DNA of 64,000 nt from Arthrobacter sp. SPG23 (GTDB lineage Bacteria > Actinomycetota > Actinomycetes > Actinomycetales > Micrococcaceae). The position numbers and the translations under genes are program-made. Within the stretch, counting starts at the first letter, position 1. Every line of letters starts with the position of its first letter. Positions 1 to 64,000 of the stretch are shown here, piece after piece. The notes beneath the pieces were generated by a model. That model was not told the DNA's origin, did not search any database, and worked only from the letters and a program-made list of their open reading frames with translations. The stretch is from positions 248,001 to 312,000 of the forward strand of contig NZ_JYCN01000022.1 of assembly GCF_000876655.1 (NCBI RefSeq). Reading direction: 5' to 3'.

Positions 1-143
1 TTACCCTTGGAACCTTCACCACGACCAACACGGGTCTTGGCGGTCTTGGCACCCGGGGCGGGACGCAGGTGGTGAACCTTCAGTGCGTTCTGCTTCTCAG
101 CAGCGGCGCCCTGTGCCTTTTCGGCGGTGTTCTTCTCTGCCAT
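1..143 (-). CDS. rplO: 50S ribosomal protein L15, N-terminal part
   Basis: The first 47 codons of L15, a 23S rRNA-binding protein of the large subunit, read leftward off the window edge. The family signature [17 protein letters not shown] is visible from about residue 27. About 20 Ala/Lys/Glu/Gln-rich residues precede the usual L15 start, so the N-terminus is extended. The ATG (143-141) directly abuts the rpmD stop, so the gene is probably translationally coupled as the last visible member of the spc cluster. The C-terminus lies outside the window. Confidence 0.93.
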
Positions 144-350
144 TTACTTCGCCTCCTCTACCTTTACCAGGTGCGGAACCGTGTTGAGCATACCCACGGT
201 CACGGCGTCAGCGGTGCGGACAACGGTGTGTCCGATCCGCTTGAGGCCGAGGGACCGCAGCGTGTCGCGCTGGTTCTGCTTGCCGCCAATGGCGGACTTG
301 ATCTGAGTGATCTCCAACTGAACGTCAGAGGGAATCAGGTTCTTAGCCAT
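144..350 (-). CDS. rpmD: 50S ribosomal protein L30
   Basis: Small large-subunit protein of 68 residues, slightly longer than the usual ~60. The core [20 protein letters not shown] is the typical L30 signature, followed by the MLNTVPHLV ending. It lies between rpsE (3 nt gap) and rplO (no gap), the conserved spc-operon position. The only difference from many bacterial L30 proteins is a slightly longer N-terminus. Confidence 0.97.
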
Positions 351-353
351 GGC

Positions 354-1061
354 TCAGACACCCGCCTTCTGGTTCATGAGCGCCTTCACCATTGCGGCCG
401 GAGCGATCTCATCGAGCGGGAGGCCGCGGCGTGCTGCCACTGCTGCCGGCTCTTCGAGGCGCTTCAGTGCATCAACGGTCGCGTGAACGATGTTGATGGC
501 GTTGGAGGAACCGAGCGACTTGGAGAGGATGTCGTGGATGCCCACGCACTCCAGTACTGCACGGACCGGACCACCGGCGATAACACCGGTACCGGCGGAA
601 GCCGGACGCAGCATGACGACGCCTGCGGCGGCCTCACCCTGAACACGGTGCGGGATGGTGCTGCCGATGCGGGGAACGCGGAAGAAGGACTTCTTGGCCT
701 CTTCAACGCCCTTTGCGATTGCGGCAGGAACTTCCTTAGCCTTGCCGTAGCCAACGCCGACCATACCGTTGCCGTCACCGACAACGACGAGGGCGGTGAA
801 GCTGAAGCGACGACCACCCTTGACGACCTTGGAAACGCGGTTGATGGTTACAACGCGCTCTACGAACTGGCTCTTTTCGGCTTCGCGGCCACCATCGCGG
901 CCACCACGGCCACCACGGTCGCCACGGCCCTGGCCGCGGTCGCCACGCTCGCCACGACGAGCGCCACGGCGGTCGTCAGTGGTAGCAGGCGCAGCGGTCT
1001 CAGTTGCCGGAGCAGCTACAGCTTCAGTCACCTGAATGTCCTTTTCGTTATTTTCGGTCAC
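354..1061 (-). CDS. rpsE: 30S ribosomal protein S5 with Arg/Gly-rich N-terminal extension
   Basis: S5 lies at the mRNA entry and decoding side of the small subunit and affects fidelity. The conserved double-stranded-RNA-binding core begins near residue 66 ([19 protein letters not shown]), followed by [15 protein letters not shown] and the C-terminal S5 domain. The protein is 235 residues against ~165-200 usually. The excess is an N-terminal tail that is first acidic/Ala-Thr-rich, then packed with RGG/RGD-like repeats (about residues 31-58). The start is GTG, overlapping the rplR stop as GTGA. Confidence 0.97.
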
Positions 1062-1441
1062 AGTGACAGCCCACCTTCACGTGCGCCGTCAGCGACGGCG
1101 GCGATCCGGCCGTGGTACTTGTTACCACCGCGGTCGAAGACAACAGCTTCGATACCGGCAGCCTTGGCACGCTCGGCGACCAGTTCGCCAACGCGCTTGG
1201 CCTTGGCGGTCTTGTCACCGTCGAATGCACGAAGGTCGGCTTCCAGTGTGGACGCGCTCGCTACGGTCAGGCCCTTGGTGTCATCGACAACCTGGACGAA
1301 TACGTGGCGTGCGGAGCGGTTGACGACCAGGCGAGGGCGTACAGCCGTTCCGGAGATGCGCTTGCGGATACGAAGCTGGCGACGGCTGCGTGAAGCAGAC
1401 TTGCTCTTGTTCGTACGCTTCTTGTTAATTGCGATGGCCAT
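1058..1441 (-). CDS. rplR: 50S ribosomal protein L18
   Basis: L18 (127 residues, normal length) binds 5S rRNA in the central protuberance. The conserved [18 protein letters not shown] strand is visible after a basic N-terminus ([20 protein letters not shown]), and the protein ends [17 protein letters not shown]. It sits between rplF (2 nt gap) and rpsE (4-nt overlap), so its translation is probably coupled to that of both neighbours. Confidence 0.97.
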
Positions 1442-1443
1442 GG

Positions 1444-1980
1444 TTACTTACCAGCCTTTCCGACCTTGCGGCGGATGACTTCGCCGGCGTAGCGGATGCC
1501 CTTGCCCTTATAGGGGTCCGGCTTCCGCAGCTTGCGAATGTTGGCAGCAACCTCGCCGACCTGCTGCTTGGAGATACCTGAAACAGAGAGCTTGGTCGGG
1601 GTCTCTACTGCAAAGGTGATGCCGTTCGGTGCCGAGACGTTGACCGGGTGGCTGTAGCCCAGAGCGAACTCCAGGTCAGAACCCTTGGCCTGGACGCGGT
1701 AACCGGTACCGACAATCTCAAGCTTCTTCTCGTAGCCTGCGGTGACACCCTGGATCATGTTGGCGATCAGGGTGCGGGTCAGGCCGTGCAGCGAACGTGA
1801 GGCGCGCTCGTCGTTCGGGCGGGCGACAGTCAGGGTGCCATCTTCCAGGGTGACCTCGATCGGGCTGGCCACAGTGTGGCTCAGCTCGCCCTTGGAACCC
1901 TTGACGCTGACGACAGAGCCGTCAACCTTGACCTCAACGCCGGCAGGAACGGTGATGGGGAGACGTCCAATACGTGACAT
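1444..1980 (-). CDS. rplF: 50S ribosomal protein L6
   Basis: L6 (178 residues) binds 23S rRNA near the sarcin-ricin loop and GTPase centre. Both repeats of the family are visible: the N-terminal [17 protein letters not shown] and the C-terminal signature [15 protein letters not shown]. Gene order rpsH-rplF-rplR is canonical. The ATG at 1980 follows a purine-rich stretch resembling a ribosome binding site. Nothing is unusual. Confidence 0.98.
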
Positions 1981-1998
1981 TATTCTCTTCCTTTCCCG

Positions 1999-2397
1999 TT
2001 ACCAGACGTAAGCGAGGACTTCGCCGCCCACGCCCTTCTTGCCGGCCTGCTTGTCAGTCAGGAGGCCGGAAGAGGTGGACAGGATTGCGACACCCAGGCC
2101 ACCGAGCACGTGCGGCAGGTTGGTGGACTTCGCGTAAACGCGGAGTCCCGGCTTGGAAATACGACGAACGCCAGCGATTGAACGCTCGCGGTTCGGACCG
2201 AACTTGAGCTCGAGGGTCAGCTTCTTGCCAACCTCAGCGTCTTCTTCTTTCCAGGAGGCGATGTAACCTTCGGCCTTCAGGATGTCGGCAACGCGTGCCT
2301 TGAGCTTGCTGTACGGCATAGTCACGGTGTCGTGGTATGCCGAGTTTGCGTTGCGCAGACGCGTAAGCATGTCTGCGACGGGATCTGTCATGGTCAT
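1999..2397 (-). CDS. rpsH: 30S ribosomal protein S8
   Basis: S8 (132 residues) is a primary 16S rRNA-binding assembly protein, and in some bacteria it also represses the spc operon. The start [17 protein letters not shown] is the classic S8 N-terminus, and the protein ends in [11 protein letters not shown]. It follows rplE after only 86 bp. In most bacteria rpsN (S14) lies in that position, but the gap is far too short for it here. Confidence 0.98.
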
Positions 2398-2483
2398 GTT
2401 GGGCTCTTGCCCTTCCTCATAACGGTTTCCGCCCTGCCATCCCCTGGGGGACGCGGCAAGGCCGGACCTTCTATGTAGCTAGA

Positions 2484-3065
2484 TTAAGCTTCGGTCTTGA
2501 ACGGGAAACCAAGCGCCTTGAGCAGCGCGCGGCCTTCGTCGTCGGTCTTGGCAGTGGTCACGACGGTGATGTCCATGCCGCGAACGCGGTCGATGGAATC
2601 CTGGTCGATCTCGTGGAACATAACCTGCTCGGTCAGACCGAAGGTGTAGTTGCCGTTGCCATCGAACTGCTTGCCACTGAGGCCCCGGAAGTCACGGATA
2701 CGCGGCAGAGCCAGCGTGACCAGACGGTCCAGGAATTCCCACATGCGGTCTCCACGCAGAGTTGCGTGTGCACCGATGGGCATGCCTTCGCGCAGCTTGA
2801 ACTGAGCGATCGACTTGCGGGCCTTGGTTACCTGCGGCTTCTGACCGGTGATCAGGGTCAGATCGCGGACAGCGCCGTCGATCAGCTTGGAGTCCTTAGC
2901 GGCATCTCCAACACCCATGTTCACAACGACCTTGACCAGACGGGGAACCTGGTTGACGTTTTCGTACTTGAATTCCTCAATGAGCGTGCTCTTGATGGAA
3001 TCCGCGTACTTGGTCTTCAGACGAGGAACGATCTTGCTTGCCGGAGTCTCGAGAGTCTCAGTCAT
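2484..3065 (-). CDS. rplE: 50S ribosomal protein L5
   Basis: L5 (193 residues) binds 5S rRNA and contacts P-site tRNA. Diagnostic blocks: [38 protein letters not shown] and [20 protein letters not shown] short N-terminal extension ([15 protein letters not shown]) precedes the core. The ATG overlaps the rplX stop as TAATG, consistent with stop-start coupling. Confidence 0.98.
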
Positions 3066-3424
3066 TAGATGTCCTTCCCTGAGCTCTTGGCCACGCGGAT
3101 GCGTACTTCGCGCTGCTTGCCGTTGCGCTCAACGGTTTCAGTGCGGAAGCCGACGCGGGTGGGCTTCTTGGTGGACGGGTCAACCAGAGCCACGTTGGAG
3201 ATGTGGATCGGGGCTTCGACAACCTCGATGCCACCGGTCTTGGTGCCGCGCTGCGACTGACCGACCTTGGTGTGCTTGGTTACGCGGTTAATGCCTTCAA
3301 CCAACACGCGGTTGGTATCCGGGAATACGCGCAGAACCTTGCCCTGCTTGCCCTTGTCGCCGCCGCGCTCAGCCTTGGCGCCAGTGATGACCTGAACGAG
3401 GTCACCCTTTTTGATCTTAGCCAT
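3065..3424 (-). CDS. rplX: 50S ribosomal protein L24
   Basis: L24 (119 residues) is an early assembly initiator of the large subunit. An N-terminal KOW motif is visible ([20 protein letters not shown]), then [19 protein letters not shown]. It lies 3 nt after rplN and overlaps rplE by one base. The length is slightly above the ~105-residue average, with extra residues at the C-terminus. Confidence 0.97.
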
Positions 3425-3427
3425 GGA

Positions 3428-3796
3428 CTAGAGCACCTCCGGAGCCAGAGAAACGATCTTCATGAACTTCTTGTCACGGAGTTCACGACCAACCGGTCCG
3501 AAGATACGGGTACCGCGGGGGTCACCGTCGTTCTTCAGGATCACAGCTGCGTTCTCGTCAAACTTGATGTAGGAACCATCCGCACGGCGGCGTTCCTTCT
3601 TGGTACGGACGATGACAGCCTTGACGACATCGCCCTTCTTTACGTTGCCGCCCGGAATTGCGTCCTTGACGGTAGCGACGATGACGTCGCCAATGCCTGC
3701 GTAGCGACGGCCAGATCCACCGAGAACGCGAATGGTAAGGATTTCCTTAGCACCCGTGTTGTCGGCGACCTTGAGTCGCGACTCCTGCTGAATCAC
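3428..3796 (-). CDS. rplN: 50S ribosomal protein L14, first gene of the spc cluster
   Basis: L14 (122 residues, normal length) lies at the inter-subunit bridge. The signature [19 protein letters not shown] opens the protein, and [19 protein letters not shown] is in the middle. The start is GTG behind an AAGGAG ribosome binding site. A 415-bp gap upstream separates it from rpsQ, so rplN probably has its own promoter instead of being read only from the S10 cluster. Confidence 0.97.
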
Positions 3797-4211
3797 TATT
3801 TACTCCTTGCGTCGCGCTGGTTCTCAGACCGAAAATCTTCCTACGGAATGAGCCTTGCGGAACGGTTGATCGGGGTGTCTCTTGACCTGCCTGGATTTTG
3901 CCAGACCAGGCCTAAACTCCCGTGCCAAAAACATTTGCATCCCAGGCGATACCGACGAGTCGGGGCGCATGGGGGCACTATGCCGTGGCACGATTGTTTA
4001 CGAGGTTGATGACGGCGCACGAACGGCGCCATACAAACTCAAAATCTTAGCACGTTTTGGGCCAATCCCCATATCACAGCCGCGGAGCCGTTGACTGACC
4101 GCTCCCCCGCCCGGCGTGCGTGGCGGATCGCTCCCGGACACGGAGAAGCCCCCGTTCCCACAGAGGGGAACGGGGGCTTCTCGCACAAGCCTGGCAGCAA
4201 AGCTGCCGGTG
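3797..4211 (-). promoter_or_regulatory. S10/spc intergenic region with probable spc promoter
   Basis: This 415-bp region has no gene. Nearest rpsQ it holds a small perfect hairpin (ggcagc/gctgcc) and then the strong 17-bp hairpin listed separately. Further down, the minus strand has TGCTAAGAT at 4044-4052, an extended -10-like element about 250 nt upstream of rplN, without a convincing -35. The long A/T-richer stretch before rplN could be an untranslated leader. The exact promoter position is inference. Confidence 0.4.
4143..4182 (-). terminator. Strong hairpin after rpsQ
   Basis: A perfect 17-bp inverted repeat (arms 4143-4159 and 4166-4182, loop acagag) lies 30 nt after the rpsQ stop. The stem is GC-rich with a gggggc run but is not followed by a clear T-tract on the minus strand. 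It may terminate, process or stabilise the 3' end of the S10 transcript. Confidence 0.65.
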
Positions 4212-4520
4212 TTACTTGGCCTTTTCGAGGATCTCCACCAGGCGCCACCGCTTGGTAGCGGAAAGCGGGCGGGTCTCGGCGAGGAGAACGAGGTCGCCGA
4301 TGCCGGCGGTGTTCTCTTCGTCGTGAGCCTTGATCTTCGTGTTGCGGCGGATGACCTTGCCGTAAAGGGCGTGCTTCACGCGGTCTTCGACCTGGACAAC
4401 GATGGTCTTTTCCATCTTGTCCGAGACGACGTAGCCGCGCTTCGTCTTACGGTAACCGCGCTCGTCAGCCTTGGCTGCGCCGGAAACAGTTTCCGTCACG
4501 TTCTCGTCCTTTTCACTCAC
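4212..4520 (-). CDS. rpsQ: 30S ribosomal protein S17
   Basis: S17 (102 residues) is a primary 16S rRNA binder. Signature [20 protein letters not shown], then [21 protein letters not shown]. About 20 N-terminal residues, mostly charged, extend the usual ~85-residue form. The start is GTG, overlapping the rpmC stop as GTGA. The codons for the last residues of L29 (EEDAK) supply GAGGAGG as its ribosome binding site. Confidence 0.97.
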
Positions 4521-4846
4521 TTGGCATCCTCCTCGGTCTCAACCGTTTCAGCCTTTTCGGCCTTCTTGGTTGCAGCCTTCTTGGATTTCTTTTCTTCCTT
4601 GGCTTCCACAACCGGTGCGGCAACCTCGGCACGAATGCCCAGCTCGCGCTCACGGAGAACGGTGTAGATGCGTGCGATGTCCTTCTTTACCGCGCGCAGA
4701 CGACCGTGGTTCTCCAGCTGACCGGTGGCGGACTGGAAACGCAGGTTGAACAGCTCTTCCTTGGACTTGCGGAGTTCTTCAACGAGACGCTCGTTGTCGA
4801 AACCGTCCAGCTGCGCGGGTGCGAGATCCTTCGACCCTACTGCCAT
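4517..4846 (-). CDS. rpmC: 50S ribosomal protein L29 with long charged C-terminal tail
   Basis: L29 lies at the polypeptide exit tunnel and helps dock SRP and trigger factor. The conserved core is in residues ~10-72 ([39 protein letters not shown]). The protein is 109 residues against 60-75 usually. The excess ~35 residues form a low-complexity Lys/Glu/Ala tail ending EEDAK. It overlaps rpsQ by 4 nt and follows rplP after 2 nt. Confidence 0.96.
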
Positions 4847-4848
4847 TT

Positions 4849-5265
4849 CTACTCACCACCTTCGCGACGCACAATGCGTGCCTTCAACGGCAGCTTGTGG
4901 ATTGCCAGGCGCAGTGCCTCGCGAGCTACCTCTTCACTGACACCGGAGAGTTCGAAGAGAACCCGGCCCGGCTTGACGTTTGAGACCCACCATTCCGGAG
5001 AACCCTTACCGGAACCCATACGGGTTTCAGCAGGCTTCTTCGTCAGCGGACGGTCCGGGTAAATGTTGATCCAGACCTTGCCGCCACGCTTGATGTGGCG
5101 GGTCATTGCGATACGGGCAGATTCGATCTGACGGTTCGTGACGTAGGCCGGGCTCAGCGCCTGGATGCCCCACTCACCGAAGGAGACCTTGGTGCCGCCC
5201 GTAGCAGCGCCGGAACGACCCGGGTGGTGCTGCTTACGGTGCTTGACTCGACGTGGGATAAGCAT
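4849..5265 (-). CDS. rplP: 50S ribosomal protein L16
   Basis: L16 (138 residues, normal) organises the A-site tRNA region of the 23S rRNA. It opens [19 protein letters not shown] and contains [20 protein letters not shown] and [12 protein letters not shown], all family signatures. Its ATG follows the rpsC stop with no gap, and rpmC starts 2 nt after its own stop. Confidence 0.98.
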
Positions 5266-6099
5266 TTAAGCCTGTCCTCCTTCTACTGCCGGTGCAGCTG
5301 CCTCAACCGCAGGAGCTTCAGCAGCAGGTGCTGCTTCGGCTGCCGGGCGGTCGGTACGACGACGGCGGTCACCACGGTCAGCGCCACCCGGGCGGCCCGG
5401 GCGATCGCTGGCACCACGGCCACGGGACGGAGCAGCAGCTGCCTGCTGAGCCAGTTCCTTGGAGGTGACGTCACCCTTGTAGATCCAGACCTTCACGCCG
5501 ATACGGCCGAAGGTGGTCTTGGCTTCGTAGAAGCCGTAGTCGATGTTCGCGCGGAGGGTGTGCAGGGGCACACGGCCTTCGCGGTAGAACTCCGAGCGGG
5601 ACATTTCAGCGCCACCCAGTCGACCGGAGCAAGCGATACGGATGCCCTTGGCACCTGCACGCTGCGCGGACTGCATTGCCTTCTTCATTGCACGGCGGAA
5701 TGCCACGCGGGAAGTCAGCTGCTCCGCAACGCCCTGGGCAACAAGCTGTGCTTCCATCTCGGGGTTCTTGACCTCGAGGATGTTCAGCTGAACCTGCTTG
5801 CCGGTGAGCTTTTCGAGCTCGCCGCGGATGCGGTCTGCTTCAGCACCGCGGCGGCCGATAACGATGCCCGGACGTGCCGTGTGGATATCCACGCGGACAC
5901 GGTCGCGGGTGCGCTCGATCTCAACCTTGGCGATGCCGGCGCGCTCCATGCCCGTGGACATGAGCTGGCGGATACGGATGTCTTCGCGAACGAAGTCCTT
6001 GTACCGCTGACCGGACTTGGTGCTGTCAGCAAACCAGTGCGATACGTGATCGGTGGTGATGCCGAGTCGGAACCCGTGCGGGTTAACTTTCTGTCCCAC
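5266..6099 (-). CDS. rpsC: 30S ribosomal protein S3 with Ala/Arg-rich C-terminal tail
   Basis: S3 forms part of the mRNA entry helicase site. The N-terminal [14 protein letters not shown], the KH-domain loop [20 protein letters not shown] and the C-terminal [14 protein letters not shown] are all visible. At 277 residues it is longer than the ~230-residue E. coli form. Residues from about 222 on are a low-complexity tail: first Arg/Gly/Asp-rich, then Ala/Glu/Pro repeats. Such tails are common in actinobacterial S3. Gene order rplV-rpsC-rplP is canonical. Confidence 0.98.
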
Positions 6100-6465
6100 T
6101 TAGCGAGCCTCCTCTTTCTCCGGGGTAGCGACTACCACGGTGATGTGGCTCGTGCGCTTCTTGATCTGAAATGCACGACCCTGGGCACGCGGCTGGAACC
6201 GCTTCATGGTCGGGCCTTCATCAACAAACGCTTCGCTGATGATGAGGTCACCTTCGTCAAACGCCACGCCGTCGCGGTCCGCGAGGACCCGGGCGTTGGA
6301 GATTGCCGACTGAACTACCTTGAATACCGGCTCCGAAGCTGCCTGGGGGGCAAACTTCAGAATTGCCAGAGCCTCGTTCGCTTGCTTACCACGAACAAGG
6401 TTGACGACGCGCCGGGCCTTCATAGGCGTTACGCGGATGTGACGCGCAATTGCCTTGGCTTCCAT
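6100..6465 (-). CDS. rplV: 50S ribosomal protein L22
   Basis: L22 (121 residues) lines the exit tunnel with a long beta-hairpin. It opens [20 protein letters not shown] and contains [16 protein letters not shown] and the [19 protein letters not shown] hairpin region. No insertion of the kind linked to macrolide resistance is apparent in the hairpin. The stop abuts the rpsC start. Confidence 0.98.
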
Positions 6466-6503
6466 TGCTTTCCTTCTCTCGTCTTTGACGTAAGTGCAGG
6501 CGC

Positions 6504-6785
6504 CTAGCGGCGCTTGCCCTTACGGTCGTCCTTGACATGGCCGCGGAATGTCCGCGTGGGAGCGAATTCGCCGAGCTTGTGCCCGACCATCGACTCGGTG
6601 ACAAACACCGGAATGTGCTTGCGTCCGTCGTGCACGGCGATCGTGTGCCCGAGCATGTCGGGGATGATCATCGAGCGGCGGGACCAGGTCTTGATGACGT
6701 TCTTGGTGCCCTTTTCGTTTTCCCTGTCCACCTTTACAAAGAGGTGCTGGTCAACGAAAGGACCTTTTTTCAGGCTGCGTGGCAT
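6504..6785 (-). CDS. rpsS: 30S ribosomal protein S19
   Basis: S19 (93 residues, normal) sits in the head of the small subunit near A-site t[18 protein letters not shown] at the start and [16 protein letters not shown] near the end are diagnostic. It lies between rplB (12 nt upstream) and rplV (38 nt downstream) in the canonical S10 order. Confidence 0.98.
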
Positions 6786-6797
6786 GTGTCCAGGCTC

Positions 6798-7637
<840 letters not shown>

Positions 7638-7666
7638 AATTCATTTCCTCGTTAAAGTGGTCTCCG

Positions 7667-7972
7667 CTACGCGAGCGGACCGCCGAAGATGTCGATCGTG
7701 CCTTCTTTGAGGGTCACAATCGCACGCTTGGTGTTCTTGCGGGTTCCCCAGCCGAATTTGGTGCGCTTGCGCTTACCGGCACGGTTGATGGTGTTGATCG
7801 ATTCGACCTTGACGGAGAAAATCTTCTCCACGGCCAGCTTGATCTCGGTCTTGTTCGAGCGGGGGTCCACCAGGAAGGTGTACTTTCCCTCATCGATCAG
7901 GCCGTAGCTCTTTTCCGATACGACGGGTGCAAGCACGACGTCGCGCGGGTCCTTGATGGTGGCTGCGCTCAC
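7667..7972 (-). CDS. rplW: 50S ribosomal protein L23
   Basis: L23 (101 residues) surrounds the tunnel exit and recruits trigger factor and SRP. The sequence [20 protein letters not shown] and [20 protein letters not shown] are typical. The start is GTG, overlapping the rplD stop as GTGA. The ribosome binding site is GAGGAGG inside the final EEDAK codons of rplD. Confidence 0.97.
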
Positions 7973-8586
7973 TTGGCATCCTCCTCGTTCTTTGCCTTGG
8001 CGGCAACGAATGCCTCGTAGGCAGCCTTGGTGAAGACTACGTCGTCAGAGACGAGCACGTCGTAGGTGTTCAGCTGGTCTGCGTACAGAACGTGAACATC
8101 TGCGAGGTTGCGCACGGACAGTGCGGCAACATCGTTGGCGCGCTCGATGACAACGAGCAGGTTCTTGCGCTCGGACACGCCGCGCAGCGTTGCCAGTGCT
8201 TCCTTGGCGGACGGCTTGGTGCCGGCTACCAGTTCAGCAACAACGTGGATGCGGCCGTTACGGGCGCGGTCAGACAATGCGCCGCGAAGTGCAGCAGCAA
8301 TCATCTTCTTGGGGGTCCGCTGGCTGTAGTCACGCGGGGTCGGGCCGTGGACAACGCCACCACCGGTCATGTGAGGAGCACGGATTGAACCCTGACGGGC
8401 GCGGCCGGTGCCCTTCTGCTTGAACGGCTTGCGGCCTGCACCGGAAACTTCAGCGCGGGTCTTGGTCTTGTGGGTACCCTGGCGAGCAGCAGCGAGCTGG
8501 GCAACGACGACCTGGTGCAGCAGCGGCACGTTGGTCTGTACGTCGAAGATCTCTGCAGGCAGGTCAACCTTGACAGTGCTAGTCAT
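7969..8586 (-). CDS. rplD: 50S ribosomal protein L4
   Basis: L4 (205 residues) lines the exit tunnel, and in E. coli it also represses the S10 operon. The tunnel loop [20 protein letters not shown] and [20 protein letters not shown] are diagnostic. The C-terminus ends in EEDAK, the same five residues and nearly the same DNA as the end of rpmC. It follows rplC after 4 nt and overlaps rplW by 4 nt. Confidence 0.98.
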
Positions 8587-8590
8587 TGAA

Positions 8591-9241
8591 CTAGGCTCCC
8601 TTCACGGCGGTGCGTACGAGGACGACCTGGCCGCGGGCGCCGGGAACGGCGCCCTTGATGAGGAGCAGCGACTTCTCGACGTCAACTGCGTGAACCGTGA
8701 GGTTCAGCGTGGTGTGACGAACGGCGCCCATGCGGCCGGCCATTTTCATGCCCTTGAAGACGCGGCTCGGGGTGGATGCGCCACCGATTGAACCGGGCTT
8801 ACGGTGGTTCTTGTGTGCACCGTGGGAAGCACCAACGCCGTGGAAGCCGTGACGCTTCATAACACCGGCGAAGCCCTTACCCTTGGTGGTGCCGACGACG
8901 TCGATCTTCTGGCCGGCTTCGAAGACCTCAACAGAGAGCTCCTGGCCCAGCTCGTACTCAGCAGCATCTGCGGTACGGAGTTCGACAACGTGGCGGCGAG
9001 GCGTGACGCCTGCCTTTTCAAAGTGACCAGCCAGCGGCTTGGTGACCTTGCGGGGATCGATCTGGCCGTAGCCGATCTGAACGGCGACGTAGCCATCAAC
9101 GTCTGCATTGCGCAGCTGGGTGATGACGTTTGAGTCAGCCTGGACAACAGTGACGGGGATGAGCTTGTTGTTCTCGTCCCAGACCTGGGTCATGCCGAGC
9201 TTCGTGCCCAGCAGGCCCTTTACGTTACGGGTTGCGGTCAT
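8591..9241 (-). CDS. rplC: 50S ribosomal protein L3
   Basis: L3 (216 residues) is an early large-subunit assembly protein reaching the peptidyl transferase centre. Visible signatures: [59 protein letters not shown] and [15 protein letters not shown]. It is the second gene of the S10 cluster, 17 nt after rpsJ. Confidence 0.98.
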
Positions 9242-9258
9242 AGTCTCTCAGCACCTCC

Positions 9259-9567
9259 CTACAGCTTGATTTCGATGTTCACGTCAGCCGGCAGGTCGAG
9301 ACGCATAAGCGAGTCAACAGCCTTCGGCGTGGGGTCGATGATGTCGATCAGACGCTTGTGCGTGCGCATTTCAAAGTGCTCGCGGCTGTCCTTGTACTTG
9401 TGCGGAGAGCGGATAACGCAGTACACGTTCTTCTCCGTCGGCAGCGGCACGGGGCCGACTACCGTTGCGCCTGCGCGCGTGACCGTCTCAACGATCTTCC
9501 GTGCTGAAACGTCAATGACCTCGTGGTCGTATGACTTCAGCCGGATGCGGATTTTTTGTCCCGCCAT
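9259..9567 (-). CDS. rpsJ: 30S ribosomal protein S10 (NusE), first gene of the S10 cluster
   Basis: S10 (102 residues) works both in the small subunit and as NusE in antitermination complexes with NusB and Nus[40 protein letters not shown] and the C-terminal [11 protein letters not shown] are full matches to the family. Its promoter must lie in the 412-bp region shared with the divergent glycosidase gene. Confidence 0.98.
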
Positions 9568-9979
9568 GTCGCCTGACTCTCTTTCAGTCTGTGCTTCCCC
9601 TGTTTGGGGCTGCCCTGTTTACTTACGCGTTGTGCGGCTGCCGAAGCATTTGAAGTCGTAACTACCACCCGCCGCACAAGCTGAATCCGGAAAAATCCGG
9701 GTTCCTCAACCTGCCGGCGTAACCGACCCCCGCGGTCGGGCGTGTCGCGCTGTGCACGCGTACTCGTCCGCAATTCCATGGGGAGTGGGTTATGTTTGGT
9801 CTCCTACCTGGACCCTGACATCCGGCATTATCCGGATCGGGACGCGAAGGAGCGCTTGAACAACTCATCTAGTATGCCGGATTTTGCGGGCAGATGCGAA
9901 TCAAGGTATGCCGGGCCCCATCTGCACCTCGTGATACCGGGTCATTGCCTTCAGCAACTGTCGAATGGATGATAGGGGC
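9568..9979. promoter_or_regulatory. Divergent intergenic region between rpsJ and the GH1 gene
   Basis: About 410 bp with no gene. It must hold the S10-cluster promoter on the minus strand and the glycosidase promoter on the plus strand. Several short CCGG-centred repeats lie here: aatccgg twice at 9684-9700, and the inverted repeat atccgg-N6-ccggat around 9819-9837. I could not fix a convincing -35/-10 pair for rpsJ. A long leader before rpsJ is likely. Confidence 0.5.
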
Positions 9980-11407
9980 ATGACTGTGCAGAACTCTGCG
10001 GCGTTGCAGAGGCTGGCCGAGCGGCTGGACCCGGAATTCGTCCTGGGTGTGGCCGCCGCCGCGTTCCAGATTGAAGGATCCCTCAAGGCTGACGGGCGCG
10101 GCCCTTCCGGGTGGGACGCCTTCGCCGAGAAACCTGGCAGCATCATGGACGGCCACTCCCCTGCCGTCGCCTGCGACCATTACAACCGCTCCGGCGAAGA
10201 CGTGGCCCTGATGCGGGAACTGGGCGTCGACTCCTACCGGTTCTCCATCTCCTGGCCCCGGATCCAGCCCGACGGCCGCGGCTCCTTCAACAGCCAGGGC
10301 CTGGACTTCTACGACCGGCTGATCGACCAGTTGCTCGACGCCGGCATCTCGCCGATGGCCACGCTGTACCACTGGGATACTCCCCTGCCGCTTGAACACG
10401 GCGGCGGCTGGCTGAACCGCTCCACCGCCGAACGCTTCGCCGAATACAGCGCAGTTGCCGGTGAACGGTTCGGGGACCGCGTGGCGCAATGGGTCACGCT
10501 GAACGAGCCGGTATCGGTGACACTGAACGGATACGCACTGGGCGTCCATGCGCCGGGCCACAGTCTCCTCTTCAACGCCCTGCCGTCAATTCACCATCAA
10601 CTGCTTGGGCACGGACTCGCCGTCCAGGCCTTGCGGGCCGCAGGCGTCACCGGCGCAGTCGGCGTCACCAACCTGCACTCCCCTGTCCGGCCGGCCACCG
10701 GCAAGCCTGGCGACAGGATGGTGGCGCGAATTTTCGACATCCTGATGAACCGCGTCTACGCGGACCCCGTCCTGCTGGGCCGCTACCCGAAGCTGCCGCT
10801 GGTGGTCCGGCCGTGGTTCCGCTCCATGGGCAAAATCTCCGACGCCGACCTCCGGACCATCCACCAGCCCCTGGACTTCTACGGGCTCAATTACTACTAC
10901 CCCGTTAAAGTAGCCATGGGCCGCGGGCCCGTCAGCATACCGGCAAACAATTCTGCAGCGCTGGCCCAGTTGCCATTCCACGAAGTGGGCTATCCGGAGT
11001 ACGAGACCACCGGCTTCGGCTGGCCTGTGGCCCCTAAACACATCGGCATCCTGCTCCGCGAAATGAAGGACCGCTACGGGGATGCTTTGCCGCCGCTGTA
11101 CATCACCGAGAGCGGAGCGAGCTTCCCGGAGCCGGAGCATGTGACCGGTCCGATTGCCGACTCCAACAGAATCGAGTACCTGGCCAGCCACCTGGGCCAT
11201 GCGCTGGCAGCGACGTCGCCCGGCGGCCTGGCCGAGGACGTGAAGCTCCTCGGCTACTACGTGTGGACGCTGCTGGACAACTTCGAGTGGGCCGCCGGGT
11301 ATTCACAGCGGTTCGGGCTGATCCACGTGGACTTCGACACGCTCAAGCGCACGCCCAAGGAATCCTTCTATTGGCTCCAGGCGCTGAGCAGGGCCCGGAG
11401 AGCCTGA
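9980..11407 (+). CDS. Family GH1 beta-glucosidase
   Basis: Cytoplasmic retaining beta-glycosidase (475 residues, normal GH1 length) that would hydrolyse beta-glucosides such as cellobiose. Visible: the N-terminal LGVAAAAFQIEGSLKADGRG, the acid/base glutamate in TLNEP (about residue 170), the nucleophile glutamate in YITESG (about residue 372, with Ser where most members have Asn), and the C-terminal WTLLDNFEWAAGYSQRFGL. No signal peptide. An upstream in-frame ATG (9965) exists, but I prefer 9980: the preceding GATGAT-aggggc-ATG resembles the leaderless arrangement seen elsewhere in this window. The exact substrate cannot be read from sequence. Confidence 0.92.
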   Translation: MTVQNSAALQRLAERLDPEFVLGVAAAAFQIEGSLKADGRGPSGWDAFAEKPGSIMDGHSPAVACDHYNRSGEDVALMRELGVDSYRFSISWPRIQPDGRGSFNSQGLDFYDRLIDQLLDAGISPMATLYHWDTPLPLEHGGGWLNRSTAERFAEYSAVAGERFGDRVAQWVTLNEPVSVTLNGYALGVHAPGHSLLFNALPSIHHQLLGHGLAVQALRAAGVTGAVGVTNLHSPVRPATGKPGDRMVARIFDILMNRVYADPVLLGRYPKLPLVVRPWFRSMGKISDADLRTIHQPLDFYGLNYYYPVKVAMGRGPVSIPANNSAALAQLPFHEVGYPEYETTGFGWPVAPKHIGILLREMKDRYGDALPPLYITESGASFPEPEHVTGPIADSNRIEYLASHLGHALAATSPGGLAEDVKLLGYYVWTLLDNFEWAAGYSQRFGLIHVDFDTLKRTPKESFYWLQALSRARRA

Positions 11408-11415
11408 GCCCGGAC

Positions 11416-11541
11416 CTACTGGTTCTTGTTGGCGCGGTTGATGCGCTTGGCGCGTTCGATCTCCTGTCGGAAGTGCTTCTTCGCCCAGAAGACGCCTACG
11501 ACGACCACAGCGGCCACCAGGAAGAAAACAAACCAGCCCAT
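11416..11541 (-). CDS. 41-residue single-pass membrane microprotein
   Basis: A short gene with an AAAGGA ribosome binding site 7 nt before its ATG (11541). It encodes one hydrophobic helix (GWFVFFLVAAVVVVGVFWAK) followed by a strongly basic cytoplasmic-type tail (KKHFRQEIERAKRINRANK). No catalytic motif, so a role as a membrane-anchored accessory or regulatory peptide is possible but unproven. It lies convergent to the GH1 gene, only 8 nt beyond its stop, and downstream of the decayed membrane-protein gene. Confidence 0.72.
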   Translation of the reverse strand: MGWFVFFLVAAVVVVGVFWAKKHFRQEIERAKRINRANKNQ

Positions 11542-11579
11542 GTTGCTGTCCTTTCGTTGTCAGCAACCTTACCAAGGCA

Positions 11580-12804
11580 TCAGTAGGAACCGTCCTGCCG
11601 CCCGTCGGATGCCGTCCGCCGTTCGGGCAACGGCCCCGCCTCAGCCGGCGCAGGCTTGGAACGCCCCAGCTTCCACAGGGCAAAGGCAATAAGGCCGACG
11701 GCGATCAGCGCCAGCAGCGCGAACGTGTAGGACCGAAGGGCCCACATCAGGCGCAAGGACACTCCGGCCGCGCCTCACCAGACGAACATCCGCTCGCCGA
11801 TGAGCAGTCCGCACAACAGCAGCGCCGCATGCAGTGCCAGGACCCACAGTTGCTGGCCGCCGGATCCGCCAAAGAGAATGCCCACACCGCTGAGCCCGAG
11901 CAGTGCGGCCCCGGAGGCCAACAGGATGCGCCCGGGCGTCCTGAATCCGGAGGTGTAGCGAAGCGCAGCCAGAGCCGCCGCCAGCCACTGCAAGGGCCAC
12001 GGCAGGGACCACGAACGGGTCAAGCTGCATGAGGGGACGCAGGAGCATGGGCGGAACCCAGCCGGGCTTCACCTGCGACAGCAGCGTTGTGGCCGCAGCG
12101 AAGCCAATCATGGCGGCAAAGTACCAAACGAGCGGAGCACCCAGGACAGACACACCGGACCAGGCCGTGGAGACCACGAAGGTGAGCGAGAGGTAGACAA
12201 GTACGCGGTTGTCGAGCCGTAGGGCGGCAACAACATATGCCAGCGTTCCAACCATTGACGTAAGGAACCATGCCAGCGGCGCATCCTGAACGGTGAAGTT
12301 GTACATCGCGAGGCCTGCCACGGGTACGAGTGCCAGCCCCGTACCGGCAAACGCTACCGCAGCTGGCCGGAGCCGAGGGGCCTTGACGTGCACCGCTAAT
12401 CCGGCGCCATAGAACAGCGCGGTGATGAGGCAGACTCCGGCAAATCGCAGCACGGCCGGCAGGCTAGTCCCGACGAAGAGCGCACCCGCTGCCACGAGCA
12501 ACAGGCTCGCGACATAGAGCGTGACATTGATGTTCTGCCGTTCGCGCCTCTCCTTGCGGGCCAGGACTACCGCCGGCGACTCCACCACGAGCTCAAAATC
12601 GCCCGGACCGGGGTCCTCCGCGACGGGAGCCCCCGTGGCGGTCACCGCAGCCACGGACGGCCGGCGCAGGGACGGCTCGACAGCTGGAATTAGCGGCCAT
12701 GCGGACGGATCGCCGGGAAGAAACCAGCAGGACGGCAGCCACGATTTCGGTGTCAGCGCCGCTCCGGAAACCAATTTATCCAGCGATTGGACTAACCCTA
12801 GCAA
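11580..12804 (-). pseudogene. Decayed polytopic membrane protein gene (SCO7613 C-terminal-domain type)
   Basis: The N-terminal part (from 12804) reads as a cytoplasmic linker and then many hydrophobic helices, starting NINVTLYVASLLLVAAGALF. Near 12000 the frame is lost: downstream, the hydrophobic sequence continues in another frame (LAALRYTSGFRTPGRILLAS). That frame is cut by a TGA at 11775-11777 inside VW(stop)GAAGVS and then continues in frame to a stop at 11580. The full-length relatives I recall from Arthrobacter are ~1000 residues, so a large internal part is probably missing as well. The 5' end runs into the tuf terminator. Family assignment is from memory; the frameshift and stop are seen directly. 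Confidence 0.75.
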
Positions 12805-12842
12805 AAAACAGCCCCGCTGCGTAGAAACGCAGCGGGGCTGTT
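12803..12842 (-). terminator. Rho-independent terminator of tuf
   Basis: A perfect 15-bp stem (12807-12821 with 12828-12842, loop tagaaa) lies 50 nt after the tuf stop. It is followed on the minus strand by TTTTTT, a textbook intrinsic terminator. Confidence 0.93.
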
Positions 12843-12894
12843 GATAAGTATCAGATGGCCGTCAAACGGCTTCCTGATCCCTGATCGTCAAGTA

Positions 12895-14085
12895 CTACTT
12901 GATGATCTTGGTGACACGTCCCGAACCAACGGTGCGGCCGCCTTCGCGGATAGCGAAGCCGAGGCCCTCTTCCATGGCGATGGGCTGGATGAGCGCAACG
13001 GTCATCTCAGTGTTGTCGCCAGGCATAACCATTTCCGTGCCTTCCGGCAGGGTGATAACGCCGGTTACGTCCGTGGTGCGGAAGTAGAACTGCGGGCGGT
13101 AGTTGGAGTAGAACGGGTTGTGACGTCCGCCTTCGTCCTTGGAGAGGATGTAGACGTTAGCCTCGAAGTCGGTGTGCGGGGTGATGGAACCCGGCTTGAC
13201 GACAACCTGGCCACGCTCTACGTCATCGCGCTTGAGACCGCGGAGCAGCAGACCACAGTTCTCGCCGGCCCATGCTTCGTCGAGCTGCTTGTGGAACATC
13301 TCGATACCGGTAACCGTGGTCTTCTGGACCGGACGGATGCCGACGATCTCGACCTCGGAGTTGATGGCAAGGGTTCCACGCTCGGCGCGGCCCGTAACAA
13401 CGGTGCCACGACCGGTGATCGTGAAGACGTCTTCGATCGGCATCAGGAACGGCTTGTCGCGGTCACGTACGGGGTCCGGAACGGACTCGTCGACGGCAGC
13501 CATCAGGTCCTCAACGGACTTGACCCACTCCGGGTCGCCTTCCAGGGCCTTCAGGCCCGAAACGCGAACGACCGGTGCTTCGTCACCGTCGAAGCCCTGC
13601 GAGCTCAGGAGCTCACGAACTTCCATTTCAACGAGGTCGAGGAGTTCCTCGTCGTCGACCATGTCAGCCTTGTTCAGTGCCACCAGCAGGTAGGGAACAC
13701 CAACCTGGCGGGCGAGCAGAACGTGCTCGCGGGTCTGGGCCATCGGGCCGTCAGTGGCGGCAACCACGAGGATTGCACCGTCCATCTGGGCAGCACCGGT
13801 GATCATGTTCTTGATGTAGTCAGCGTGACCCGGAGCGTCTACGTGTGCGTAGTGGCGCTTCTCGGTCTGGTACTCAACGTGGGAGATGTTGATGGTAATG
13901 CCGCGCTGACGCTCTTCGGGAGCAGAGTCAATCGACGCGAAGTCACGCTTCTCGTTGAGAGTCGGGTACTTGTCGTACAGCACCTTGGAAATGGCGGCCG
14001 TCAGCGTCGTCTTACCGTGGTCAACGTGACCAATGGTGCCGATGTTGACGTGCGGCTTAGTCCGCTCGAACTTTGCCTTTGCCAC
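12895..14085 (-). CDS. tuf: Elongation factor Tu
   Basis: Delivers aminoacyl-tRNA to the ribosome as a GTP complex. It has 396 residues, normal length. G1 is [14 protein letters not shown] (residues ~19-32), G3 is DAPGHADY (Ala where E. coli has Cys, usual in actinobacteria), and G4 is NKADMVDD. The start is GTG with a strong AGGAGG site 5 nt upstream. A gap of 262 bp from fusA plus a candidate promoter suggests it is also transcribed independently of the str operon. Confidence 0.99.
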
Positions 14086-14154
14086 AGGTTCCTCCTAGAA
14101 CGTTTTCAAATGACTTACCCTCCGGCTGCGCTTGTCGCGGCCGAAACTTCAGTA

Positions 14155-14184
14155 AGTCTACTTGGGGGGCTTTGGATTGGTGAA
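14155..14184 (-). promoter_or_regulatory. Candidate tuf promoter
   Basis: On the minus strand TTCACC (14184-14179) and TAGACT (14160-14155) are separated by 18 bp. Transcription would start near 14148, giving a leader of about 63 nt before the GTG. The -10 is good and the -35 is moderate. The 262-bp fusA-tuf gap holds nothing else I can name. Confidence 0.5.
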
Positions 14185-14347
14185 ATTGCAGATTCAGGAA
14201 CTAATACTAGTCCCTCGAGCCTGTTCGTGCAGATGGCCGAAACCCGGCTTGACCGGAGTGCGGCAGGCCTGGAGCCGGCCACCTGCACCGGGCTAGTTTC
14301 CGAAAACGGAAACGCACCCGAGTTTGTCGCTTCGAAAGTCGGAAAGA

Positions 14348-16462
14348 CTACTCGCCGCGGGTCTTCTGGATGATCTCGTCGGCGACAGCCTTCGGGACCT
14401 CGGCGTAGCTGTTGAACGTCATGGAGTACACAGCGCGGCCCTGGGTCTTCGAACGCAGGTCGCCGATGTAGCCGAACATGCCGGACAGCGGAACGTGCGC
14501 GCGGATGACCTTGACGCCCTGGGCATCCTCCATGGACTGCATCTGGCCACGGCGGGAGTTGAGGTCACCGATAACTTCACCCATGTATTCCTCAGGGGTG
14601 CGGACCTCAACATCCATCAGCGGTTCGAGCAGAACAGGGTTCGCCTTGCGTGCGGCTTCCTTGAAAGCCATACGGCCGGCGATCTTGAACGCCATTTCCG
14701 AGGAGTCAACATCGTGGTAGGCGCCGTCAATCAGCGTTGCCTTGATGCCAACAACCGGGTAACCGGCCAGGACGCCGTCGTTAAGCGCATCCTGGATACC
14801 GGCATCGACCGACGGGATGTACTCGCGCGGAACGCGGCCACCAGTGACCTTGTTCTCGAACTCGTACAGCTCGCCACCTGAGGTGTCCAGCGGCTCGATC
14901 GCGATCTGGATCTTTGCGAACTGGCCGGAACCACCGGTCTGCTTCTTGTGCGTGTAGTCGTGACGCTCTACAGCGCGCTTGATGGTTTCGCGGTAGGCAA
15001 CCTGCGGCTTGCCGACGTTTGCCTCGACCTTGAATTCGCGGCGCATGCGGTCCACCAGGATGTCCAGGTGGAGCTCGCCCATGCCGGCGATGATGGTCTG
15101 ACCGGTGTCTTCGTTGAGGGAGACCTGGAAGGTCGGGTCCTCAGCGGAGAGCTTCTGGATAGCCGTGGACAGCTTCTCCTGGTCACCCTTGGTGTTCGGT
15201 TCGATGGCAACCGAGATCACGGGCTCCGGGAAGCTCATGGACTCGAGGACGATCTGGTTGGCGGAGTCGCACAGGGTGTCGCCCGTGGTGGTGTCCTTCA
15301 GACCGATGGCTGCGTAGATGTGGCCGGCGGTAGCGCCCTCAACAGGCATTTCCTTGTTGGCGTGCATCTGGAACAGCTTGCCGATGCGCTCCTTCTTGCC
15401 CTTGGTGGAGTTAACCACCTGGGCGCCTGCCTCCACGTGACCGGAGTACACGCGGATGAAGGTCAGCTGACCGAAGAACGGGTGCGCGGCGATCTTGAAT
15501 GCCAGTGCGGAGAACGGCTCTTCGGAAGACGGCTTACGAGTCAGTTCCTTCTCTTCGTCGCGAGGATCGTGACCGATCATCGGGGGGACGTCGAGCGGGT
15601 TCGGCAGGTAGTCAACAACAGCATCCAGCATCGGCTGAACGCCGCGGTTCTTGAACGCGGAACCACAGAAGACCGGGTAGATCTCGGAGTTGATCGTCAT
15701 CTTGCGGATGCCGGCCTTGAGCTCGTCGATGGAGATCTCTTCGCCCTCAAGGTACTTCTCCATGAGTTCTTCGGAGGACTCGGCAACGGTCTCAATGAGC
15801 GTTGCGCGGTACTCGTCAGCCTTCTCCTGGAGGTCAGCCGGGATCTCGCGGATCTCGTACTTGGCACCCATGGTGACGTCACCCTTGGCATCGCCAGGCC
15901 ATACCAGTGCGCGCATGTAGAGCAGGTCGACGACGCCGATGAAGTCGTTCTCGGCACCGATCGGCAGCTGCATGACGAGCGGCTTGGCACCGAGGCGGCT
16001 GATGATGGTGTCGACGGTGAAGTAGAAGTCAGCGCCGAGCTTGTCCATCTTGTTGACGAAGCAGATACGCGGAACGTTGTACTTGTCAGCCTGGCGCCAG
16101 ACAGTCTCGGACTGCGGCTCCACGCCTTCCTTGCCGTCGAACACGGCAACTGCACCGTCGAGGACGCGCAGGGACCGCTCAACCTCAACCGTGAAGTCCA
16201 CGTGGCCGGGGGTGTCGATGATGTTGATCTGGTTGTTTTCCCAGAAGCAGGTCACGGCGGCAGACGTGATGGTGATGCCGCGTTCCTTTTCCTGTTCCAT
16301 CCAGTCGGTGGTCGAAGCGCCGTCGTGCGTTTCGCCGATCTTGTGGTTCACACCTGTGTAGAACAGAATGCGCTCGGTGGTGGTGGTCTTGCCGGCATCA
16401 ATGTGGGCCATGATGCCGATATTGCGGACCTTACTAAGGTCGGTAAGCACGTCCTGTGCCAC
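14348..16462 (-). CDS. fusA: Elongation factor G
   Basis: GTPase that drives ribosomal translocation and, with RRF, recycling. It has 704 residues, normal. G1 [16 protein letters not shown]2 region [10 protein letters not shown]-like (here [18 protein letters not shown]), G3 DTPGHVDF and G4 [10 protein letters not shown] are all present, and domain V ends [14 protein letters not shown]-like near the C-terminus ([14 protein letters not shown]). It follows rpsG after 69 nt in the canonical str order. Confidence 0.99.
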
Positions 16463-16531
16463 GGTGTCTCCCTTTCGGATGGACTACACGTTCGCCGCCG
16501 GCTCGTCAGAGCCGGCGGCGTCCGGGAAGTA

Positions 16532-17002
16532 TTACCAGCGGTAGTGTGCGAAGGCCTTGTTGGACTCGGCCATCTTGTGGGTGTCTTCGCGACGCTTCAC
16601 AGCGGCACCGAGACCGTTCGAGGCATCCAGGATTTCGTTCTGGAGGCGCTCGGTCATCGTCTTTTCGCGGCGGGCCTTGGAGTAACCAACCAGCCAGCGG
16701 AGGGCGAGGGCCGTGGAGCGGCCCGGCTTGACCTCAACCGGAACCTGGTAGGTTGCGCCACCAACGCGGCGTGAGCGGACCTCGAGGGAAGGCTTGACGT
16801 TGTCCATGGCCTTCTTGAGTGCTGCTACGGGGTCGCCGCCGGACTTGGCGCGGGCGCCTTCGAGGGCACCGTAAACGATGCGCTCAGCGGTGGACTTCTT
16901 GCCGTCTACCAGCACCTTGTTGATCAGCTGGGTGACCAGCGGGGAGCCGTAAACGGGATCTAGTACTAGCGGCCGCTTGGGGGCCGGACCCTTGCGAGGC
17001 AT
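16532..17002 (-). CDS. rpsG: 30S ribosomal protein S7
   Basis: S7 (156 residues, normal) nucleates assembly of the 30S head, and in E. coli it represses the str operon. [20 protein letters not shown] and the C-terminal [20 protein letters not shown] are full family matches. It begins 1 nt after the rpsL stop. Confidence 0.98.
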
Positions 17003-17003
17003 A

Positions 17004-17378
17004 TTACTTCTTCTCCATCTTTGCGCCGTAGCGGCTGCGGGCCTGCTTACGGTTCTTCACACCCTGGGTATCGAGGGCGCCACGGACGATCTTGTAACGG
17101 ACACCCGGGAGGTCCTTCACACGACCGCCACGGACGAGCACAATGGAGTGCTCCTGGAGGTTGTGGCCTACACCGGGGATGTAAGCGGTAACCTCAACGC
17201 CACCGTTAAGGCGCACACGTGCAACCTTACGCAGAGCCGAGTTCGGCTTCTTCGGGGTGGTGGTGTAGACGCGGGTGCAAACACCGCGGCGCATCGGGCT
17301 GCCCTTAAGCGCGGGAGCCTTGGTCTTTGAGACCTTAGGCGTGCGGCCCTTACGGACCAACTGGTTAATCGTAGGCAC
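17004..17378 (-). CDS. rpsL: 30S ribosomal protein S12
   Basis: S12 (124 residues) controls decoding accuracy and is the streptomycin target. The start is GTG at 17378, chosen because [11 protein letters not shown] is the invariant N-terminus. The frame stays open further upstream, but that sequence has no family match. [13 protein letters not shown] and [11 protein letters not shown] keep the wild-type lysines whose change gives streptomycin resistance, so the allele looks sensitive. Confidence 0.98.
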
Positions 17379-17702
17379 TCTCGTGTTCTCCGTTTTATCC
17401 GGAGCGGCCGCTGACAGCCGCTCTCCTTTTGCTTTGCCCCGCCGCCCGAGCTTTGAAGAATCTCCAGAGCAGCTGAGGCGAAGCCTTAATAGTCGGATCG
17501 CACACCGGGACCGCGACTTACGTCTGCATCGGTCCCTAGGCATGCAAAAATGTGGCATACGTTGCACAAGAACCCTGCAAACCGGAAACGTCGCTCTGGC
17601 TTTGCCTTTCAGCTCAGCCGGCGCACTCATCCACTGCCACAATAACAATTGGTATCCAGTCTAACATGGACGGCCGTCAAGGCTTAATCGAGGCAACGGA
17701 AA
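17379..17702 (-). promoter_or_regulatory. str operon upstream region
   Basis: About 320 bp without a gene. On the minus strand TTGACG (about 17674-17679) lies 11 bp before TAGACT (17658-17663), too close for a pair. TTGACG with GATACC (18 bp), or TTAAGC with TAGACT (18 bp), would be acceptable spacings. A leader of ~270 nt before rpsL would result. An inverted repeat gagcggc/gccgctc lies just upstream of rpsL. Which promoter is used is inference. Confidence 0.4.
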
Positions 17703-17747
17703 GGCCCCGCCGCCCCTCCGCTGTTGATGCGGAGTGGTGACGGGGCC
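17703..17747 (-). terminator. Terminator-like hairpin after rpoC
   Basis: An imperfect stem of about 18 bp (gccccgccgcccctccgc with gcggagtggtgacggggc, loop tgttgat) lies 18 nt after the rpoC stop. The minus-strand flank has a short TTTCC run only, so termination strength is uncertain. Confidence 0.7.
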
Positions 17748-17764
17748 CGACGCCGAGCTACCGG

Positions 17765-21664
<3,900 letters not shown>

Positions 21665-21728
21665 ATGGTCCCTGTTCTCTCTTGTTCTCTAAATTCTGAA
21701 GTCTTGGGTTACGGGAAGGGGCCGAGGG

Positions 21729-21760
21729 GTCCGACGGCGGGTGGTCACCCGCCGTCGGAC
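21729..21760 (-). other. Perfect intercistronic hairpin between rpoB and rpoC
   Basis: A flawless 15-bp inverted repeat with a 2-nt loop (gtccgacggcgggtg and its complement) begins 6 nt after the rpoB stop. There is no T-tract, so it is not a classical terminator. It may be a processing or stability element, or a partial attenuator setting the rpoB:rpoC ratio. Confidence 0.7.
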
Positions 21761-21766
21761 GCCCTG

Positions 21767-24700
21767 CTAGACCTCTTCTACGGAACTGGGCTCTGCACGA
21801 GACAGATCGATGCCCAGTTCTTCCGCAGCCGTGAAGACTGCGTCATCAGAGTCACGCATTTCAATTGTGGTTCCGTCCGTGGAGAGTACTTCCACGTTCA
21901 GGCACAGCGACTGCATTTCCTTGATCAAGACCTTGAAGGACTCAGGAACGCCCGGCTCCGGGATGTTCTCGCCCTTGACGATGGCTTCGTAGACCTTCAC
22001 GCGACCGTGGATATCATCCGACTTGATCGTGAGGAGTTCCTGGAGCGTGTAGGCGGCACCGTAAGCTTCGAGCGCCCACACTTCCATTTCACCGAAGCGC
22101 TGGCCACCGAACTGTGCCTTACCACCCAGCGGCTGCTGCGTGATCATGGAGTACGGGCCGGTGGAGCGTGCGTGGATCTTGTCGTCCACCAGGTGGTGGA
22201 GCTTCAGGATGTACATGTAGCCGACCGAGATCGGATCCGGGAACGGCTCGCCGGAGCGGCCGTCAAACAGGCGGGTCTTGCCCGAGGAGTTGATCAGGCG
22301 GTCGCCGTCGCGGGTCACGTTGGTGGAATCGAGCAGGCCCGTGATTTCTTCTTCACGTGCACCGTCGAAGACCGGCGTTGCAACAGTGGTCTGGCCACTT
22401 TCGCGCGGCAGGTTCGGCAGCTGCTTGACCCACTCGGGCTCGCCTTCGATCTTCCAACCGGTCTTGGCAACCCAGCCGAGGTGCGTTTCGAGCACCTGGC
22501 CGACGTTCATACGGCCAGGAACACCCAGCGGGTTCAGGACGATATCAACGGGGGTGCCGTCGGCAAGGAAGGGCATGTCCTCGATCGGAAGGATCTTGGA
22601 GATAACACCCTTGTTGCCGTGACGGCCGGCGAGCTTGTCGCCGTCGGTGATCTTGCGCTTGGCAGCCACGTAGACGCGGACCAGCTGGTTGACGCCCGGG
22701 GGAAGTTCGTCGTCGTTGTCGCGGTCAAAGACGCGGACGCCGATAACGGTGCCGGACTCGCCGTGCGGAACCTTCAGTGACGTGTCGCGGACTTCGCGGG
22801 ACTTCTCACCGAAGATGGCGCGCAGCAGGCGCTCTTCCGGAGTCAGTTCGGTTTCACCCTTAGGGGTGACCTTTCCGACCAGGATGTCGCCGGCTTCGAC
22901 CTCGGCACCGATGTGGATGATGCCGCGCTCGTCCAGGCCTGCCAGGACTTCCTCGGACACGTTGGGGATGTCACGGGTGATTTCCTCGGCACCAAGCTTG
23001 GTGTCGCGGGCATCGATCTCGTGCTCCTCGATGTGGATGGAGGAAAGAACGTCCTCGGCAACAATGCGCTGCGAGAGGATGATGGCGTCCTCGAAGTTGT
23101 GGCCTTCCCATGACATGAATGCCACGAGCAGGTTCTTACCGAGGGCAAGTTCACCCTGGTCCGTTGCCGGGCCGTCAGCGATGATGCCGCCGACCTCCAG
23201 GCGCTGGCCTTCGCTCACCAGGACACGGTGGTTGTAGCAGTTGCCCTGGTTGGAACGCGCGAACTTGTTGATGCGGTAGTTGGTTTCCGTGCCGTCGTCG
23301 TTGAGCATGATGACGAGCTCGGCGGACACCTCGGTGACCACACCGGCCTTCTTGGCGATGACAACGTCACCGGCGTCGACTGCAGCGGCGCGCTCCATGC
23401 CGGTACCGACGAACGGCGCCTCGGAACGGACCAGCGGCACAGCCTGGCGCTGCATGTTGGCACCCATGAGTGCGCGGTTAGCATCGTCATGCTCGAGGAA
23501 CGGGATCAGGGCCGTAGCCACGGACACCATCTGGCGCGGGGAAACGTCCATGAACTCGACGTCGGCGGCGGGAACCAGCACGGGCTCGCCTCCACCACCA
23601 CGGGCGCGGACCAGGACGGTCTCTTCGGCGAACTTCTTGTTCTCGTCCAGCGGAGCGTTGGCCTGGGCGATCAGGACCTCTGCTTCGTCGTCGGCCGTCA
23701 GGTACTGGACCTCGTCGGAAACGACGCCCTCGGACACGAGGCGGTAAGGCGTCTCGATGAAACCGAAGGGGTTGATGCGGCCGTAGGATGCCAGCGAACC
23801 GATCAGACCAATGTTCGGGCCTTCAGGGGTTTCGATGGGGCACATACGTCCGTAGTGGGACGGGTGAACGTCTCGGACTTCCATGCCTGCACGGTCACGG
23901 GACAGACCACCCGGGCCAAGCGCCGACAGACGGCGCTTGTGGGTCAGACCCGACAGCGGGTTGTTCTGGTCCATGAACTGGGACAGCTGCGAAGTTCCGA
24001 AGAACTCCTTGATGGCTGCCACAACCGGGCGGATGTTGATCAGCGTCTGCGGCGTGATGGCCTCGACGTCCTGCGTGGTCATACGCTCGCGGACGACACG
24101 CTCCATACGGGACAGGCCGGTGCGGACCTGGTTCTCGATGAGCTCGCCAACGGCGCGGATGCGGCGGTTGCCGAAGTGGTCGATGTCATCGATTTCGACG
24201 CGCAGCTCGTGGTCCTGGCCGTCGCGCTTGCCCATGAGGGTCTTCTCGCCGGCGTGCAGTGCAACCAGGAACTTGATCATGGCAACGATGTCTTCAACGT
24301 GCAGGACCGAAGCTTCCTTGTCGCCAAGGGAGCGGTCGATGCCAAGCTTGCGGTTGATCTTGTAACGGCCGACCTTGGCCAGATCGTAGCGCTTGGAGTT
24401 GAAGTACAGGTTGTCCAGCAGGGACTGGGCAGCCTCGACGGTGGGCGGCTCGCCCGGTCGCAGCTTCCGGTAGATGTCCAGCAAGGCGTCTTCGCGGGTT
24501 TCGGTGGCGTCCTTCTCCAGCGTTGCGCGCATGGAGTCGTACTGGCCGAACTCTTCGAGGATCTGGCCTTCGGTCCAGCCGAGGGCCTTCAGCAGCACCG
24601 TGACGGACTGCTTGCGCTTGCGGTCAAGGCGGACGCCGACCTGGTCGCGCTTGTCGATCTCGAGCTCGAACCAGGCACCGCGGGACGGGATGATCTTCGC

Positions 24701-25282
24701 AGTGAAGATATCCTTGTCGCTGGTCTTGTCGGCGGTGCGCTCGAAGTAGGCGCCCGGGGAACGGACCAGCTGGGAGACAACGACGCGCTCGGTGCCGTTG
24801 ACGACGAAGGTGCCCTTCTCGGTCATCAGCGGGAAGTCACCCATGAACACGGTCTGCTGCTTGATTTCGCCCGTGTTGTTGTTCATGAATTCGGCTTTAA
24901 CGTACAGCGGAGCGGAGTACGTAGCGTCCCGGTCCTTGCACTCGGCCATGGTGTATTTGGGATCAGCGAACTCCGGATCGGAGAAGCTCAGGGACATGGT
25001 GCCCTGGAAATCCTCGATCGGGGAGATCTCTTCGAAGATGTCAGACAGACCGGAGCTAGTGGCGACGCTGAGGTCGCCTTCTTCGACGGCCTTCGCAACG
25101 CGTGCCTGCCAGCGTTCGTTTCCGACCAGCCAGTCAAAGCTGTCCGTTTGCAGGGCAAGCAGATTCGGAACGTCAAGAGGTTCGTGAATCTTTGCGAATG
25201 AGAGCCGGCGAGTGGCACCATCGGTGCTGTCGGCATTGATAGCGGTAGCGTTGTTTACATTAGAGGTGCTCGAGGCGACCAA
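21767..25282 (-). CDS. rpoB: RNA polymerase beta subunit
   Basis: The beta subunit (1171 residues) forms the other half of the active-site cleft. The rifampicin region reads [14 protein letters not shown]...[13 protein letters not shown], with all main resistance positions (Asp, His, Ser) in wild-type form. [30 protein letters not shown] and [20 protein letters not shown] are diagnostic. I choose the TTG at 25282 (MVASSTSN): GGAAGGA lies 6 nt upstream of it. An upstream GTG (25297) would place the ribosome binding site inside the coding region. Confidence 0.97.
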
Positions 25283-25584
25283 GAGGGATCCTTCCACAGA
25301 CCTTCAGGCGTTTTCAGATCTCCCCCGTTGCAAGCCCTGCAGAATGACTCCGCAGCGCTACCAGTCCGGTTCCGCTATATGACCCGGGACCCAGGCTGCC
25401 CATGGTGTGACACGTCTTTGACGGCACGTTGATGGATCAGCTGCTAGGCAAAGCCCACCGCTATATGAAGGCTGAAGGTAAACAGGGAAGACGCAAATAT
25501 CTACGATACGGCAAAACGGCGCACGTGTCTACCCCACTTCCCCGGTTATTGCAAGCACTGTTGCCGGGGGCACCTAGTTGACTG
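25283..25584 (-). promoter_or_regulatory. rpoB upstream region with a repeated 11-mer
   Basis: About 300 bp without a gene. The sequence ccgctatatga occurs twice (25372-25382 and 25458-25468), reading TCATATAGCGG toward rpoB. Each copy contains a TATAGC -10-like hexamer. Two similar promoters or two binding sites for one regulator are possible. No clear -35 accompanies them. Confidence 0.4.
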
Positions 25585-26052
25585 CTACAGCGTCAGCGTG
25601 ACACCCGCAGCGGAGCACTCGTTCGCATTGGCGAACACCGCGTCACGCACAGCGTCCTTTGCGGCTTGGTCCGGCTGACCGTCCTTCTCGACAACGGCCG
25701 AGTGGCTGATGGTGAGGGCGCTCAGCGACGAAAACAGCCCCCGGAGGTTTCCCGTGTAGTCGTCCTTGGCTTTCCACGCCTTGGAGTAAATCGCTTCATA
25801 GGCGTCGGACGTAGGTTCGGCCGTCCTGTACTCCGCGAAGAGGGAGTTGAACTTCTCGCATGCTTCCTTCACGCCGGACGTTCCGGAAGCGGGCACGGAC
25901 CCAGAGGCCGACGGCGTCGCGCGGGACGGTGCGGAAGACGACGTGGCGGGGGCCGCCGTCGACGTGGTGCTGTCCGGCGCGGGAGTGGAAACGCTGCAGG
26001 CCGTGAGTCCGGCCAGGCCTGCGATGGCCGCGACTGCAAGTATCTTCTTCAT
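25585..26052 (-). CDS. Small secreted lipoprotein of unknown function
   Basis: 155 residues. A lipoprotein signal peptide (MKKILAVAAIAGLAGLTAC) ends in the lipobox LTAC with Cys19. A Ser/Thr/Ala/Pro-rich linker follows (residues ~22-60), then a mostly helical domain of about 95 residues with two cysteines (CEKFN and NECSAAG) that could form a disulphide. No enzymatic motif is recognisable. It is divergent from the thiolase gene. Probably anchored on the outer face of the membrane. Confidence 0.85.
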   Translation of the reverse strand: MKKILAVAAIAGLAGLTACSVSTPAPDSTTSTAAPATSSSAPSRATPSASGSVPASGTSGVKEACEKFNSLFAEYRTAEPTSDAYEAIYSKAWKAKDDYTGNLRGLFSSLSALTISHSAVVEKDGQPDQAAKDAVRDAVFANANECSAAGVTLTL

Positions 26053-26263
26053 CTAAGCTCCTGTTTCCCCACAACGTCTTCCCTGAACGGGCGTATCCGC
26101 CATCCACCCTACTCAGCCGGGTCCGGCGTCGCACATTCGCCGGATGGGCAGGCCTACCCATCCCGGCCGCGGAATGGACCCTGCCCCGGATGCGTTTGAA
26201 TGGATAGGTGATTCGGCTCACGATAGCCTTGGCCTACATCGTCACAGATCGGAAGAGAAAACC

Positions 26264-27463
26264 ATGAGCAACTCCGCAGACAACAATGATGTTGTCATCC
26301 TCGCTGCGGCCCGCACGCCGCAGGGCCGCCTCAATGGCCAGTTGGCCAGCTTCACGGCGGTGGAACTCGGGGCGCACGCCATCAAGGCCGCCCTGGCCGC
26401 GAGCGGCATCGGGGCTGACAAGGTGGATGCGGTCATCATGGGACAGGTGTTGCAGGCAGGAGCCGGCCAGAACCCGGCGCGGCAGAGCGCCATCGGAGCC
26501 GGCATCGGCTGGAACGTCCCCACCGTCACCATCAACAAGGTGTGCCTTTCCGGACTCACCGCAGTGATTGACGCCGCGCGCATGATCCGCAGCGGTGATG
26601 CCGCCGTCGTCGTCGCCGGCGGGCAGGAATCCATGAGCCGGGCACCGCACATCCTGCCGGGATCCCGGCAGGGCTGGACGTACGGGACCATCCAGGCGCT
26701 CGATGTGGCTGCGCACGACGGACTGACGGACGCCTTCGACGGACAGTCCATGGGGCTGTCCACGGAAAGCAAGAACCTGGTCCTCGGAATCGACCGGGCA
26801 TCGCAGGACAACGTGGCCGCGCAGTCGCACCAGCGAGCCGCCCTGGCTGCGAAGAACGGCCTTTTCGACGACGAGATCGCCCCGATCAGCGTCAAGCAGC
26901 GCAAGGGAGACCCCGTAGTGGTGGACACCGACGAGGGTGTCCGCCCGAACACGACGGTCGAATCGCTGGCCGGGCTTCGGGCCGCATTTGTCAGCGACGG
27001 CACCATCACCGCCGGAAACTCCTCTCCCCTGTCCGACGGCGCCGCCGCCCTGGTGCTGACCACCCGGAAATTCGCGGAAGACAACGGCCTGGACTACCTC
27101 GCAGTGGTGGGCAAACCGGGCCAGGTGGCAGGCCCGGACAATTCGCTGCACTCGCAGCCCTCGAATGCGATCAAGAACGCCCTTGACCGTGCCGGCTGGA
27201 CCACCGGGGACCTCGACTTTATCGAGATCAACGAGGCCTTCGGTTCGGTTGCCGTCCAGTCGCTGAAGGACCTCAAGTACCCGCTGGACAAGTGCAACAT
27301 CCATGGCGGGGCCATCGCCCTGGGGCACCCGATCGGAGCGTCGGGCGCCCGGCTGGCCGGACATGCCGCTCACGAACTGAAACGCCGCGGCACCGGTAAA
27401 GCGGCTGTTTCCCTGTGCGGCGGTGGCGGCCAGGGCGAAGCCCTCCTCCTCTACCGGGACTGA
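26264..27463 (+). CDS. Acetyl-CoA C-acetyltransferase (thiolase)
   Basis: Catalyses reversible condensation of two acetyl-CoA, or thiolysis of acetoacetyl-CoA. It has 399 residues, normal. The acyl-accepting cysteine lies in INKVCLSGLTAVI (about residue 93), the active-site INEAFGSVAV block is near residue 327, the catalytic histidine is in GGAIALGHPIGASGAR, and the second cysteine is in SLCGGGGQGEALL. The start at 26264 follows GGAAGAG, and upstream sequence has no family match. The ybaK-type gene begins 5 nt after its stop, suggesting co-transcription. Confidence 0.94.
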   Translation: MSNSADNNDVVILAAARTPQGRLNGQLASFTAVELGAHAIKAALAASGIGADKVDAVIMGQVLQAGAGQNPARQSAIGAGIGWNVPTVTINKVCLSGLTAVIDAARMIRSGDAAVVVAGGQESMSRAPHILPGSRQGWTYGTIQALDVAAHDGLTDAFDGQSMGLSTESKNLVLGIDRASQDNVAAQSHQRAALAAKNGLFDDEIAPISVKQRKGDPVVVDTDEGVRPNTTVESLAGLRAAFVSDGTITAGNSSPLSDGAAALVLTTRKFAEDNGLDYLAVVGKPGQVAGPDNSLHSQPSNAIKNALDRAGWTTGDLDFIEINEAFGSVAVQSLKDLKYPLDKCNIHGGAIALGHPIGASGARLAGHAAHELKRRGTGKAAVSLCGGGGQGEALLLYRD

Positions 27464-27468
27464 CGGCA

Positions 27469-27993
27469 GTGGCTGACACCGCTGGCGCTACTGACAACGC
27501 AAGCGACGGGGCCAGCGGCGGCGGCGGCACCGGCAGGGAGCGGTTCCTTGCCGATGCTGCCGCCCGCGGGCTGGAAGTCCAACTCGTGGAGCGGCTCGCT
27601 GCGAACAGCCTCGAAGAGGCCGCCCGGATCCTGGGCATCCAGCCGTCGGACATCGTGAAGTCCCTCGTGGTCAAGCACAAGGACGGCAGCTTCCTGTTCG
27701 CCCTGGTGCCGGGTGACCGCCAGATCTCCTGGCCGAAACTCCGCAGCCTGCTGGGTGTCAACAGGCTCTCGCTGCCGCCTGCCGACGTCGCACTGGAGGC
27801 CACCGGCTACGAGCGCGGAACCATCACTCCCCTGGGCAGCACCACTCCGTGGCCGGTCTACGCGGACGCGGCCATCACCGGCCGGCGGATTTCCATGGGG
27901 GCCGGGCAGCACGGCTACAGTGCGTTCGTCGATGCCGATGCCCTGACCACCGCGCTGGACGCCGTGGTCGCGGACATCAGCGACGCCGTCTAG
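27469..27993 (+). CDS. ybaK: YbaK/EbsC-type aminoacyl-tRNA deacylase
   Basis: 174 residues if begun at the GTG 5 nt after the thiolase stop. The YbaK fold hydrolyses mischarged Cys-tRNA(Pro) or related substrates in trans. Visible: IVKSLVVKHKDGSFLFALVPGDRQ with the conserved Lys, the segment TGYERGTITPLGSTTPWPVY and GRRISMGAGQHGYSAFVDADAL. A Gly/Ala-rich N-terminal ~20 residues may be unstructured. It is probably translated from the thiolase transcript. Which tRNA is edited is unknown. Confidence 0.88.
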   Translation: MADTAGATDNASDGASGGGGTGRERFLADAAARGLEVQLVERLAANSLEEAARILGIQPSDIVKSLVVKHKDGSFLFALVPGDRQISWPKLRSLLGVNRLSLPPADVALEATGYERGTITPLGSTTPWPVYADAAITGRRISMGAGQHGYSAFVDADALTTALDAVVADISDAV

Positions 27994-27996
27994 TTC

Positions 27997-28033
27997 CCGG
28001 CGCCGCCAGCCCGGCGTTCCCGGCGGCGCCCGG
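27997..28033. terminator. Hairpin between convergent genes
   Basis: A GC-only stem (ccggcgccgcc with ggcggcgcccgg, one bulge) lies 3 nt after the ybaK stop and ahead of the converging nucleotidase gene. It could act on transcripts from both sides. There is no strong T-tract. Confidence 0.5.
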
Positions 28034-28069
28034 AAAGGAACGCGGTAGGGAACGCCGGGATGGATCCGC

Positions 28070-29911
28070 CTAGGGTGTGACCGACAGGGGCTGGCCGTTG
28101 ACCACCAGCCGCCAGTCATTCCGGCTGAACAGGGCCGCATCAAGGGTTCCGTTGTCCACCACGTGGTCAATGATCCGCTGCCGGATCTCCTGCTGGCTGT
28201 TGGACAGCACCGGAGCGGTTTTGACCGCCGGGAAGTTGCCGCCGCCGCTCTGGCGGTAGTTGTTGATGGCCATCGCAAATTCCTGGTCCGCGGGCAGCGC
28301 CTCTCCCCCGTAGCTGAGTCCGACGATGCGCTCGCCCACAGGACGGGCCAGGTCGATGTCATAGGTCAGCGGCGCGTCAAGGCCGTAGACGACGTCGTAG
28401 TTGTAGTCCGGGGTGCCGTTCGGAGCCATCGCAGTGACGGCGTTGGTCACGTCGGCCGCGCGGGCGGTAGCAGAACCGACCGGCTTGAAGTACTGCGCCG
28501 ACCATTCGAGGTAGGCCTTCACTTGCGCGCCCGTGACCTTGATGGACAGCAGCGTGTTGTCGAAAATGTACAGCCCCGCGACATCCCGGATGGTCAGCGG
28601 CCCGGCTTTGACATCAACGGCCCGGGAGAACGCCGCGGCAATGGACAGCACCGGCAGCCCCGCGGCAGGACCTTTGGCCAGTTCGGCCTTGATGGTGCTC
28701 GCCTGGACATAATTGATGGCGTCGATAGCCGCCGAATCCTCCCAGCAGGCGGTGGCAGTGCTGAGCGGGGCCGTGGAAGTCCCTATTACCTCGTTCACGT
28801 AGGACACCGTGGCGTCGTGCCCGGCCTGGACGGCGCGGACGACGGCGGGATCCGGCTTAGCGGTCTTGGCGTCCAGCAGGTGGGAAGACGCCGAAGTGAC
28901 GCTCCACTGCCCCTTCTCCTTGGTGAGGTGCAGGTCCATGACCGCGACCCGCATGCCCCACTTCAATGGCTCGGTCAGCAGGACCTGCTTCCCGGTGGCG
29001 GTGTTCTCGACAAAACGTTCCGGGATCTCCACGTGGGCGTGGCCCACCAGGATGGCGTCGATCCCCGGAACTTCCGCGGCCAGCAAGGAGGAGGCGTTTT
29101 CCGGGTACGGGAGCGCATCCCCGTAGGAGGACCCCGGCGTCGCGCCCGAATGGCTGGAGACGATTACGACGTCGGCTCCGGCGGCCTTCATTTGCGGGAT
29201 GACAGTCCTGGCTTCCTCGACGATTCCGTTGAAGTCCAATTTTCCCTGGACGTTGTCGCGGTCCCACAGGGCGCAACCGGGAGTCACGAAGCCGACCAGG
29301 CCCACTGTCAGCCAGCCGTTGTCCGTCTTCACACGCTTGAGGACATACGGCGTGAAGGCCCGCTCACCCGTCACGGCGTTGTGGACGTTGGCGCCGAGAA
29401 GCGGGAAGTCCAGCTGCTTTTCCCAGGTGCGAAGGAGCGGTATGCCGTAGTTGAATTCGTGGTTGCCTAGCCCCACCGCGTCGTAGCCCACGGCGTTCAT
29501 GGCCAGGGCCATGGGATGTTTGACCGACTCGGAGATGGGGCGGATCTTGGCGAAGTAGTAAGCCAGCGGCGTGCCCTGGATGGTGTCGCCGGCGTCGATG
29601 GTGATGGTACTGTCGGCGCCCCGTTCCTCCCGCATGGCCTTGATCAGGGTGGACGCCTGGGCGATGCCGATCTTGTTGCCGGCCGCGTCCGCGTAGGCGG
29701 TGTCCTTGAAGTAGTCCCAGTTGAAGACGTTGTTGTGCAGGTCGGTAGTGCCGAGCACCGTGAGGGTGAACTCTTTCCTGCCTCCGGACTGCAGCGCCGG
29801 GCCGGCCTGCGCGGCGGAGGCTCCGGCCAGCGTGGCGGCGGCGGCGGTCCCCCCGACGAGGGCGGCGGTGAGCATGGCGCGGCGGGAGGGCGAAGAGATC
29901 GGATCGGTCAT
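28070..29911 (-). CDS. Tat-exported 2',3'-cyclic-nucleotide phosphodiesterase / 5'-nucleotidase (CpdB-like)
   Basis: 613 residues. The twin-arginine signal SRRAMLTAALVGG precedes a hydrophobic stretch and AQAGPA cleavage region, so the enzyme is exported folded with its metals. The metallophosphatase domain has TTDLHNN, DAGDTIQGTPLAYY, GNHEFNYG and, near residue 255, SSHSGATPG. The C-terminal nucleotidase domain ends with AMAINNYRQSGGGNFPAV, the CpdB/5'-nucleotidase substrate clamp. Function: phosphate and nucleoside scavenging outside the membrane. CpdB-like is favoured over plain UshA-like by the NWDYFKDTAY segment. Single gene, convergent to ybaK. Confidence 0.88.
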   Translation of the reverse strand: MTDPISSPSRRAMLTAALVGGTAAAATLAGASAAQAGPALQSGGRKEFTLTVLGTTDLHNNVFNWDYFKDTAYADAAGNKIGIAQASTLIKAMREERGADSTITIDAGDTIQGTPLAYYFAKIRPISESVKHPMALAMNAVGYDAVGLGNHEFNYGIPLLRTWEKQLDFPLLGANVHNAVTGERAFTPYVLKRVKTDNGWLTVGLVGFVTPGCALWDRDNVQGKLDFNGIVEEARTVIPQMKAAGADVVIVSSHSGATPGSSYGDALPYPENASSLLAAEVPGIDAILVGHAHVEIPERFVENTATGKQVLLTEPLKWGMRVAVMDLHLTKEKGQWSVTSASSHLLDAKTAKPDPAVVRAVQAGHDATVSYVNEVIGTSTAPLSTATACWEDSAAIDAINYVQASTIKAELAKGPAAGLPVLSIAAAFSRAVDVKAGPLTIRDVAGLYIFDNTLLSIKVTGAQVKAYLEWSAQYFKPVGSATARAADVTNAVTAMAPNGTPDYNYDVVYGLDAPLTYDIDLARPVGERIVGLSYGGEALPADQEFAMAINNYRQSGGGNFPAVKTAPVLSNSQQEIRQRIIDHVVDNGTLDAALFSRNDWRLVVNGQPLSVTP

Positions 29912-30042
29912 CGTATGAGCTCCTTGACGTTGGGGCCGGTAGGCACAAAGCCAAAGTCTAGGGCTGCAGGAAGAGCATGAAAAGGAGAGTCCACAATCTT
30001 TTCCGGAACGTCACCTGTTATTTGGTGCGGGTCCGGAATGCA

Positions 30043-30076
30043 GGAAACCCCGCCCACCGGAGTGGACGGGGTTTCC
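30043..30076 (-). terminator. Terminator after rplL
   Basis: Stem ggaaaccccg(c)ccac with gtgg(a)cggggtttcc, loop cgga, lies 42 nt after the rplL stop. A strong GC stem with A/T closing pairs fits an intrinsic terminator, though the following T-tract is short. Confidence 0.8.
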
Positions 30077-30118
30077 CGGAGCCAAAAGGAAAGCTGAAGC
30101 CTTCCGAAGCTCGAAACG

Positions 30119-30493
30119 TTACTTGAGGGTAACGGTGGCGCCGGCAGCCTCGAGCTGCTCCTTTGCCTTTTCGGCAGCTTCCTTGGTTGCACCTTCGAGG
30201 ACAGCCTTCGGAGCGCTGTCAACCAGGTCCTTGGCTTCCTTGAGGCCCAGGGAAGTGATGGCGCGAACTTCCTTGATCACTGCGATCTTCTTGTCGCCAG
30301 CAGCTTCGAGGACGACGTCGAAGTCGGTCTTCTCTTCAGCTTCTTCAGCAGCACCGGCAGCGGGGCCGGCAACAGCAACAGCAGCTGCAGTAACTTCGAA
30401 GGTCTCTTCGAAGAGCTTGACGAACTCGGAGAGCTCGATGATGGTCAGTTCCTTGAAAGCTTCAATGAGCTCTTCGTTGGTGAGCTTCGCCAT
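30119..30493 (-). CDS. rplL: 50S ribosomal protein L7/L12
   Basis: L7/L12 (124 residues, normal) forms the flexible stalk that recruits EF-Tu and EF-G. The N-terminal dimerisation helices ([20 protein letters not shown]), an Ala-rich hinge and the C-terminal domain ([35 protein letters not shown]) are all visible. It follows rplJ after 78 nt and is followed by a terminator. Confidence 0.99.
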
Positions 30494-30571
30494 GGTGTGG
30501 CGTCCTTCCTATAGGTGGTGCTTGGCGGCCTGGGCCGTTGCCTTCACACCGGAGTCTGGTCTGAAAGAGAG

Positions 30572-31162
30572 TTAGTTCTCTTCGGTGGCTGCGGCTTCGG
30601 CCGGAGCTTCGGTCTCTGCTGCTTCTGCGGCCGGGGCTTCTTCAGCGGCGGGCGCTTCGGCAGCTGCCGGTGCACCGTTCTCTTCTTCAAGCTTGAGGCG
30701 CAGGGCGTCGATGATGCGTGCAGCAGCGGCAGCAGGAGCCTTGAGGATGCCTGCAACCTTGGCGAGCTGCAGCTCGCGGGACTCGAGTGCTGCCAGGGCA
30801 GCAACTTCGCTGGCGTTCAGTGCCTTGCCCTCGAAGTAACCGGTCTTGATAACCAGCTGCTTGTTGGTCTTGGCAAAATCCGTCAGGCTCTTGGCAGCTG
30901 CAACTGCGTCACCCTTGATGAACGCGATTGCAGTGGGGCCGGCGAGCTGGCCGTCGAATGCTTCGACACCAGCTTCCTTGGCTGCAATTGCGGTCAGGGT
31001 GTTCTTGACGACCGCGAACTTGGTGTCCTGGCCGAGAGAAACACGCAGCTGCTTGAGCTGTGCAACGGTGAGCCCACGGTATTCGGTCAGGACAGCGGCG
31101 TTCGATTCCTTGAAATCGTTAGTGATCTCAGCTACTGCTGAAACCTTGGTAGGCGTTGCCAT
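30572..31162 (-). CDS. rplJ: 50S ribosomal protein L10
   Basis: L10 anchors the L7/L12 stalk and autoregulates its operon through the leader RNA. Core signatures: NAAVLTEYRGLTVAQLKQLR, KNTLTAIAAKEAG and GPTAIAFIKGD. It has 196 residues against ~170 usually. The excess is a C-terminal Ala/Glu/Pro-rich tail after the L12-binding helix. A GGAAGGAGG ribosome binding site precedes the ATG. Confidence 0.98.
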   Translation of the reverse strand: MATPTKVSAVAEITNDFKESNAAVLTEYRGLTVAQLKQLRVSLGQDTKFAVVKNTLTAIAAKEAGVEAFDGQLAGPTAIAFIKGDAVAAAKSLTDFAKTNKQLVIKTGYFEGKALNASEVAALAALESRELQLAKVAGILKAPAAAAARIIDALRLKLEEENGAPAAAEAPAAEEAPAAEAAETEAPAEAAATEEN

Positions 31163-31221
31163 AACCCTCCTTCCGGGGATAGTGCCGGTGTTCCGGGTCC
31201 CCGCTCAGGTGAGCTAAAACT

Positions 31222-31415
31222 AAAAACGCCCCGGGCAGATGCACGGGGCTTGGCTCGACACAGTCCATGACTGCGGAGCTTTACTTCGTTCACCTGCGCT
31301 GGCCGCCCTATGTTCAGGGTCCTTCGTCCGGAAATCCACTGGCTCTCCCGCACACAACTGCAGAATTGAGCAATGCCCAGGAGAGTGGATTTCCAACAAC
31401 CGACGGTCTTTGGTA
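31222..31415 (-). ncRNA. L10 leader (rplJL autoregulatory leader RNA) with attenuator
   Basis: The minus-strand leader begins CTACCAAAGACCGTCGG (31415-31399), has an 11-bp helix ggaaatccact/agtggatttcc, then the block CGCAGGTGAACGAAG(TAAAGCTCCGC), which matches the conserved L10-leader motif as I remember it. It ends in a terminator stem (gccccg/cggggc, 31228-31249) followed by GTTTTTAGTTTT. In this family L10(L12)4 binding to the leader represses rplJ-rplL. A covariance-model search would confirm the assignment. Confidence 0.8.
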
Positions 31416-31420
31416 GTTCA

Positions 31421-31450
31421 AGCTTACGGGCAAGGCCGCCCGGACTCCAA
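31421..31450 (-). promoter_or_regulatory. Promoter of the rplJ-rplL operon
   Basis: On the minus strand TTGGAG (31450-31445) and TAAGCT (31426-31421) are separated by 18 bp. Transcription would start about 7 nt further on, just at the first conserved leader bases, which supports the assignment. Confidence 0.65.
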
Positions 31451-31461
31451 ATCGGGGCCGT

Positions 31462-32586
31462 TCAGCTGCTGCTCGGGCCCAGGTCAGGCAGGTCCTTCTG
31501 CCAGATCCCCGTGACTCCCGCGGTGGTGAACCCCAGCTGCTGGTTGACCTTGAGCAGGTATCTGTTTTCCGGAGCATTCCAGGTGTAGATGACCCTGGCG
31601 TCGGGGAACTGCTCGGTCAGGCGGACCATGTTGGCCACCTTGATCAGGAGGCCCAGCTTGTTGCCCCGGTGTTCCTGCATCACCACCGTGTCATCCTGGA
31701 ACACTACGTCCTGCCGCTGGGACAGGACGCTGATGGTGGTCAGCCCTACCAGCATGCCGGTGGCGATATGTTCGACGGCGGTGACCACCGTCCGCCGTCC
31801 CTGCGCGATGGTGGCCTCTTCCGCCTTCCTGATCATGGCGCCGTCGAACACCATCTGCTCTTCGGTCCTTGCGGTCGGTTCGGTGTCCTCACCGGCCTGG
31901 TTTTCCAGGGCTGCTACGGCGTCGAGCCAGATGTCGGGGCACCTGTCCGTCCAGTGATGCAGGCGGTAGCGGCCCGCATTGGCCTGCTCCGCCTCGTCCG
32001 ACAGCTCAGCGACCAGCTTGGTGTCCAAAGGGAGCAGGCAGGAGCTGAACTGCTCGATGTGCTGCAGGGTGTAGCCCGTCTTCCGGGCGAACTCCACTTC
32101 CCGGCTTCCCATCGGAACAAAACCCAGCCCGGAGCCGGGGACCAGCTGGTCGTCCATGGAGCTGCTCAATGAAACGCCGGGATGGTTGGTATCGATCAGG
32201 ATCAGGGTCCGGCCTTCGGCGCGTGCAAACTGCTCTGCCGCTTCCAGTAGCTGGCGCCCCACCCCTTGGCGCTGGAATTCCGGCAGGATGTCCAGCGTGA
32301 ACTCCGCGAGGTCGAGGTTATCGGCCAACGGCAGGGCGATATCCACCGTCCCCACAATTTCGCCGTCCACCCTTGCCACCAGGATGACCTGGCGTTCGTA
32401 GGGATCGGCAAGTTCGAGGAGTTTTTCCAGCGGCGTGTACGCGAGATCGTCACTCCCCCACGTTTGCATCCGCACCTTCCGGCCGACTTCGACGGCGGCC
32501 AGGAAATCGGCGCTGTCGGGACCGTCGAGGGAATCGGGAATCCAGAGCTGTTCGATCCGTACGTCTTTAACCATAGAGGGCGTCAT
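31462..32586 (-). CDS. Two-domain GNAT acetyltransferase
   Basis: 374 residues with two GNAT modules. The N-terminal module contains the acetyl-CoA loop FQRQGVGRQLLEAAEQFAR (about residue 110). The C-terminal module has HRGNKLGLLIKVANM and TWNAPENRYLLKVNQQLGF. The substrate is unknown. Start: ATG at 32586 overlaps the stop of an upstream paralogue remnant as ATGA, implying a once-coupled gene pair; ATG at 32574 is an alternative. The gene is inserted between rplA and the rplJ-rplL unit, which are usually adjacent. Confidence 0.85.
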   Translation of the reverse strand: MTPSMVKDVRIEQLWIPDSLDGPDSADFLAAVEVGRKVRMQTWGSDDLAYTPLEKLLELADPYERQVILVARVDGEIVGTVDIALPLADNLDLAEFTLDILPEFQRQGVGRQLLEAAEQFARAEGRTLILIDTNHPGVSLSSSMDDQLVPGSGLGFVPMGSREVEFARKTGYTLQHIEQFSSCLLPLDTKLVAELSDEAEQANAGRYRLHHWTDRCPDIWLDAVAALENQAGEDTEPTARTEEQMVFDGAMIRKAEEATIAQGRRTVVTAVEHIATGMLVGLTTISVLSQRQDVVFQDDTVVMQEHRGNKLGLLIKVANMVRLTEQFPDARVIYTWNAPENRYLLKVNQQLGFTTAGVTGIWQKDLPDLGPSSS

Positions 32587-32741
32587 TCCAGTCGTTTCTG
32601 CCACTCACCTTCAAAGCCGGCGGGCTTGAATCCAAGCGAAATATTAATCGCCAGCATATGCCGGATTTCGCTGGCGTTCCATGTAATGGCCGACTCCGGT
32701 CATAGCTTCTTCTGCCATTCGCCGTCGTACCCCGCGGGCCG
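32583..32741 (-). pseudogene. Two tandem C-terminal remnants of GNAT paralogues
   Basis: In one frame the minus strand reads RPAGYDGEWQKKL-stop (32741-32700), immediately followed by about 38 codons that contain ITWNASEIRHMLAIN and SLGFKPAGFEGEWQKRLE-stop (to 32583). Both match the end of the intact downstream GNAT protein (TWNAPENRYLLKVNQQLGF...GIWQKDL). No upstream GNAT sequence remains. This looks like a former tandem array in which two copies were deleted down to their 3' ends. Confidence 0.8.
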
Positions 32742-32764
32742 GCAAATAAAAGGGCGCGGACGCA

Positions 32765-32798
32765 GAAAGACCGCCCCGCAACTGCGGGACGGTCTTTC
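32765..32798 (-). terminator. Terminator after rplA
   Basis: A long stem (gaaagaccgccccgca with tgcgggacggtctttc, one mismatch, very small loop) begins 19 nt after the rplA stop. It reads through A/T-closed ends on both strands, consistent with an intrinsic terminator. Confidence 0.85.
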
Positions 32799-32816
32799 AT
32801 GCCGAACTAATGAGGA

Positions 32817-33524
32817 TTAGACCTCGGTCAGGACCTTGGTGACGTTGGGGTCAACAGAGATGCCCGGGCCGAAGGTGGTAGCCACGGTGGCCTTCTGGAT
32901 GTAGCGGCCCTTGGAAGCGGACGGCTTCAGGCGAAGGACCTCTTCCAGTGCTGCTGCGTAGTTCTCGGCCAGCTTGATGGCGTCGAACGAAACCTTGCCG
33001 ATGATGAAGTGCAGGTTGGAGTGCTTGTCGACGCGGAAGTCGATCTTGCCACCCTTGATGTCGTTGACAGCCTTGGTGACGTCGGGGGTCACGGTGCCGG
33101 TCTTCGGGTTCGGCATCAGGTTACGCGGGCCCAGGACCTTACCGAGGCGGCCAACCTTGCCCATGAGGTCAGGGGTGGCGACGGCGGCATCGAAGTCGGT
33201 CCAGCCGGCTGCGATCTTTTCGATCAGGTCGTCGGAACCAACGAAGTCGGCGCCGGCAGCGATTGCTGCTTCTGCCTTGTCGCCCGTTGCGAAGACGAGG
33301 ACGCGGGCAACCTTACCGGTGCCGTGCGGCAGGTTAACGGTGCCGCGGACCATCTGGTCAGCCTTACGCGGGTCTACACCCAGGCGGAAAGCGACCTCAA
33401 CGGTGGCGTCGAACTTGGACGGGTTGGTGTCCTTGGCCAGCGTCACTGCCTCGAACGGCGCGTAGAACTTCTCCGCGTCGATCTTGGCGGCGGCTGCCTC
33501 ATATGCTTTGCTGCGCTTTGCCAT
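32817..33524 (-). CDS. rplA: 50S ribosomal protein L1
   Basis: L1 (235 residues) forms the mobile stalk at the E site and often represses its own operon. Start [11 protein letters not shown] at 33524 with AAGGAG upstream; the frame is open further but without family similarity. Signatures: [40 protein letters not shown] and [18 protein letters not shown] 221-bp gap follows rplK, in which I see no gene. Confidence 0.98.
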
Positions 33525-33745
33525 GCTGCTTATTCTCCTTGTGCAGTTGTGGTCTGCGGACCGCGCTGGGCCCTGCCACAGTTGGATGATCGGGCTGGAT
33601 CTCCAACATTTCAATGATTCAGTGGTGCCGGTCTCCCGGCGAGAGGGGAATTAACCCTCGGCAGTATCTTCTTGTCGAAAGTCTGCGGGACTCACTTCCG
33701 GCGAGTGCTTCGTACCTCAGCCCTCACCGTCCGTTCATTCCTCGA

Positions 33746-34174
33746 CTATTCGACAGTGATACCCATGGAGCGGGCGGTGCCGGCGATGATCTTCGCTGCG
33801 CCTTCGAGGCTGGTGGCGTTGAGGTCTTCCATCTTGGTGGAGGCGATCTCGTTGACCTGGGCCTGGGTCAGCTTGGCAACCTTGACGGTGTGCGGGGTAG
33901 CTGAACCCTTGGCGACGCCTGCAGCCTTCTTGATGAGCTCTGCAGCCGGCGGGGTCTTGGTGATGAACGTGAACGAGCGGTCTTCGTAGACCGTGATTTC
34001 AACAGGAATAACGTTGCCGCGCTGGGCTTCCGTCGCAGCGTTGTACGCCTTGCAGAATTCCATGATGTTGACACCGTGCTGGCCAAGCGCAGGACCGATC
34101 GGCGGGGCCGGGTTGGCGGCACCTGCCTGGATCTGCAGCTTGATGAGGCCGGTGACCTTCTTCTTGGGAGCCAA
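33746..34174 (-). CDS. rplK: 50S ribosomal protein L11
   Basis: L11 (142 residues) binds the GTPase-associated region of 23S rRNA and is the target of thiostrepton-type antibiotics. [38 protein letters not shown] and the C-terminal [12 protein letters not shown] are diagnostic. The start codon is TTG (34174), forced by the invariant APKKK N-terminus and the GAGAAGGA site upstream. A TTG start for rplK may lower its initiation. Confidence 0.97.
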
Positions 34175-34305
34175 TGTAGGGTCCTTCTCTCAATTACGTC
34201 CTGGGACACAGGAGCGTGCCTCAGGTTGGTGGCCGCCATGGCGAGGCGGCCGGCCGCTTCGTGGCTGCTAAGCGGGCAGCCCCGGAGCGAATTCTGTGGG
34301 TATTG

Positions 34306-35139
34306 CTAGATCTTGGTGACCTGGTTGAATGCCAGGGTGACCGGGGTCTCGCGTTCGAAGATGGAGACCAGCACCACGAGGGTCTGGGAATCGACCTTGA
34401 TCTCGGAGATCGTGGCGGGGAGGGTCTCGAACGGACCTTCCTTGACGATGACGGACTCGCCAACTTCGAAGTCGACGTCCACGGGGGCCGCAGCGTGCTT
34501 GACGGGCTTGCCCTTCTCGGCCTGCTCTTCTTCGAAGACGGGGGCGAGCATGGAGAAGACCTCGTCCAGGCGCAGCGGTACCGGGTTGTGGGCGTTGCCC
34601 ACGAAGCCAGTGACACCCGGAGTGTGCCGAACGGCACCCCAGGAGGCATCCGTCAGGTCCATGCGGACCAGCACGTAGCCGGGGATGCGGACGCGGTTGA
34701 TGACCTTGCGCTGGGCGTTCTTGATCTCCACGACTTCTTCCATGGGAACCTGGATTTCGAAGATGTAATCTTCCATGTCCAGGGTCTGGATGCGGGTTTC
34801 AAGGTTGGCCTTCACACGGTTTTCGTAACCTGCGTAGGAGTGGATGACGTACCAGTCGCCTTCCTGGCGGCGCAGCTTGGCCTTGAACTCCTCGGCCGGG
34901 TCAACCTCGGCCTTGGCGGCCGCAGCGGCCAGGGCGTCAGCCTCGTCGTCGTCGGAGCCAGCGCCGGCTTCGGCGTCAGCTTCAGCGTCGTCAGCGTCGG
35001 TTTCAGAGGAATCGTCGATGGAATCGGGCGCAGCAGACTCAACCTCGGACTCTTCCCCGGCTACCGCCGCGGCGTCTGTTGCGCTGTCCGTGGACCCATC
35101 CAGCTCAGTCTCAGTTACCTCGAGCTCCTGCTCAGACAC
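34306..35139 (-). CDS. nusG: Transcription elongation factor NusG with acidic N-terminal extension
   Basis: NusG binds RNA polymerase through its NGN domain and Rho or S10 through its KOW domain. The NGN domain starts near residue 95 ([19 protein letters not shown]) and the KOW domain carries [18 protein letters not shown]. About 90 N-terminal residues form a highly acidic Asp/Glu/Ser/Ala extension, as in other actinobacteria. I choose the GTG at 35139 because AGGAG lies 5 nt upstream; an in-frame ATG at 35169 lacks this. It is downstream of secE. Confidence 0.95.
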
Positions 35140-35255
35140 TTGGTCTCCTGCTTCCTCATTGCCTAACATGCCTATTTAAATGGCTCAATTCCGCACACCC
35201 CGTGAATGCTTCCGGATTATCGGGAGCATTCCACGCAGTCTGCGGACGGATCGCC

Positions 35256-35540
35256 TTAGCGGTCCGTGGGGCCTGTGCCGCCGAAGACCCAGCTCACTCC
35301 GGTCCCGAAAGCCAAGTCCAGGACGGTAACAATGAGCATCATGATGATCACGAACACCAGCACCACGAGCGTGTAGTTGATCAGTTCCTTGCGGGTGGGT
35401 GCTACGACCTTCTTCAGTTCGCCGATGACCTGGCGGATGAAGAGTGCGATGCGAGCGAAGAAGCCGGACTTGGCGGCGTTCTTGGCGGGGCGGCCCTTGG
35501 AGCTGCTTGCAGCCGTTTCGGTCACCTGGTCCTCACTCAT
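35256..35540 (-). CDS. secE: Preprotein translocase subunit SecE
   Basis: SecE (94 residues) clamps the SecY channel. After a charged N-terminal region comes the amphipathic helix FFARIALFIRQVIGELKKVV, the PTRKEL turn and one transmembrane helix (YTLVVLVFVIIMMLIVTVLD). Gene order tRNA-Trp, secE, nusG, rplK, rplA is the standard actinobacterial arrangement. Confidence 0.97.
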   Translation of the reverse strand: MSEDQVTETAASSSKGRPAKNAAKSGFFARIALFIRQVIGELKKVVAPTRKELINYTLVVLVFVIIMMLIVTVLDLAFGTGVSWVFGGTGPTDR

Positions 35541-35622
35541 CCTCGCAAATGTCGGATTACCCGGCTCTGAACTGAACCATGGTTGCTGCGCTGGCTCCGG
35601 CTAACCGCCGGAACCGCTTGCG

Positions 35623-35695
35623 CAGGGCAGACAGGACTCGAACCTGCAACCTGCGGTTTTGGAGACCGCTGCGCTACCAATTGCGCCACTACCCT
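35623..35695 (-). tRNA. tRNA-Trp (anticodon CCA)
   Basis: 73 nt on the minus strand: acceptor AGGGTAG pairing with CTGCCCT, D-loop AATTGGTAG, anticodon arm cggtct-CCA-aaaccg and T-loop GGTTCGAGTCC. The CCA tail is not encoded. Position just upstream of secE is the usual one for tRNA-Trp. Confidence 0.98.
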
Positions 35696-35957
35696 ATGGA
35701 TCGAAAACCAATCAGACCACACTTCCCGCGGACTTCACGGGGCGCAGGCCATCATCGTGTTTTCAACACCGGAGAACTAGTCTACGCAACAACTGCGCTT
35801 ACGTCGAACCAGCCTCATTTCGGACCTTCTTCGGACTGCCAAGGCCTGCCGACCGGGACACGGTCACATTCCTGGCCGTCACGCTGAACGATCCGCTGAA
35901 CAGCATAGAGTAGATCTCGTCGAATCCCACATCCAGCCATCGAGCTGCAAGCGAAGA

Positions 35958-37187
35958 ATGGACCCCGCCATGCCTGCCGCCCGCGTTTCCCAACGCATTT
36001 CCGCTATCGCCGAATCCGCCACCCTGGCCGTTGATGCCAAGGCCAAGGCACTCAAGGCAGCCGGACGGCCGGTTATCGGCTTCGGCGCCGGGGAACCCGA
36101 CTTCCCGACCCCCGGCTACATCGTTCAGGCTGCCATTGAGGCCGCCAGCCAGCCGAAGTACCACCGCTACTCCCCTGCCGGCGGGCTGCCGGAGCTCAAG
36201 CAGGCCATTGCGGACAAGACGCTGCGGGATTCCGGCTACAAAGCCGAGGCGTCACAGGTCCTGGTTACCAACGGCGGCAAGCAGGCCGTCTACAACACGT
36301 TCGCCACGCTGGTCGATCCGGGCGACGAAATCATTGTTCCCACCCCGTTCTGGACCACCTACCCGGAAGCCATCCGGCTGGCCGGCGGCGTTCCGGTTGA
36401 GGTCTTCGCCGGCCCGGAACAGGACTACCTCGTCACTGTGCAGCAGCTGGAAGCGGCCCTGACCGAGCGCACCAAGATCCTGCTGTTCGTGTCGCCGTCC
36501 AACCCCACCGGTTCCGTGTACTCGCCGGAGCAGGTCCGCGAGATCGGTCTCTGGGCGGCTTCCAAGGGGCTGTGGGTTGTGACCGACGAAATTTACGAAC
36601 ACCTGACCTACGACGGCGTCCCCTTCACCTCCATTGCCACGGCGGTTCCCGAACTCGGCGACAAGGTGGTTATCCTCAACGGCGTCGCCAAGACCTACGC
36701 CATGACCGGCTGGCGGGTGGGCTGGATGATCGGTCCGGCGGACGTCATTAAGGCCGCCACCAACCTGCAGTCCCACGCCACGTCCAACGTCTCCAACATC
36801 ATGCAGATTGCTGCCCTCGCCGCCGTCTCCGGCCCGCTCACTGCGGTGGACGAAATGAAGGTGGCCTTCGACCGCCGCCGGAAGGCAATTGTCGCGGGCC
36901 TGAACGCCATCGACGGTGTGGAATGCCCGACGCCGAAGGGCGCCTTTTACGTCTACGCGGACGTCCGCGGCCTGCTGGGCAAGGAATTCGAGACGGCGAA
37001 CGGTACCGTCCGCCCGCAGACATCCGCCGAACTCGCTGCGCTCATCCTGGATGAGGTAGAGGTTGCAGTCGTTCCGGGCGAGGCTTTCGGCCCCTCGGGC
37101 TACCTGCGCCTCTCCTACGCCCTTGGCGACGACGATCTCGCCACCGGCGTGGCCCGGCTCCAGGGTTTCCTCGGCAAAGCCAAGTAG
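35958..37187 (+). CDS. aspC: Class I pyridoxal-phosphate aminotransferase (aspartate aminotransferase type)
   Basis: 409 residues, fold-type I. Signatures: [17 protein letters not shown] (residues ~38-54), [14 protein letters not shown] with the conserved Asn, [12 protein letters not shown], and the PLP lysine in [16 protein letters not shown] (about residue 243). The C-terminal arginine that binds the carboxylate is in GYLRLSYAL. This subfamily (I-gamma) is annotated as aspartate transaminase; related prephenate or other amino-acid use cannot be excluded. A TAGAGT -10-like box lies 50 nt upstream. ATG at 35958 or 35970 are both possible. Confidence 0.9.
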
Positions 37188-37216
37188 GCACGCTCTCTCA
37201 CTTTTCGCAGGAAAAG

Positions 37217-37263
37217 CGCAGGCGCTCTCTCACTTTTGTCAGGAAAGTGAGAGAGCGCCTGCG
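37217..37263. repeat. Perfect 20-bp palindrome with degenerate flanking copies
   Basis: Arms 37217-37236 and 37244-37263 pair without mismatch around the loop tgtcagg, between two convergent genes. A direct copy of one arm (gctctctcacttttcgcagg) precedes it at ~37193, and a degenerate inverted copy (caggaagtgagggagcgtctg) follows at ~37273. It could serve as a bidirectional terminator, but the extra copies suggest a repetitive palindromic (REP-like) element. Confidence 0.8.
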
Positions 37264-37300
37264 TTTGGGCGACAGGAAGTGAGGGAGCGTCTGTGGCGCG

Positions 37301-37987
37301 CTAGAGGAGCCTGCGTTCGGCCGCCCACTTGGTCAGTTCGTGGCGGCTGGACAGCTGAAGTTTCCGCAGCACGGCGGAGACGTGGGTTTCCACGGTCTTG
37401 ATCGAGATGAAGAGCTCCTTGGCCACTTCCTTGTAGCTGTAGCCCCTGGCGATGAGCCGCATGACCTCCAGCTCACGGGCCGAAAGGCGGTCCAGTTCGT
37501 CGTCGGCAATATTCGCCGGAGCCGTCCCGAACGCGTCCAGGACGAACCCGGCCAGCCGCGGCGAAAAGACAGCATCGCCGCCGGCCACGCGCAGCACGGC
37601 ATCGGTGATTTCCGCACCCGAGATGCTCTTGGTCACATATCCGCGGGCGCCGGCGCGGATGACGGACACGACGTCCTCGGCCGCGTCCGAGACACTCAGC
37701 GCGAGGAACCGGGTGCTGCCCAGCAGGGCGGCAGAACCGGCAATGACCTCGCGGCCGCCGCCGCCCAGCCCGCCCGGCAGGTGCACGTCCAGCAGCACCA
37801 CCTCCGGACTGGTCTGCGCGATCACGGCCATGGCCTGTTCAACCGTTCCCGCCTCGCCCACCACGGTGACCCGGGCATCCAGGTCCGCTTTGAGCCCCGA
37901 CCGGAAAATGGCGTGGTCGTCCACAATGACCACGCGGACCGCCGGGGCGCCACCGGCTTCCGCACTCCCTGCTTCGACGTTGTTCAC
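37301..37987 (-). CDS. LuxR-type response regulator (NarL/LiaR family)
   Basis: 228 residues. Receiver domain: acidic pocket VVIVDDHAIFRSGLKADL, phospho-acceptor Asp in VVLLDVHLPGG (about residue 66) and the conserved Lys in GYVTKSISG. C-terminal helix-turn-helix: LSARELEVMRLIARGYSYKE and KTVETHVSAVLRKL. It overlaps the kinase gene by 4 nt, so the two form a co-expressed two-component system, probably sensing envelope state and acting on the divergent PspC genes. Confidence 0.93.
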   Translation of the reverse strand: MNNVEAGSAEAGGAPAVRVVIVDDHAIFRSGLKADLDARVTVVGEAGTVEQAMAVIAQTSPEVVLLDVHLPGGLGGGGREVIAGSAALLGSTRFLALSVSDAAEDVVSVIRAGARGYVTKSISGAEITDAVLRVAGGDAVFSPRLAGFVLDAFGTAPANIADDELDRLSARELEVMRLIARGYSYKEVAKELFISIKTVETHVSAVLRKLQLSSRHELTKWAAERRLL

Positions 37988-39411
37988 GACTTTCCCTCTC
38001 CGTTGTCCGCGGCGTCGGACGGCAGCTTGAGCCGCACTTCCGTGCCGTCCGGGCTGCTGCTGATGACGGCGGTACCGCCGTGCCGGTTCATCCGCCCGAC
38101 AATCGATTCCCGGACCCCCATACGGTCCTCCGGAACCGACGCGGGGTCAAAGCCGGGCCCGCGGTCCTTGACGTAAACTTCCGCGCCGCCGTCGGCTACC
38201 TCAAGATAGACCGATACCGTCCCGCCGCCATGGCGGGACGCATTCACCATGGCCTCGCGGCTGGCCTGCACCAGCGCTTCATGCCTTGCGGTCATGGCGG
38301 TGTCTCCCACACTGACCACGTCCACGGCATTGCCCAGGGAATCCTCCACCTCCGCGGCAGCTGCCCTGATGCGGTCCGAGAGCTGCCCTGCCTCCTTGCC
38401 GGGGTCACGGTACAGCCAGCCCCGCAACTCCCGTTCCTGCGCGCGGGCCAGCCGCAGGACGTCGTTCTCGTTGCCTGACCGGCGCTGAATCAGCGCGAGA
38501 GTCTGCAGGACGGAATCGTGCAGGTGGGCGGCAATCTCCGCCCGTTCCGTTGCACGGACCCGGCCCGCGCGTTCCGCTTCAAGGTCCCGCCAGAATTTCA
38601 AGCCCCACGGAAGCAGCACCAGGGCCACGCCGCCAAGGACCGCCACGGAGGCCAGGAGCGCCAGCCAGGTCTGCTCCCAGGAACCGGAGCCCGACACCAT
38701 CACCAGTACGCCTGCCACCACCAGGGCGAGTCCGGCGGCGAGCCTGGCCCAGCCGCCGGCCTGGTCTGCCTTGGTCTTGTCGAGGAGTCCGGCCCTGCGG
38801 GTTTCGTCCAGCTGTATCCAGGCGATGGCGGCCCCGCCAAGGATCGCCGCAACCGGGATCAGCGTCCCCAGCGGGACGTCGACACCCACCATGCGCGCGA
38901 TCAGGATCCCGCCAGCCAGCAGCAGGCCTGCGCCCAGGAGGACTTCCTTGCCGTACGGCATGCCCCTGACGCGGAACCACGGGGCGGTGGCGGCCTCCGC
39001 GCCATTCGTCCCCCCGGTCAGCCCGCCAGCAGCCCCCGGGCCGGTCCCGGGCGCCATGCCATGAAGCGGCGCACCGGGGAGTGGGCCCGCTGCCGGGAAG
39101 GCGGCAGCGGCAGGCACCGGGCCGGAACCACAATCCGGCGGCAGCGGCAGCCCGGGCGCGCTGACGGCCGGGGCAATAGGCGACGCCGGGCGCCGCGCGT
39201 TCCGCTTCGCATTCTCGTCGGCAGTCGGGACCATGATCCAAAGCCACGCATAAAATGCCAGCCCTGCTCCCCCGGCGAGCGCGGCCACCACCATACCGAT
39301 CCTGACCATCCGCACGGGCCAGCCCAAATGGGCGGCCAGGCCCGCACAGACGCCCGCGATGACGCGGTCGCTGCTGCGGACCAGCGGAGGGCGGGTAATG
39401 GCCGTTGTCAT
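37984..39411 (-). CDS. PspC-domain sensor histidine kinase
   Basis: 475 residues. An N-terminal PspC domain (VIAGVCAGLAAHLGWPVRMV, FYAWLWIMVP) is followed by a Pro/Ala-rich cytoplasmic loop, four or five further hydrophobic helices (residues ~155-270), then the HisKA_3 helix with phospho-accepting His in IAAHLHDSVLQTLALIQ, and a HATPase domain (EAMVNASRHGGGTV, VKDRGPGFD). Similar to the actinobacterial kinases paired with PspC proteins (LiaS/VraS-like logic). Upstream of, and overlapping, its regulator. Confidence 0.93.
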   Translation of the reverse strand: MTTAITRPPLVRSSDRVIAGVCAGLAAHLGWPVRMVRIGMVVAALAGGAGLAFYAWLWIMVPTADENAKRNARRPASPIAPAVSAPGLPLPPDCGSGPVPAAAAFPAAGPLPGAPLHGMAPGTGPGAAGGLTGGTNGAEAATAPWFRVRGMPYGKEVLLGAGLLLAGGILIARMVGVDVPLGTLIPVAAILGGAAIAWIQLDETRRAGLLDKTKADQAGGWARLAAGLALVVAGVLVMVSGSGSWEQTWLALLASVAVLGGVALVLLPWGLKFWRDLEAERAGRVRATERAEIAAHLHDSVLQTLALIQRRSGNENDVLRLARAQERELRGWLYRDPGKEAGQLSDRIRAAAAEVEDSLGNAVDVVSVGDTAMTARHEALVQASREAMVNASRHGGGTVSVYLEVADGGAEVYVKDRGPGFDPASVPEDRMGVRESIVGRMNRHGGTAVISSSPDGTEVRLKLPSDAADNGEGKS

Positions 39412-39535
39412 GTGTCAATCCAAACACGGATCAGGGTTCCACACGTCTGGTTTCAGCCGGAACCGGGGGTCAGTCAGGGGTCGCTCAGGGTGTTCCCCAA
39501 TAGAGCGGCGGCGACAGGGACGGCAGGATCGAAGT

Positions 39536-41125
39536 ATGAACTCGCACAATGCATACCCCGAGGAAGATCCGCTGCCGTCCGGCCGTCCCGATTCCGGCTC
39601 CGCCGCTTCAGCGGATGACACATCCGACGCCGGATCAGTCCAGGAAGGTGACAACGCCGGCCCGGTCCAGGATGGCCCGGGCCCTGCGCAGGACACCTTT
39701 CCTGGCGGCCCGCCGCCGCTTTACCCGAATGCCCACTTCCCGGATGCCCGGCCGGCGGATGCCCCCTACGCTTACCCGCAGTCGCAGCCCCAGAACTTCT
39801 TCAGCTGGGTCCGGAGCCACGGCATTCAGCGTGGACGGGACCGCTGGATAGGCGGTGTGGCCAGCGGCATCGCCCACCGGCTGGGGGTCGATCCGCTGAT
39901 CGTCCGGGGCGTCTTCATTGTCCTGTCCATCTTCGCCGGCATCGGAGTGCTGCTCTATGGCATCGCCTGGGCACTGCTGCCGGAGCCCGACGGCCGCATC
40001 CACGTACAGGAAGCCGGCGCCGGACGCTGGTCCACGGGCATGACCGGAGCCCTCATCACCACAGTGATCGGCTTTCCCAGCCTGGGCAGCGGATTCTGGG
40101 GCTGGGAGCGCAACGGATTCGGCGGCTTCTTCTGGACCGTCTTCTGGATAGCCGGAGCCATCTATCTCATCTATTACCTCTCCCAGCGCGATAAGGCCAC
40201 CCATGGAGCGCCCCTGATGAACACCAGCACGGAAGGCGACGCAACCACCGGCCGAACCGCCTTCGCAGCCACGTCGCCGGCCGGCACCTCGTCCCCTGCC
40301 CCCGGCGCACCCTACGAACCCGGCGCCTTTGCGGGCGGCCCATACGCCACCGGCCCGTACACGGGCGGCACCCACTCAGGCAGCCCTTCCGCCAGCGGCC
40401 CGTACGACGGCGGCGTTCCCGGCTCGGGCGGTTACGGCCCCACCCCGCCATACGGCGGCAGCTACGGCGGGCCGTCCGCTCCCGCGCCGAAGGCGCCTAA
40501 CCTTGGCCCGGGCGCCCCCGCCGTCGCGGTAACGGCCGGCCTTGCCCTCCTGGTGGGCGGCGGCATCAAAGCCCTCGAAGCCCTCAACGTCACCAACCTC
40601 GGTGACGCCACCAACGCGGTGGTGTGGGCCAGCGGCGCGGCCGTCCTGGGCCTCGGCATCCTCGTCGCGGGACTCAGGGGCCGGACCTCCGGAATCCTTG
40701 GATTCTTTGCCGTTGTGGCCCTCATCATCGGCGGGATCTTCAACGTGGTGCCCAACGGAGACCGCTTCCGCTTCCAGAACGCGGACTGGAACCCGGCCAG
40801 CATCGAACAAGCGCGGCAGGGCTTCGACATCACCGGCGGCAGCGGAACCGCTGACCTGACAAGGCTGAACATCACCCCGCCGCTGGGCACCGACGTCGTC
40901 ATTCCCCTGGATGTCACTGCCAGCAACCTGACCGTCATCATTCCGAACACCGTACCCGTGGAAATCCGCGCGGACATGACCCTGGGCAACCTCAACGAAG
41001 GCTCACAGAATCACGGGGGCATGACCTCCAAGCAGAGCAACTACAACACGGACAAGCCGGGCGCCGCGCTCATCCTCGAGATCGACGGCACCATGAGCAA
41101 CATCACCATCCAGGAAGGAAACTGA
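39536..41125 (+). CDS. PspC-domain membrane protein with LiaF-like C-terminal domain
   Basis: 529 residues. Acidic/Pro-rich N-terminus (1-85), PspC domain (~88-160: RWIGGVASGIAHRLGVDPLI, then GVLLYGIAWALLPEPDG), one more helix, a Gly/Pro/Ser/Tyr-rich linker of about 90 residues, several transmembrane helices (~330-430) and a C-terminal beta-rich domain rich in Asn/Thr/Asp (NLTVIIPNTVPVEIRADMTL) resembling the LiaF cell-wall-stress domain. Divergent from the PspC kinase, and probably its output or negative regulator. Start chosen at ATG 39536 behind GGCAGGA. Confidence 0.88.
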   Translation: MNSHNAYPEEDPLPSGRPDSGSAASADDTSDAGSVQEGDNAGPVQDGPGPAQDTFPGGPPPLYPNAHFPDARPADAPYAYPQSQPQNFFSWVRSHGIQRGRDRWIGGVASGIAHRLGVDPLIVRGVFIVLSIFAGIGVLLYGIAWALLPEPDGRIHVQEAGAGRWSTGMTGALITTVIGFPSLGSGFWGWERNGFGGFFWTVFWIAGAIYLIYYLSQRDKATHGAPLMNTSTEGDATTGRTAFAATSPAGTSSPAPGAPYEPGAFAGGPYATGPYTGGTHSGSPSASGPYDGGVPGSGGYGPTPPYGGSYGGPSAPAPKAPNLGPGAPAVAVTAGLALLVGGGIKALEALNVTNLGDATNAVVWASGAAVLGLGILVAGLRGRTSGILGFFAVVALIIGGIFNVVPNGDRFRFQNADWNPASIEQARQGFDITGGSGTADLTRLNITPPLGTDVVIPLDVTASNLTVIIPNTVPVEIRADMTLGNLNEGSQNHGGMTSKQSNYNTDKPGAALILEIDGTMSNITIQEGN

Positions 41126-41126
41126 C

Positions 41127-41453
41127 GTGAGCAGCTACGAACCTGCCCCGGACACCGCACCGCAGGCCCAAGGACAGGCCAAAGAACAGCCACATGCCTC
41201 AGCGACGGAACCCTCCCGAAGCGCAGGCGCACGGCACGGCGGCCAGTCACCGGCCCGGGTGGGCACAGTGGTCTGGGGCCTCATCGTCCTGGCGCTGGCG
41301 GCGTTGATCATCATCGGCCAGCTTGGCATCGTGGTGCTGAACGGCACCTACGTGCTCATCGGCCTGATGATCGGTGCCGGCGCCGCACTGGTGGTTGGCG
41401 GCCTCCTCTCAGCCCGCAGACGTGACAAAGAAACCACAACAGGGAAGTCTTGA
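41127..41453 (+). CDS. Small two-helix membrane protein
   Basis: 108 residues, GTG start 1 nt after the previous stop, so translation is coupled. The N-terminal half is polar and Ala/Gln/Ser-rich; residues ~45-68 and ~73-95 form two hydrophobic helices (VVWGLIVLALAALIIIGQLG, YVLIGLMIGAGAALVVGGLL) followed by a basic tail. No known domain is evident. Its place between two PspC genes points to the same envelope-stress system. Confidence 0.85.
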   Translation: MSSYEPAPDTAPQAQGQAKEQPHASATEPSRSAGARHGGQSPARVGTVVWGLIVLALAALIIIGQLGIVVLNGTYVLIGLMIGAGAALVVGGLLSARRRDKETTTGKS

Positions 41454-41456
41454 GCC

Positions 41457-41714
41457 ATGGATAAGTTCTTCAGCATCGTCAGGGGCCTCGGCCTGAAGCG
41501 CGGACCGCAACGGTGGCTGGGCGGTGTGTGCGGAGGCATCGCCGCAAAGCTCAACGTGGATGTTGCCTTCGTGCGGATCGCGTTCCTGCTCCTCAGCCTC
41601 CTGCCCGGCCCGGCCTTCGTGTTTTATCTGGCAGCATGGCTCATCCTCCCGGACCAGCGGAACGCCATCATCCTGCAATCCTTCCTGGACAAACGCTCGA
41701 TCAACGGATCCTGA
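41457..41714 (+). CDS. Small PspC-domain protein
   Basis: 85 residues that are almost entirely a PspC domain: KRGPQRWLGGVCGGIAAKLN, VDVAFVRIAFLLLSLLPGPA and FVFYLAAWLILPDQ. It starts 3 nt after the previous gene and is followed by a strong terminator, so it ends a three-gene operon. It probably binds or senses the membrane alongside the PspC kinase. Confidence 0.93.
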   Translation: MDKFFSIVRGLGLKRGPQRWLGGVCGGIAAKLNVDVAFVRIAFLLLSLLPGPAFVFYLAAWLILPDQRNAIILQSFLDKRSINGS

Positions 41715-41724
41715 CCACGGGTCC

Positions 41725-41756
41725 AAGGGCCCCCGCTCTCCGGAGCGGGGGCCCTT
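41725..41756 (+). terminator. Terminator of the PspC operon
   Basis: A perfect 14-bp stem (aagggcccccgctc with gagcgggggccctt, loop tccg) lies 10 nt after the stop, followed by tcgttcg. Strong intrinsic terminator. Confidence 0.88.
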
Positions 41757-41884
41757 TCGTTCGCCATGGATGACCGGCCCTTTGTAACCGGTTTGTGTCG
41801 TAACCCACACTCCCCACTAGAATCTAGGTGAGCTCAGCGTGGCGCTCTGCCTGTACACCCCCTCACCAGGATTTGAGCCGAGAC

Positions 41885-42910
41885 ATGAAAATTGGAATTC
41901 TCACCAGCGGTGGCGACTGCCCCGGACTGAACGCCGTCATCCGCGGTGCCGTCCTCAAAGGGATCGCCATCCACGGCCACGAATTCGTAGGTTTCCTCGA
42001 CGGCTGGCGCGGCGTCGTCGAAGGCGACGTCATCGACATCCCCCGGACCATGGTCCGCGGCATCGCGAAGCAGGGCGGTACCATCCTCGGCACTTCCCGG
42101 ACCAACCCGTTCGAAAACGGCGGTGGCCCCGAGGTCATCAAGGGCCACATGGACCGGCTCGGCATCGACGCGATCATCGCCATTGGCGGCGAAGGAACAC
42201 TGGCCGCAGCCAAGCGGCTGACCGACGCCGGCCTGAAGATCGTCGGTGTTCCCAAGACCGTGGACAACGACCTTGACGCCACGGACTACACCTTCGGCTT
42301 CGACACCGCCGTCCAGATCGCCACCGAGGCCATCGACCGCCTCCGCACCACCGGCGAGTCCCACCACCGCTGCATGATCGCCGAAGTCATGGGCCGCCAC
42401 GTGGGCTGGATCGCGCTGCATGCGGGCATGGCCTCAGGCGCCCACGCAATCCTCATTCCGGAGCAGAAGGCCTCCATGGACCAGATCACCGAGTGGGTGC
42501 AGGAAGCCCACGCCCGCGGCCGCGCACCCTTGGTGGTTGTAGCCGAGGGCTTCGTCCCGGAAGGCCAGGAAACGCCGCACTCAGAGCGCGGGCTGGATAC
42601 TTTCGGACGCCCGCGGCTGGGCGGCATCGCCGAAATGCTGGCTCCGGAGCTCGAGGCGCGCACCGGCATTGAGACCCGGGCAACGGTTCTTGGCCACATC
42701 CAGCGCGGCGGCGTCCCCTCCGCGTTCGACCGTGTCCTGGCCACACGCCTGGGCATGGCCGCCATCGACTCGGTGGTAGACCAGCGCTGGGGCACCATGG
42801 TGTCGCTCCACGGGACCGACATCGTCCACGTTGGCTTCGATGCCGCCCTGGGCAACCTCAAGCGCGTTCCGCAGGACCGCTACGACGAGGCCGCCGTCCT
42901 CTTCGGCTAG
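41885..42910 (+). CDS. pfkA: 6-phosphofructokinase
   Basis: 341 residues. Converts fructose-6-phosphate to fructose-1,6-bisphosphate. The nucleotide loop is GGDCPGLNAVIRG (residues 9-21), the phosphoryl-donor motif is GGEGTL (about 99-104), and the catalytic loop is PKTVDNDLDATDYTFGFDTA. A glycine in GGEG, where PPi-dependent enzymes have Asp, argues for ATP, although the Lys in PKT is shared with PPi types. ATG at 41885 is preferred over the in-frame GTG at 41828. A TAGAAT -10 at 41818 gives a ~55-nt leader. Confidence 0.95.
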   Translation: MKIGILTSGGDCPGLNAVIRGAVLKGIAIHGHEFVGFLDGWRGVVEGDVIDIPRTMVRGIAKQGGTILGTSRTNPFENGGGPEVIKGHMDRLGIDAIIAIGGEGTLAAAKRLTDAGLKIVGVPKTVDNDLDATDYTFGFDTAVQIATEAIDRLRTTGESHHRCMIAEVMGRHVGWIALHAGMASGAHAILIPEQKASMDQITEWVQEAHARGRAPLVVVAEGFVPEGQETPHSERGLDTFGRPRLGGIAEMLAPELEARTGIETRATVLGHIQRGGVPSAFDRVLATRLGMAAIDSVVDQRWGTMVSLHGTDIVHVGFDAALGNLKRVPQDRYDEAAVLFG

Positions 42911-42927
42911 GCCGACCAGCCGCAGCA

Positions 42928-42980
42928 GCGCGAACGGACACTTGAGGCCCGCTTGTGGGGCCTCAAGCGTCCGTTCGCGC
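42928..42980 (+). terminator. Long near-perfect palindrome after pfkA
   Basis: Arms of 23 nt (42928-42950 and 42958-42980) pair at 22 positions around the loop gcttgtg, 17 nt after the pfkA stop. It probably terminates pfkA. Its size and 7-nt loop resemble the palindrome after the aminotransferase gene. Confidence 0.75.
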
Positions 42981-43006
42981 TTCACTCCGCTGGGTAGGGT
43001 TGAGGC

Positions 43007-43765
43007 ATGACTCTCGACCCCGGTTCCGCAGACATCATCCAGCTCGCATGGGCCCGCCATCTGGGACTCGATGACGGAGCTTTTGCCGCGGCCCGGAAGC
43101 TCGACGCCGATGCGACCGCTTCAGGGGAGGGCTTGCCAGCCGCCGGTGCACGGATCACGCGGGCGGAGGAGGCCCGGAATTCAGTGGACTTTGTGCGTTT
43201 GTTCGGCACCTCTGCCCTCGTGGGACCCCAGTGGGCGATCGACGCGGCCGAGGGAATCCCGGACGAGGAACTCGCCCAGCACGTGACACTCCTGACCATT
43301 ACCCGGAAGCACGGCGGCCACGGCCAAGGGGCCGCCGCACTGTTCTTCGCCGACGACCTCCCCCTGCGGCAGCCGGCCGACGAGCTGACCGTCTCGCACG
43401 GGAACCCCGAGGCCATTGAGCTGGAAGGCATGTGCCCGCCGGACGATGTCAACGAGGTGGGATTGTCCGATCTGGAGCACCGGTTCACCATCCTGCGCGA
43501 CGACGACGGCCGCAAAGTCCCGGTGGCCTGTGGCGCCTACGGCGAGTGGGAAGGCATCCTCGCCCAGATGGGCGTCCTGGTGGATCCCGACTGGCGGCGG
43601 CGGGGACTGGGCTCCCTGGCTGCGTCCATCGCCGCCCATGAGGCACTCGCGGCGGGGCTCACCCTGCAGTGGCGCTCGGACGTCAGCAACAAGGGCTCAC
43701 TCGCAATCGCGCGCAGCCTCGGATTCTCAACCGGCGGCATCCACACCAGCGTGCTGCTGGGCTGA
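43007..43765 (+). CDS. GNAT acetyltransferase
   Basis: 252 residues. The C-terminal GNAT domain has the acetyl-CoA loop VLVDPDWRRRGLGSLAASIA (about residues 188-207) and the ending LQWRSDVSNKGSLAIARSLGF. The N-terminal ~100 residues are unlike common GNATs but include FGTSALVGPQWAID and HVTLLTITRKHGGHGQGAAAL. Substrate unknown. The ATG lies exactly 6 nt after TAGGGT, so the transcript is probably leaderless and has its own promoter separate from pfkA. Confidence 0.87.
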   Translation: MTLDPGSADIIQLAWARHLGLDDGAFAAARKLDADATASGEGLPAAGARITRAEEARNSVDFVRLFGTSALVGPQWAIDAAEGIPDEELAQHVTLLTITRKHGGHGQGAAALFFADDLPLRQPADELTVSHGNPEAIELEGMCPPDDVNEVGLSDLEHRFTILRDDDGRKVPVACGAYGEWEGILAQMGVLVDPDWRRRGLGSLAASIAAHEALAAGLTLQWRSDVSNKGSLAIARSLGFSTGGIHTSVLLG

Positions 43766-43788
43766 CCGGAATCAGCCCTGCGCACCTC

Positions 43789-45315
43789 TTAGGCGGACTT
43801 GGTCTGCGCTGCTTCGGCGTCGGCGTCGTTCGATGCGGGCACGCTGACGGCACCCCAGTTCTTAACCGGCTTGGGTTTGGCGAAGAACAGCGCCACGGCT
43901 GCGCCGAGCAGGATCACCGCCGCCGGCAGCATGATGGACTGGCCCATCGCCGTCGAGAAACCCTCGTGCAGTGCCTCCGGCAGTGTGCCGCCGAAGGCCA
44001 TGGGGCTGGCCTTGCCGGAACCGTCAGGTGCCGCCGGAAGCTCCGCCGCGAGCCGCGACTGGATGAGGACGGCAATAGCGGCGCTGCCCAGGACGGCGCC
44101 AATCTGTCGCGTGGTGTTGTAGACGCCCGAGCCGGCGCCGGCTTGGCGCGGCGGCAGGTTGCGGGTGGCTGTGGAGCTCAGCGGGGCCCAGATGCCCGCG
44201 TTCGCGAACCCCAGCACGGCACTGGGCAGGAGGAAAAGCCAGATCGGCGTGTCGGGGTGCATGAGGGAGGAGTTCCAGAAGAGCGCCACCGACATCAAGA
44301 CCAGGCCGGCCGCGGTGATGTATTTCGGGTTGACGCGGTCGATGATTTTTCCCACCACCGGGGCGAGGCCGCCGGAAATGAGCGCCATCGGGACCATCAT
44401 CAGCGCCGACTGCGTGGGGGTCAGACCGCGGACCACCTGATAGTAGAAGATCAGCGGGAGGCTGAAGGCCGTTACTGTGAAGCCGACGGTGGTGATGCCG
44501 ATGTTGGCCAGGGAGAAGTTGCGGTCCTTGAACAGCGACAGCGGGAGAAGGGGCTCGCCCTTGTTGAACCGCTGCCACAGCACGAAGCCCGCCAGGACCA
44601 CCAGGCCGGCGATGATCAGGCTCCAGACGGTGATGGGCCCTGTGATGGTGCCCCAGTTGTAGGTCTCACCTTCCTGGATGCCGAACACCAGCAGGAAGAG
44701 CCCGACGGCGCTGAGCAGCACGCCGGGGATGTCGAACTTGTGCGGGTGGGTGCTCAGTGTGGGGACAAAGCGCAGGGCCAGGATGAAGCCGACGATTCCC
44801 ACGGGGACGTTGATGAAGAAGATCCATTCCCAGCCGAGGCCGTCCACCAGCACGCCGCCCAGGATGGGCCCCACGAGGGTTGCGATACCCGCTGTGGCAC
44901 CCCAGATCCCCATTGCAGCGCCACGCCTGTCCGGCGGGAAGATCCGGGTGATGACAGCCATGGTCTGGGGCGTCATGATCGCGGCGCCAAATCCCTGGAC
45001 CACGCGGGCCAGGATGAGGGTCTGGACGTCCCCGGACAGCCCGCACCACAGGGATGCGAGCGTAAAGACCACCAGGCCCGTGAGGTAGAGCTTCTTAGGC
45101 CCGAACCGGTCGCCCAGCCTGCCGGTGATCAGCAGCGGCACGGCATAGGCCAGCAGGTACGCGCTGGTCACCCAGATGACGGAATTGATGTCCGCGTTCA
45201 GGCCTTCCATGATCCGCGGATTCGCCACCGAGACGATGGTGGTGTCGATCAGGATCATAAAGAAGCCGATCACCAGGGACCAAAGCGCCGGCCACGGCCT
45301 AGCTACGTTTTCCAT
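43789..45315 (-). CDS. DHA2-family (EmrB/QacA type) multidrug MFS exporter
   Basis: 508 residues, about 14 transmembrane helices. TM1 carries LVIGFFMILIDTTIVSVANP, the DHA2 motif D1; SAYLLAYAVPLLITGRLGDRFGPKKLY is motif A; GFGAAIMTPQTMAVITRIFP is motif C-like. The Asp in TM1 fits proton-coupled export of cationic or lipophilic drugs. ATG at 45315 is preceded by GAAGGA. It is the last gene of padR / small gene / exporter, so the exporter is probably PadR-controlled. Substrate unknown. Confidence 0.92.
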   Translation of the reverse strand: MENVARPWPALWSLVIGFFMILIDTTIVSVANPRIMEGLNADINSVIWVTSAYLLAYAVPLLITGRLGDRFGPKKLYLTGLVVFTLASLWCGLSGDVQTLILARVVQGFGAAIMTPQTMAVITRIFPPDRRGAAMGIWGATAGIATLVGPILGGVLVDGLGWEWIFFINVPVGIVGFILALRFVPTLSTHPHKFDIPGVLLSAVGLFLLVFGIQEGETYNWGTITGPITVWSLIIAGLVVLAGFVLWQRFNKGEPLLPLSLFKDRNFSLANIGITTVGFTVTAFSLPLIFYYQVVRGLTPTQSALMMVPMALISGGLAPVVGKIIDRVNPKYITAAGLVLMSVALFWNSSLMHPDTPIWLFLLPSAVLGFANAGIWAPLSSTATRNLPPRQAGAGSGVYNTTRQIGAVLGSAAIAVLIQSRLAAELPAAPDGSGKASPMAFGGTLPEALHEGFSTAMGQSIMLPAAVILLGAAVALFFAKPKPVKNWGAVSVPASNDADAEAAQTKSA

Positions 45316-45349
45316 GTGAATCCTTCGGGAGTGATTGTTGTGTGGTCCG

Positions 45350-45475
45350 CTACCACGGGAGTTCCCCGGAGCGGAGCTGGCCCTGCAGGCTGCGGATCCA
45401 GCCCATCTCGGACTGCAGCATGGTCTGTTGGTACTGGAGGTCAATCCAGTACTTGCGGGCCACGTCTTTCTCCAA
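45350..45475 (-). CDS. 41-residue small protein between padR and the exporter
   Basis: A short gene in a frame different from its neighbours, with an excellent AAGGTGAGG site 8 nt before a TTG start (45475), and 10 nt after the padR stop. It encodes a soluble, Gln-rich, probably helical peptide: MEKDVARKYWIDLQYQQTML then QSEMGWIRSLQGQLRSGELPW. No membrane segment. Its place in a PadR-exporter operon suggests an accessory or regulatory role. I recall similar short proteins next to PadR genes, but cannot cite a name. Confidence 0.72.
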   Translation of the reverse strand: MEKDVARKYWIDLQYQQTMLQSEMGWIRSLQGQLRSGELPW

Positions 45476-45485
45476 GACGGCAGCC

Positions 45486-45914
45486 TCACCTTTTTGTCAG
45501 GAACTCCAACTGCTCCTGCAGCAGCAGCAGGCGGCGGTCCAGGAGGTCCAGGACGACGGCGGCGGGCAGGTTGTAGGCCTCGGCCACAGCCAGCGGGAAT
45601 GACGGATATTCGTTGACCGGTTCCGCGAGCATGTCCTGCAGCCGTTCCGTCAAGGCCTCCCGGCCGGCGGGCGTGATCCGGTACGTGGTCCGTTCCGGCC
45701 GGTTGCCCTCCCGGTCCGTCCCGGCAGTTTCCACGAGGCCGCGCTCCTCGAGCCGGCCGACGGCGTGATACAGCGTTCCGGGGCGCACCTTGACGAGCCG
45801 GTCTTCATGCCTGGCCATCAGGAGCTGGTACATCTCGTACGGATGCATCGGCTCTTCAACCAGCAATGAGAGCGCGGAGATGCCGAGCGGCGTTAAGGGG
45901 GCGGACCGGGGCAT
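45486..45914 (-). CDS. PadR-family transcriptional regulator
   Basis: 142 residues. Winged-helix domain: LTPLGISALSLLVEEPMHPY, EMYQLLMARHEDRLVKVRPG and TLYHAVGRLEERGLVE, followed by a C-terminal dimerisation helix region (LDRRLLLLQEQLEFLTKR). PadR proteins repress their own operons and respond to phenolics or drugs by dissociating. ATG at 45914 is chosen because PRSAPLTPLG begins the domain; a longer frame upstream lacks similarity. Two palindromes lie 57-94 bp upstream. Confidence 0.92.
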   Translation of the reverse strand: MPRSAPLTPLGISALSLLVEEPMHPYEMYQLLMARHEDRLVKVRPGTLYHAVGRLEERGLVETAGTDREGNRPERTTYRITPAGREALTERLQDMLAEPVNEYPSFPLAVAEAYNLPAAVVLDLLDRRLLLLQEQLEFLTKR

Positions 45915-45970
45915 TGTTCGGGCACCCCTGCTTCCTGACGACTGGTTCCTCCGCAGCCGTGTCCCCACGT

Positions 45971-46007
45971 GCGGAATTATTCCGCTTCAACTATTCCACA
46001 TGGAATA
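45971..46007 (-). promoter_or_regulatory. Two operator-like palindromes upstream of padR
   Basis: gcggaat-t-attccgc (45971-45985) and tattcca-ca-tggaata (45992-46007) are adjacent palindromes sharing GGAAT/ATTCC half-sites. On the minus strand TTGCAC, 17 bp, AATAGT would form a promoter whose spacer contains the second palindrome. Good candidates for PadR autoregulation of the operon. Confidence 0.6.
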
Positions 46008-46021
46008 TTAGGGTGCAAGAA

Positions 46022-46049
46022 AGCCCGCGGATCCAGGGATCCGCGGGCT
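46022..46049 (-). terminator. Terminator after the ankyrin gene
   Basis: A perfect 13-bp stem (agcccgcggatcc with its complement, loop 2 nt) lies 23 nt after the stop, followed on the minus strand by TTCTTGC. Confidence 0.75.
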
Positions 46050-46072
46050 CCCCCGCACAGGTGCCGGGGGTG

Positions 46073-46480
46073 TCAGCCCATCAGTGCCTGGATGTCGGTC
46101 CGGGCGAACATTTCCGCCGCTGCGCGCGCTGAAGGCGTTCCGGCATCCGGGTCCGCCCCGGCCCCCAGGAGCGCCTCGGCGACGTCCGTGTAGCCCTTGA
46201 ATGCCGCGCCGGCGAGCGGCGTCTGGCCCCGGTCGTTGACAGAGTTGGCGTCGGCGCCGTGCTGCAGGAGCAGCCGCACCGCCGGGGCGTGTCCGTGGTA
46301 TGCCGCCAGCATCAGCAGGGAGTCCCCGGCCGCATTGGTCATGTTGGCCGGGGCGCCTGCCTCGAGGTAGCTGCCCAGCAGAGCGGCGTCACCTTGGCGT
46401 GCCGCGTCAAAGAGTGCGTGGGCCAGGGCCAGGGTTTCGTCGTCGGGTCCAGCGGTGCTGTTCGCTGCGTTATCGGTCAT
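46073..46480 (-). CDS. Ankyrin-repeat protein
   Basis: 135 residues with about three ankyrin repeats: AARQGDAALLGSYLEAGAPA, NAAGDSLLMLAAYHGHAPAV and DRGQTPLAGAAFKGYTDVAE with the typical GADxNxx turns (HGADANSV, GADPDA). A protein-protein interaction module without catalytic domain; no export signal. It overlaps the upstream ygfZ gene by 4 nt (ATGA), so the two are co-translated and may work together. Confidence 0.92.
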   Translation of the reverse strand: MTDNAANSTAGPDDETLALAHALFDAARQGDAALLGSYLEAGAPANMTNAAGDSLLMLAAYHGHAPAVRLLLQHGADANSVNDRGQTPLAGAAFKGYTDVAEALLGAGADPDAGTPSARAAAEMFARTDIQALMG

Positions 46481-47562
46481 CGGTGCGTTCCCTTCAGGAA
46501 TCCGGTCTGGCGCCCCACCACCTGGCCGGCGTCGGGAGCCACAATGACTTCCTGCGCGGCCGTGTATGGTTCGTCGCCGTCTACGACCGTCAGTATTTCA
46601 TCCGGAGAGACTGAACGCTTTATGACTGCGAGTGCCACGGGACCCATTTCGTAGTGCTGCACCACGGAGGTCACCGTTCCTACCTTGCGCTCCCCCAGGC
46701 GTACTTCGCTGCCCACGGCGGGAAGGGTGTGCTGCGAGCCGTCCAGCTGGAGGAAGACGAGCCGGCGCGGCGGATGCCCCAGGTTGTGCACGCGGGCGAT
46801 CGTCTCCTGGCCCTTGTAGCACCCTTTTGCCAGGTGCACCGCGGTGCGCAGGAGGTCCAGCTCATGCGGAATGGTCTTGTCGTCGGTCTCGGCTCCGAGA
46901 CGGGGGCGCCAGGCGGCGATGCGCAGCGCTTCCGAGGCCCAGACGCCGGCCAGCGGCCGGTCGCCCACGGTGGCTTCGAGTCCGGCAGCCGGCACCAGGT
47001 ATTCAAACCAAGGCCGCTCCATGCCCGGGTGGGCATCCTCCCCGACAACCGAGTAGGCGTAGCCGCCGGCGCCCACGTGCGGCCAGGGGTCTTCCCACAC
47101 TTTCAGGCCGGCCCACTCCTCCACCCGCCGCGTGGATCCGAGGACCGCCCAGTCGTCGGAGACGTCCGCGATTTCAACGCGGAGCATGAACTTCATCCGG
47201 TTCAGCCACTCCGCCAGCGGCGCCGCCTCGGCGGCCTCCACAATCAGCCAGGTGGTCCCGCCGTCGTCAATCACCCGCGCGTCGAACTCAATGCGGCCCT
47301 GGACGCTGAGCAGCAGCAGTTCGCTGGACTCCCCCGGTGCAAGGTTGGTGACCTGCTGGGAGGAGAGGGTGTTGAGCCAGCTCAAGCGGTCCGGACCGGT
47401 CACGGTCACCACGCCCCGGTGGGAAAGGTCGACGACGGCGGTGCCGGCTGCCAGTGCGCGCTGCTCACGCAGCGGCTCACCGTAGTGCGACGCGACTCCG
47501 GCGTCAGCGCCGCCGGCCTCGACGGCGCCCGGGCGCGACAACAGGGGGCTCTTGATAGTCAT
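46477..47562 (-). CDS. ygfZ: Tetrahydrofolate-binding iron-sulfur maintenance protein YgfZ
   Basis: 361 residues, GcvT-like fold. The YgfZ signature KGCYKGQETIARVHNLGHPP (Cys about residue 251) is intact, and the N-terminal part has VDLSHRGVVTVTGPDRLSWL and LLLSVQGRIEFDARV. YgfZ uses folate to support repair or assembly of Fe-S enzymes. It overlaps the ankyrin gene downstream. Confidence 0.93.
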   Translation of the reverse strand: MTIKSPLLSRPGAVEAGGADAGVASHYGEPLREQRALAAGTAVVDLSHRGVVTVTGPDRLSWLNTLSSQQVTNLAPGESSELLLLSVQGRIEFDARVIDDGGTTWLIVEAAEAAPLAEWLNRMKFMLRVEIADVSDDWAVLGSTRRVEEWAGLKVWEDPWPHVGAGGYAYSVVGEDAHPGMERPWFEYLVPAAGLEATVGDRPLAGVWASEALRIAAWRPRLGAETDDKTIPHELDLLRTAVHLAKGCYKGQETIARVHNLGHPPRRLVFLQLDGSQHTLPAVGSEVRLGERKVGTVTSVVQHYEMGPVALAVIKRSVSPDEILTVVDGDEPYTAAQEVIVAPDAGQVVGRQTGFLKGTHR

Positions 47563-47639
47563 ATGAAGGGAACATCCTTAGCTGGGCAGGTATTCCGGCG
47601 TCGGCAAGGCCGGCCGCCGGCGGTGCTGTTGGTTCGGTC

Positions 47640-48374
47640 TCAGCGGTACTCAGGGTTCTCGAAGTCGAACCGCGTGCCCGCTTTCCATTCCTCCGGCAGG
47701 TTGCCGTACGCGGGGATCCCGCCGGCGTCCTTCAGGATCCGGGCCAAGTGCAGGAGGTTCCACGTCATGAACGTGGTGTTGCGGTTGGTGAAGTCGCTCT
47801 CCGGACCTCCGGAGCCTTCGTCGAGGTAACTCGGACCGGGACCCACCGGGCCGATCCAGCCGGCGTCGGCCTGCGGGGGAATGGTGAAACCGATGTGCTG
47901 GAGGCTGTAAAGGACGTTCATCGAACAGTGCTTGATGCCGTCCTCGTTGCCGGTAATCAGGCAGCCGCCCACCTTGGGGTAGAAGGCCCACTGGCCTTTG
48001 CCGTTCAGTTCCCCGGAATGCGCGTACAGCCGTTCGATCAGTTTCTTCGTCTGGGAGGAATTGTCGCCCAGCCAGATGGGACCGGCCACCACCACGATGT
48101 CCGCTTCCTTCACCGCCGGGTACAGTTCAGGCCATTCGTCGGTTGCCCAGCCGTGCTCGCGCATGTCCGGGTACACCCCGCTGGCGATGTCGTGGTCCAC
48201 GGTCCGGATCACCCGGGTGGTGACGCCCTGCTTCTCCATGATCAGCCGGCTGACCTCAATCAGGCCTTCCGTGTTGCTGGTTTCCGGAGACTTCTTCAGG
48301 GTCCCGTTGAAGAATACGGCTTTCAGATCGCCATAGCTGGCATTCTGCCCCTGGTTCGGCTGCTGGCTGTTCAC
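47640..48374 (-). CDS. Flavodoxin-fold NAD(P)H-dependent oxidoreductase
   Basis: 244 residues. FMN-binding flavodoxin fold: AVFFNGTLKKSPETSNTEGL (phosphate loop), VVVAGPIWLGDNSSQTKKLI and WAFYPKVGGCLITGNEDGIK. Probably reduces quinones or flavins. GTG at 48374 is selected because GGGAGCAGG precedes it and the first ~30 residues (Gln/Asn-rich) lack domain sequence. It stands alone between ygfZ and the nitrobindin gene. Confidence 0.85.
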   Translation of the reverse strand: MNSQQPNQGQNASYGDLKAVFFNGTLKKSPETSNTEGLIEVSRLIMEKQGVTTRVIRTVDHDIASGVYPDMREHGWATDEWPELYPAVKEADIVVVAGPIWLGDNSSQTKKLIERLYAHSGELNGKGQWAFYPKVGGCLITGNEDGIKHCSMNVLYSLQHIGFTIPPQADAGWIGPVGPGPSYLDEGSGGPESDFTNRNTTFMTWNLLHLARILKDAGGIPAYGNLPEEWKAGTRFDFENPEYR

Positions 48375-48453
48375 GGTCCTGCTCCCTGCGCTCGTTGCGG
48401 ACAACAAATATCAGTGAGGCCTGCCGGCCGGGCTGCCAGGCCCGCCAACCTAG

Positions 48454-48495
48454 GAAGCTTTGACTAGGAAGCCTTGCTCAGGAAGCTTTGCTCAG
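48454..48495. repeat. Three 14-bp tandem repeats across the nitrobindin stop codon
   Basis: gaagctttgactag, gaagccttgctcag and gaagctttgctcag lie head to tail. The nitrobindin stop (48480-48478) is inside the array. As 14 is not a multiple of three, copy-number change would alter the C-terminal residues of that protein. Confidence 0.85.
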
Positions 48496-49092
48496 GATGG
48501 CCGAAGCGTGGGCTTCCAGTCCGCCGCCCGGCATAGAGCCCGTTCCCTTGGCAACGTCCCACCGCCACAGCAGCTTTCCGTCCACCAGGCCGAATATCCG
48601 GGTTGCCGCCGTGTACTCCTTGGAGTGGCTCCCGCGCATGACCATGTCGGTGCTCAGCTGGATCTGGGGCCCTTTGATCTGGCCGTAGTAGAGCTCCGAG
48701 ATCCCGCCGGGGTGCGAAATGGAAACGGAGATGTCGAAACCGCCGTCGCTGTTGCGCAGCGCTTCGACTTCGTCGGCGCTTTTCAGCACGGGGACGATGT
48801 CGGCCGGAATCAGGCCCGGGCCGCCGTCTTCCTCCCGCTGCTTCCGCTCCAGAGCCCAGAATCCGGTCTCAACCGTCAGCGGCCGCAGCTTGGTGCCGTC
48901 GTCGTCGGTAAGCCAGCTCTCGGCACGGTACTGGAGGTACGGCAGGCCGTTGTGCGTGAAGGATACGTGCTGGAAGAAATGCTCGGAATCCTCTTCGCCG
49001 GCCCCCAGCCGTCCGCTGCCCTCCCACTCACCAATGAGCCAGGACAGCGGGACGAGCTCGGGAGTGAGGTCTGTAGGAATTTCAATCGGCAC
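48478..49092 (-). CDS. Nitrobindin-family heme protein (FABP-like, DUF1794)
   Basis: 204 residues. The heme-pocket motif WLIGEWEGSGRL (residues ~18-29) is the nitrobindin GxWxGxG signature, followed by a 10-strand barrel pattern (FWALERKQ, STDMVMRGSHSKEYTAATRI). The C-terminal LEAHASAILSK contains the likely proximal histidine. Family members isomerise peroxynitrite and bind NO. GTG at 49092 is chosen because GGAGG sits 7 nt upstream; an upstream TTG would place that site inside the gene. The last residues are encoded in a 14-bp repeat array. Confidence 0.87.
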   Translation of the reverse strand: MPIEIPTDLTPELVPLSWLIGEWEGSGRLGAGEEDSEHFFQHVSFTHNGLPYLQYRAESWLTDDDGTKLRPLTVETGFWALERKQREEDGGPGLIPADIVPVLKSADEVEALRNSDGGFDISVSISHPGGISELYYGQIKGPQIQLSTDMVMRGSHSKEYTAATRIFGLVDGKLLWRWDVAKGTGSMPGGGLEAHASAILSKAS

Positions 49093-49130
49093 AGTAACTA
49101 CCTCCGCAGACAACTAGCTCTGGACTGGTA

Positions 49131-49244
49131 TTACTTCTGGCCCTTGAAGAGGCGGTAAACCACGAAACCAGCGAACCATGCCATGGAGAGGCTGGCGATG
49201 CCAAGCAGGACAAGGAAGAAAATCTCAAATGCAAGTACGGACAT
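49131..49244 (-). CDS. 37-residue single-pass membrane microprotein
   Basis: A short gene with TTAGGAtgg ahead of ATG (49244). MSVLAFEIFFLVLLGIASLS begins a transmembrane helix that continues through MAWFAGFVVYRLF, ending in the basic KGQK. It lies 38 nt upstream of the nitrobindin start and 17 nt downstream of the permease-like gene, so it is probably co-transcribed with both. No function can be assigned. Confidence 0.72.
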   Translation of the reverse strand: MSVLAFEIFFLVLLGIASLSMAWFAGFVVYRLFKGQK

Positions 49245-49261
49245 GATGCCATCCTAACGCG

Positions 49262-49996
49262 TTAGTAGATGAGTAGTTTGTCTATGAAGTAAGCGAGCGA
49301 ACCCACCGCGGCCACGGGCGCGAGGCCCATGCCCAGGGCGGCTGGAAAGTTAATCCGGTCCCCGCGGAGTATAACCAGTCTGCGCAGGCTGACCAGAACC
49401 GCACCCACCGCAATGCCCACTACAGCGGCGGGTATTACGGCGATGTTGGAGAAGATCAGGCCCGCCAGCGGAGCGGTGAGGCCGGCCAGCACAATGCCCA
49501 GCGGCGCCACGATCCGGTCCGGCCAGCGAATGAGGCCGGCCAGCAGGGCAAAGGCGGCACTGATGCCGGCCACGAGTAACATTTCCTTGACCCCGTTGAA
49601 CCGTGAAGCGGCAATCCACCCGGCACCCAGGCAGGACAGCAGCACGCCGGCGCTCGAACCCAGCGTGGACTCCAGCCGCTGCGCCTGGCCCGTGCCGCGG
49701 AGCAGCTGCATCAGGAACACAGCCATCACGCCTGCCGCGATAAACGCCGGGGTCCAGTCGAGGAAGCCGGGCGCCGGGACGTAGGTGGCAGCCACGGCCG
49801 AACCCGCCCCGGGCAGTCCGATGATGGCGGCGAGAGTCTTCTTGGCAGGAATGTCCAGGAAGTGCGGCCAGCCTACTCCCACGGCCAGCGCAACGAGTAT
49901 GGCCACACCAAGCAGCACTTCAGGCGAGGTGTACGCGCCGCCGATGAAGACAGCAAGCCCGGCCAGCCCAATGGTTCCGATGGTCCACGGCTTCAC
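49262..49996 (-). CDS. Polytopic membrane protein of unknown function
   Basis: 244 residues with seven or eight hydrophobic helices from the very N-terminus (WTIGTIGLAGLAVFIGGAYT) to the C-terminus. No charged transport motif and no extracytoplasmic domain. The loop KKTLAAIIGLPGAGSAVAAT is Gly-rich but not a P-loop. Probably first of an operon with the 37-residue microprotein and the nitrobindin gene. Confidence 0.85.
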   Translation of the reverse strand: MKPWTIGTIGLAGLAVFIGGAYTSPEVLLGVAILVALAVGVGWPHFLDIPAKKTLAAIIGLPGAGSAVAATYVPAPGFLDWTPAFIAAGVMAVFLMQLLRGTGQAQRLESTLGSSAGVLLSCLGAGWIAASRFNGVKEMLLVAGISAAFALLAGLIRWPDRIVAPLGIVLAGLTAPLAGLIFSNIAVIPAAVVGIAVGAVLVSLRRLVILRGDRINFPAALGMGLAPVAAVGSLAYFIDKLLIY

Positions 49997-50272
49997 TGTT
50001 TACCCGCGCTCACTCTCTGCTGACGTCTTCTTCGCTCGGTCCAATCCTGCCTTATGTGACCTGCTTATGTCGCAAAACGCGAACTGAAACGGGCCGGATC
50101 AGTGTCTGTTAAGGGGCAATTGGGTATACTCAAAGCTCAGCTACGCTTCCTTCGGAGGATGCGGGCCCGGCCGGAATTTCGGCTGGCCACGACCGACGCG
50201 GGCAGCCAGTACCGGCCGGTGAGAGCCCGGTTCAGACGCCCAATGATGCGCGGACAGCCCCTTGGAGGAACA

Positions 50273-50971
50273 ATGTCGCACATCCTGCTACTGACGAACA
50301 GCACCGGATCATCGGTGGACATTTTGCCTGCCCTGGAATTGCTGAACCACCGCGTCCATATCCTCCCCGCCGAGCCCACCGCCCTGCTGGAAACCGACCC
50401 CTGCGACGTCGTCCTGCTGGACGCACGCAAGGACCTGGTCGGCGCGCGGTCCCTCACCCAGTTGCTCAAGGCCACGGGGCTCAGCGCACCTTTGATGCTG
50501 ATCCTCACCGAAGGCGGCATGGCGGCCGTCTCCTCAGCATGGGCCGTAGATGACATCCTGCTGGACTCAGCGGGTCCGGCCGAAGTCGAAGCCAGGATCC
50601 GGCTCTCTGTCGCGCGTGCCGTGCCGGAGAAAGAGGACCTTCCCACCGAGATCCGCGCCGCCGGCGTCGTCATCGACGAAGCAAGCTACACGGCCAGGGT
50701 CAACGGCGCGCCCCTCAACCTGACGTTCAAGGAATTCGAACTCCTGAAATATCTGGCGCAGCACCCCGGCCGGGTGTTCACCCGGCAGCAGCTCCTCACC
50801 GAGGTGTGGGGCTACGACTACTACGGCGGCACCCGCACGGTTGACGTCCACGTCCGGCGGCTGCGCGCCAAGCTTGGCGCCGACCACGAAAACCTGATCA
50901 GCACCGTGCGCAACGTCGGCTACCGGCTGACCCTGGTGCGGCAGCCCGAAGAGGAGCTGACGGAGGCCTAG
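50273..50971 (+). CDS. glnR: GlnR-type orphan response regulator
   Basis: 232 residues: an atypical receiver domain ([20 protein letters not shown], Asp in [30 protein letters not shown]) and an OmpR winged helix ([40 protein letters not shown]). The order of motifs matches actinobacterial GlnR, the master nitrogen regulator, which needs no kinase partner, and no kinase gene is adjacent. ATG at 50273 has a TTGGAGGAA site. A TATACT -10 at 50124 gives a ~137-nt leader. Confidence 0.85.
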
Positions 50972-51019
50972 CCTTCCGCGCCGCCCGGTCGGACCAGCCG
51001 CCCCGGAACTCAAATAACG

Positions 51020-51052
51020 AAGAAGCCCCGGACCATTGGTCCGGGGCTTCTT
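51020..51052. terminator. Bidirectional terminator after glnR
   Basis: A perfect 16-bp stem (aagaagccccggacca with its complement, single-base loop t) lies 48 nt after the glnR stop. It is A/T-closed on both sides, so it can act in both directions. Confidence 0.85.
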
Positions 51053-51074
51053 CGTTGGCTTCTTAGGCCTGCAG

Positions 51075-51126
51075 TGGAGGACATACGGGTCGAACGTATC
51101 GAGGCCACCCCAGTGGTGGATCCCCC
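51075..51126 (-). other. Compact tRNA-like fold upstream of mshD (speculative)
   Basis: On the minus strand a 7-bp acceptor-like stem (GGGGGAT with GTCCTCC, two G-U pairs, then A) encloses a small hairpin ccacc-actgg-ggtgg, a 5-nt linker, and a T-arm ATACG-TTCGACC-CGTAT with the canonical TTCGA loop. No D-arm and no proper anticodon loop. It lies between the bidirectional terminator and mshD. It could be a degenerate tRNA, a tRNA-like regulatory RNA or chance. Confidence 0.25.
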
Positions 51127-51240
51127 TCAGTTCCTGCTTCAGGAAGCCGGAACAGGTAACGACTATACGTGCCGGATCCGTCCGCATCAAATCGGACCGA
51201 ATCACGCCGCCAGCCGGACGGGCCGTATAGCCTGTAGAGC

Positions 51241-52212
51241 ATGAGTCCTGTGCATCCCGAGAACTGGCCCGTGCTCGTCATCAAAGGCGGAGTGGACGAT
51301 GAACTGCTCAGGGATTTCACCGCCCTCGCCGCGGCCGCCGAGGAGTCGGACGGAAACCCTCCCCTGTCCGAACAGACCTTTGTGACCCTTCGCGCCGGCG
51401 AGTCGGGAAGCCACCCGCTCCTGGCCCTGGCCCTCTACGCGCCCGACGAGGACTCGGACCCGGCCACCGCCCAGGACCTCGCCGGCTTCGCCGTGGTGGT
51501 CGAGGAAGCGGACGGCACGGGCGTGCTTGAGGTGGCGGTACACCCGAGTTACCGCAACCAGGGAGTGGCTGACAGGCTGGTGGCCACGCTTAAGTCATCA
51601 CGGGGTTTCGACGGGCTCAAGGCGTGGTCCCACGGAAACCACGAGGCGGCAGCGGACCTTGCGGCCAAGTACGGTTACGTCCCCGTCCGGGAATTGTGGA
51701 AGATGCGGCTGACGACGTCCGCCGCCGAACTGCCCGAAGCCGTCCTCCCGGACAATGTGACGCTGCGGGCATTCGTCCCCGGGCAGGACGAAGAGGCCTG
51801 GCTGGCAGCCAACAAGGCGGCCTTCAGCCACCACCCGGAGCAAGGCAACATGACGCAGCAGGATCTTGAGGCCCGGATGGCAGAGGACTGGTTCGATCCC
51901 GCCGGTTTCCTCCTCGCCGTCGACCCGTCCGGGCGGATCCTCGGCTTCCACTGGACCAAGGTGCACCCGCGCCACGGCGGCCATCCCGCGATCGGTGAGG
52001 TCTATGTGGTGGGTGTGACCCCCGAGGCCCAGGGCATGGGACTGGGCAAAGCCCTCACTGTGGCCGGCATCAGGTACCTGCAGGACCAGGGCCTGCACGC
52101 CGTCATGCTGTACACCGATGCGGACAATGCGCCGGCTGTTTCGCTGTACCGCAGACTCGGCTTCACGCGGTGGGATGCTGACGTCATGTACGGACCCAAA
52201 AACGGCGGTTAA
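51241..52212 (+). CDS. mshD: Mycothiol synthase
   Basis: 323 residues with two GNAT domains. Acetylates the cysteinyl group of Cys-GlcN-Ins in the last step of mycothiol synthesis. The N-terminal domain has EVAVHPSYRNQGVADRLVAT. The catalytic C-terminal domain has HHPEQGNMTQQDLEARMAED, GFHWTKVHPRHGGHPAIGEV and VVGVTPEAQGMGLGKALTVA. ATG follows TAGCCT by 7 nt, so the mRNA is probably leaderless. Mycothiol is actinobacterial, which fits the rest of the window. Confidence 0.93.
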   Translation: MSPVHPENWPVLVIKGGVDDELLRDFTALAAAAEESDGNPPLSEQTFVTLRAGESGSHPLLALALYAPDEDSDPATAQDLAGFAVVVEEADGTGVLEVAVHPSYRNQGVADRLVATLKSSRGFDGLKAWSHGNHEAAADLAAKYGYVPVRELWKMRLTTSAAELPEAVLPDNVTLRAFVPGQDEEAWLAANKAAFSHHPEQGNMTQQDLEARMAEDWFDPAGFLLAVDPSGRILGFHWTKVHPRHGGHPAIGEVYVVGVTPEAQGMGLGKALTVAGIRYLQDQGLHAVMLYTDADNAPAVSLYRRLGFTRWDADVMYGPKNGG

Positions 52213-52316
52213 TCCAATCGGCAGACGCATGCACCACGGTTCCGGAAATCTGCGTATCCCCCGAATCGAATGCTTGTAAGGTTGAAGGTAAACCGCGCCA
52301 GCAATAAGGAGTGACC

Positions 52317-54566
52317 ATGCAACCGGAATCAGCCGGAATCGCCACGTCTGAGGCCAAGGTGCTTCCGGTGCGCGCCCGCTTCGGGTCCTCCGAGGTCCCG
52401 GCTTCCCGTGCCACGCAGGACCGGATCGACATTCCCGAGTTCGCGCCCAATCTTGAGCCCGAGGGAGACATCAGCCCGGACCGGTTCCTGGACCGTGAAT
52501 TGAGCTGGCTGGCTTTTAACTCAAGGGTGCTGGAGCTTGCCGAGGACCCCACCCTCCACCTGCTGGAGCGGGTCAGCTTCCTGTCCATCTTTGCCTCCAA
52601 CCTGGACGAGTTCTTCATGGTCCGCGTGGCCGGGCTGAAGCGCCGGATCGCCACCGGGCTGGCCGTCCCGTCGCCGGCAGGCCTGAGCCCCATGCAGGTG
52701 CTGGACCAGATCGGCGACGCCGCCCACCGGCTTGCGCAGCGCCATGCCCGGGTCTACGCCGAGCAGATCCGGCCGGCCCTGGCGTATGAGCACATCCACC
52801 TCATGCACTGGGATGAGCTTGACGACCAGGCAAAGGACCAGCTCAGCGCAATGTTCGCGGAAAAGGTCTTCCCCATCCTGACCCCGCTGGCAGTGGACCC
52901 GGCCCATCCGTTCCCCTACATTTCGGGCCTGTCGCTCAACCTGGCGGTGGTGGTCCGCAACCCCGTCAGCGACAAGGAACTGTTCGCCCGCGTCAAGGTT
53001 CCGGACCAGCTGCCCCGCCTCATTTCCATCGACGGCCCGCGCGCCGGATCGGTCCCCGGCAGGGTGGCACGGTTCATCGCCCTGGAAGAAGTCATCGCCG
53101 TCCACCTGGACCAGCTGTTTGCCGGCATGGAGGTCCTGGAGCACCACACGTTCCGCGTCACCCGCAACGAGGACGTTGAGGTGGAAGAGGACGACGCCGA
53201 GAACCTGCTGCAGGCGCTCGAAAAGGAACTGCTGCGCCGCCGGTTCGGCCCGCCCGTGCGGCTCGAAGTCACCAACGACATCAACCCGAACATCCGGGCG
53301 CTCCTGATCCGCGAACTGGGTGTGGAGGAGTCCGAGGTCTACTCCGTTCCTGCACCGCTGGACCTCCGCGGCTTGTCCGTCATCGCCGGAATCGACCGCG
53401 CGGACCTGCACTACCCGAAGCACGTGCCGCACACCTCGCGGTACCTGAATGAATCGGAAACGTCGAAGGCGGCAAACGTGTTCGCGGCCATGCGCCGGCG
53501 GGACATCCTGCTGCACCACCCGTACGATTCGTTCTCCACGTCCGTCCAGGCGTTCCTGGAGCAGGCCGCGGCGGACCCGAAGGTACAGGCCATCAAGCAG
53601 ACGCTATACCGCACTTCGGGCGACTCCCCCATCGTCGATGCCCTGATCGACGCGGCAGAGGCAGGCAAGCAGGTGCTTGCCCTGGTTGAGATCAAGGCAC
53701 GCTTCGATGAGCAGGCCAACATCTCCTGGGCACGGAAGCTCGAACAGGCCGGCGTCCACGTGGTTTACGGCATCGTGGGGTTGAAGACCCACTGCAAGCT
53801 CTCCCTTGTGGTCCGCCAGGAAGTGGACGGCCTGCGGCGTTACTGCCACATCGGCACCGGCAACTACCACCCGCGCACGGCCCGCTACTACGAGGACCTC
53901 GGACTGCTGACCGCCAACGAGCAGGTGGGCGAGGACCTTTCCAGGCTCTTCAACCAGCTCTCCGGCTACGCCCCGAAGTCCACTTTCAAGCGGCTCCTGG
54001 TGGCGCCACGTTCGGTGCGGTCCGGCCTCATCGACCGCATCGAAAAGGAAATCCGTAACGCCAAGGCAGGCATCGCGGCCAGGGTGCAGATCAAGGTCAA
54101 CTCCATGGTGGACGAGGCGATCATCGACTCGCTCTACCGCGCCTCCCAGGCCGGCGTGAACGTGGACGTGATTGTCCGCGGCATCTGTTCGCTGCGCCCC
54201 GGCATCCCCGGGCTCAGCGAAAACATCACCGTGCGGTCTGTGCTGGGACGTTTCCTGGAGCACTCGCGCGTGTTTGCCTTCGCCAACGGCGGGGACCCGG
54301 TGGTCTTCATCGGCTCCGCCGACATGATGCACCGCAACCTCGACCGGCGGGTGGAAGCGCTGGTCCAGTTGACCAGCGGCGACGACACGTCCTACGTGCT
54401 GGATATGCTCCGCCGCTACATGGACCCGGGAACGTCCAGCTGGCATTTGGACAGCCAGGGCGAATGGACCCGGCACCACATCGGGGACGACGGCAAGCCG
54501 CTGGAGGACGTCCAGTCCTGGCTGCTCGCGTCGCGTTCCCGCCAGCGCCAGACGATAAGGCGGTAG
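52317..54566 (+). CDS. ppk: Polyphosphate kinase 1
   Basis: 749 residues. Reversibly polymerises phosphate from ATP. N-terminal domain: [20 protein letters not shown] and [20 protein letters not shown]. Catalytic domain with two PLD-like halves: [20 protein letters not shown] and [20 protein letters not shown]. The autophosphorylated histidine lies in [10 protein letters not shown].. [15 protein letters not shown] region ([14 protein letters not shown]). ATG at 52317 follows AAGGAG; the ~30 residues before the domain are variable. The Nudix/phosphatase gene begins 10 nt after its stop, so they form an operon. Confidence 0.96.
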
Positions 54567-54576
54567 GACCCTGGCC

Positions 54577-55581
54577 TTGAAAAGTGATGCGAAAAGCGAC
54601 GCCACCAACGATTCGGCGAACGATTCGCTTATTGCGGACCAGACGGACCATCCCGGGGAACCGGTGGCCGTCACGGCTGCAGGTGCCCTGCCGTGGCGCG
54701 TCAGCAAGGACAAGCTAGAGGTCCTGCTGATCCACCGCCCAAGCTACGACGACTGGTCGTGGCCCAAAGGAAAGATCGACGCCGGAGAGACCATTCCGGA
54801 GTGCGCGGTCCGTGAGATCGCAGAAGAGATCGGGCTCAAGGCCACCCTGGGCATTCCCCTTCCCCCCATCCACTACCACGTGTCCGCCGGACTGAAAGTA
54901 GTCCATTACTGGGCCGTGGATGTGGACGGGGCCATGCTGCGTCCGGACGGCAAGGAAGTGGACAGCGTGATGTGGTGCTCCCCGGAGAAGGCCGCCGCCC
55001 TGCTGACCAACCCCGGTGATGTTGCGCCGCTTGAGCACCTTGTGGCGGCCCACGCCCGCAAGGAACTGGACACCTGGCCGCTGCTGGTGGTCCGCCACGC
55101 CAAGGCCAAGCCCCGCTCGTCCTGGACCAAGGCCGAAGGGGACCGTCCGCTCGCGGCCACGGGGTTGCGGCAGGCGCAGGCTGTCCGCCGCTTGCTGCAC
55201 GTTTGGAAGCCGCTTCGCGTGCACTCGAGCCCGTGGCAGCGCTGCGTGGCCACCATCGCGCCGTACGCCAAGTCCGCGGACGCCAAAGTGAAGCTGCACG
55301 ACGCCCTGACGGAACACCGCCATGCCCGGAGCCCGAAGAAAACCGCGGCTGTGGTGGAATCGCTCTTCGACAAACAGCGCGCCATTGCCCTGTGCACCCA
55401 CCGGCCCGCACTGCCCACGGTGATCTCCCAGCTGGGTGAGCACATGAACGGCCGGCTGCGCGCCCTGCTGCCCTCCTCCGACCCCTACCTGGCGCCAGGA
55501 GAGATCATCGTGTGCCATGTGGCCCGCAGCAGCAACCACAAGATTGTCGCCGTGGAGCAGTTCAGGCCCTTCGACGACTAG
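54577..55581 (+). CDS. Nudix hydrolase fused to a histidine phosphatase (MutT1-like)
   Basis: 334 residues. N-terminal Nudix domain with a complete box GKIDAGETIPECAVREIAEE (about residues 65-84). C-terminal SixA-type phosphoglycerate-mutase domain with the catalytic RHAKAKPRSSW and the second histidine region ALCTHRPALPTV. This architecture matches mycobacterial MutT1, which sanitises 8-oxo-dGTP and diadenosine polyphosphates. TTG start 10 nt after ppk; the polar first ~20 residues make the exact start uncertain. Pairing with ppk links it to nucleotide and polyphosphate metabolism. Confidence 0.9.
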   Translation: MKSDAKSDATNDSANDSLIADQTDHPGEPVAVTAAGALPWRVSKDKLEVLLIHRPSYDDWSWPKGKIDAGETIPECAVREIAEEIGLKATLGIPLPPIHYHVSAGLKVVHYWAVDVDGAMLRPDGKEVDSVMWCSPEKAAALLTNPGDVAPLEHLVAAHARKELDTWPLLVVRHAKAKPRSSWTKAEGDRPLAATGLRQAQAVRRLLHVWKPLRVHSSPWQRCVATIAPYAKSADAKVKLHDALTEHRHARSPKKTAAVVESLFDKQRAIALCTHRPALPTVISQLGEHMNGRLRALLPSSDPYLAPGEIIVCHVARSSNHKIVAVEQFRPFDD

Positions 55582-55629
55582 AAGCACAGGCCCGCCCCGG
55601 CCACGCAGCCCAGAACGCAACGGGCAGGC

Positions 55630-55673
55630 TTGACCTGATCCCCTCTGTATCAAATACTCAGTACATTGATGCA
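55630..55673 (+). promoter_or_regulatory. Promoter and operator-like inverted repeat of the GntR operon
   Basis: TTGACC (55630-55635), 17 bp, AATACT (55653-55658) form a promoter. The 28-bp element at 55646-55673 overlaps it: outer arms tgtatcaa/ttgatgca (one mismatch) and an inner perfect tactcagta. It lies where a repressor would block RNA polymerase, and the operon's own YtrA-type GntR protein is the likely ligand. Confidence 0.65.
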
Positions 55674-55689
55674 AAATCTGGGGGGGATT

Positions 55690-57342
55690 ATGCCGGTCCA
55701 ATTCGAACTGCCGCCGATGCTGCTGCTGGGACCGCTGGCCGCCGCCGTCGTTCTCTACCTCGTCCTGAGGTGGGTGGTATGGGAACCCAGGATGGGCGCC
55801 TCGCCCGAGACTGTTTCGCAGCACGCGCTCTGGGTGGGGGTCATCGGCTGGATGGCAAGCTCCCTCCAGGGGGCCACAAATATCGGCATCATCCCGGCCG
55901 GCAGAACCACCAGCCCCGTCATCGGTCCTTTCCTGGTCACTCCGGAGACCATCATTCCGGCACTGGCCTGGCCGATCCTCGGAACTCTCGGGGTCCACGC
56001 ACTGGGCCAGCTCAGCTATCCGCGGCCCCGGCGACCCCGCCGCAAGGCCAGCCTCCATGTCCGGAAAATCCGCGATTTCCTGCCACGGCCGCTGGCCTGG
56101 ACAACGCTGGCCATCTTCACGGGCACAGCCGCATTCATCGTCTGGACCGCGACGCTCCCGGGCTTCGACGCCATGGCTTACGGGTCGGTCCGGGAGGACC
56201 CGGAAGGGTACCGGACCTTCGGCGGAGACGGGCGCATCCCCGGGATTGAGCTGGCCGGCTGGCTGGGAGGCGCGCTGGTCATCCTGGCTGCGGGCACCTG
56301 GCTGGTGCTGATGCTGATCGGCCGCCGCCGGCAGCTCGAGCAGCTATCGGACCAGGACAATTCGCTGCTGCGGACCATCGCCATGAACAGGCTCCTGCGG
56401 ACAGTCGCCACGGTGGCGTCCGGCCTCGCCGTCATCGCCGGTAACTATGTGGCCCGTCCGGACCCGGGGGCGGGCAGCACGTCGTGGACTAATTTTGCCG
56501 GCTTTGCGGGCATGGCGGTTCTGCTGGCCATGCTGGCCTGGGCGCCGCCGAAACTGACGGGACCCGCAACAGCCGCCGCCCTACGGGATTCGAAGCACGG
56601 CCCCTTCGGTGCCGGCCCGCACCCGGCAACCAGGCTCGTGGTTTCCATCGGTGCCGGCCTCGGCGTCGCCGCAGCCCTTCCGGTGCTCGCAGGAGTGTTC
56701 CTGGTCCCGGCAATCATTGCGGCGGGCCCCTCGGGGCCGGCGCTTTTCGTAACGCTCGTGGCGGGGCTGGTGCTCCTGGTCCTCGCGGCCGGCGAGCTGC
56801 TGCTGCAACGCAACTACGCGGGCCCCGATGAACCGCGAACATGGCCCCGGCAGCCGGTGGGTGCGGCCCTCCTCACCACGCTGATCCTGGCGCTGCTGGT
56901 CTTCGTCGCAATTCTCGTGGTCTCGGCCGCCGGGAACTCACTGATTGGCAGGGACGGCGGGTGGATCCCTCCCGCCGTCTTCAGCTCCGCCGGGGCGGTC
57001 CTGGCGCTTCCGGCTTTCCTGGCAGCGCGCCTGCGCCACGGCATTCCGGGCGCTCCAGCCGGGCTCGATGCTGCGCTGCGGGCCATCACCCTGCACCGGC
57101 TGGCGCGGACGCTTGCGGCCATGTTCATGGCGCAGGCAGGGATGGTGCTGCTGATGAACAGCCAGGCATGGGCCGCAGTCTTCGGGGTGGCGTTCCTGCC
57201 GTCCATCCCGTGGTGGCCTGCGTCCCTTGCCGGCTCGATCCTGGCCTGCGCGGCGATAGTCACGGCCCTGGTGCCGGTGCGGACCTTCGCAGGCTCCCGT
57301 TCCCGGCCCGCTCCCCTGCCCCGCAGGGACCGTGTCACATGA
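55690..57342 (+). CDS. Polytopic membrane protein encoded with a GntR regulator
   Basis: 550 residues with about 12 hydrophobic helices; TM1 follows the start (PPMLLLGPLAAAVVLYLVLR). The middle has LARPLAWTT-like and long Ala/Leu-rich helices, and the C-terminus is short and basic. No ABC ATPase or transport motif is visible; similarity to DUF1648-type membrane proteins that accompany YtrA regulators is possible but weak. ATG at 55690 is chosen because GGGGGGG precedes it by 3 nt. It overlaps the regulator by 3 nt (ATGA). Confidence 0.8.
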   Translation: MPVQFELPPMLLLGPLAAAVVLYLVLRWVVWEPRMGASPETVSQHALWVGVIGWMASSLQGATNIGIIPAGRTTSPVIGPFLVTPETIIPALAWPILGTLGVHALGQLSYPRPRRPRRKASLHVRKIRDFLPRPLAWTTLAIFTGTAAFIVWTATLPGFDAMAYGSVREDPEGYRTFGGDGRIPGIELAGWLGGALVILAAGTWLVLMLIGRRRQLEQLSDQDNSLLRTIAMNRLLRTVATVASGLAVIAGNYVARPDPGAGSTSWTNFAGFAGMAVLLAMLAWAPPKLTGPATAAALRDSKHGPFGAGPHPATRLVVSIGAGLGVAAALPVLAGVFLVPAIIAAGPSGPALFVTLVAGLVLLVLAAGELLLQRNYAGPDEPRTWPRQPVGAALLTTLILALLVFVAILVVSAAGNSLIGRDGGWIPPAVFSSAGAVLALPAFLAARLRHGIPGAPAGLDAALRAITLHRLARTLAAMFMAQAGMVLLMNSQAWAAVFGVAFLPSIPWWPASLAGSILACAAIVTALVPVRTFAGSRSRPAPLPRRDRVT

Positions 57343-57728
57343 CGGCGGGGATCGCAGTTGACCTGCGGTCGGCCGTGCCGCCGTATGAGCAGATCCGCAC
57401 CCAGATCTCCTCGTTGATCGCCGTTGGCTCGCTGGCTGCCGGAACCCGCCTGCCCACTGTCCGCAGCCTCGCGGCGGACCTGGGCATCGCAGCGGGGACG
57501 GTGGCACGCGCCTACAAGGAACTCGAGCAGGCCGGGCTGATCGAAACGCGGCGCCGCAACGGGACCGTCGTCGTCGGCATGCCCGACTCCGTCCGCCCGG
57601 CGGGCGGCTCCGTGCCCGCGGACCTGACTGCCGCCGTCGACCGATACATCGCTGCAGGCCGCGCCGCGGGCCTGGACGACGGCACGCTCCAGGACATACT
57701 GCGCCTCCGGCTTGGCCATCCTCAGTAG
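57339..57728 (+). CDS. YtrA-subfamily GntR transcriptional regulator
   Basis: 129 residues. The GntR winged helix covers residues ~10-75: PPYEQIRTQISSLIAVGSLA, GTRLPTVRSLAADLGIAAGT and VARAYKELEQAGLIETRRRN. The C-terminal part is only ~50 residues, so there is no large ligand domain; this is the YtrA type, usually repressing its own transporter or membrane-protein operon. ATG overlaps the upstream stop as ATGA. Confidence 0.92.
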   Translation: MTAGIAVDLRSAVPPYEQIRTQISSLIAVGSLAAGTRLPTVRSLAADLGIAAGTVARAYKELEQAGLIETRRRNGTVVVGMPDSVRPAGGSVPADLTAAVDRYIAAGRAAGLDDGTLQDILRLRLGHPQ

Positions 57729-57737
57729 ACTGGGACC

Positions 57738-58541
57738 GTGAGCATTCCAACGCCCTATGAAGACCTCCTGCGTGACGTCCTTGCCAACGGCACGCACAAA
57801 TCTGACCGCACCGGCACCGGCACGCTCAGCGTGTTCGGGCGGCAGATGCGCTTTGACCTCAGCCAAAGCTTTCCGCTGATCACCACCAAGCGCGTTCATT
57901 TCAAGTCGGTGGCAGTTGAACTTCTATGGTTCCTGCGCGGCGAAACCAATGTGAAATGGATGCAGGACCAGGGCGTCACCATCTGGAACGAATGGGCCGA
58001 TGCCGACGGCGAACTGGGCCCCGTGTACGGCGTGCAGTGGCGCAGCTGGCCGACGCCCGACGGCGGCCACATCGACCAGATCGCCGAGCTGGTGGAGAAC
58101 CTCAAGTCCAACCCGGACTCGCGCCGGCACATCGTCTCCGCCTGGAACGTGGCTGAGCTTCAGGACATGGCCCTGCCGCCGTGCCACGCGTTCTTCCAGT
58201 TCTACGTTGCGGACGGCAAACTGTCCTGCCAGCTGTACCAGCGCTCCGCGGACACCTTCCTGGGCGTCCCGTTCAACATCGCTTCCTATGCGCTGCTGAC
58301 CTGCATGCTGGCCCAGCAGGTGGGCCTGGAGCCCGGTGAGTTCGTCTGGACCGGCGGCGACGTGCACATTTATGACAACCACATGGACCAGGTGCTCAAG
58401 CAGCTGAAGCGCGAGCCGTACGAATACCCGCAGCTGAAGATCCTCCGCAAGCCCGACTCCATTTTTGACTACACGCTGGACGACTTCGAAGTGGTCGGAT
58501 ACCAGCACCACCCCACGATTAAGGCGCCGATCGCAGTATGA
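57738..58541 (+). CDS. thyA: Thymidylate synthase
   Basis: 267 residues, normal length. Methylates dUMP with methylene-tetrahydrofolate. The catalytic cysteine is in [20 protein letters not shown] (about residue 148); the dUMP-phosphate arginine is in [32 protein letters not shown] is near the C-terminus. The GTG start lies exactly 6 nt after TAGACT (57726-57731) with no ribosome binding site, so it is probably a leaderless transcript. It overlaps folA by 4 nt. Confidence 0.98.
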
Positions 58542-59122
58542 GCACCGACAACGCCATGGATCCCCTGGCCTTCACCGAAAAAATCGCCGACGCCACCACC
58601 GGGGTGGGCCTCGTCTGGGCCCAGACCACGGCAGGCGTGATCGGCAAGGACGGCGACATGCCGTGGCACCTGCCCGAGGACATGAAGCACTTCACCCGGC
58701 TTACCACCGGGCATCCGGTGATCATGGGCCGCAAAACCTGGCTCTCCTTCCCGGACAAGTACCGTCCGCTGCCTGGCCGCACGAATATCGTGGTGACGCG
58801 CCAGGAAGGCTGGGGCGACACTGCCGAGGCCAAGGGCGCCATCGCGGTGAAATCGCTCGACGACGCGCTGCTGGAATCACAGTTCGCGGCCGGCCACGAA
58901 ACCGTGTGGGTGCTGGGTGGCGGGGAAATCTTCGCCCAGACCCTGGACATCGCCGACGCCGCAGTAGTGACGTTCATCGATTCCGAGACCGACGGCGACA
59001 CCTACGCGCCCGAGCTCGGCTACGAGTGGAAGCTGACTGCCAGCGAGCCGGCCACCGGGTGGCTGACATCCGCCACGGGAACACGCTACCGGTTCACCAT
59101 GTGGCGCCGGACGGAGGCCTAG
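58538..59122 (+). CDS. folA: Dihydrofolate reductase
   Basis: 194 residues (slightly long). Regenerates the tetrahydrofolate consumed by ThyA, which explains the overlapping gene pair (ATGA). Signatures: [20 protein letters not shown] (substrate loop), [20 protein letters not shown] with the catalytic Asp/Glu, [12 protein letters not shown] and [14 protein letters not shown] (NADPH loop). A ~20-residue N-terminal extension precedes the usual start. Confidence 0.96.
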
Positions 59123-59126
59123 GACC

Positions 59127-59345
59127 TTGCTGAAGAAACCGGAAACACTCTTTGTCCTGGGCTACATGCTCCTCCCGCTGCTGGCACTCCTCTCCGCGAT
59201 CGTGGGACTGACCATGATCCTGGGCGGCAACAAGATCGCCGGCGCGATCGTGCTGGTGGTGGTCACCCAGGCGTTTGCCTTCGGCGCCGTCTACGCGCTG
59301 CGCCTCCGCAAGGCTGCGGTGATCGAACAGCACGACTCCGAGTAG
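59127..59345 (+). CDS. Small two-helix membrane protein
   Basis: 72 residues, TTG start 4 nt after the folA stop. Two hydrophobic helices (LFVLGYMLLPLLALLSAIVG and IAGAIVLVVVTQAFAFGAVY) flank a GGNK turn; basic tail LRLRKAAVIEQ. It appears to be the third gene of the thyA-folA operon. No functional motif. Confidence 0.82.
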   Translation: MLKKPETLFVLGYMLLPLLALLSAIVGLTMILGGNKIAGAIVLVVVTQAFAFGAVYALRLRKAAVIEQHDSE

Positions 59346-59475
59346 CGGCTCCGGCGGCGCTCTGTCCTTGCGCCGCACGATGACGCGTCCTACGGAAGGC
59401 GCCTCCCGGCGTCGTACGTTTTGCAGGTGACGTAACCGACTGCGCCGTGCCGGTTCCGAAGTCTAAACTGTACGA

Positions 59476-60606
59476 ATGACTACAGCAGCTACCCCCTCCG
59501 TCGGCCTGGTCGGATGGCGCGGCATGGTCGGCTCCGTCCTGATGCAGCGCATGCAGGACGAAGGCGACTTCGCCAACATCAACCCGGTGTTCTTCTCCAC
59601 CTCCAACGCCGGAGGTGCCGCGCCTTCGTTTGCAGAAGGCGCCGGCAAGCTCGAAGACGCGTTCGACGTCGACACGCTGGCCAAGCTGCCGATTATTGTT
59701 ACCGCCCAGGGCGGCGACTACACCAAGCAGGTCCATGGCGAGCTGCGCAGCCGCGGCTGGGACGGCCTCTGGATCGACGCCGCCTCCACCCTGCGCATGA
59801 ACGACGACTCGATCATTGTGCTGGACCCGATCAACCGCGACGTCATCGACAAGGGCCTCGCCAACGGCACCAAGGACTTCATCGGCGGCAACTGCACCGT
59901 CTCCTGCATGCTGATGGGCCTCGGCGGCTTGTTCAAGAACGGCCTCGTCGAGTGGGGCACGTCCATGACCTACCAGGCCGCCTCCGGCGGCGGCGCCCGC
60001 CACATGCGCGAGCTGCTCAGCCAGTTCGGCACGCTCAACGCCGAGGTCAGCTCGGAACTGGACGACCCGGCGTCGGCCATCCTGGAGATCGACCGCAAGG
60101 TCCTGGCGCACCAGCGCACCGACATCGACGCGACACAGTTCGGCGTCCCGCTGGCCGGCTCGCTGATCCCCTGGATCGACGCAGACCTGGGCAACGGCCA
60201 GTCCAAGGAAGAGTGGAAGGCGGGAGTGGAGACCAACAAGATCCTCGGCACCGCCGGCGAGAACCACATCGTCATGGACGGCCTGTGCATCCGGATCGGC
60301 GCCATGCGTTCGCACTCGCAGGCCCTGACGCTGAAGCTCCGCGAAGACCTTTCCGTGGCCGAGATCGAGAAGCTCCTGGCCGAGGATAATGAGTGGGCCA
60401 AGGTGATTCCGAACACCAAGGAGGACTCCATGGCGAGCCTCACTCCGGTGGCGGCATCCGGCACGCTGGACATCCCGGTGGGCCGCATCCGCAAGATGGA
60501 AATGGGCCCGGAATACATCAGCGCCTTCACCGTGGGCGACCAGCTCCTCTGGGGCGCAGCCGAGCCGCTGCGACGCATGCTCAACATCGCCACCGGCACG
60601 CTCTAG
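59476..60606 (+). CDS. asd: Aspartate-semialdehyde dehydrogenase, E. coli type
   Basis: 376 residues. Reduces aspartyl phosphate on the way to lysine, threonine, methionine and diaminopimelate. NADP loop [17 protein letters not shown], catalytic Cys in [17 protein letters not shown] (about residue 138) and substrate region [12 protein letters not shown] are nearly those of E. coli Asd as I recall it, unlike the ~345-residue Asd of mycobacteria and streptomycetes. The ATG is 6 nt after TAAACT, so the mRNA is leaderless. Its stop overlaps the stop of the converging gene. Confidence 0.95.
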
Positions 60607-61706
60607 CCGAGGAACCTCAGGTACCTCGCGGCCTGCAGCTCAAATGACTTTTGGGCTGCAGGCCGCAGTCCGTTAACCGTGTCGAACGGAACAGGTACGA
60701 CGGCGGCCGTCCGGCCGGAGCCTTCCCGCGCCCAGGTGCCGACCACCTGTCCGCCGGCCACGATCGTCTTCTTGAACATTCCGTTGCCGCCCGGGACTAT
60801 TTTTTGGGCATGTGCCGGCGGAAGCACGAGTGACCGGTCCGTGTATCCCAGCAGGAATTCATCGAAGCCCGGCAGGATCAGCAGGGAGCGCTGGCCGGGG
60901 ACGCCGTCGTCGAGCAGTGCCGCGGTGGACGGCGACATCCAGTAGTTGGTTCCCCCGAACTCCACCTCAGCGAGCTGATCCCTCACCGCGGCCAGTGCGC
61001 TGCGGACCTCCGTCACGGGCGTACTGGACCACCAGGCGAAGTCACGTTCCGTGGCCGGGCCGTGGCTGAGCATGTACCGGAGCACCAGCTCGGCGATGCC
61101 CTCGGCGCGGTCCAGCTCGCGGGACTTCGGAATCCACTCGTCGAACGCCTTGATGAGCTGCTGGTTCCCCACAAGCGGCCCCTGCACCAGCCAGGCCCGC
61201 TGGCACAAAACTCCCAGCAGGTGGATGCCGCGCTGGCCCGCCGTGGACTGGCCCGCGGCTTCAAAGGCCGCAAAGAGCTGTTGCCGCGTGGCCGAGCCGC
61301 CGCCGGAGACAAGTTCCAGGGCCGCATCGCGGGCAGAGTCCACGTCCCGGGCAGCGATCTCCAGCTCCCGGTGGCGGCCGCCCATTCCGCGGAGCTGGCG
61401 ATCGGCCGTGATGTCCAGGATCCAGCGCAGGTCCTCCGGAGCCAGCAGGTGAAGGGTCCCGCGCATGGGCCACGAGCGGACAACCAGTCCGTCATCCAGC
61501 GCGGACCTCACGGTGTCAACGCCGGCATTGCGGACCCTCAGCCCCACCGCCCACAGTGCCGCCTGCATGTCCTGGGCCTGCATGGCCGTCATCCAGCGCA
61601 CGGCGTCGGGAGCTGAATCGAACGCCGGCGCCAGCAGTCCCTGCGCGGCGAGGCGCAGCCGTCCGATGACCTGCCGGGTGACCCGGGTCCGTGCGCCAGC
61701 TCCCAT
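60603..61706 (-). CDS. Winged-helix DNA-binding protein of the AlkZ/YcaQ glycosylase family
   Basis: 367 residues, HTH_42 family. The catalytic QxQ motif typical of AlkZ is visible in [12 protein letters not shown] (Gln43 and Gln45). [20 protein letters not shown] and [10 protein letters not shown]-like blocks ([17 protein letters not shown]) are family signatures; the C-terminus reads [20 protein letters not shown]. Members excise bulky or cross-linked bases. ATG lies 6 nt after TACGAT, so it is probably leaderless. Substrate is unknown. Confidence 0.85.
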
Positions 61707-61819
61707 GCCCCTATCGTAGGTCGGACCCCCATCCGGGGCGGCAGTCCCGGGCAGTTTTGCACGGGCAGTGCACGGCAGGCTCCCAGCCGGTTTACAGCCG
61801 GGGTCCCTACGCTTGATGG

Positions 61820-62312
61820 ATGACTATCGGAGAGCTCTGGCCGCACCTGCGGCCCCTGTGCCGGGCCCTTGCCCTGCTGGGCTGGGCTACCAGTGCTGCC
61901 GGAATGGCCGCAGGGCTCTCCATTGCCGTGGCAGGAGGAACGAGCCTCTCCCCCCACCATGGAGGCCCTGCAGGGCTTTTCGACGGTCAGCATGGGGGTG
62001 GCTGTCATCAGCTTCATCGCAGCCTCCCTGCTGCAGCCCCGGCACCGCGGCTGGCGTGCTGTTGACCATGACGCCGACGGCGCTGCCCCGGATCCCGGCG
62101 GCGAGTTGCCGCCCACCATCAGGAGCTTCCTGCTAGCCGCTTTCGCGTTGCTGACGGGCGCAGTCGTCTTCGCCTGTGCCGGGCTGGTCCTCCGCAACGG
62201 CCCCAGCGCGCAGTCCGTTGCGTTTTGCCAGGTCTTCCTGCTGGGCGCGGCGGCATCCGGGTTCACGTTCATGCTGTTCAGCAAGGTGGCCCCGCAGCGC
62301 CGGCGGACCTAG
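61820..62312 (+). pseudogene. Four-helix membrane protein gene with a frameshift in a C6 tract
   Basis: The leaderless-type start (TACGCT, 6 nt, ATG) opens MTIGELWPHLRPLCRALALL with a first helix. At 61950-61955 a run of six C shifts the frame; with five C the reading continues as TMEALQGFSTVSMGVAVISF and two further helix pairs (LLAAFALLTGAVVFACAGLV) to the stop at 62310. About 163 residues if intact. Either a frameshift mutation, an assembly error or slippage-based phase variation. An internal ATG (61959) could still express the C-terminal part. Confidence 0.75.
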
Positions 62313-62336
62313 CCCGGCGCCGGCGGACCTAGCCCG
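62297..62336. repeat. 20-bp tandem duplication across a stop codon
   Basis: Two perfect copies of gcgccggcggacctagcccg lie head to tail. The stop codon of the frameshifted membrane gene (tag, 62310-62312) lies in the first copy, so the duplication leaves the protein end unchanged. Confidence 0.9.
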
Positions 62337-62358
62337 GCGGCGGTAGTGTTCGGAGCGG

Positions 62359-63426
62359 CTAGAGCTCCATGCCGATCAGCAGCGGCTCCGGGTGCAGTTC
62401 AATGCCAAAGCGCTCGATGACGCCGCGCTGGACCTCACGCGCCACGGCCACCATGTCTGCCGCGCTCGCGGAACCCCGGTTGGTGATGGCAAGGGTGTGC
62501 TTGGTGGACAGGGACGCCCGTCCGCCGGAGACACTCGCGCCCGCCAGCCCGTATCCCTTCCCGAAGCCGGCATGGTCGATCAGCCAGGCGGCGGACAGCT
62601 TGACCAGGCCGTCCTCCCCGGCCGGGTACCGGGGAGCGTCCCCGGGGAGACGCCCTGCCGTTTCCGAGGAGACGATCGGATTGGTGAAGAAGGATCCCGT
62701 GGAATACGTGTCGCGGTCATCCGGGGCCAGGACCATGCCCTTGGAGGCACGGAGCCGCAGGACTTCACGGCGCACATCGTTGGCGTACGCCCTTTGTCCG
62801 GGTTCGACGCCCAGGGACTTCGCCAGCTCGGCATACCGGATGGGCGCACTCATGCGGCCCAGCGGCAGCTGGAACTCGACCGTGAGCACAACGAAGCGCG
62901 GGGACCCCTGGACGGTGGTCTGTTTGAGGATCGAATCCCGGTAGCCGAACTTCAGCTCGGAATTCGTGAAGGTGCGGACGGCGTTCTTTTCCCGGTCCCA
63001 GGTGCGCACCGCGGCGATGGTCTGGGAGACGTCCGCGCCGTAGGCGCCCACGTTCTGCACGGGAGTGGCGCCCGTGGAGCCGGGGATGCCGGACAAGGCT
63101 TCGATTCCGGACCAGGCGTGGCGGACGGCGTGCTCCACCAGGGCGTCCCAGTTGTGCCCTGCTTGGACCACCACGGCGACGCCGCCGCAGGAGTCCTCGG
63201 CGTTGACGGTGAACCCTTCAGAGGCGATCCGGAGCACGGTGCCGGGGTAGCCGTCGTCGGAAACCAGCAGGTTGGACCCGCCCGCGATGATGAGCAGCTG
63301 CTCGCCGGCGGCGTCCGCCGAGCGGACGGCCTCGATGATCTCCGGCTCCGTGCGCGCCTCGATGTAGGTGCCGGCGGGACCGCCAACGGCGGCAGTGGTC
63401 AGGTCGGAAAGCAAAGTCTGGGTCAC
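62359..63426 (-). CDS. murB: UDP-N-acetylmuramate dehydrogenase
   Basis: 355 residues, FAD enzyme reducing UDP-GlcNAc-enolpyruvate in peptidoglycan synthesis. FAD motif LLIIAGGSNLLVSDDGYPGT, GIPGSTGATPVQNVGAYGAD, catalytic Ser in YSTGSFFTNPIV and the C-terminal Glu region GIELHPEPLLIGME. The start is GTG, exactly 6 nt after TAGGCT on the minus strand and without a ribosome binding site, so leaderless. Confidence 0.96.
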   Translation of the reverse strand: MTQTLLSDLTTAAVGGPAGTYIEARTEPEIIEAVRSADAAGEQLLIIAGGSNLLVSDDGYPGTVLRIASEGFTVNAEDSCGGVAVVVQAGHNWDALVEHAVRHAWSGIEALSGIPGSTGATPVQNVGAYGADVSQTIAAVRTWDREKNAVRTFTNSELKFGYRDSILKQTTVQGSPRFVVLTVEFQLPLGRMSAPIRYAELAKSLGVEPGQRAYANDVRREVLRLRASKGMVLAPDDRDTYSTGSFFTNPIVSSETAGRLPGDAPRYPAGEDGLVKLSAAWLIDHAGFGKGYGLAGASVSGGRASLSTKHTLAITNRGSASAADMVAVAREVQRGVIERFGIELHPEPLLIGMEL

Positions 63427-63463
63427 CTGTCCAGCCTATCGGTCATTCCGGCGGGACCGGGAT

Positions 63464-64000
63464 TCAGGAGAGCTTCCGGGCCACCGGGGACAGCAGGAAG
63501 CTGACCACGAGCATCACCATCACGGCAAGCAGCGAGTGGAGGATGCCCACGTGTTCGGCAAGCAGCCCCAGCAGCGGCGGCCCGCACAGGAAGGCACCGT
63601 ACCCGATGGTGGACACCACCGAGACGCGCGCAGCGGCCTTGACGGGGTCGTCGGCCGCGGCGGACATCCCCACCGGGAACCCCAGTGAAGCACCCAGGCC
63701 CCAGACAGCCAGGGCCACGAAGGCCAGCCAGGGCACGGGGGCGAACACGAACAGCCCCAGACCGGCGACGGCCAGCGCGGCGCACCAGCGCATCACCGGC
63801 ACCCTGCCGAATCGGTCCAGGACCAGCGTTCCGGCGAAGCGTCCGATGGTCATGAAGGTGACGAACAGGCCGTAGCCCGCTGCCCCTGCCGCGTCCGTCT
63901 GGCCGTGGCCGTCGGCGAGTGCCAAAGCCACCCAGTCGCCGGCCGCACCTTCGGCGAGGGCAAGACCCAGGACCAGCACGCCCAGCAGCAGCGTGCGTTT
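63464..64000 (-). CDS. MFS transporter, C-terminal part
   Basis: 178 residues of an MFS protein whose 5' end lies beyond the window. Visible: LLLGVLVLGLALAEGAAGDW, the motif RFAGTLVLDRFGRVPVMRWC (motif A-like of the second half), ALAVWGLGASLGFPVGMSAA and VSVVSTIGYGAFLCGPPLLG. This pattern fits the six C-terminal helices of a sugar- or drug-type MFS protein. Substrate unknown. Confidence 0.88.
   Translation of the reverse strand, partial: KRTLLLGVLVLGLALAEGAAGDWVALALADGHGQTDAAGAAGYGLFVTFMTIGRFAGTLVLDRFGRVPVMRWCAALAVAGLGLFVFAPVPWLAFVALAVWGLGASLGFPVGMSAAADDPVKAAARVSVVSTIGYGAFLCGPPLLGLLAEHVGILHSLLAVMVMLVVSFLLSPVARKLS

Follow-up and report, generated by a model that had tools for sequence, protein, structure and literature searches.

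Between rplA and rplJ of Arthrobacter sp. SPG23, two short pieces that resemble the C-terminal ends of GNAT acetyltransferases stand immediately before one intact GNAT gene. This raises the question of what the two pieces are, and why only the 3' ends of genes have been left at this position. We examined the locus within a window of 64,000 nucleotides, the whole stretch of DNA analyzed here, which is taken from a 4.7-Mb genome in 38 contigs, and compared it with related genomes. The evidence points to a promoter embedded in the second piece. To the account as a whole, in which an array of three genes (A, B, and C) decayed and the tail of gene B was kept for the putative promoter of gene C, we assign a probability of roughly 0.8.

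Organization of the rplA-rplJ interval

On the minus strand, rplA is followed by a strong hairpin, the two pieces with GNAT C termini, gene C, an interval of approximately 300 nt, and rplJ. The features are as follows.

32817 to 33524, minus strand: rplA (ribosomal protein L1), the upstream neighbor; an open reading frame that, used as a query, matched 118 of 121 genus genomes.
32766 to 32797, minus strand: strong terminator-like hairpin 3' of rplA (fold of 32755 to 32803, -34.3 kcal/mol, z = -6.4).
32696 to 32742, minus strand: fragment 1, what is left of the 3' end of gene A, including the stop codon at 32702 to 32700; assigned by its match to the end of A in genome L034.
32583 to 32698, minus strand: fragment 2, the 116 nt that are left from the 3' end of gene B, including the stop codon at 32585 to 32583; assigned by its match to the B-C junction of L034.
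32653 to 32681, minus strand: proposed promoter of gene C, consisting of TGGAAC (32681 to 32676), 17 nt, and TATGCT (32658 to 32653); proposed from conservation in coding and non-coding settings.
32660 to 32653, minus strand: CATATGCT, which spans the -10 box of the proposed promoter.
31462 to 32586 (with stop), minus strand: gene C, an intact tandem GNAT acetyltransferase of 374 amino acids, identified by open reading frame, Pfam, and fold match.
30572 to 31162, minus strand: rplJ (ribosomal protein L10), the downstream neighbor; an open reading frame with homologs found.

The terminator scan did not flag the hairpin at 32766 to 32797, which is followed only by TTTC.

The start of gene C is taken as the ATG at 32586 to 32584, which overlaps the stop codon of fragment 2 as ATGA, as the first-pass annotation of this DNA had described; a further ATG in the same frame, at 32574, could also serve as the start. 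Pfam identifies the product as a GNAT protein (PF00583, 6.1e-14) through residues 58 to 135 only, the N-terminal domain, and no NCBIfam model reached its cutoff. The AlphaFold model (mean pLDDT, 79.8) matches the solved tandem GNATs 2wpw/2wpx in a fold search (best E value, 1.7e-26), and the sequence itself matches PDB entry 2wpw with an E value of 3e-21. The earlier description of an intact gene with two domains thus holds, with Pfam detecting the first GNAT-like domain and the predicted model, together with its fold match, indicating both. The tandem GNAT protein ORF14 of the clavulanic acid cluster (2wpw, 2wpx) likewise carries two GNAT-like domains per chain, with 22 to 23% identity to C in the fold alignment; unlike ORF14, C is encoded between rplA and rplJ. 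From the nearness of the gene to rplJ and rplL, a ribosomal protein is thinkable as its substrate.

The ribosomal cluster had been regarded as normally uninterrupted, which is wrong. Among the 42 genomes of the class, other than the one studied here, that have rplA and rplJ on one contig, 16 have more than 1 kb between the two genes. The distance is approximately 49 and 54 kb in two of the class genomes (G237 and G283). From other genera of the family, 20 stretches were picked for a C-like gene; 16 of them have one or more GNAT genes between rplA and rplJ, and the remaining 4 do not include rplJ. Two stretches of another genus have a third GNAT-like gene downstream of C (4822 to 5691 in L158 and 4729 to 5598 in L159).

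The fragments as remnants of genes A and B

The first-pass annotation had reported two successive C-terminal GNAT fragments, in one frame and each with its own stop, and had interpreted them as a former array of at least three paralogs, two of them deleted down to their 3' ends. Both fragments are present: fragment 1 ends in CRPAGYDGEWQKKL before its stop codon, and fragment 2, in the same frame, reads PESAITWNASEIRHMLAINISLGFKPAGFEGEWQKRLE up to its own. Pfam found no GNAT match in the 52-residue read-through of the two. At the nucleotide level, window positions 32698 to 32538 match the 3' end of B and the start of C in L034 with 98% identity over 161 nt (E value, 3e-78), and positions 32742 to 32696 match the same genome with 89% identity over 47 nt, a span made up of the final 43 nt of A, stop codon included, and 4 further nucleotides (E value, 1e-13). 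The A-derived and B-derived matches overlap by 3 nt (32698 to 32696) at the joint. A chance similarity is ruled out by these matches. The fragments also come from different genes of the array, with fragment 1 matching the end of A best and fragment 2 the end of B, which rules out two pieces of a single gene.

Comparison of the rplA-rplJ interval in related genomes, which the annotation had proposed, covered 117 rplA-side intervals of the genus, consisting of 116 fetched stretches downstream of rplA and the window; three of the 121 genus genomes had no rplA match, and in G019 the contig ends at rplA. A gene was counted as intact when a single open frame could be aligned for 300 residues or more; by this rule, sequencing frameshifts would count as breaks. 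Besides C, there are two orthologous positions, A adjoining rplA and B adjoining C. Both A and B are intact in 5 of the 117 intervals, which thus hold A, B, and C complete; A is intact and B broken in 1, only B is intact in 56, only A in 33, and neither in 22. The outcome that would speak against an array, fragments with no full-length counterparts in relatives, did not occur. Extra DNA is found in the interval in L106, where the first GNAT gene begins approximately 5.3 kb after rplA, and in L088, where A and C are approximately 3.9 kb apart.

A quick protein tree built from 88 selected copies, some of them on long branches, recovers B and C as one clade each and places A with upstream copies from two other genera. 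A quick tree of C (116 rows, excluding L106, which stops short of the end of C and of rplJ) places the window and L052 as sisters (SH-aLRT, 98) within a clade of seven (SH-aLRT, 100), which comprises the window, L052, L033, and four A-B-C genomes, that is, four of the five complete intervals. L033 represents an intermediate state, in which B is cut to nearly the tail seen in the window and A is shortened; in the window and L052, A is trimmed further than in L033. Strain Y81 (L173) has complete B and C genes and an A split into two pieces. From the clade tree, the state of L033, the junction with 98% identity, and the 3-nt joint, it is as good as shown that the locus is a former A-B-C array in which A (approximately 47 nt left) and B (116 nt left) were cut down to their 3' ends.

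A conserved two-box element before gene C

The tail of B in the window carries TGGAAC-N17-TATGCT (32681 to 32653). CATATGCT is found before C in 116 of the 117 genus intervals, the exception being L136, and its setting is an intact B in 61 rows, a broken B in 12, A in 8, and DNA outside any GNAT frame in 35. The -10 element of mycobacterial SigA is given as TANNNT (PMC10653884); TATGCT, present in 116 of 117 intervals, fits this form. A box lies at exactly 17 nt from it in 110 of 116 rows (TGGAAY in 99, TTYAAY in 11). These boxes resemble TTGACA weakly, TGGAAC being a weak -35 element, and the promoter scan did not call the site. In L062, L070, L071, L119, and L145, the -10 box adjoins the end of A, with GGCAGC at 17 nt and TGGCAG, from the tail of A, at 18 nt. 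All 22 genomes that lack both an intact A and an intact B have TGGAAY or TTTAAY, 17 nt, and TATGCT before C. In the 33 intervals in which A alone is intact, the motif lies in the gap before C in 24 and inside A in 8, and 1 is without it.

When the 35 non-coding rows are aligned on CATATGCT, most columns of the upstream flank hold less than 0.5 bits and the -35 block holds 1 to 2 bits; G at +8 and C at +10, both outside the anchor, are invariant, and some columns further downstream also reach 1.2 to 1.3 bits. The rows are related (22 of 116 fall in one clade), and this conservation is not one over independent cases. In a set of 80 named loci, which overlaps the 117, CATATGCT occurs within 300 nt before C in 76 and is absent in 4. 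L219 (Arthrobacter sp. ISL-28), which has C only, shows no CATATGCT in the 400 nt before C, even with one mismatch allowed. Neither L230 and L245 (A. cupressi) nor L249 (A. celericrescens) has CATATGCT; in these genomes an intact A abuts C, and Tyr replaces the His of the motif.

The pattern TGGAAYN16-18TATGCT occurs twice in the genome of SPG23, once at this locus. Among the 20 stretches sampled outside the genus but within the family, the two-box motif precedes C in one (L165), and the element seems, from this sampling, to be mostly limited to the genus.

Synonymous constraint within gene B

Where the motif lies within B, synonymous letters of the host gene are constrained, and the homologous segments of A and C show no such constraint. 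The His codon of the motif is CAT in 67 of 67 B copies, compared with 157 of 570 for the other His codons of B. The same codon in 33 A copies without the motif is CAC in 28, CAT in 2, TAC in 2, and CGC in 1. Excess codon homozygosity in B is highest over the motif (0.384; gene mean, 0.113), and the homologous segments score 0.053 in A and 0.006 in C. The first of the codon tables for B was made with 60 rows (L045 left out) and the second with 61 (L045 included). Intact copies of A that abut C (n = 9) have CAT in 8 and TAC in 1, and those apart from C (n = 29) have CAT in 2; the Fisher test for this difference gives 8e-6, uncorrected for kinship, and the abutting copies are near kin. The constraint in B extends to the end of the gene, where the translation of C starts, so that a promoter would not be its sole cause.

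Alternatives to a promoter

The B tails could be neutral leftovers of deletions that happened to end there, too recent to have been erased, with C transcribed from elsewhere. The tails of the window are indeed young, as its 98% identity to L034 over 161 nt indicates, and L219 has no motif yet keeps C. However, older non-coding rows retain the boxes while the rest has drifted, and neutrality would not explain why the same letters are under synonymous constraint in intact B; we regard this explanation as unlikely.

Another view is that the tail was kept for the translation of C, as a ribosome-binding region with an ATGA overlap for coupled initiation. This overlap is found in 59 of 61 intact B genes, the codons CAG AAA at the end of B are invariant, with CGG and CTG nearly so, and EWQKRLG is among the most constrained windows. 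Such a function would account for the last 20 to 30 nt but not for boxes 67 to 95 nt upstream that persist in rows lacking a B frame as well. It is improbable as the explanation of the tail, and a role in translation may exist alongside the proposed promoter.

The conserved stretch might also be a small upstream open reading frame acting on C, which in the window would be MERQRNPAYAGD (32682 to 32644, minus strand). A start codon (ATG or GTG) lies ahead of the motif, with a frame of 10 or more open codons, in 24 of the 35 non-coding rows and 48 of the 73 B rows. The remaining 11 non-coding rows and 25 B rows, as well as all 8 A rows, have CATATGCT but no such frame or a broken one, and no variation is seen at the synonymous third positions of its GCA and GCT codons. 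We consider a small open reading frame very improbable, and its absence or breakage in so many rows with CATATGCT led us to drop it as the main cause. Least probable of all is an operator for a regulator, with CATATG as the center of a palindrome that is perfect where CCAG precedes it (CCAGCATATGCTGG in many rows), which was dropped as the main cause since there is free variation in the left half (CGG, CAG, CAA, CGT, GAA, GGG) but not in the right half or in the more distant TGGAA box, although a regulator site may overlap the promoter.

A structured RNA in the leader of C was also rejected, as positions 32560 to 32660 fold no better than shuffled sequences (z = -0.4).

Repeated gene loss and the proposed promoter of gene C

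Our comparison demonstrates relatives with all three genes, deletions, two boxes conserved in both coding and non-coding settings, and synonymous constraint. We infer that the boxes form a promoter, that it serves C, and that it is the cause of the survival of the tails. The -10 box TATGCT and the -35-like box TGGAAC, 17 nt apart, would be written in the B codons for TWNA.EN.HML, and the start of transcription would lie approximately 60 nt before C, downstream of the hairpin at which the rplA transcript probably ends. Served from the tail of its neighbor, C would need no transcription of A or B, so that A and B could be lost repeatedly, provided that the deletion stopped short of the promoter. 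The tail of B would have been retained for the sake of this promoter.

In the quick tree of C, rooted at the midpoint, there are 17 maximal clades without intact B and 19 without both A and B, and all 22 genomes of these 19 clades retain the motif. In six of the 19 (L037, L053, L072, L089, L095, and L124), most of a gene is still present with broken frames, and the other 13 have large deletions. The odds lean toward a more general reading of these patterns, namely, that a putative promoter placed in the codons of a paralog serves the next gene, outlives its host through about a dozen separate large losses within the genus, has a counterpart in copies of A that abut C, and allows a three-gene array to be reduced to a single gene.

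Relation to known systems

Intragenic transcription starts in mycobacteria (PMC10653884) and the proposed promoter of C have in common a TANNNT made from synonymous codons inside an actinobacterial open reading frame. In the mycobacterial study, new starts arose from recoding, and coding sequence is depleted of TANNNT; unlike that case, the Arthrobacter site is conserved across the genus and lies directly before the next gene. The decaying pseudogenes of Buchnera (PMC3164680) resemble this locus, in that spacers derived from decayed genes retain functional elements. Those described in that paper are terminators, Shine-Dalgarno sequences, and Sigma-32 sites in reduced genomes, whereas here it is one proposed promoter in the tail of a lost paralog, with repeated loss, in free-living soil bacteria.

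In the open-licence literature, we found no report linking Arthrobacter, rplJ, and GNAT and none that combines gene loss with an intragenic promoter. Both gene decay and promoters within genes are already known, and the repeated case described here seems new but ordinary in kind. Its value lies in a natural series among close relatives (intact, half-lost, and lost), in which a regulatory element inside a coding sequence can be traced as its host gene dies; in other respects, the locus shows the ordinary decay of genes in a soil bacterium. This suggests that fossil gene ends beside a living gene are worth checking for promoters and that the choice among synonymous codons is constrained there.

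The gap between gene C and rplJ

A promoter serving rplJ was considered for the tail of B and set aside, as the gap between C and rplJ holds a separate conserved TAAGCT block, so that the promoter proposed in the B tail would probably not be the only one of rplJ. This gap (31163 to 31461, minus strand) is strongly conserved; in the 26 of 116 rows that a strict anchor admitted, ATTTGG and, approximately 20 nt further on, TAAGCT show no or almost no variation. The block is perhaps rplJ's own promoter. Rfam gave no match within 31163 to 31461, and over 29900 to 36000, at E values up to 0.5, it listed a tRNA alone. At 31220 to 31249, a G+C hairpin is followed by a run of T, an arrangement that resembles an attenuator.
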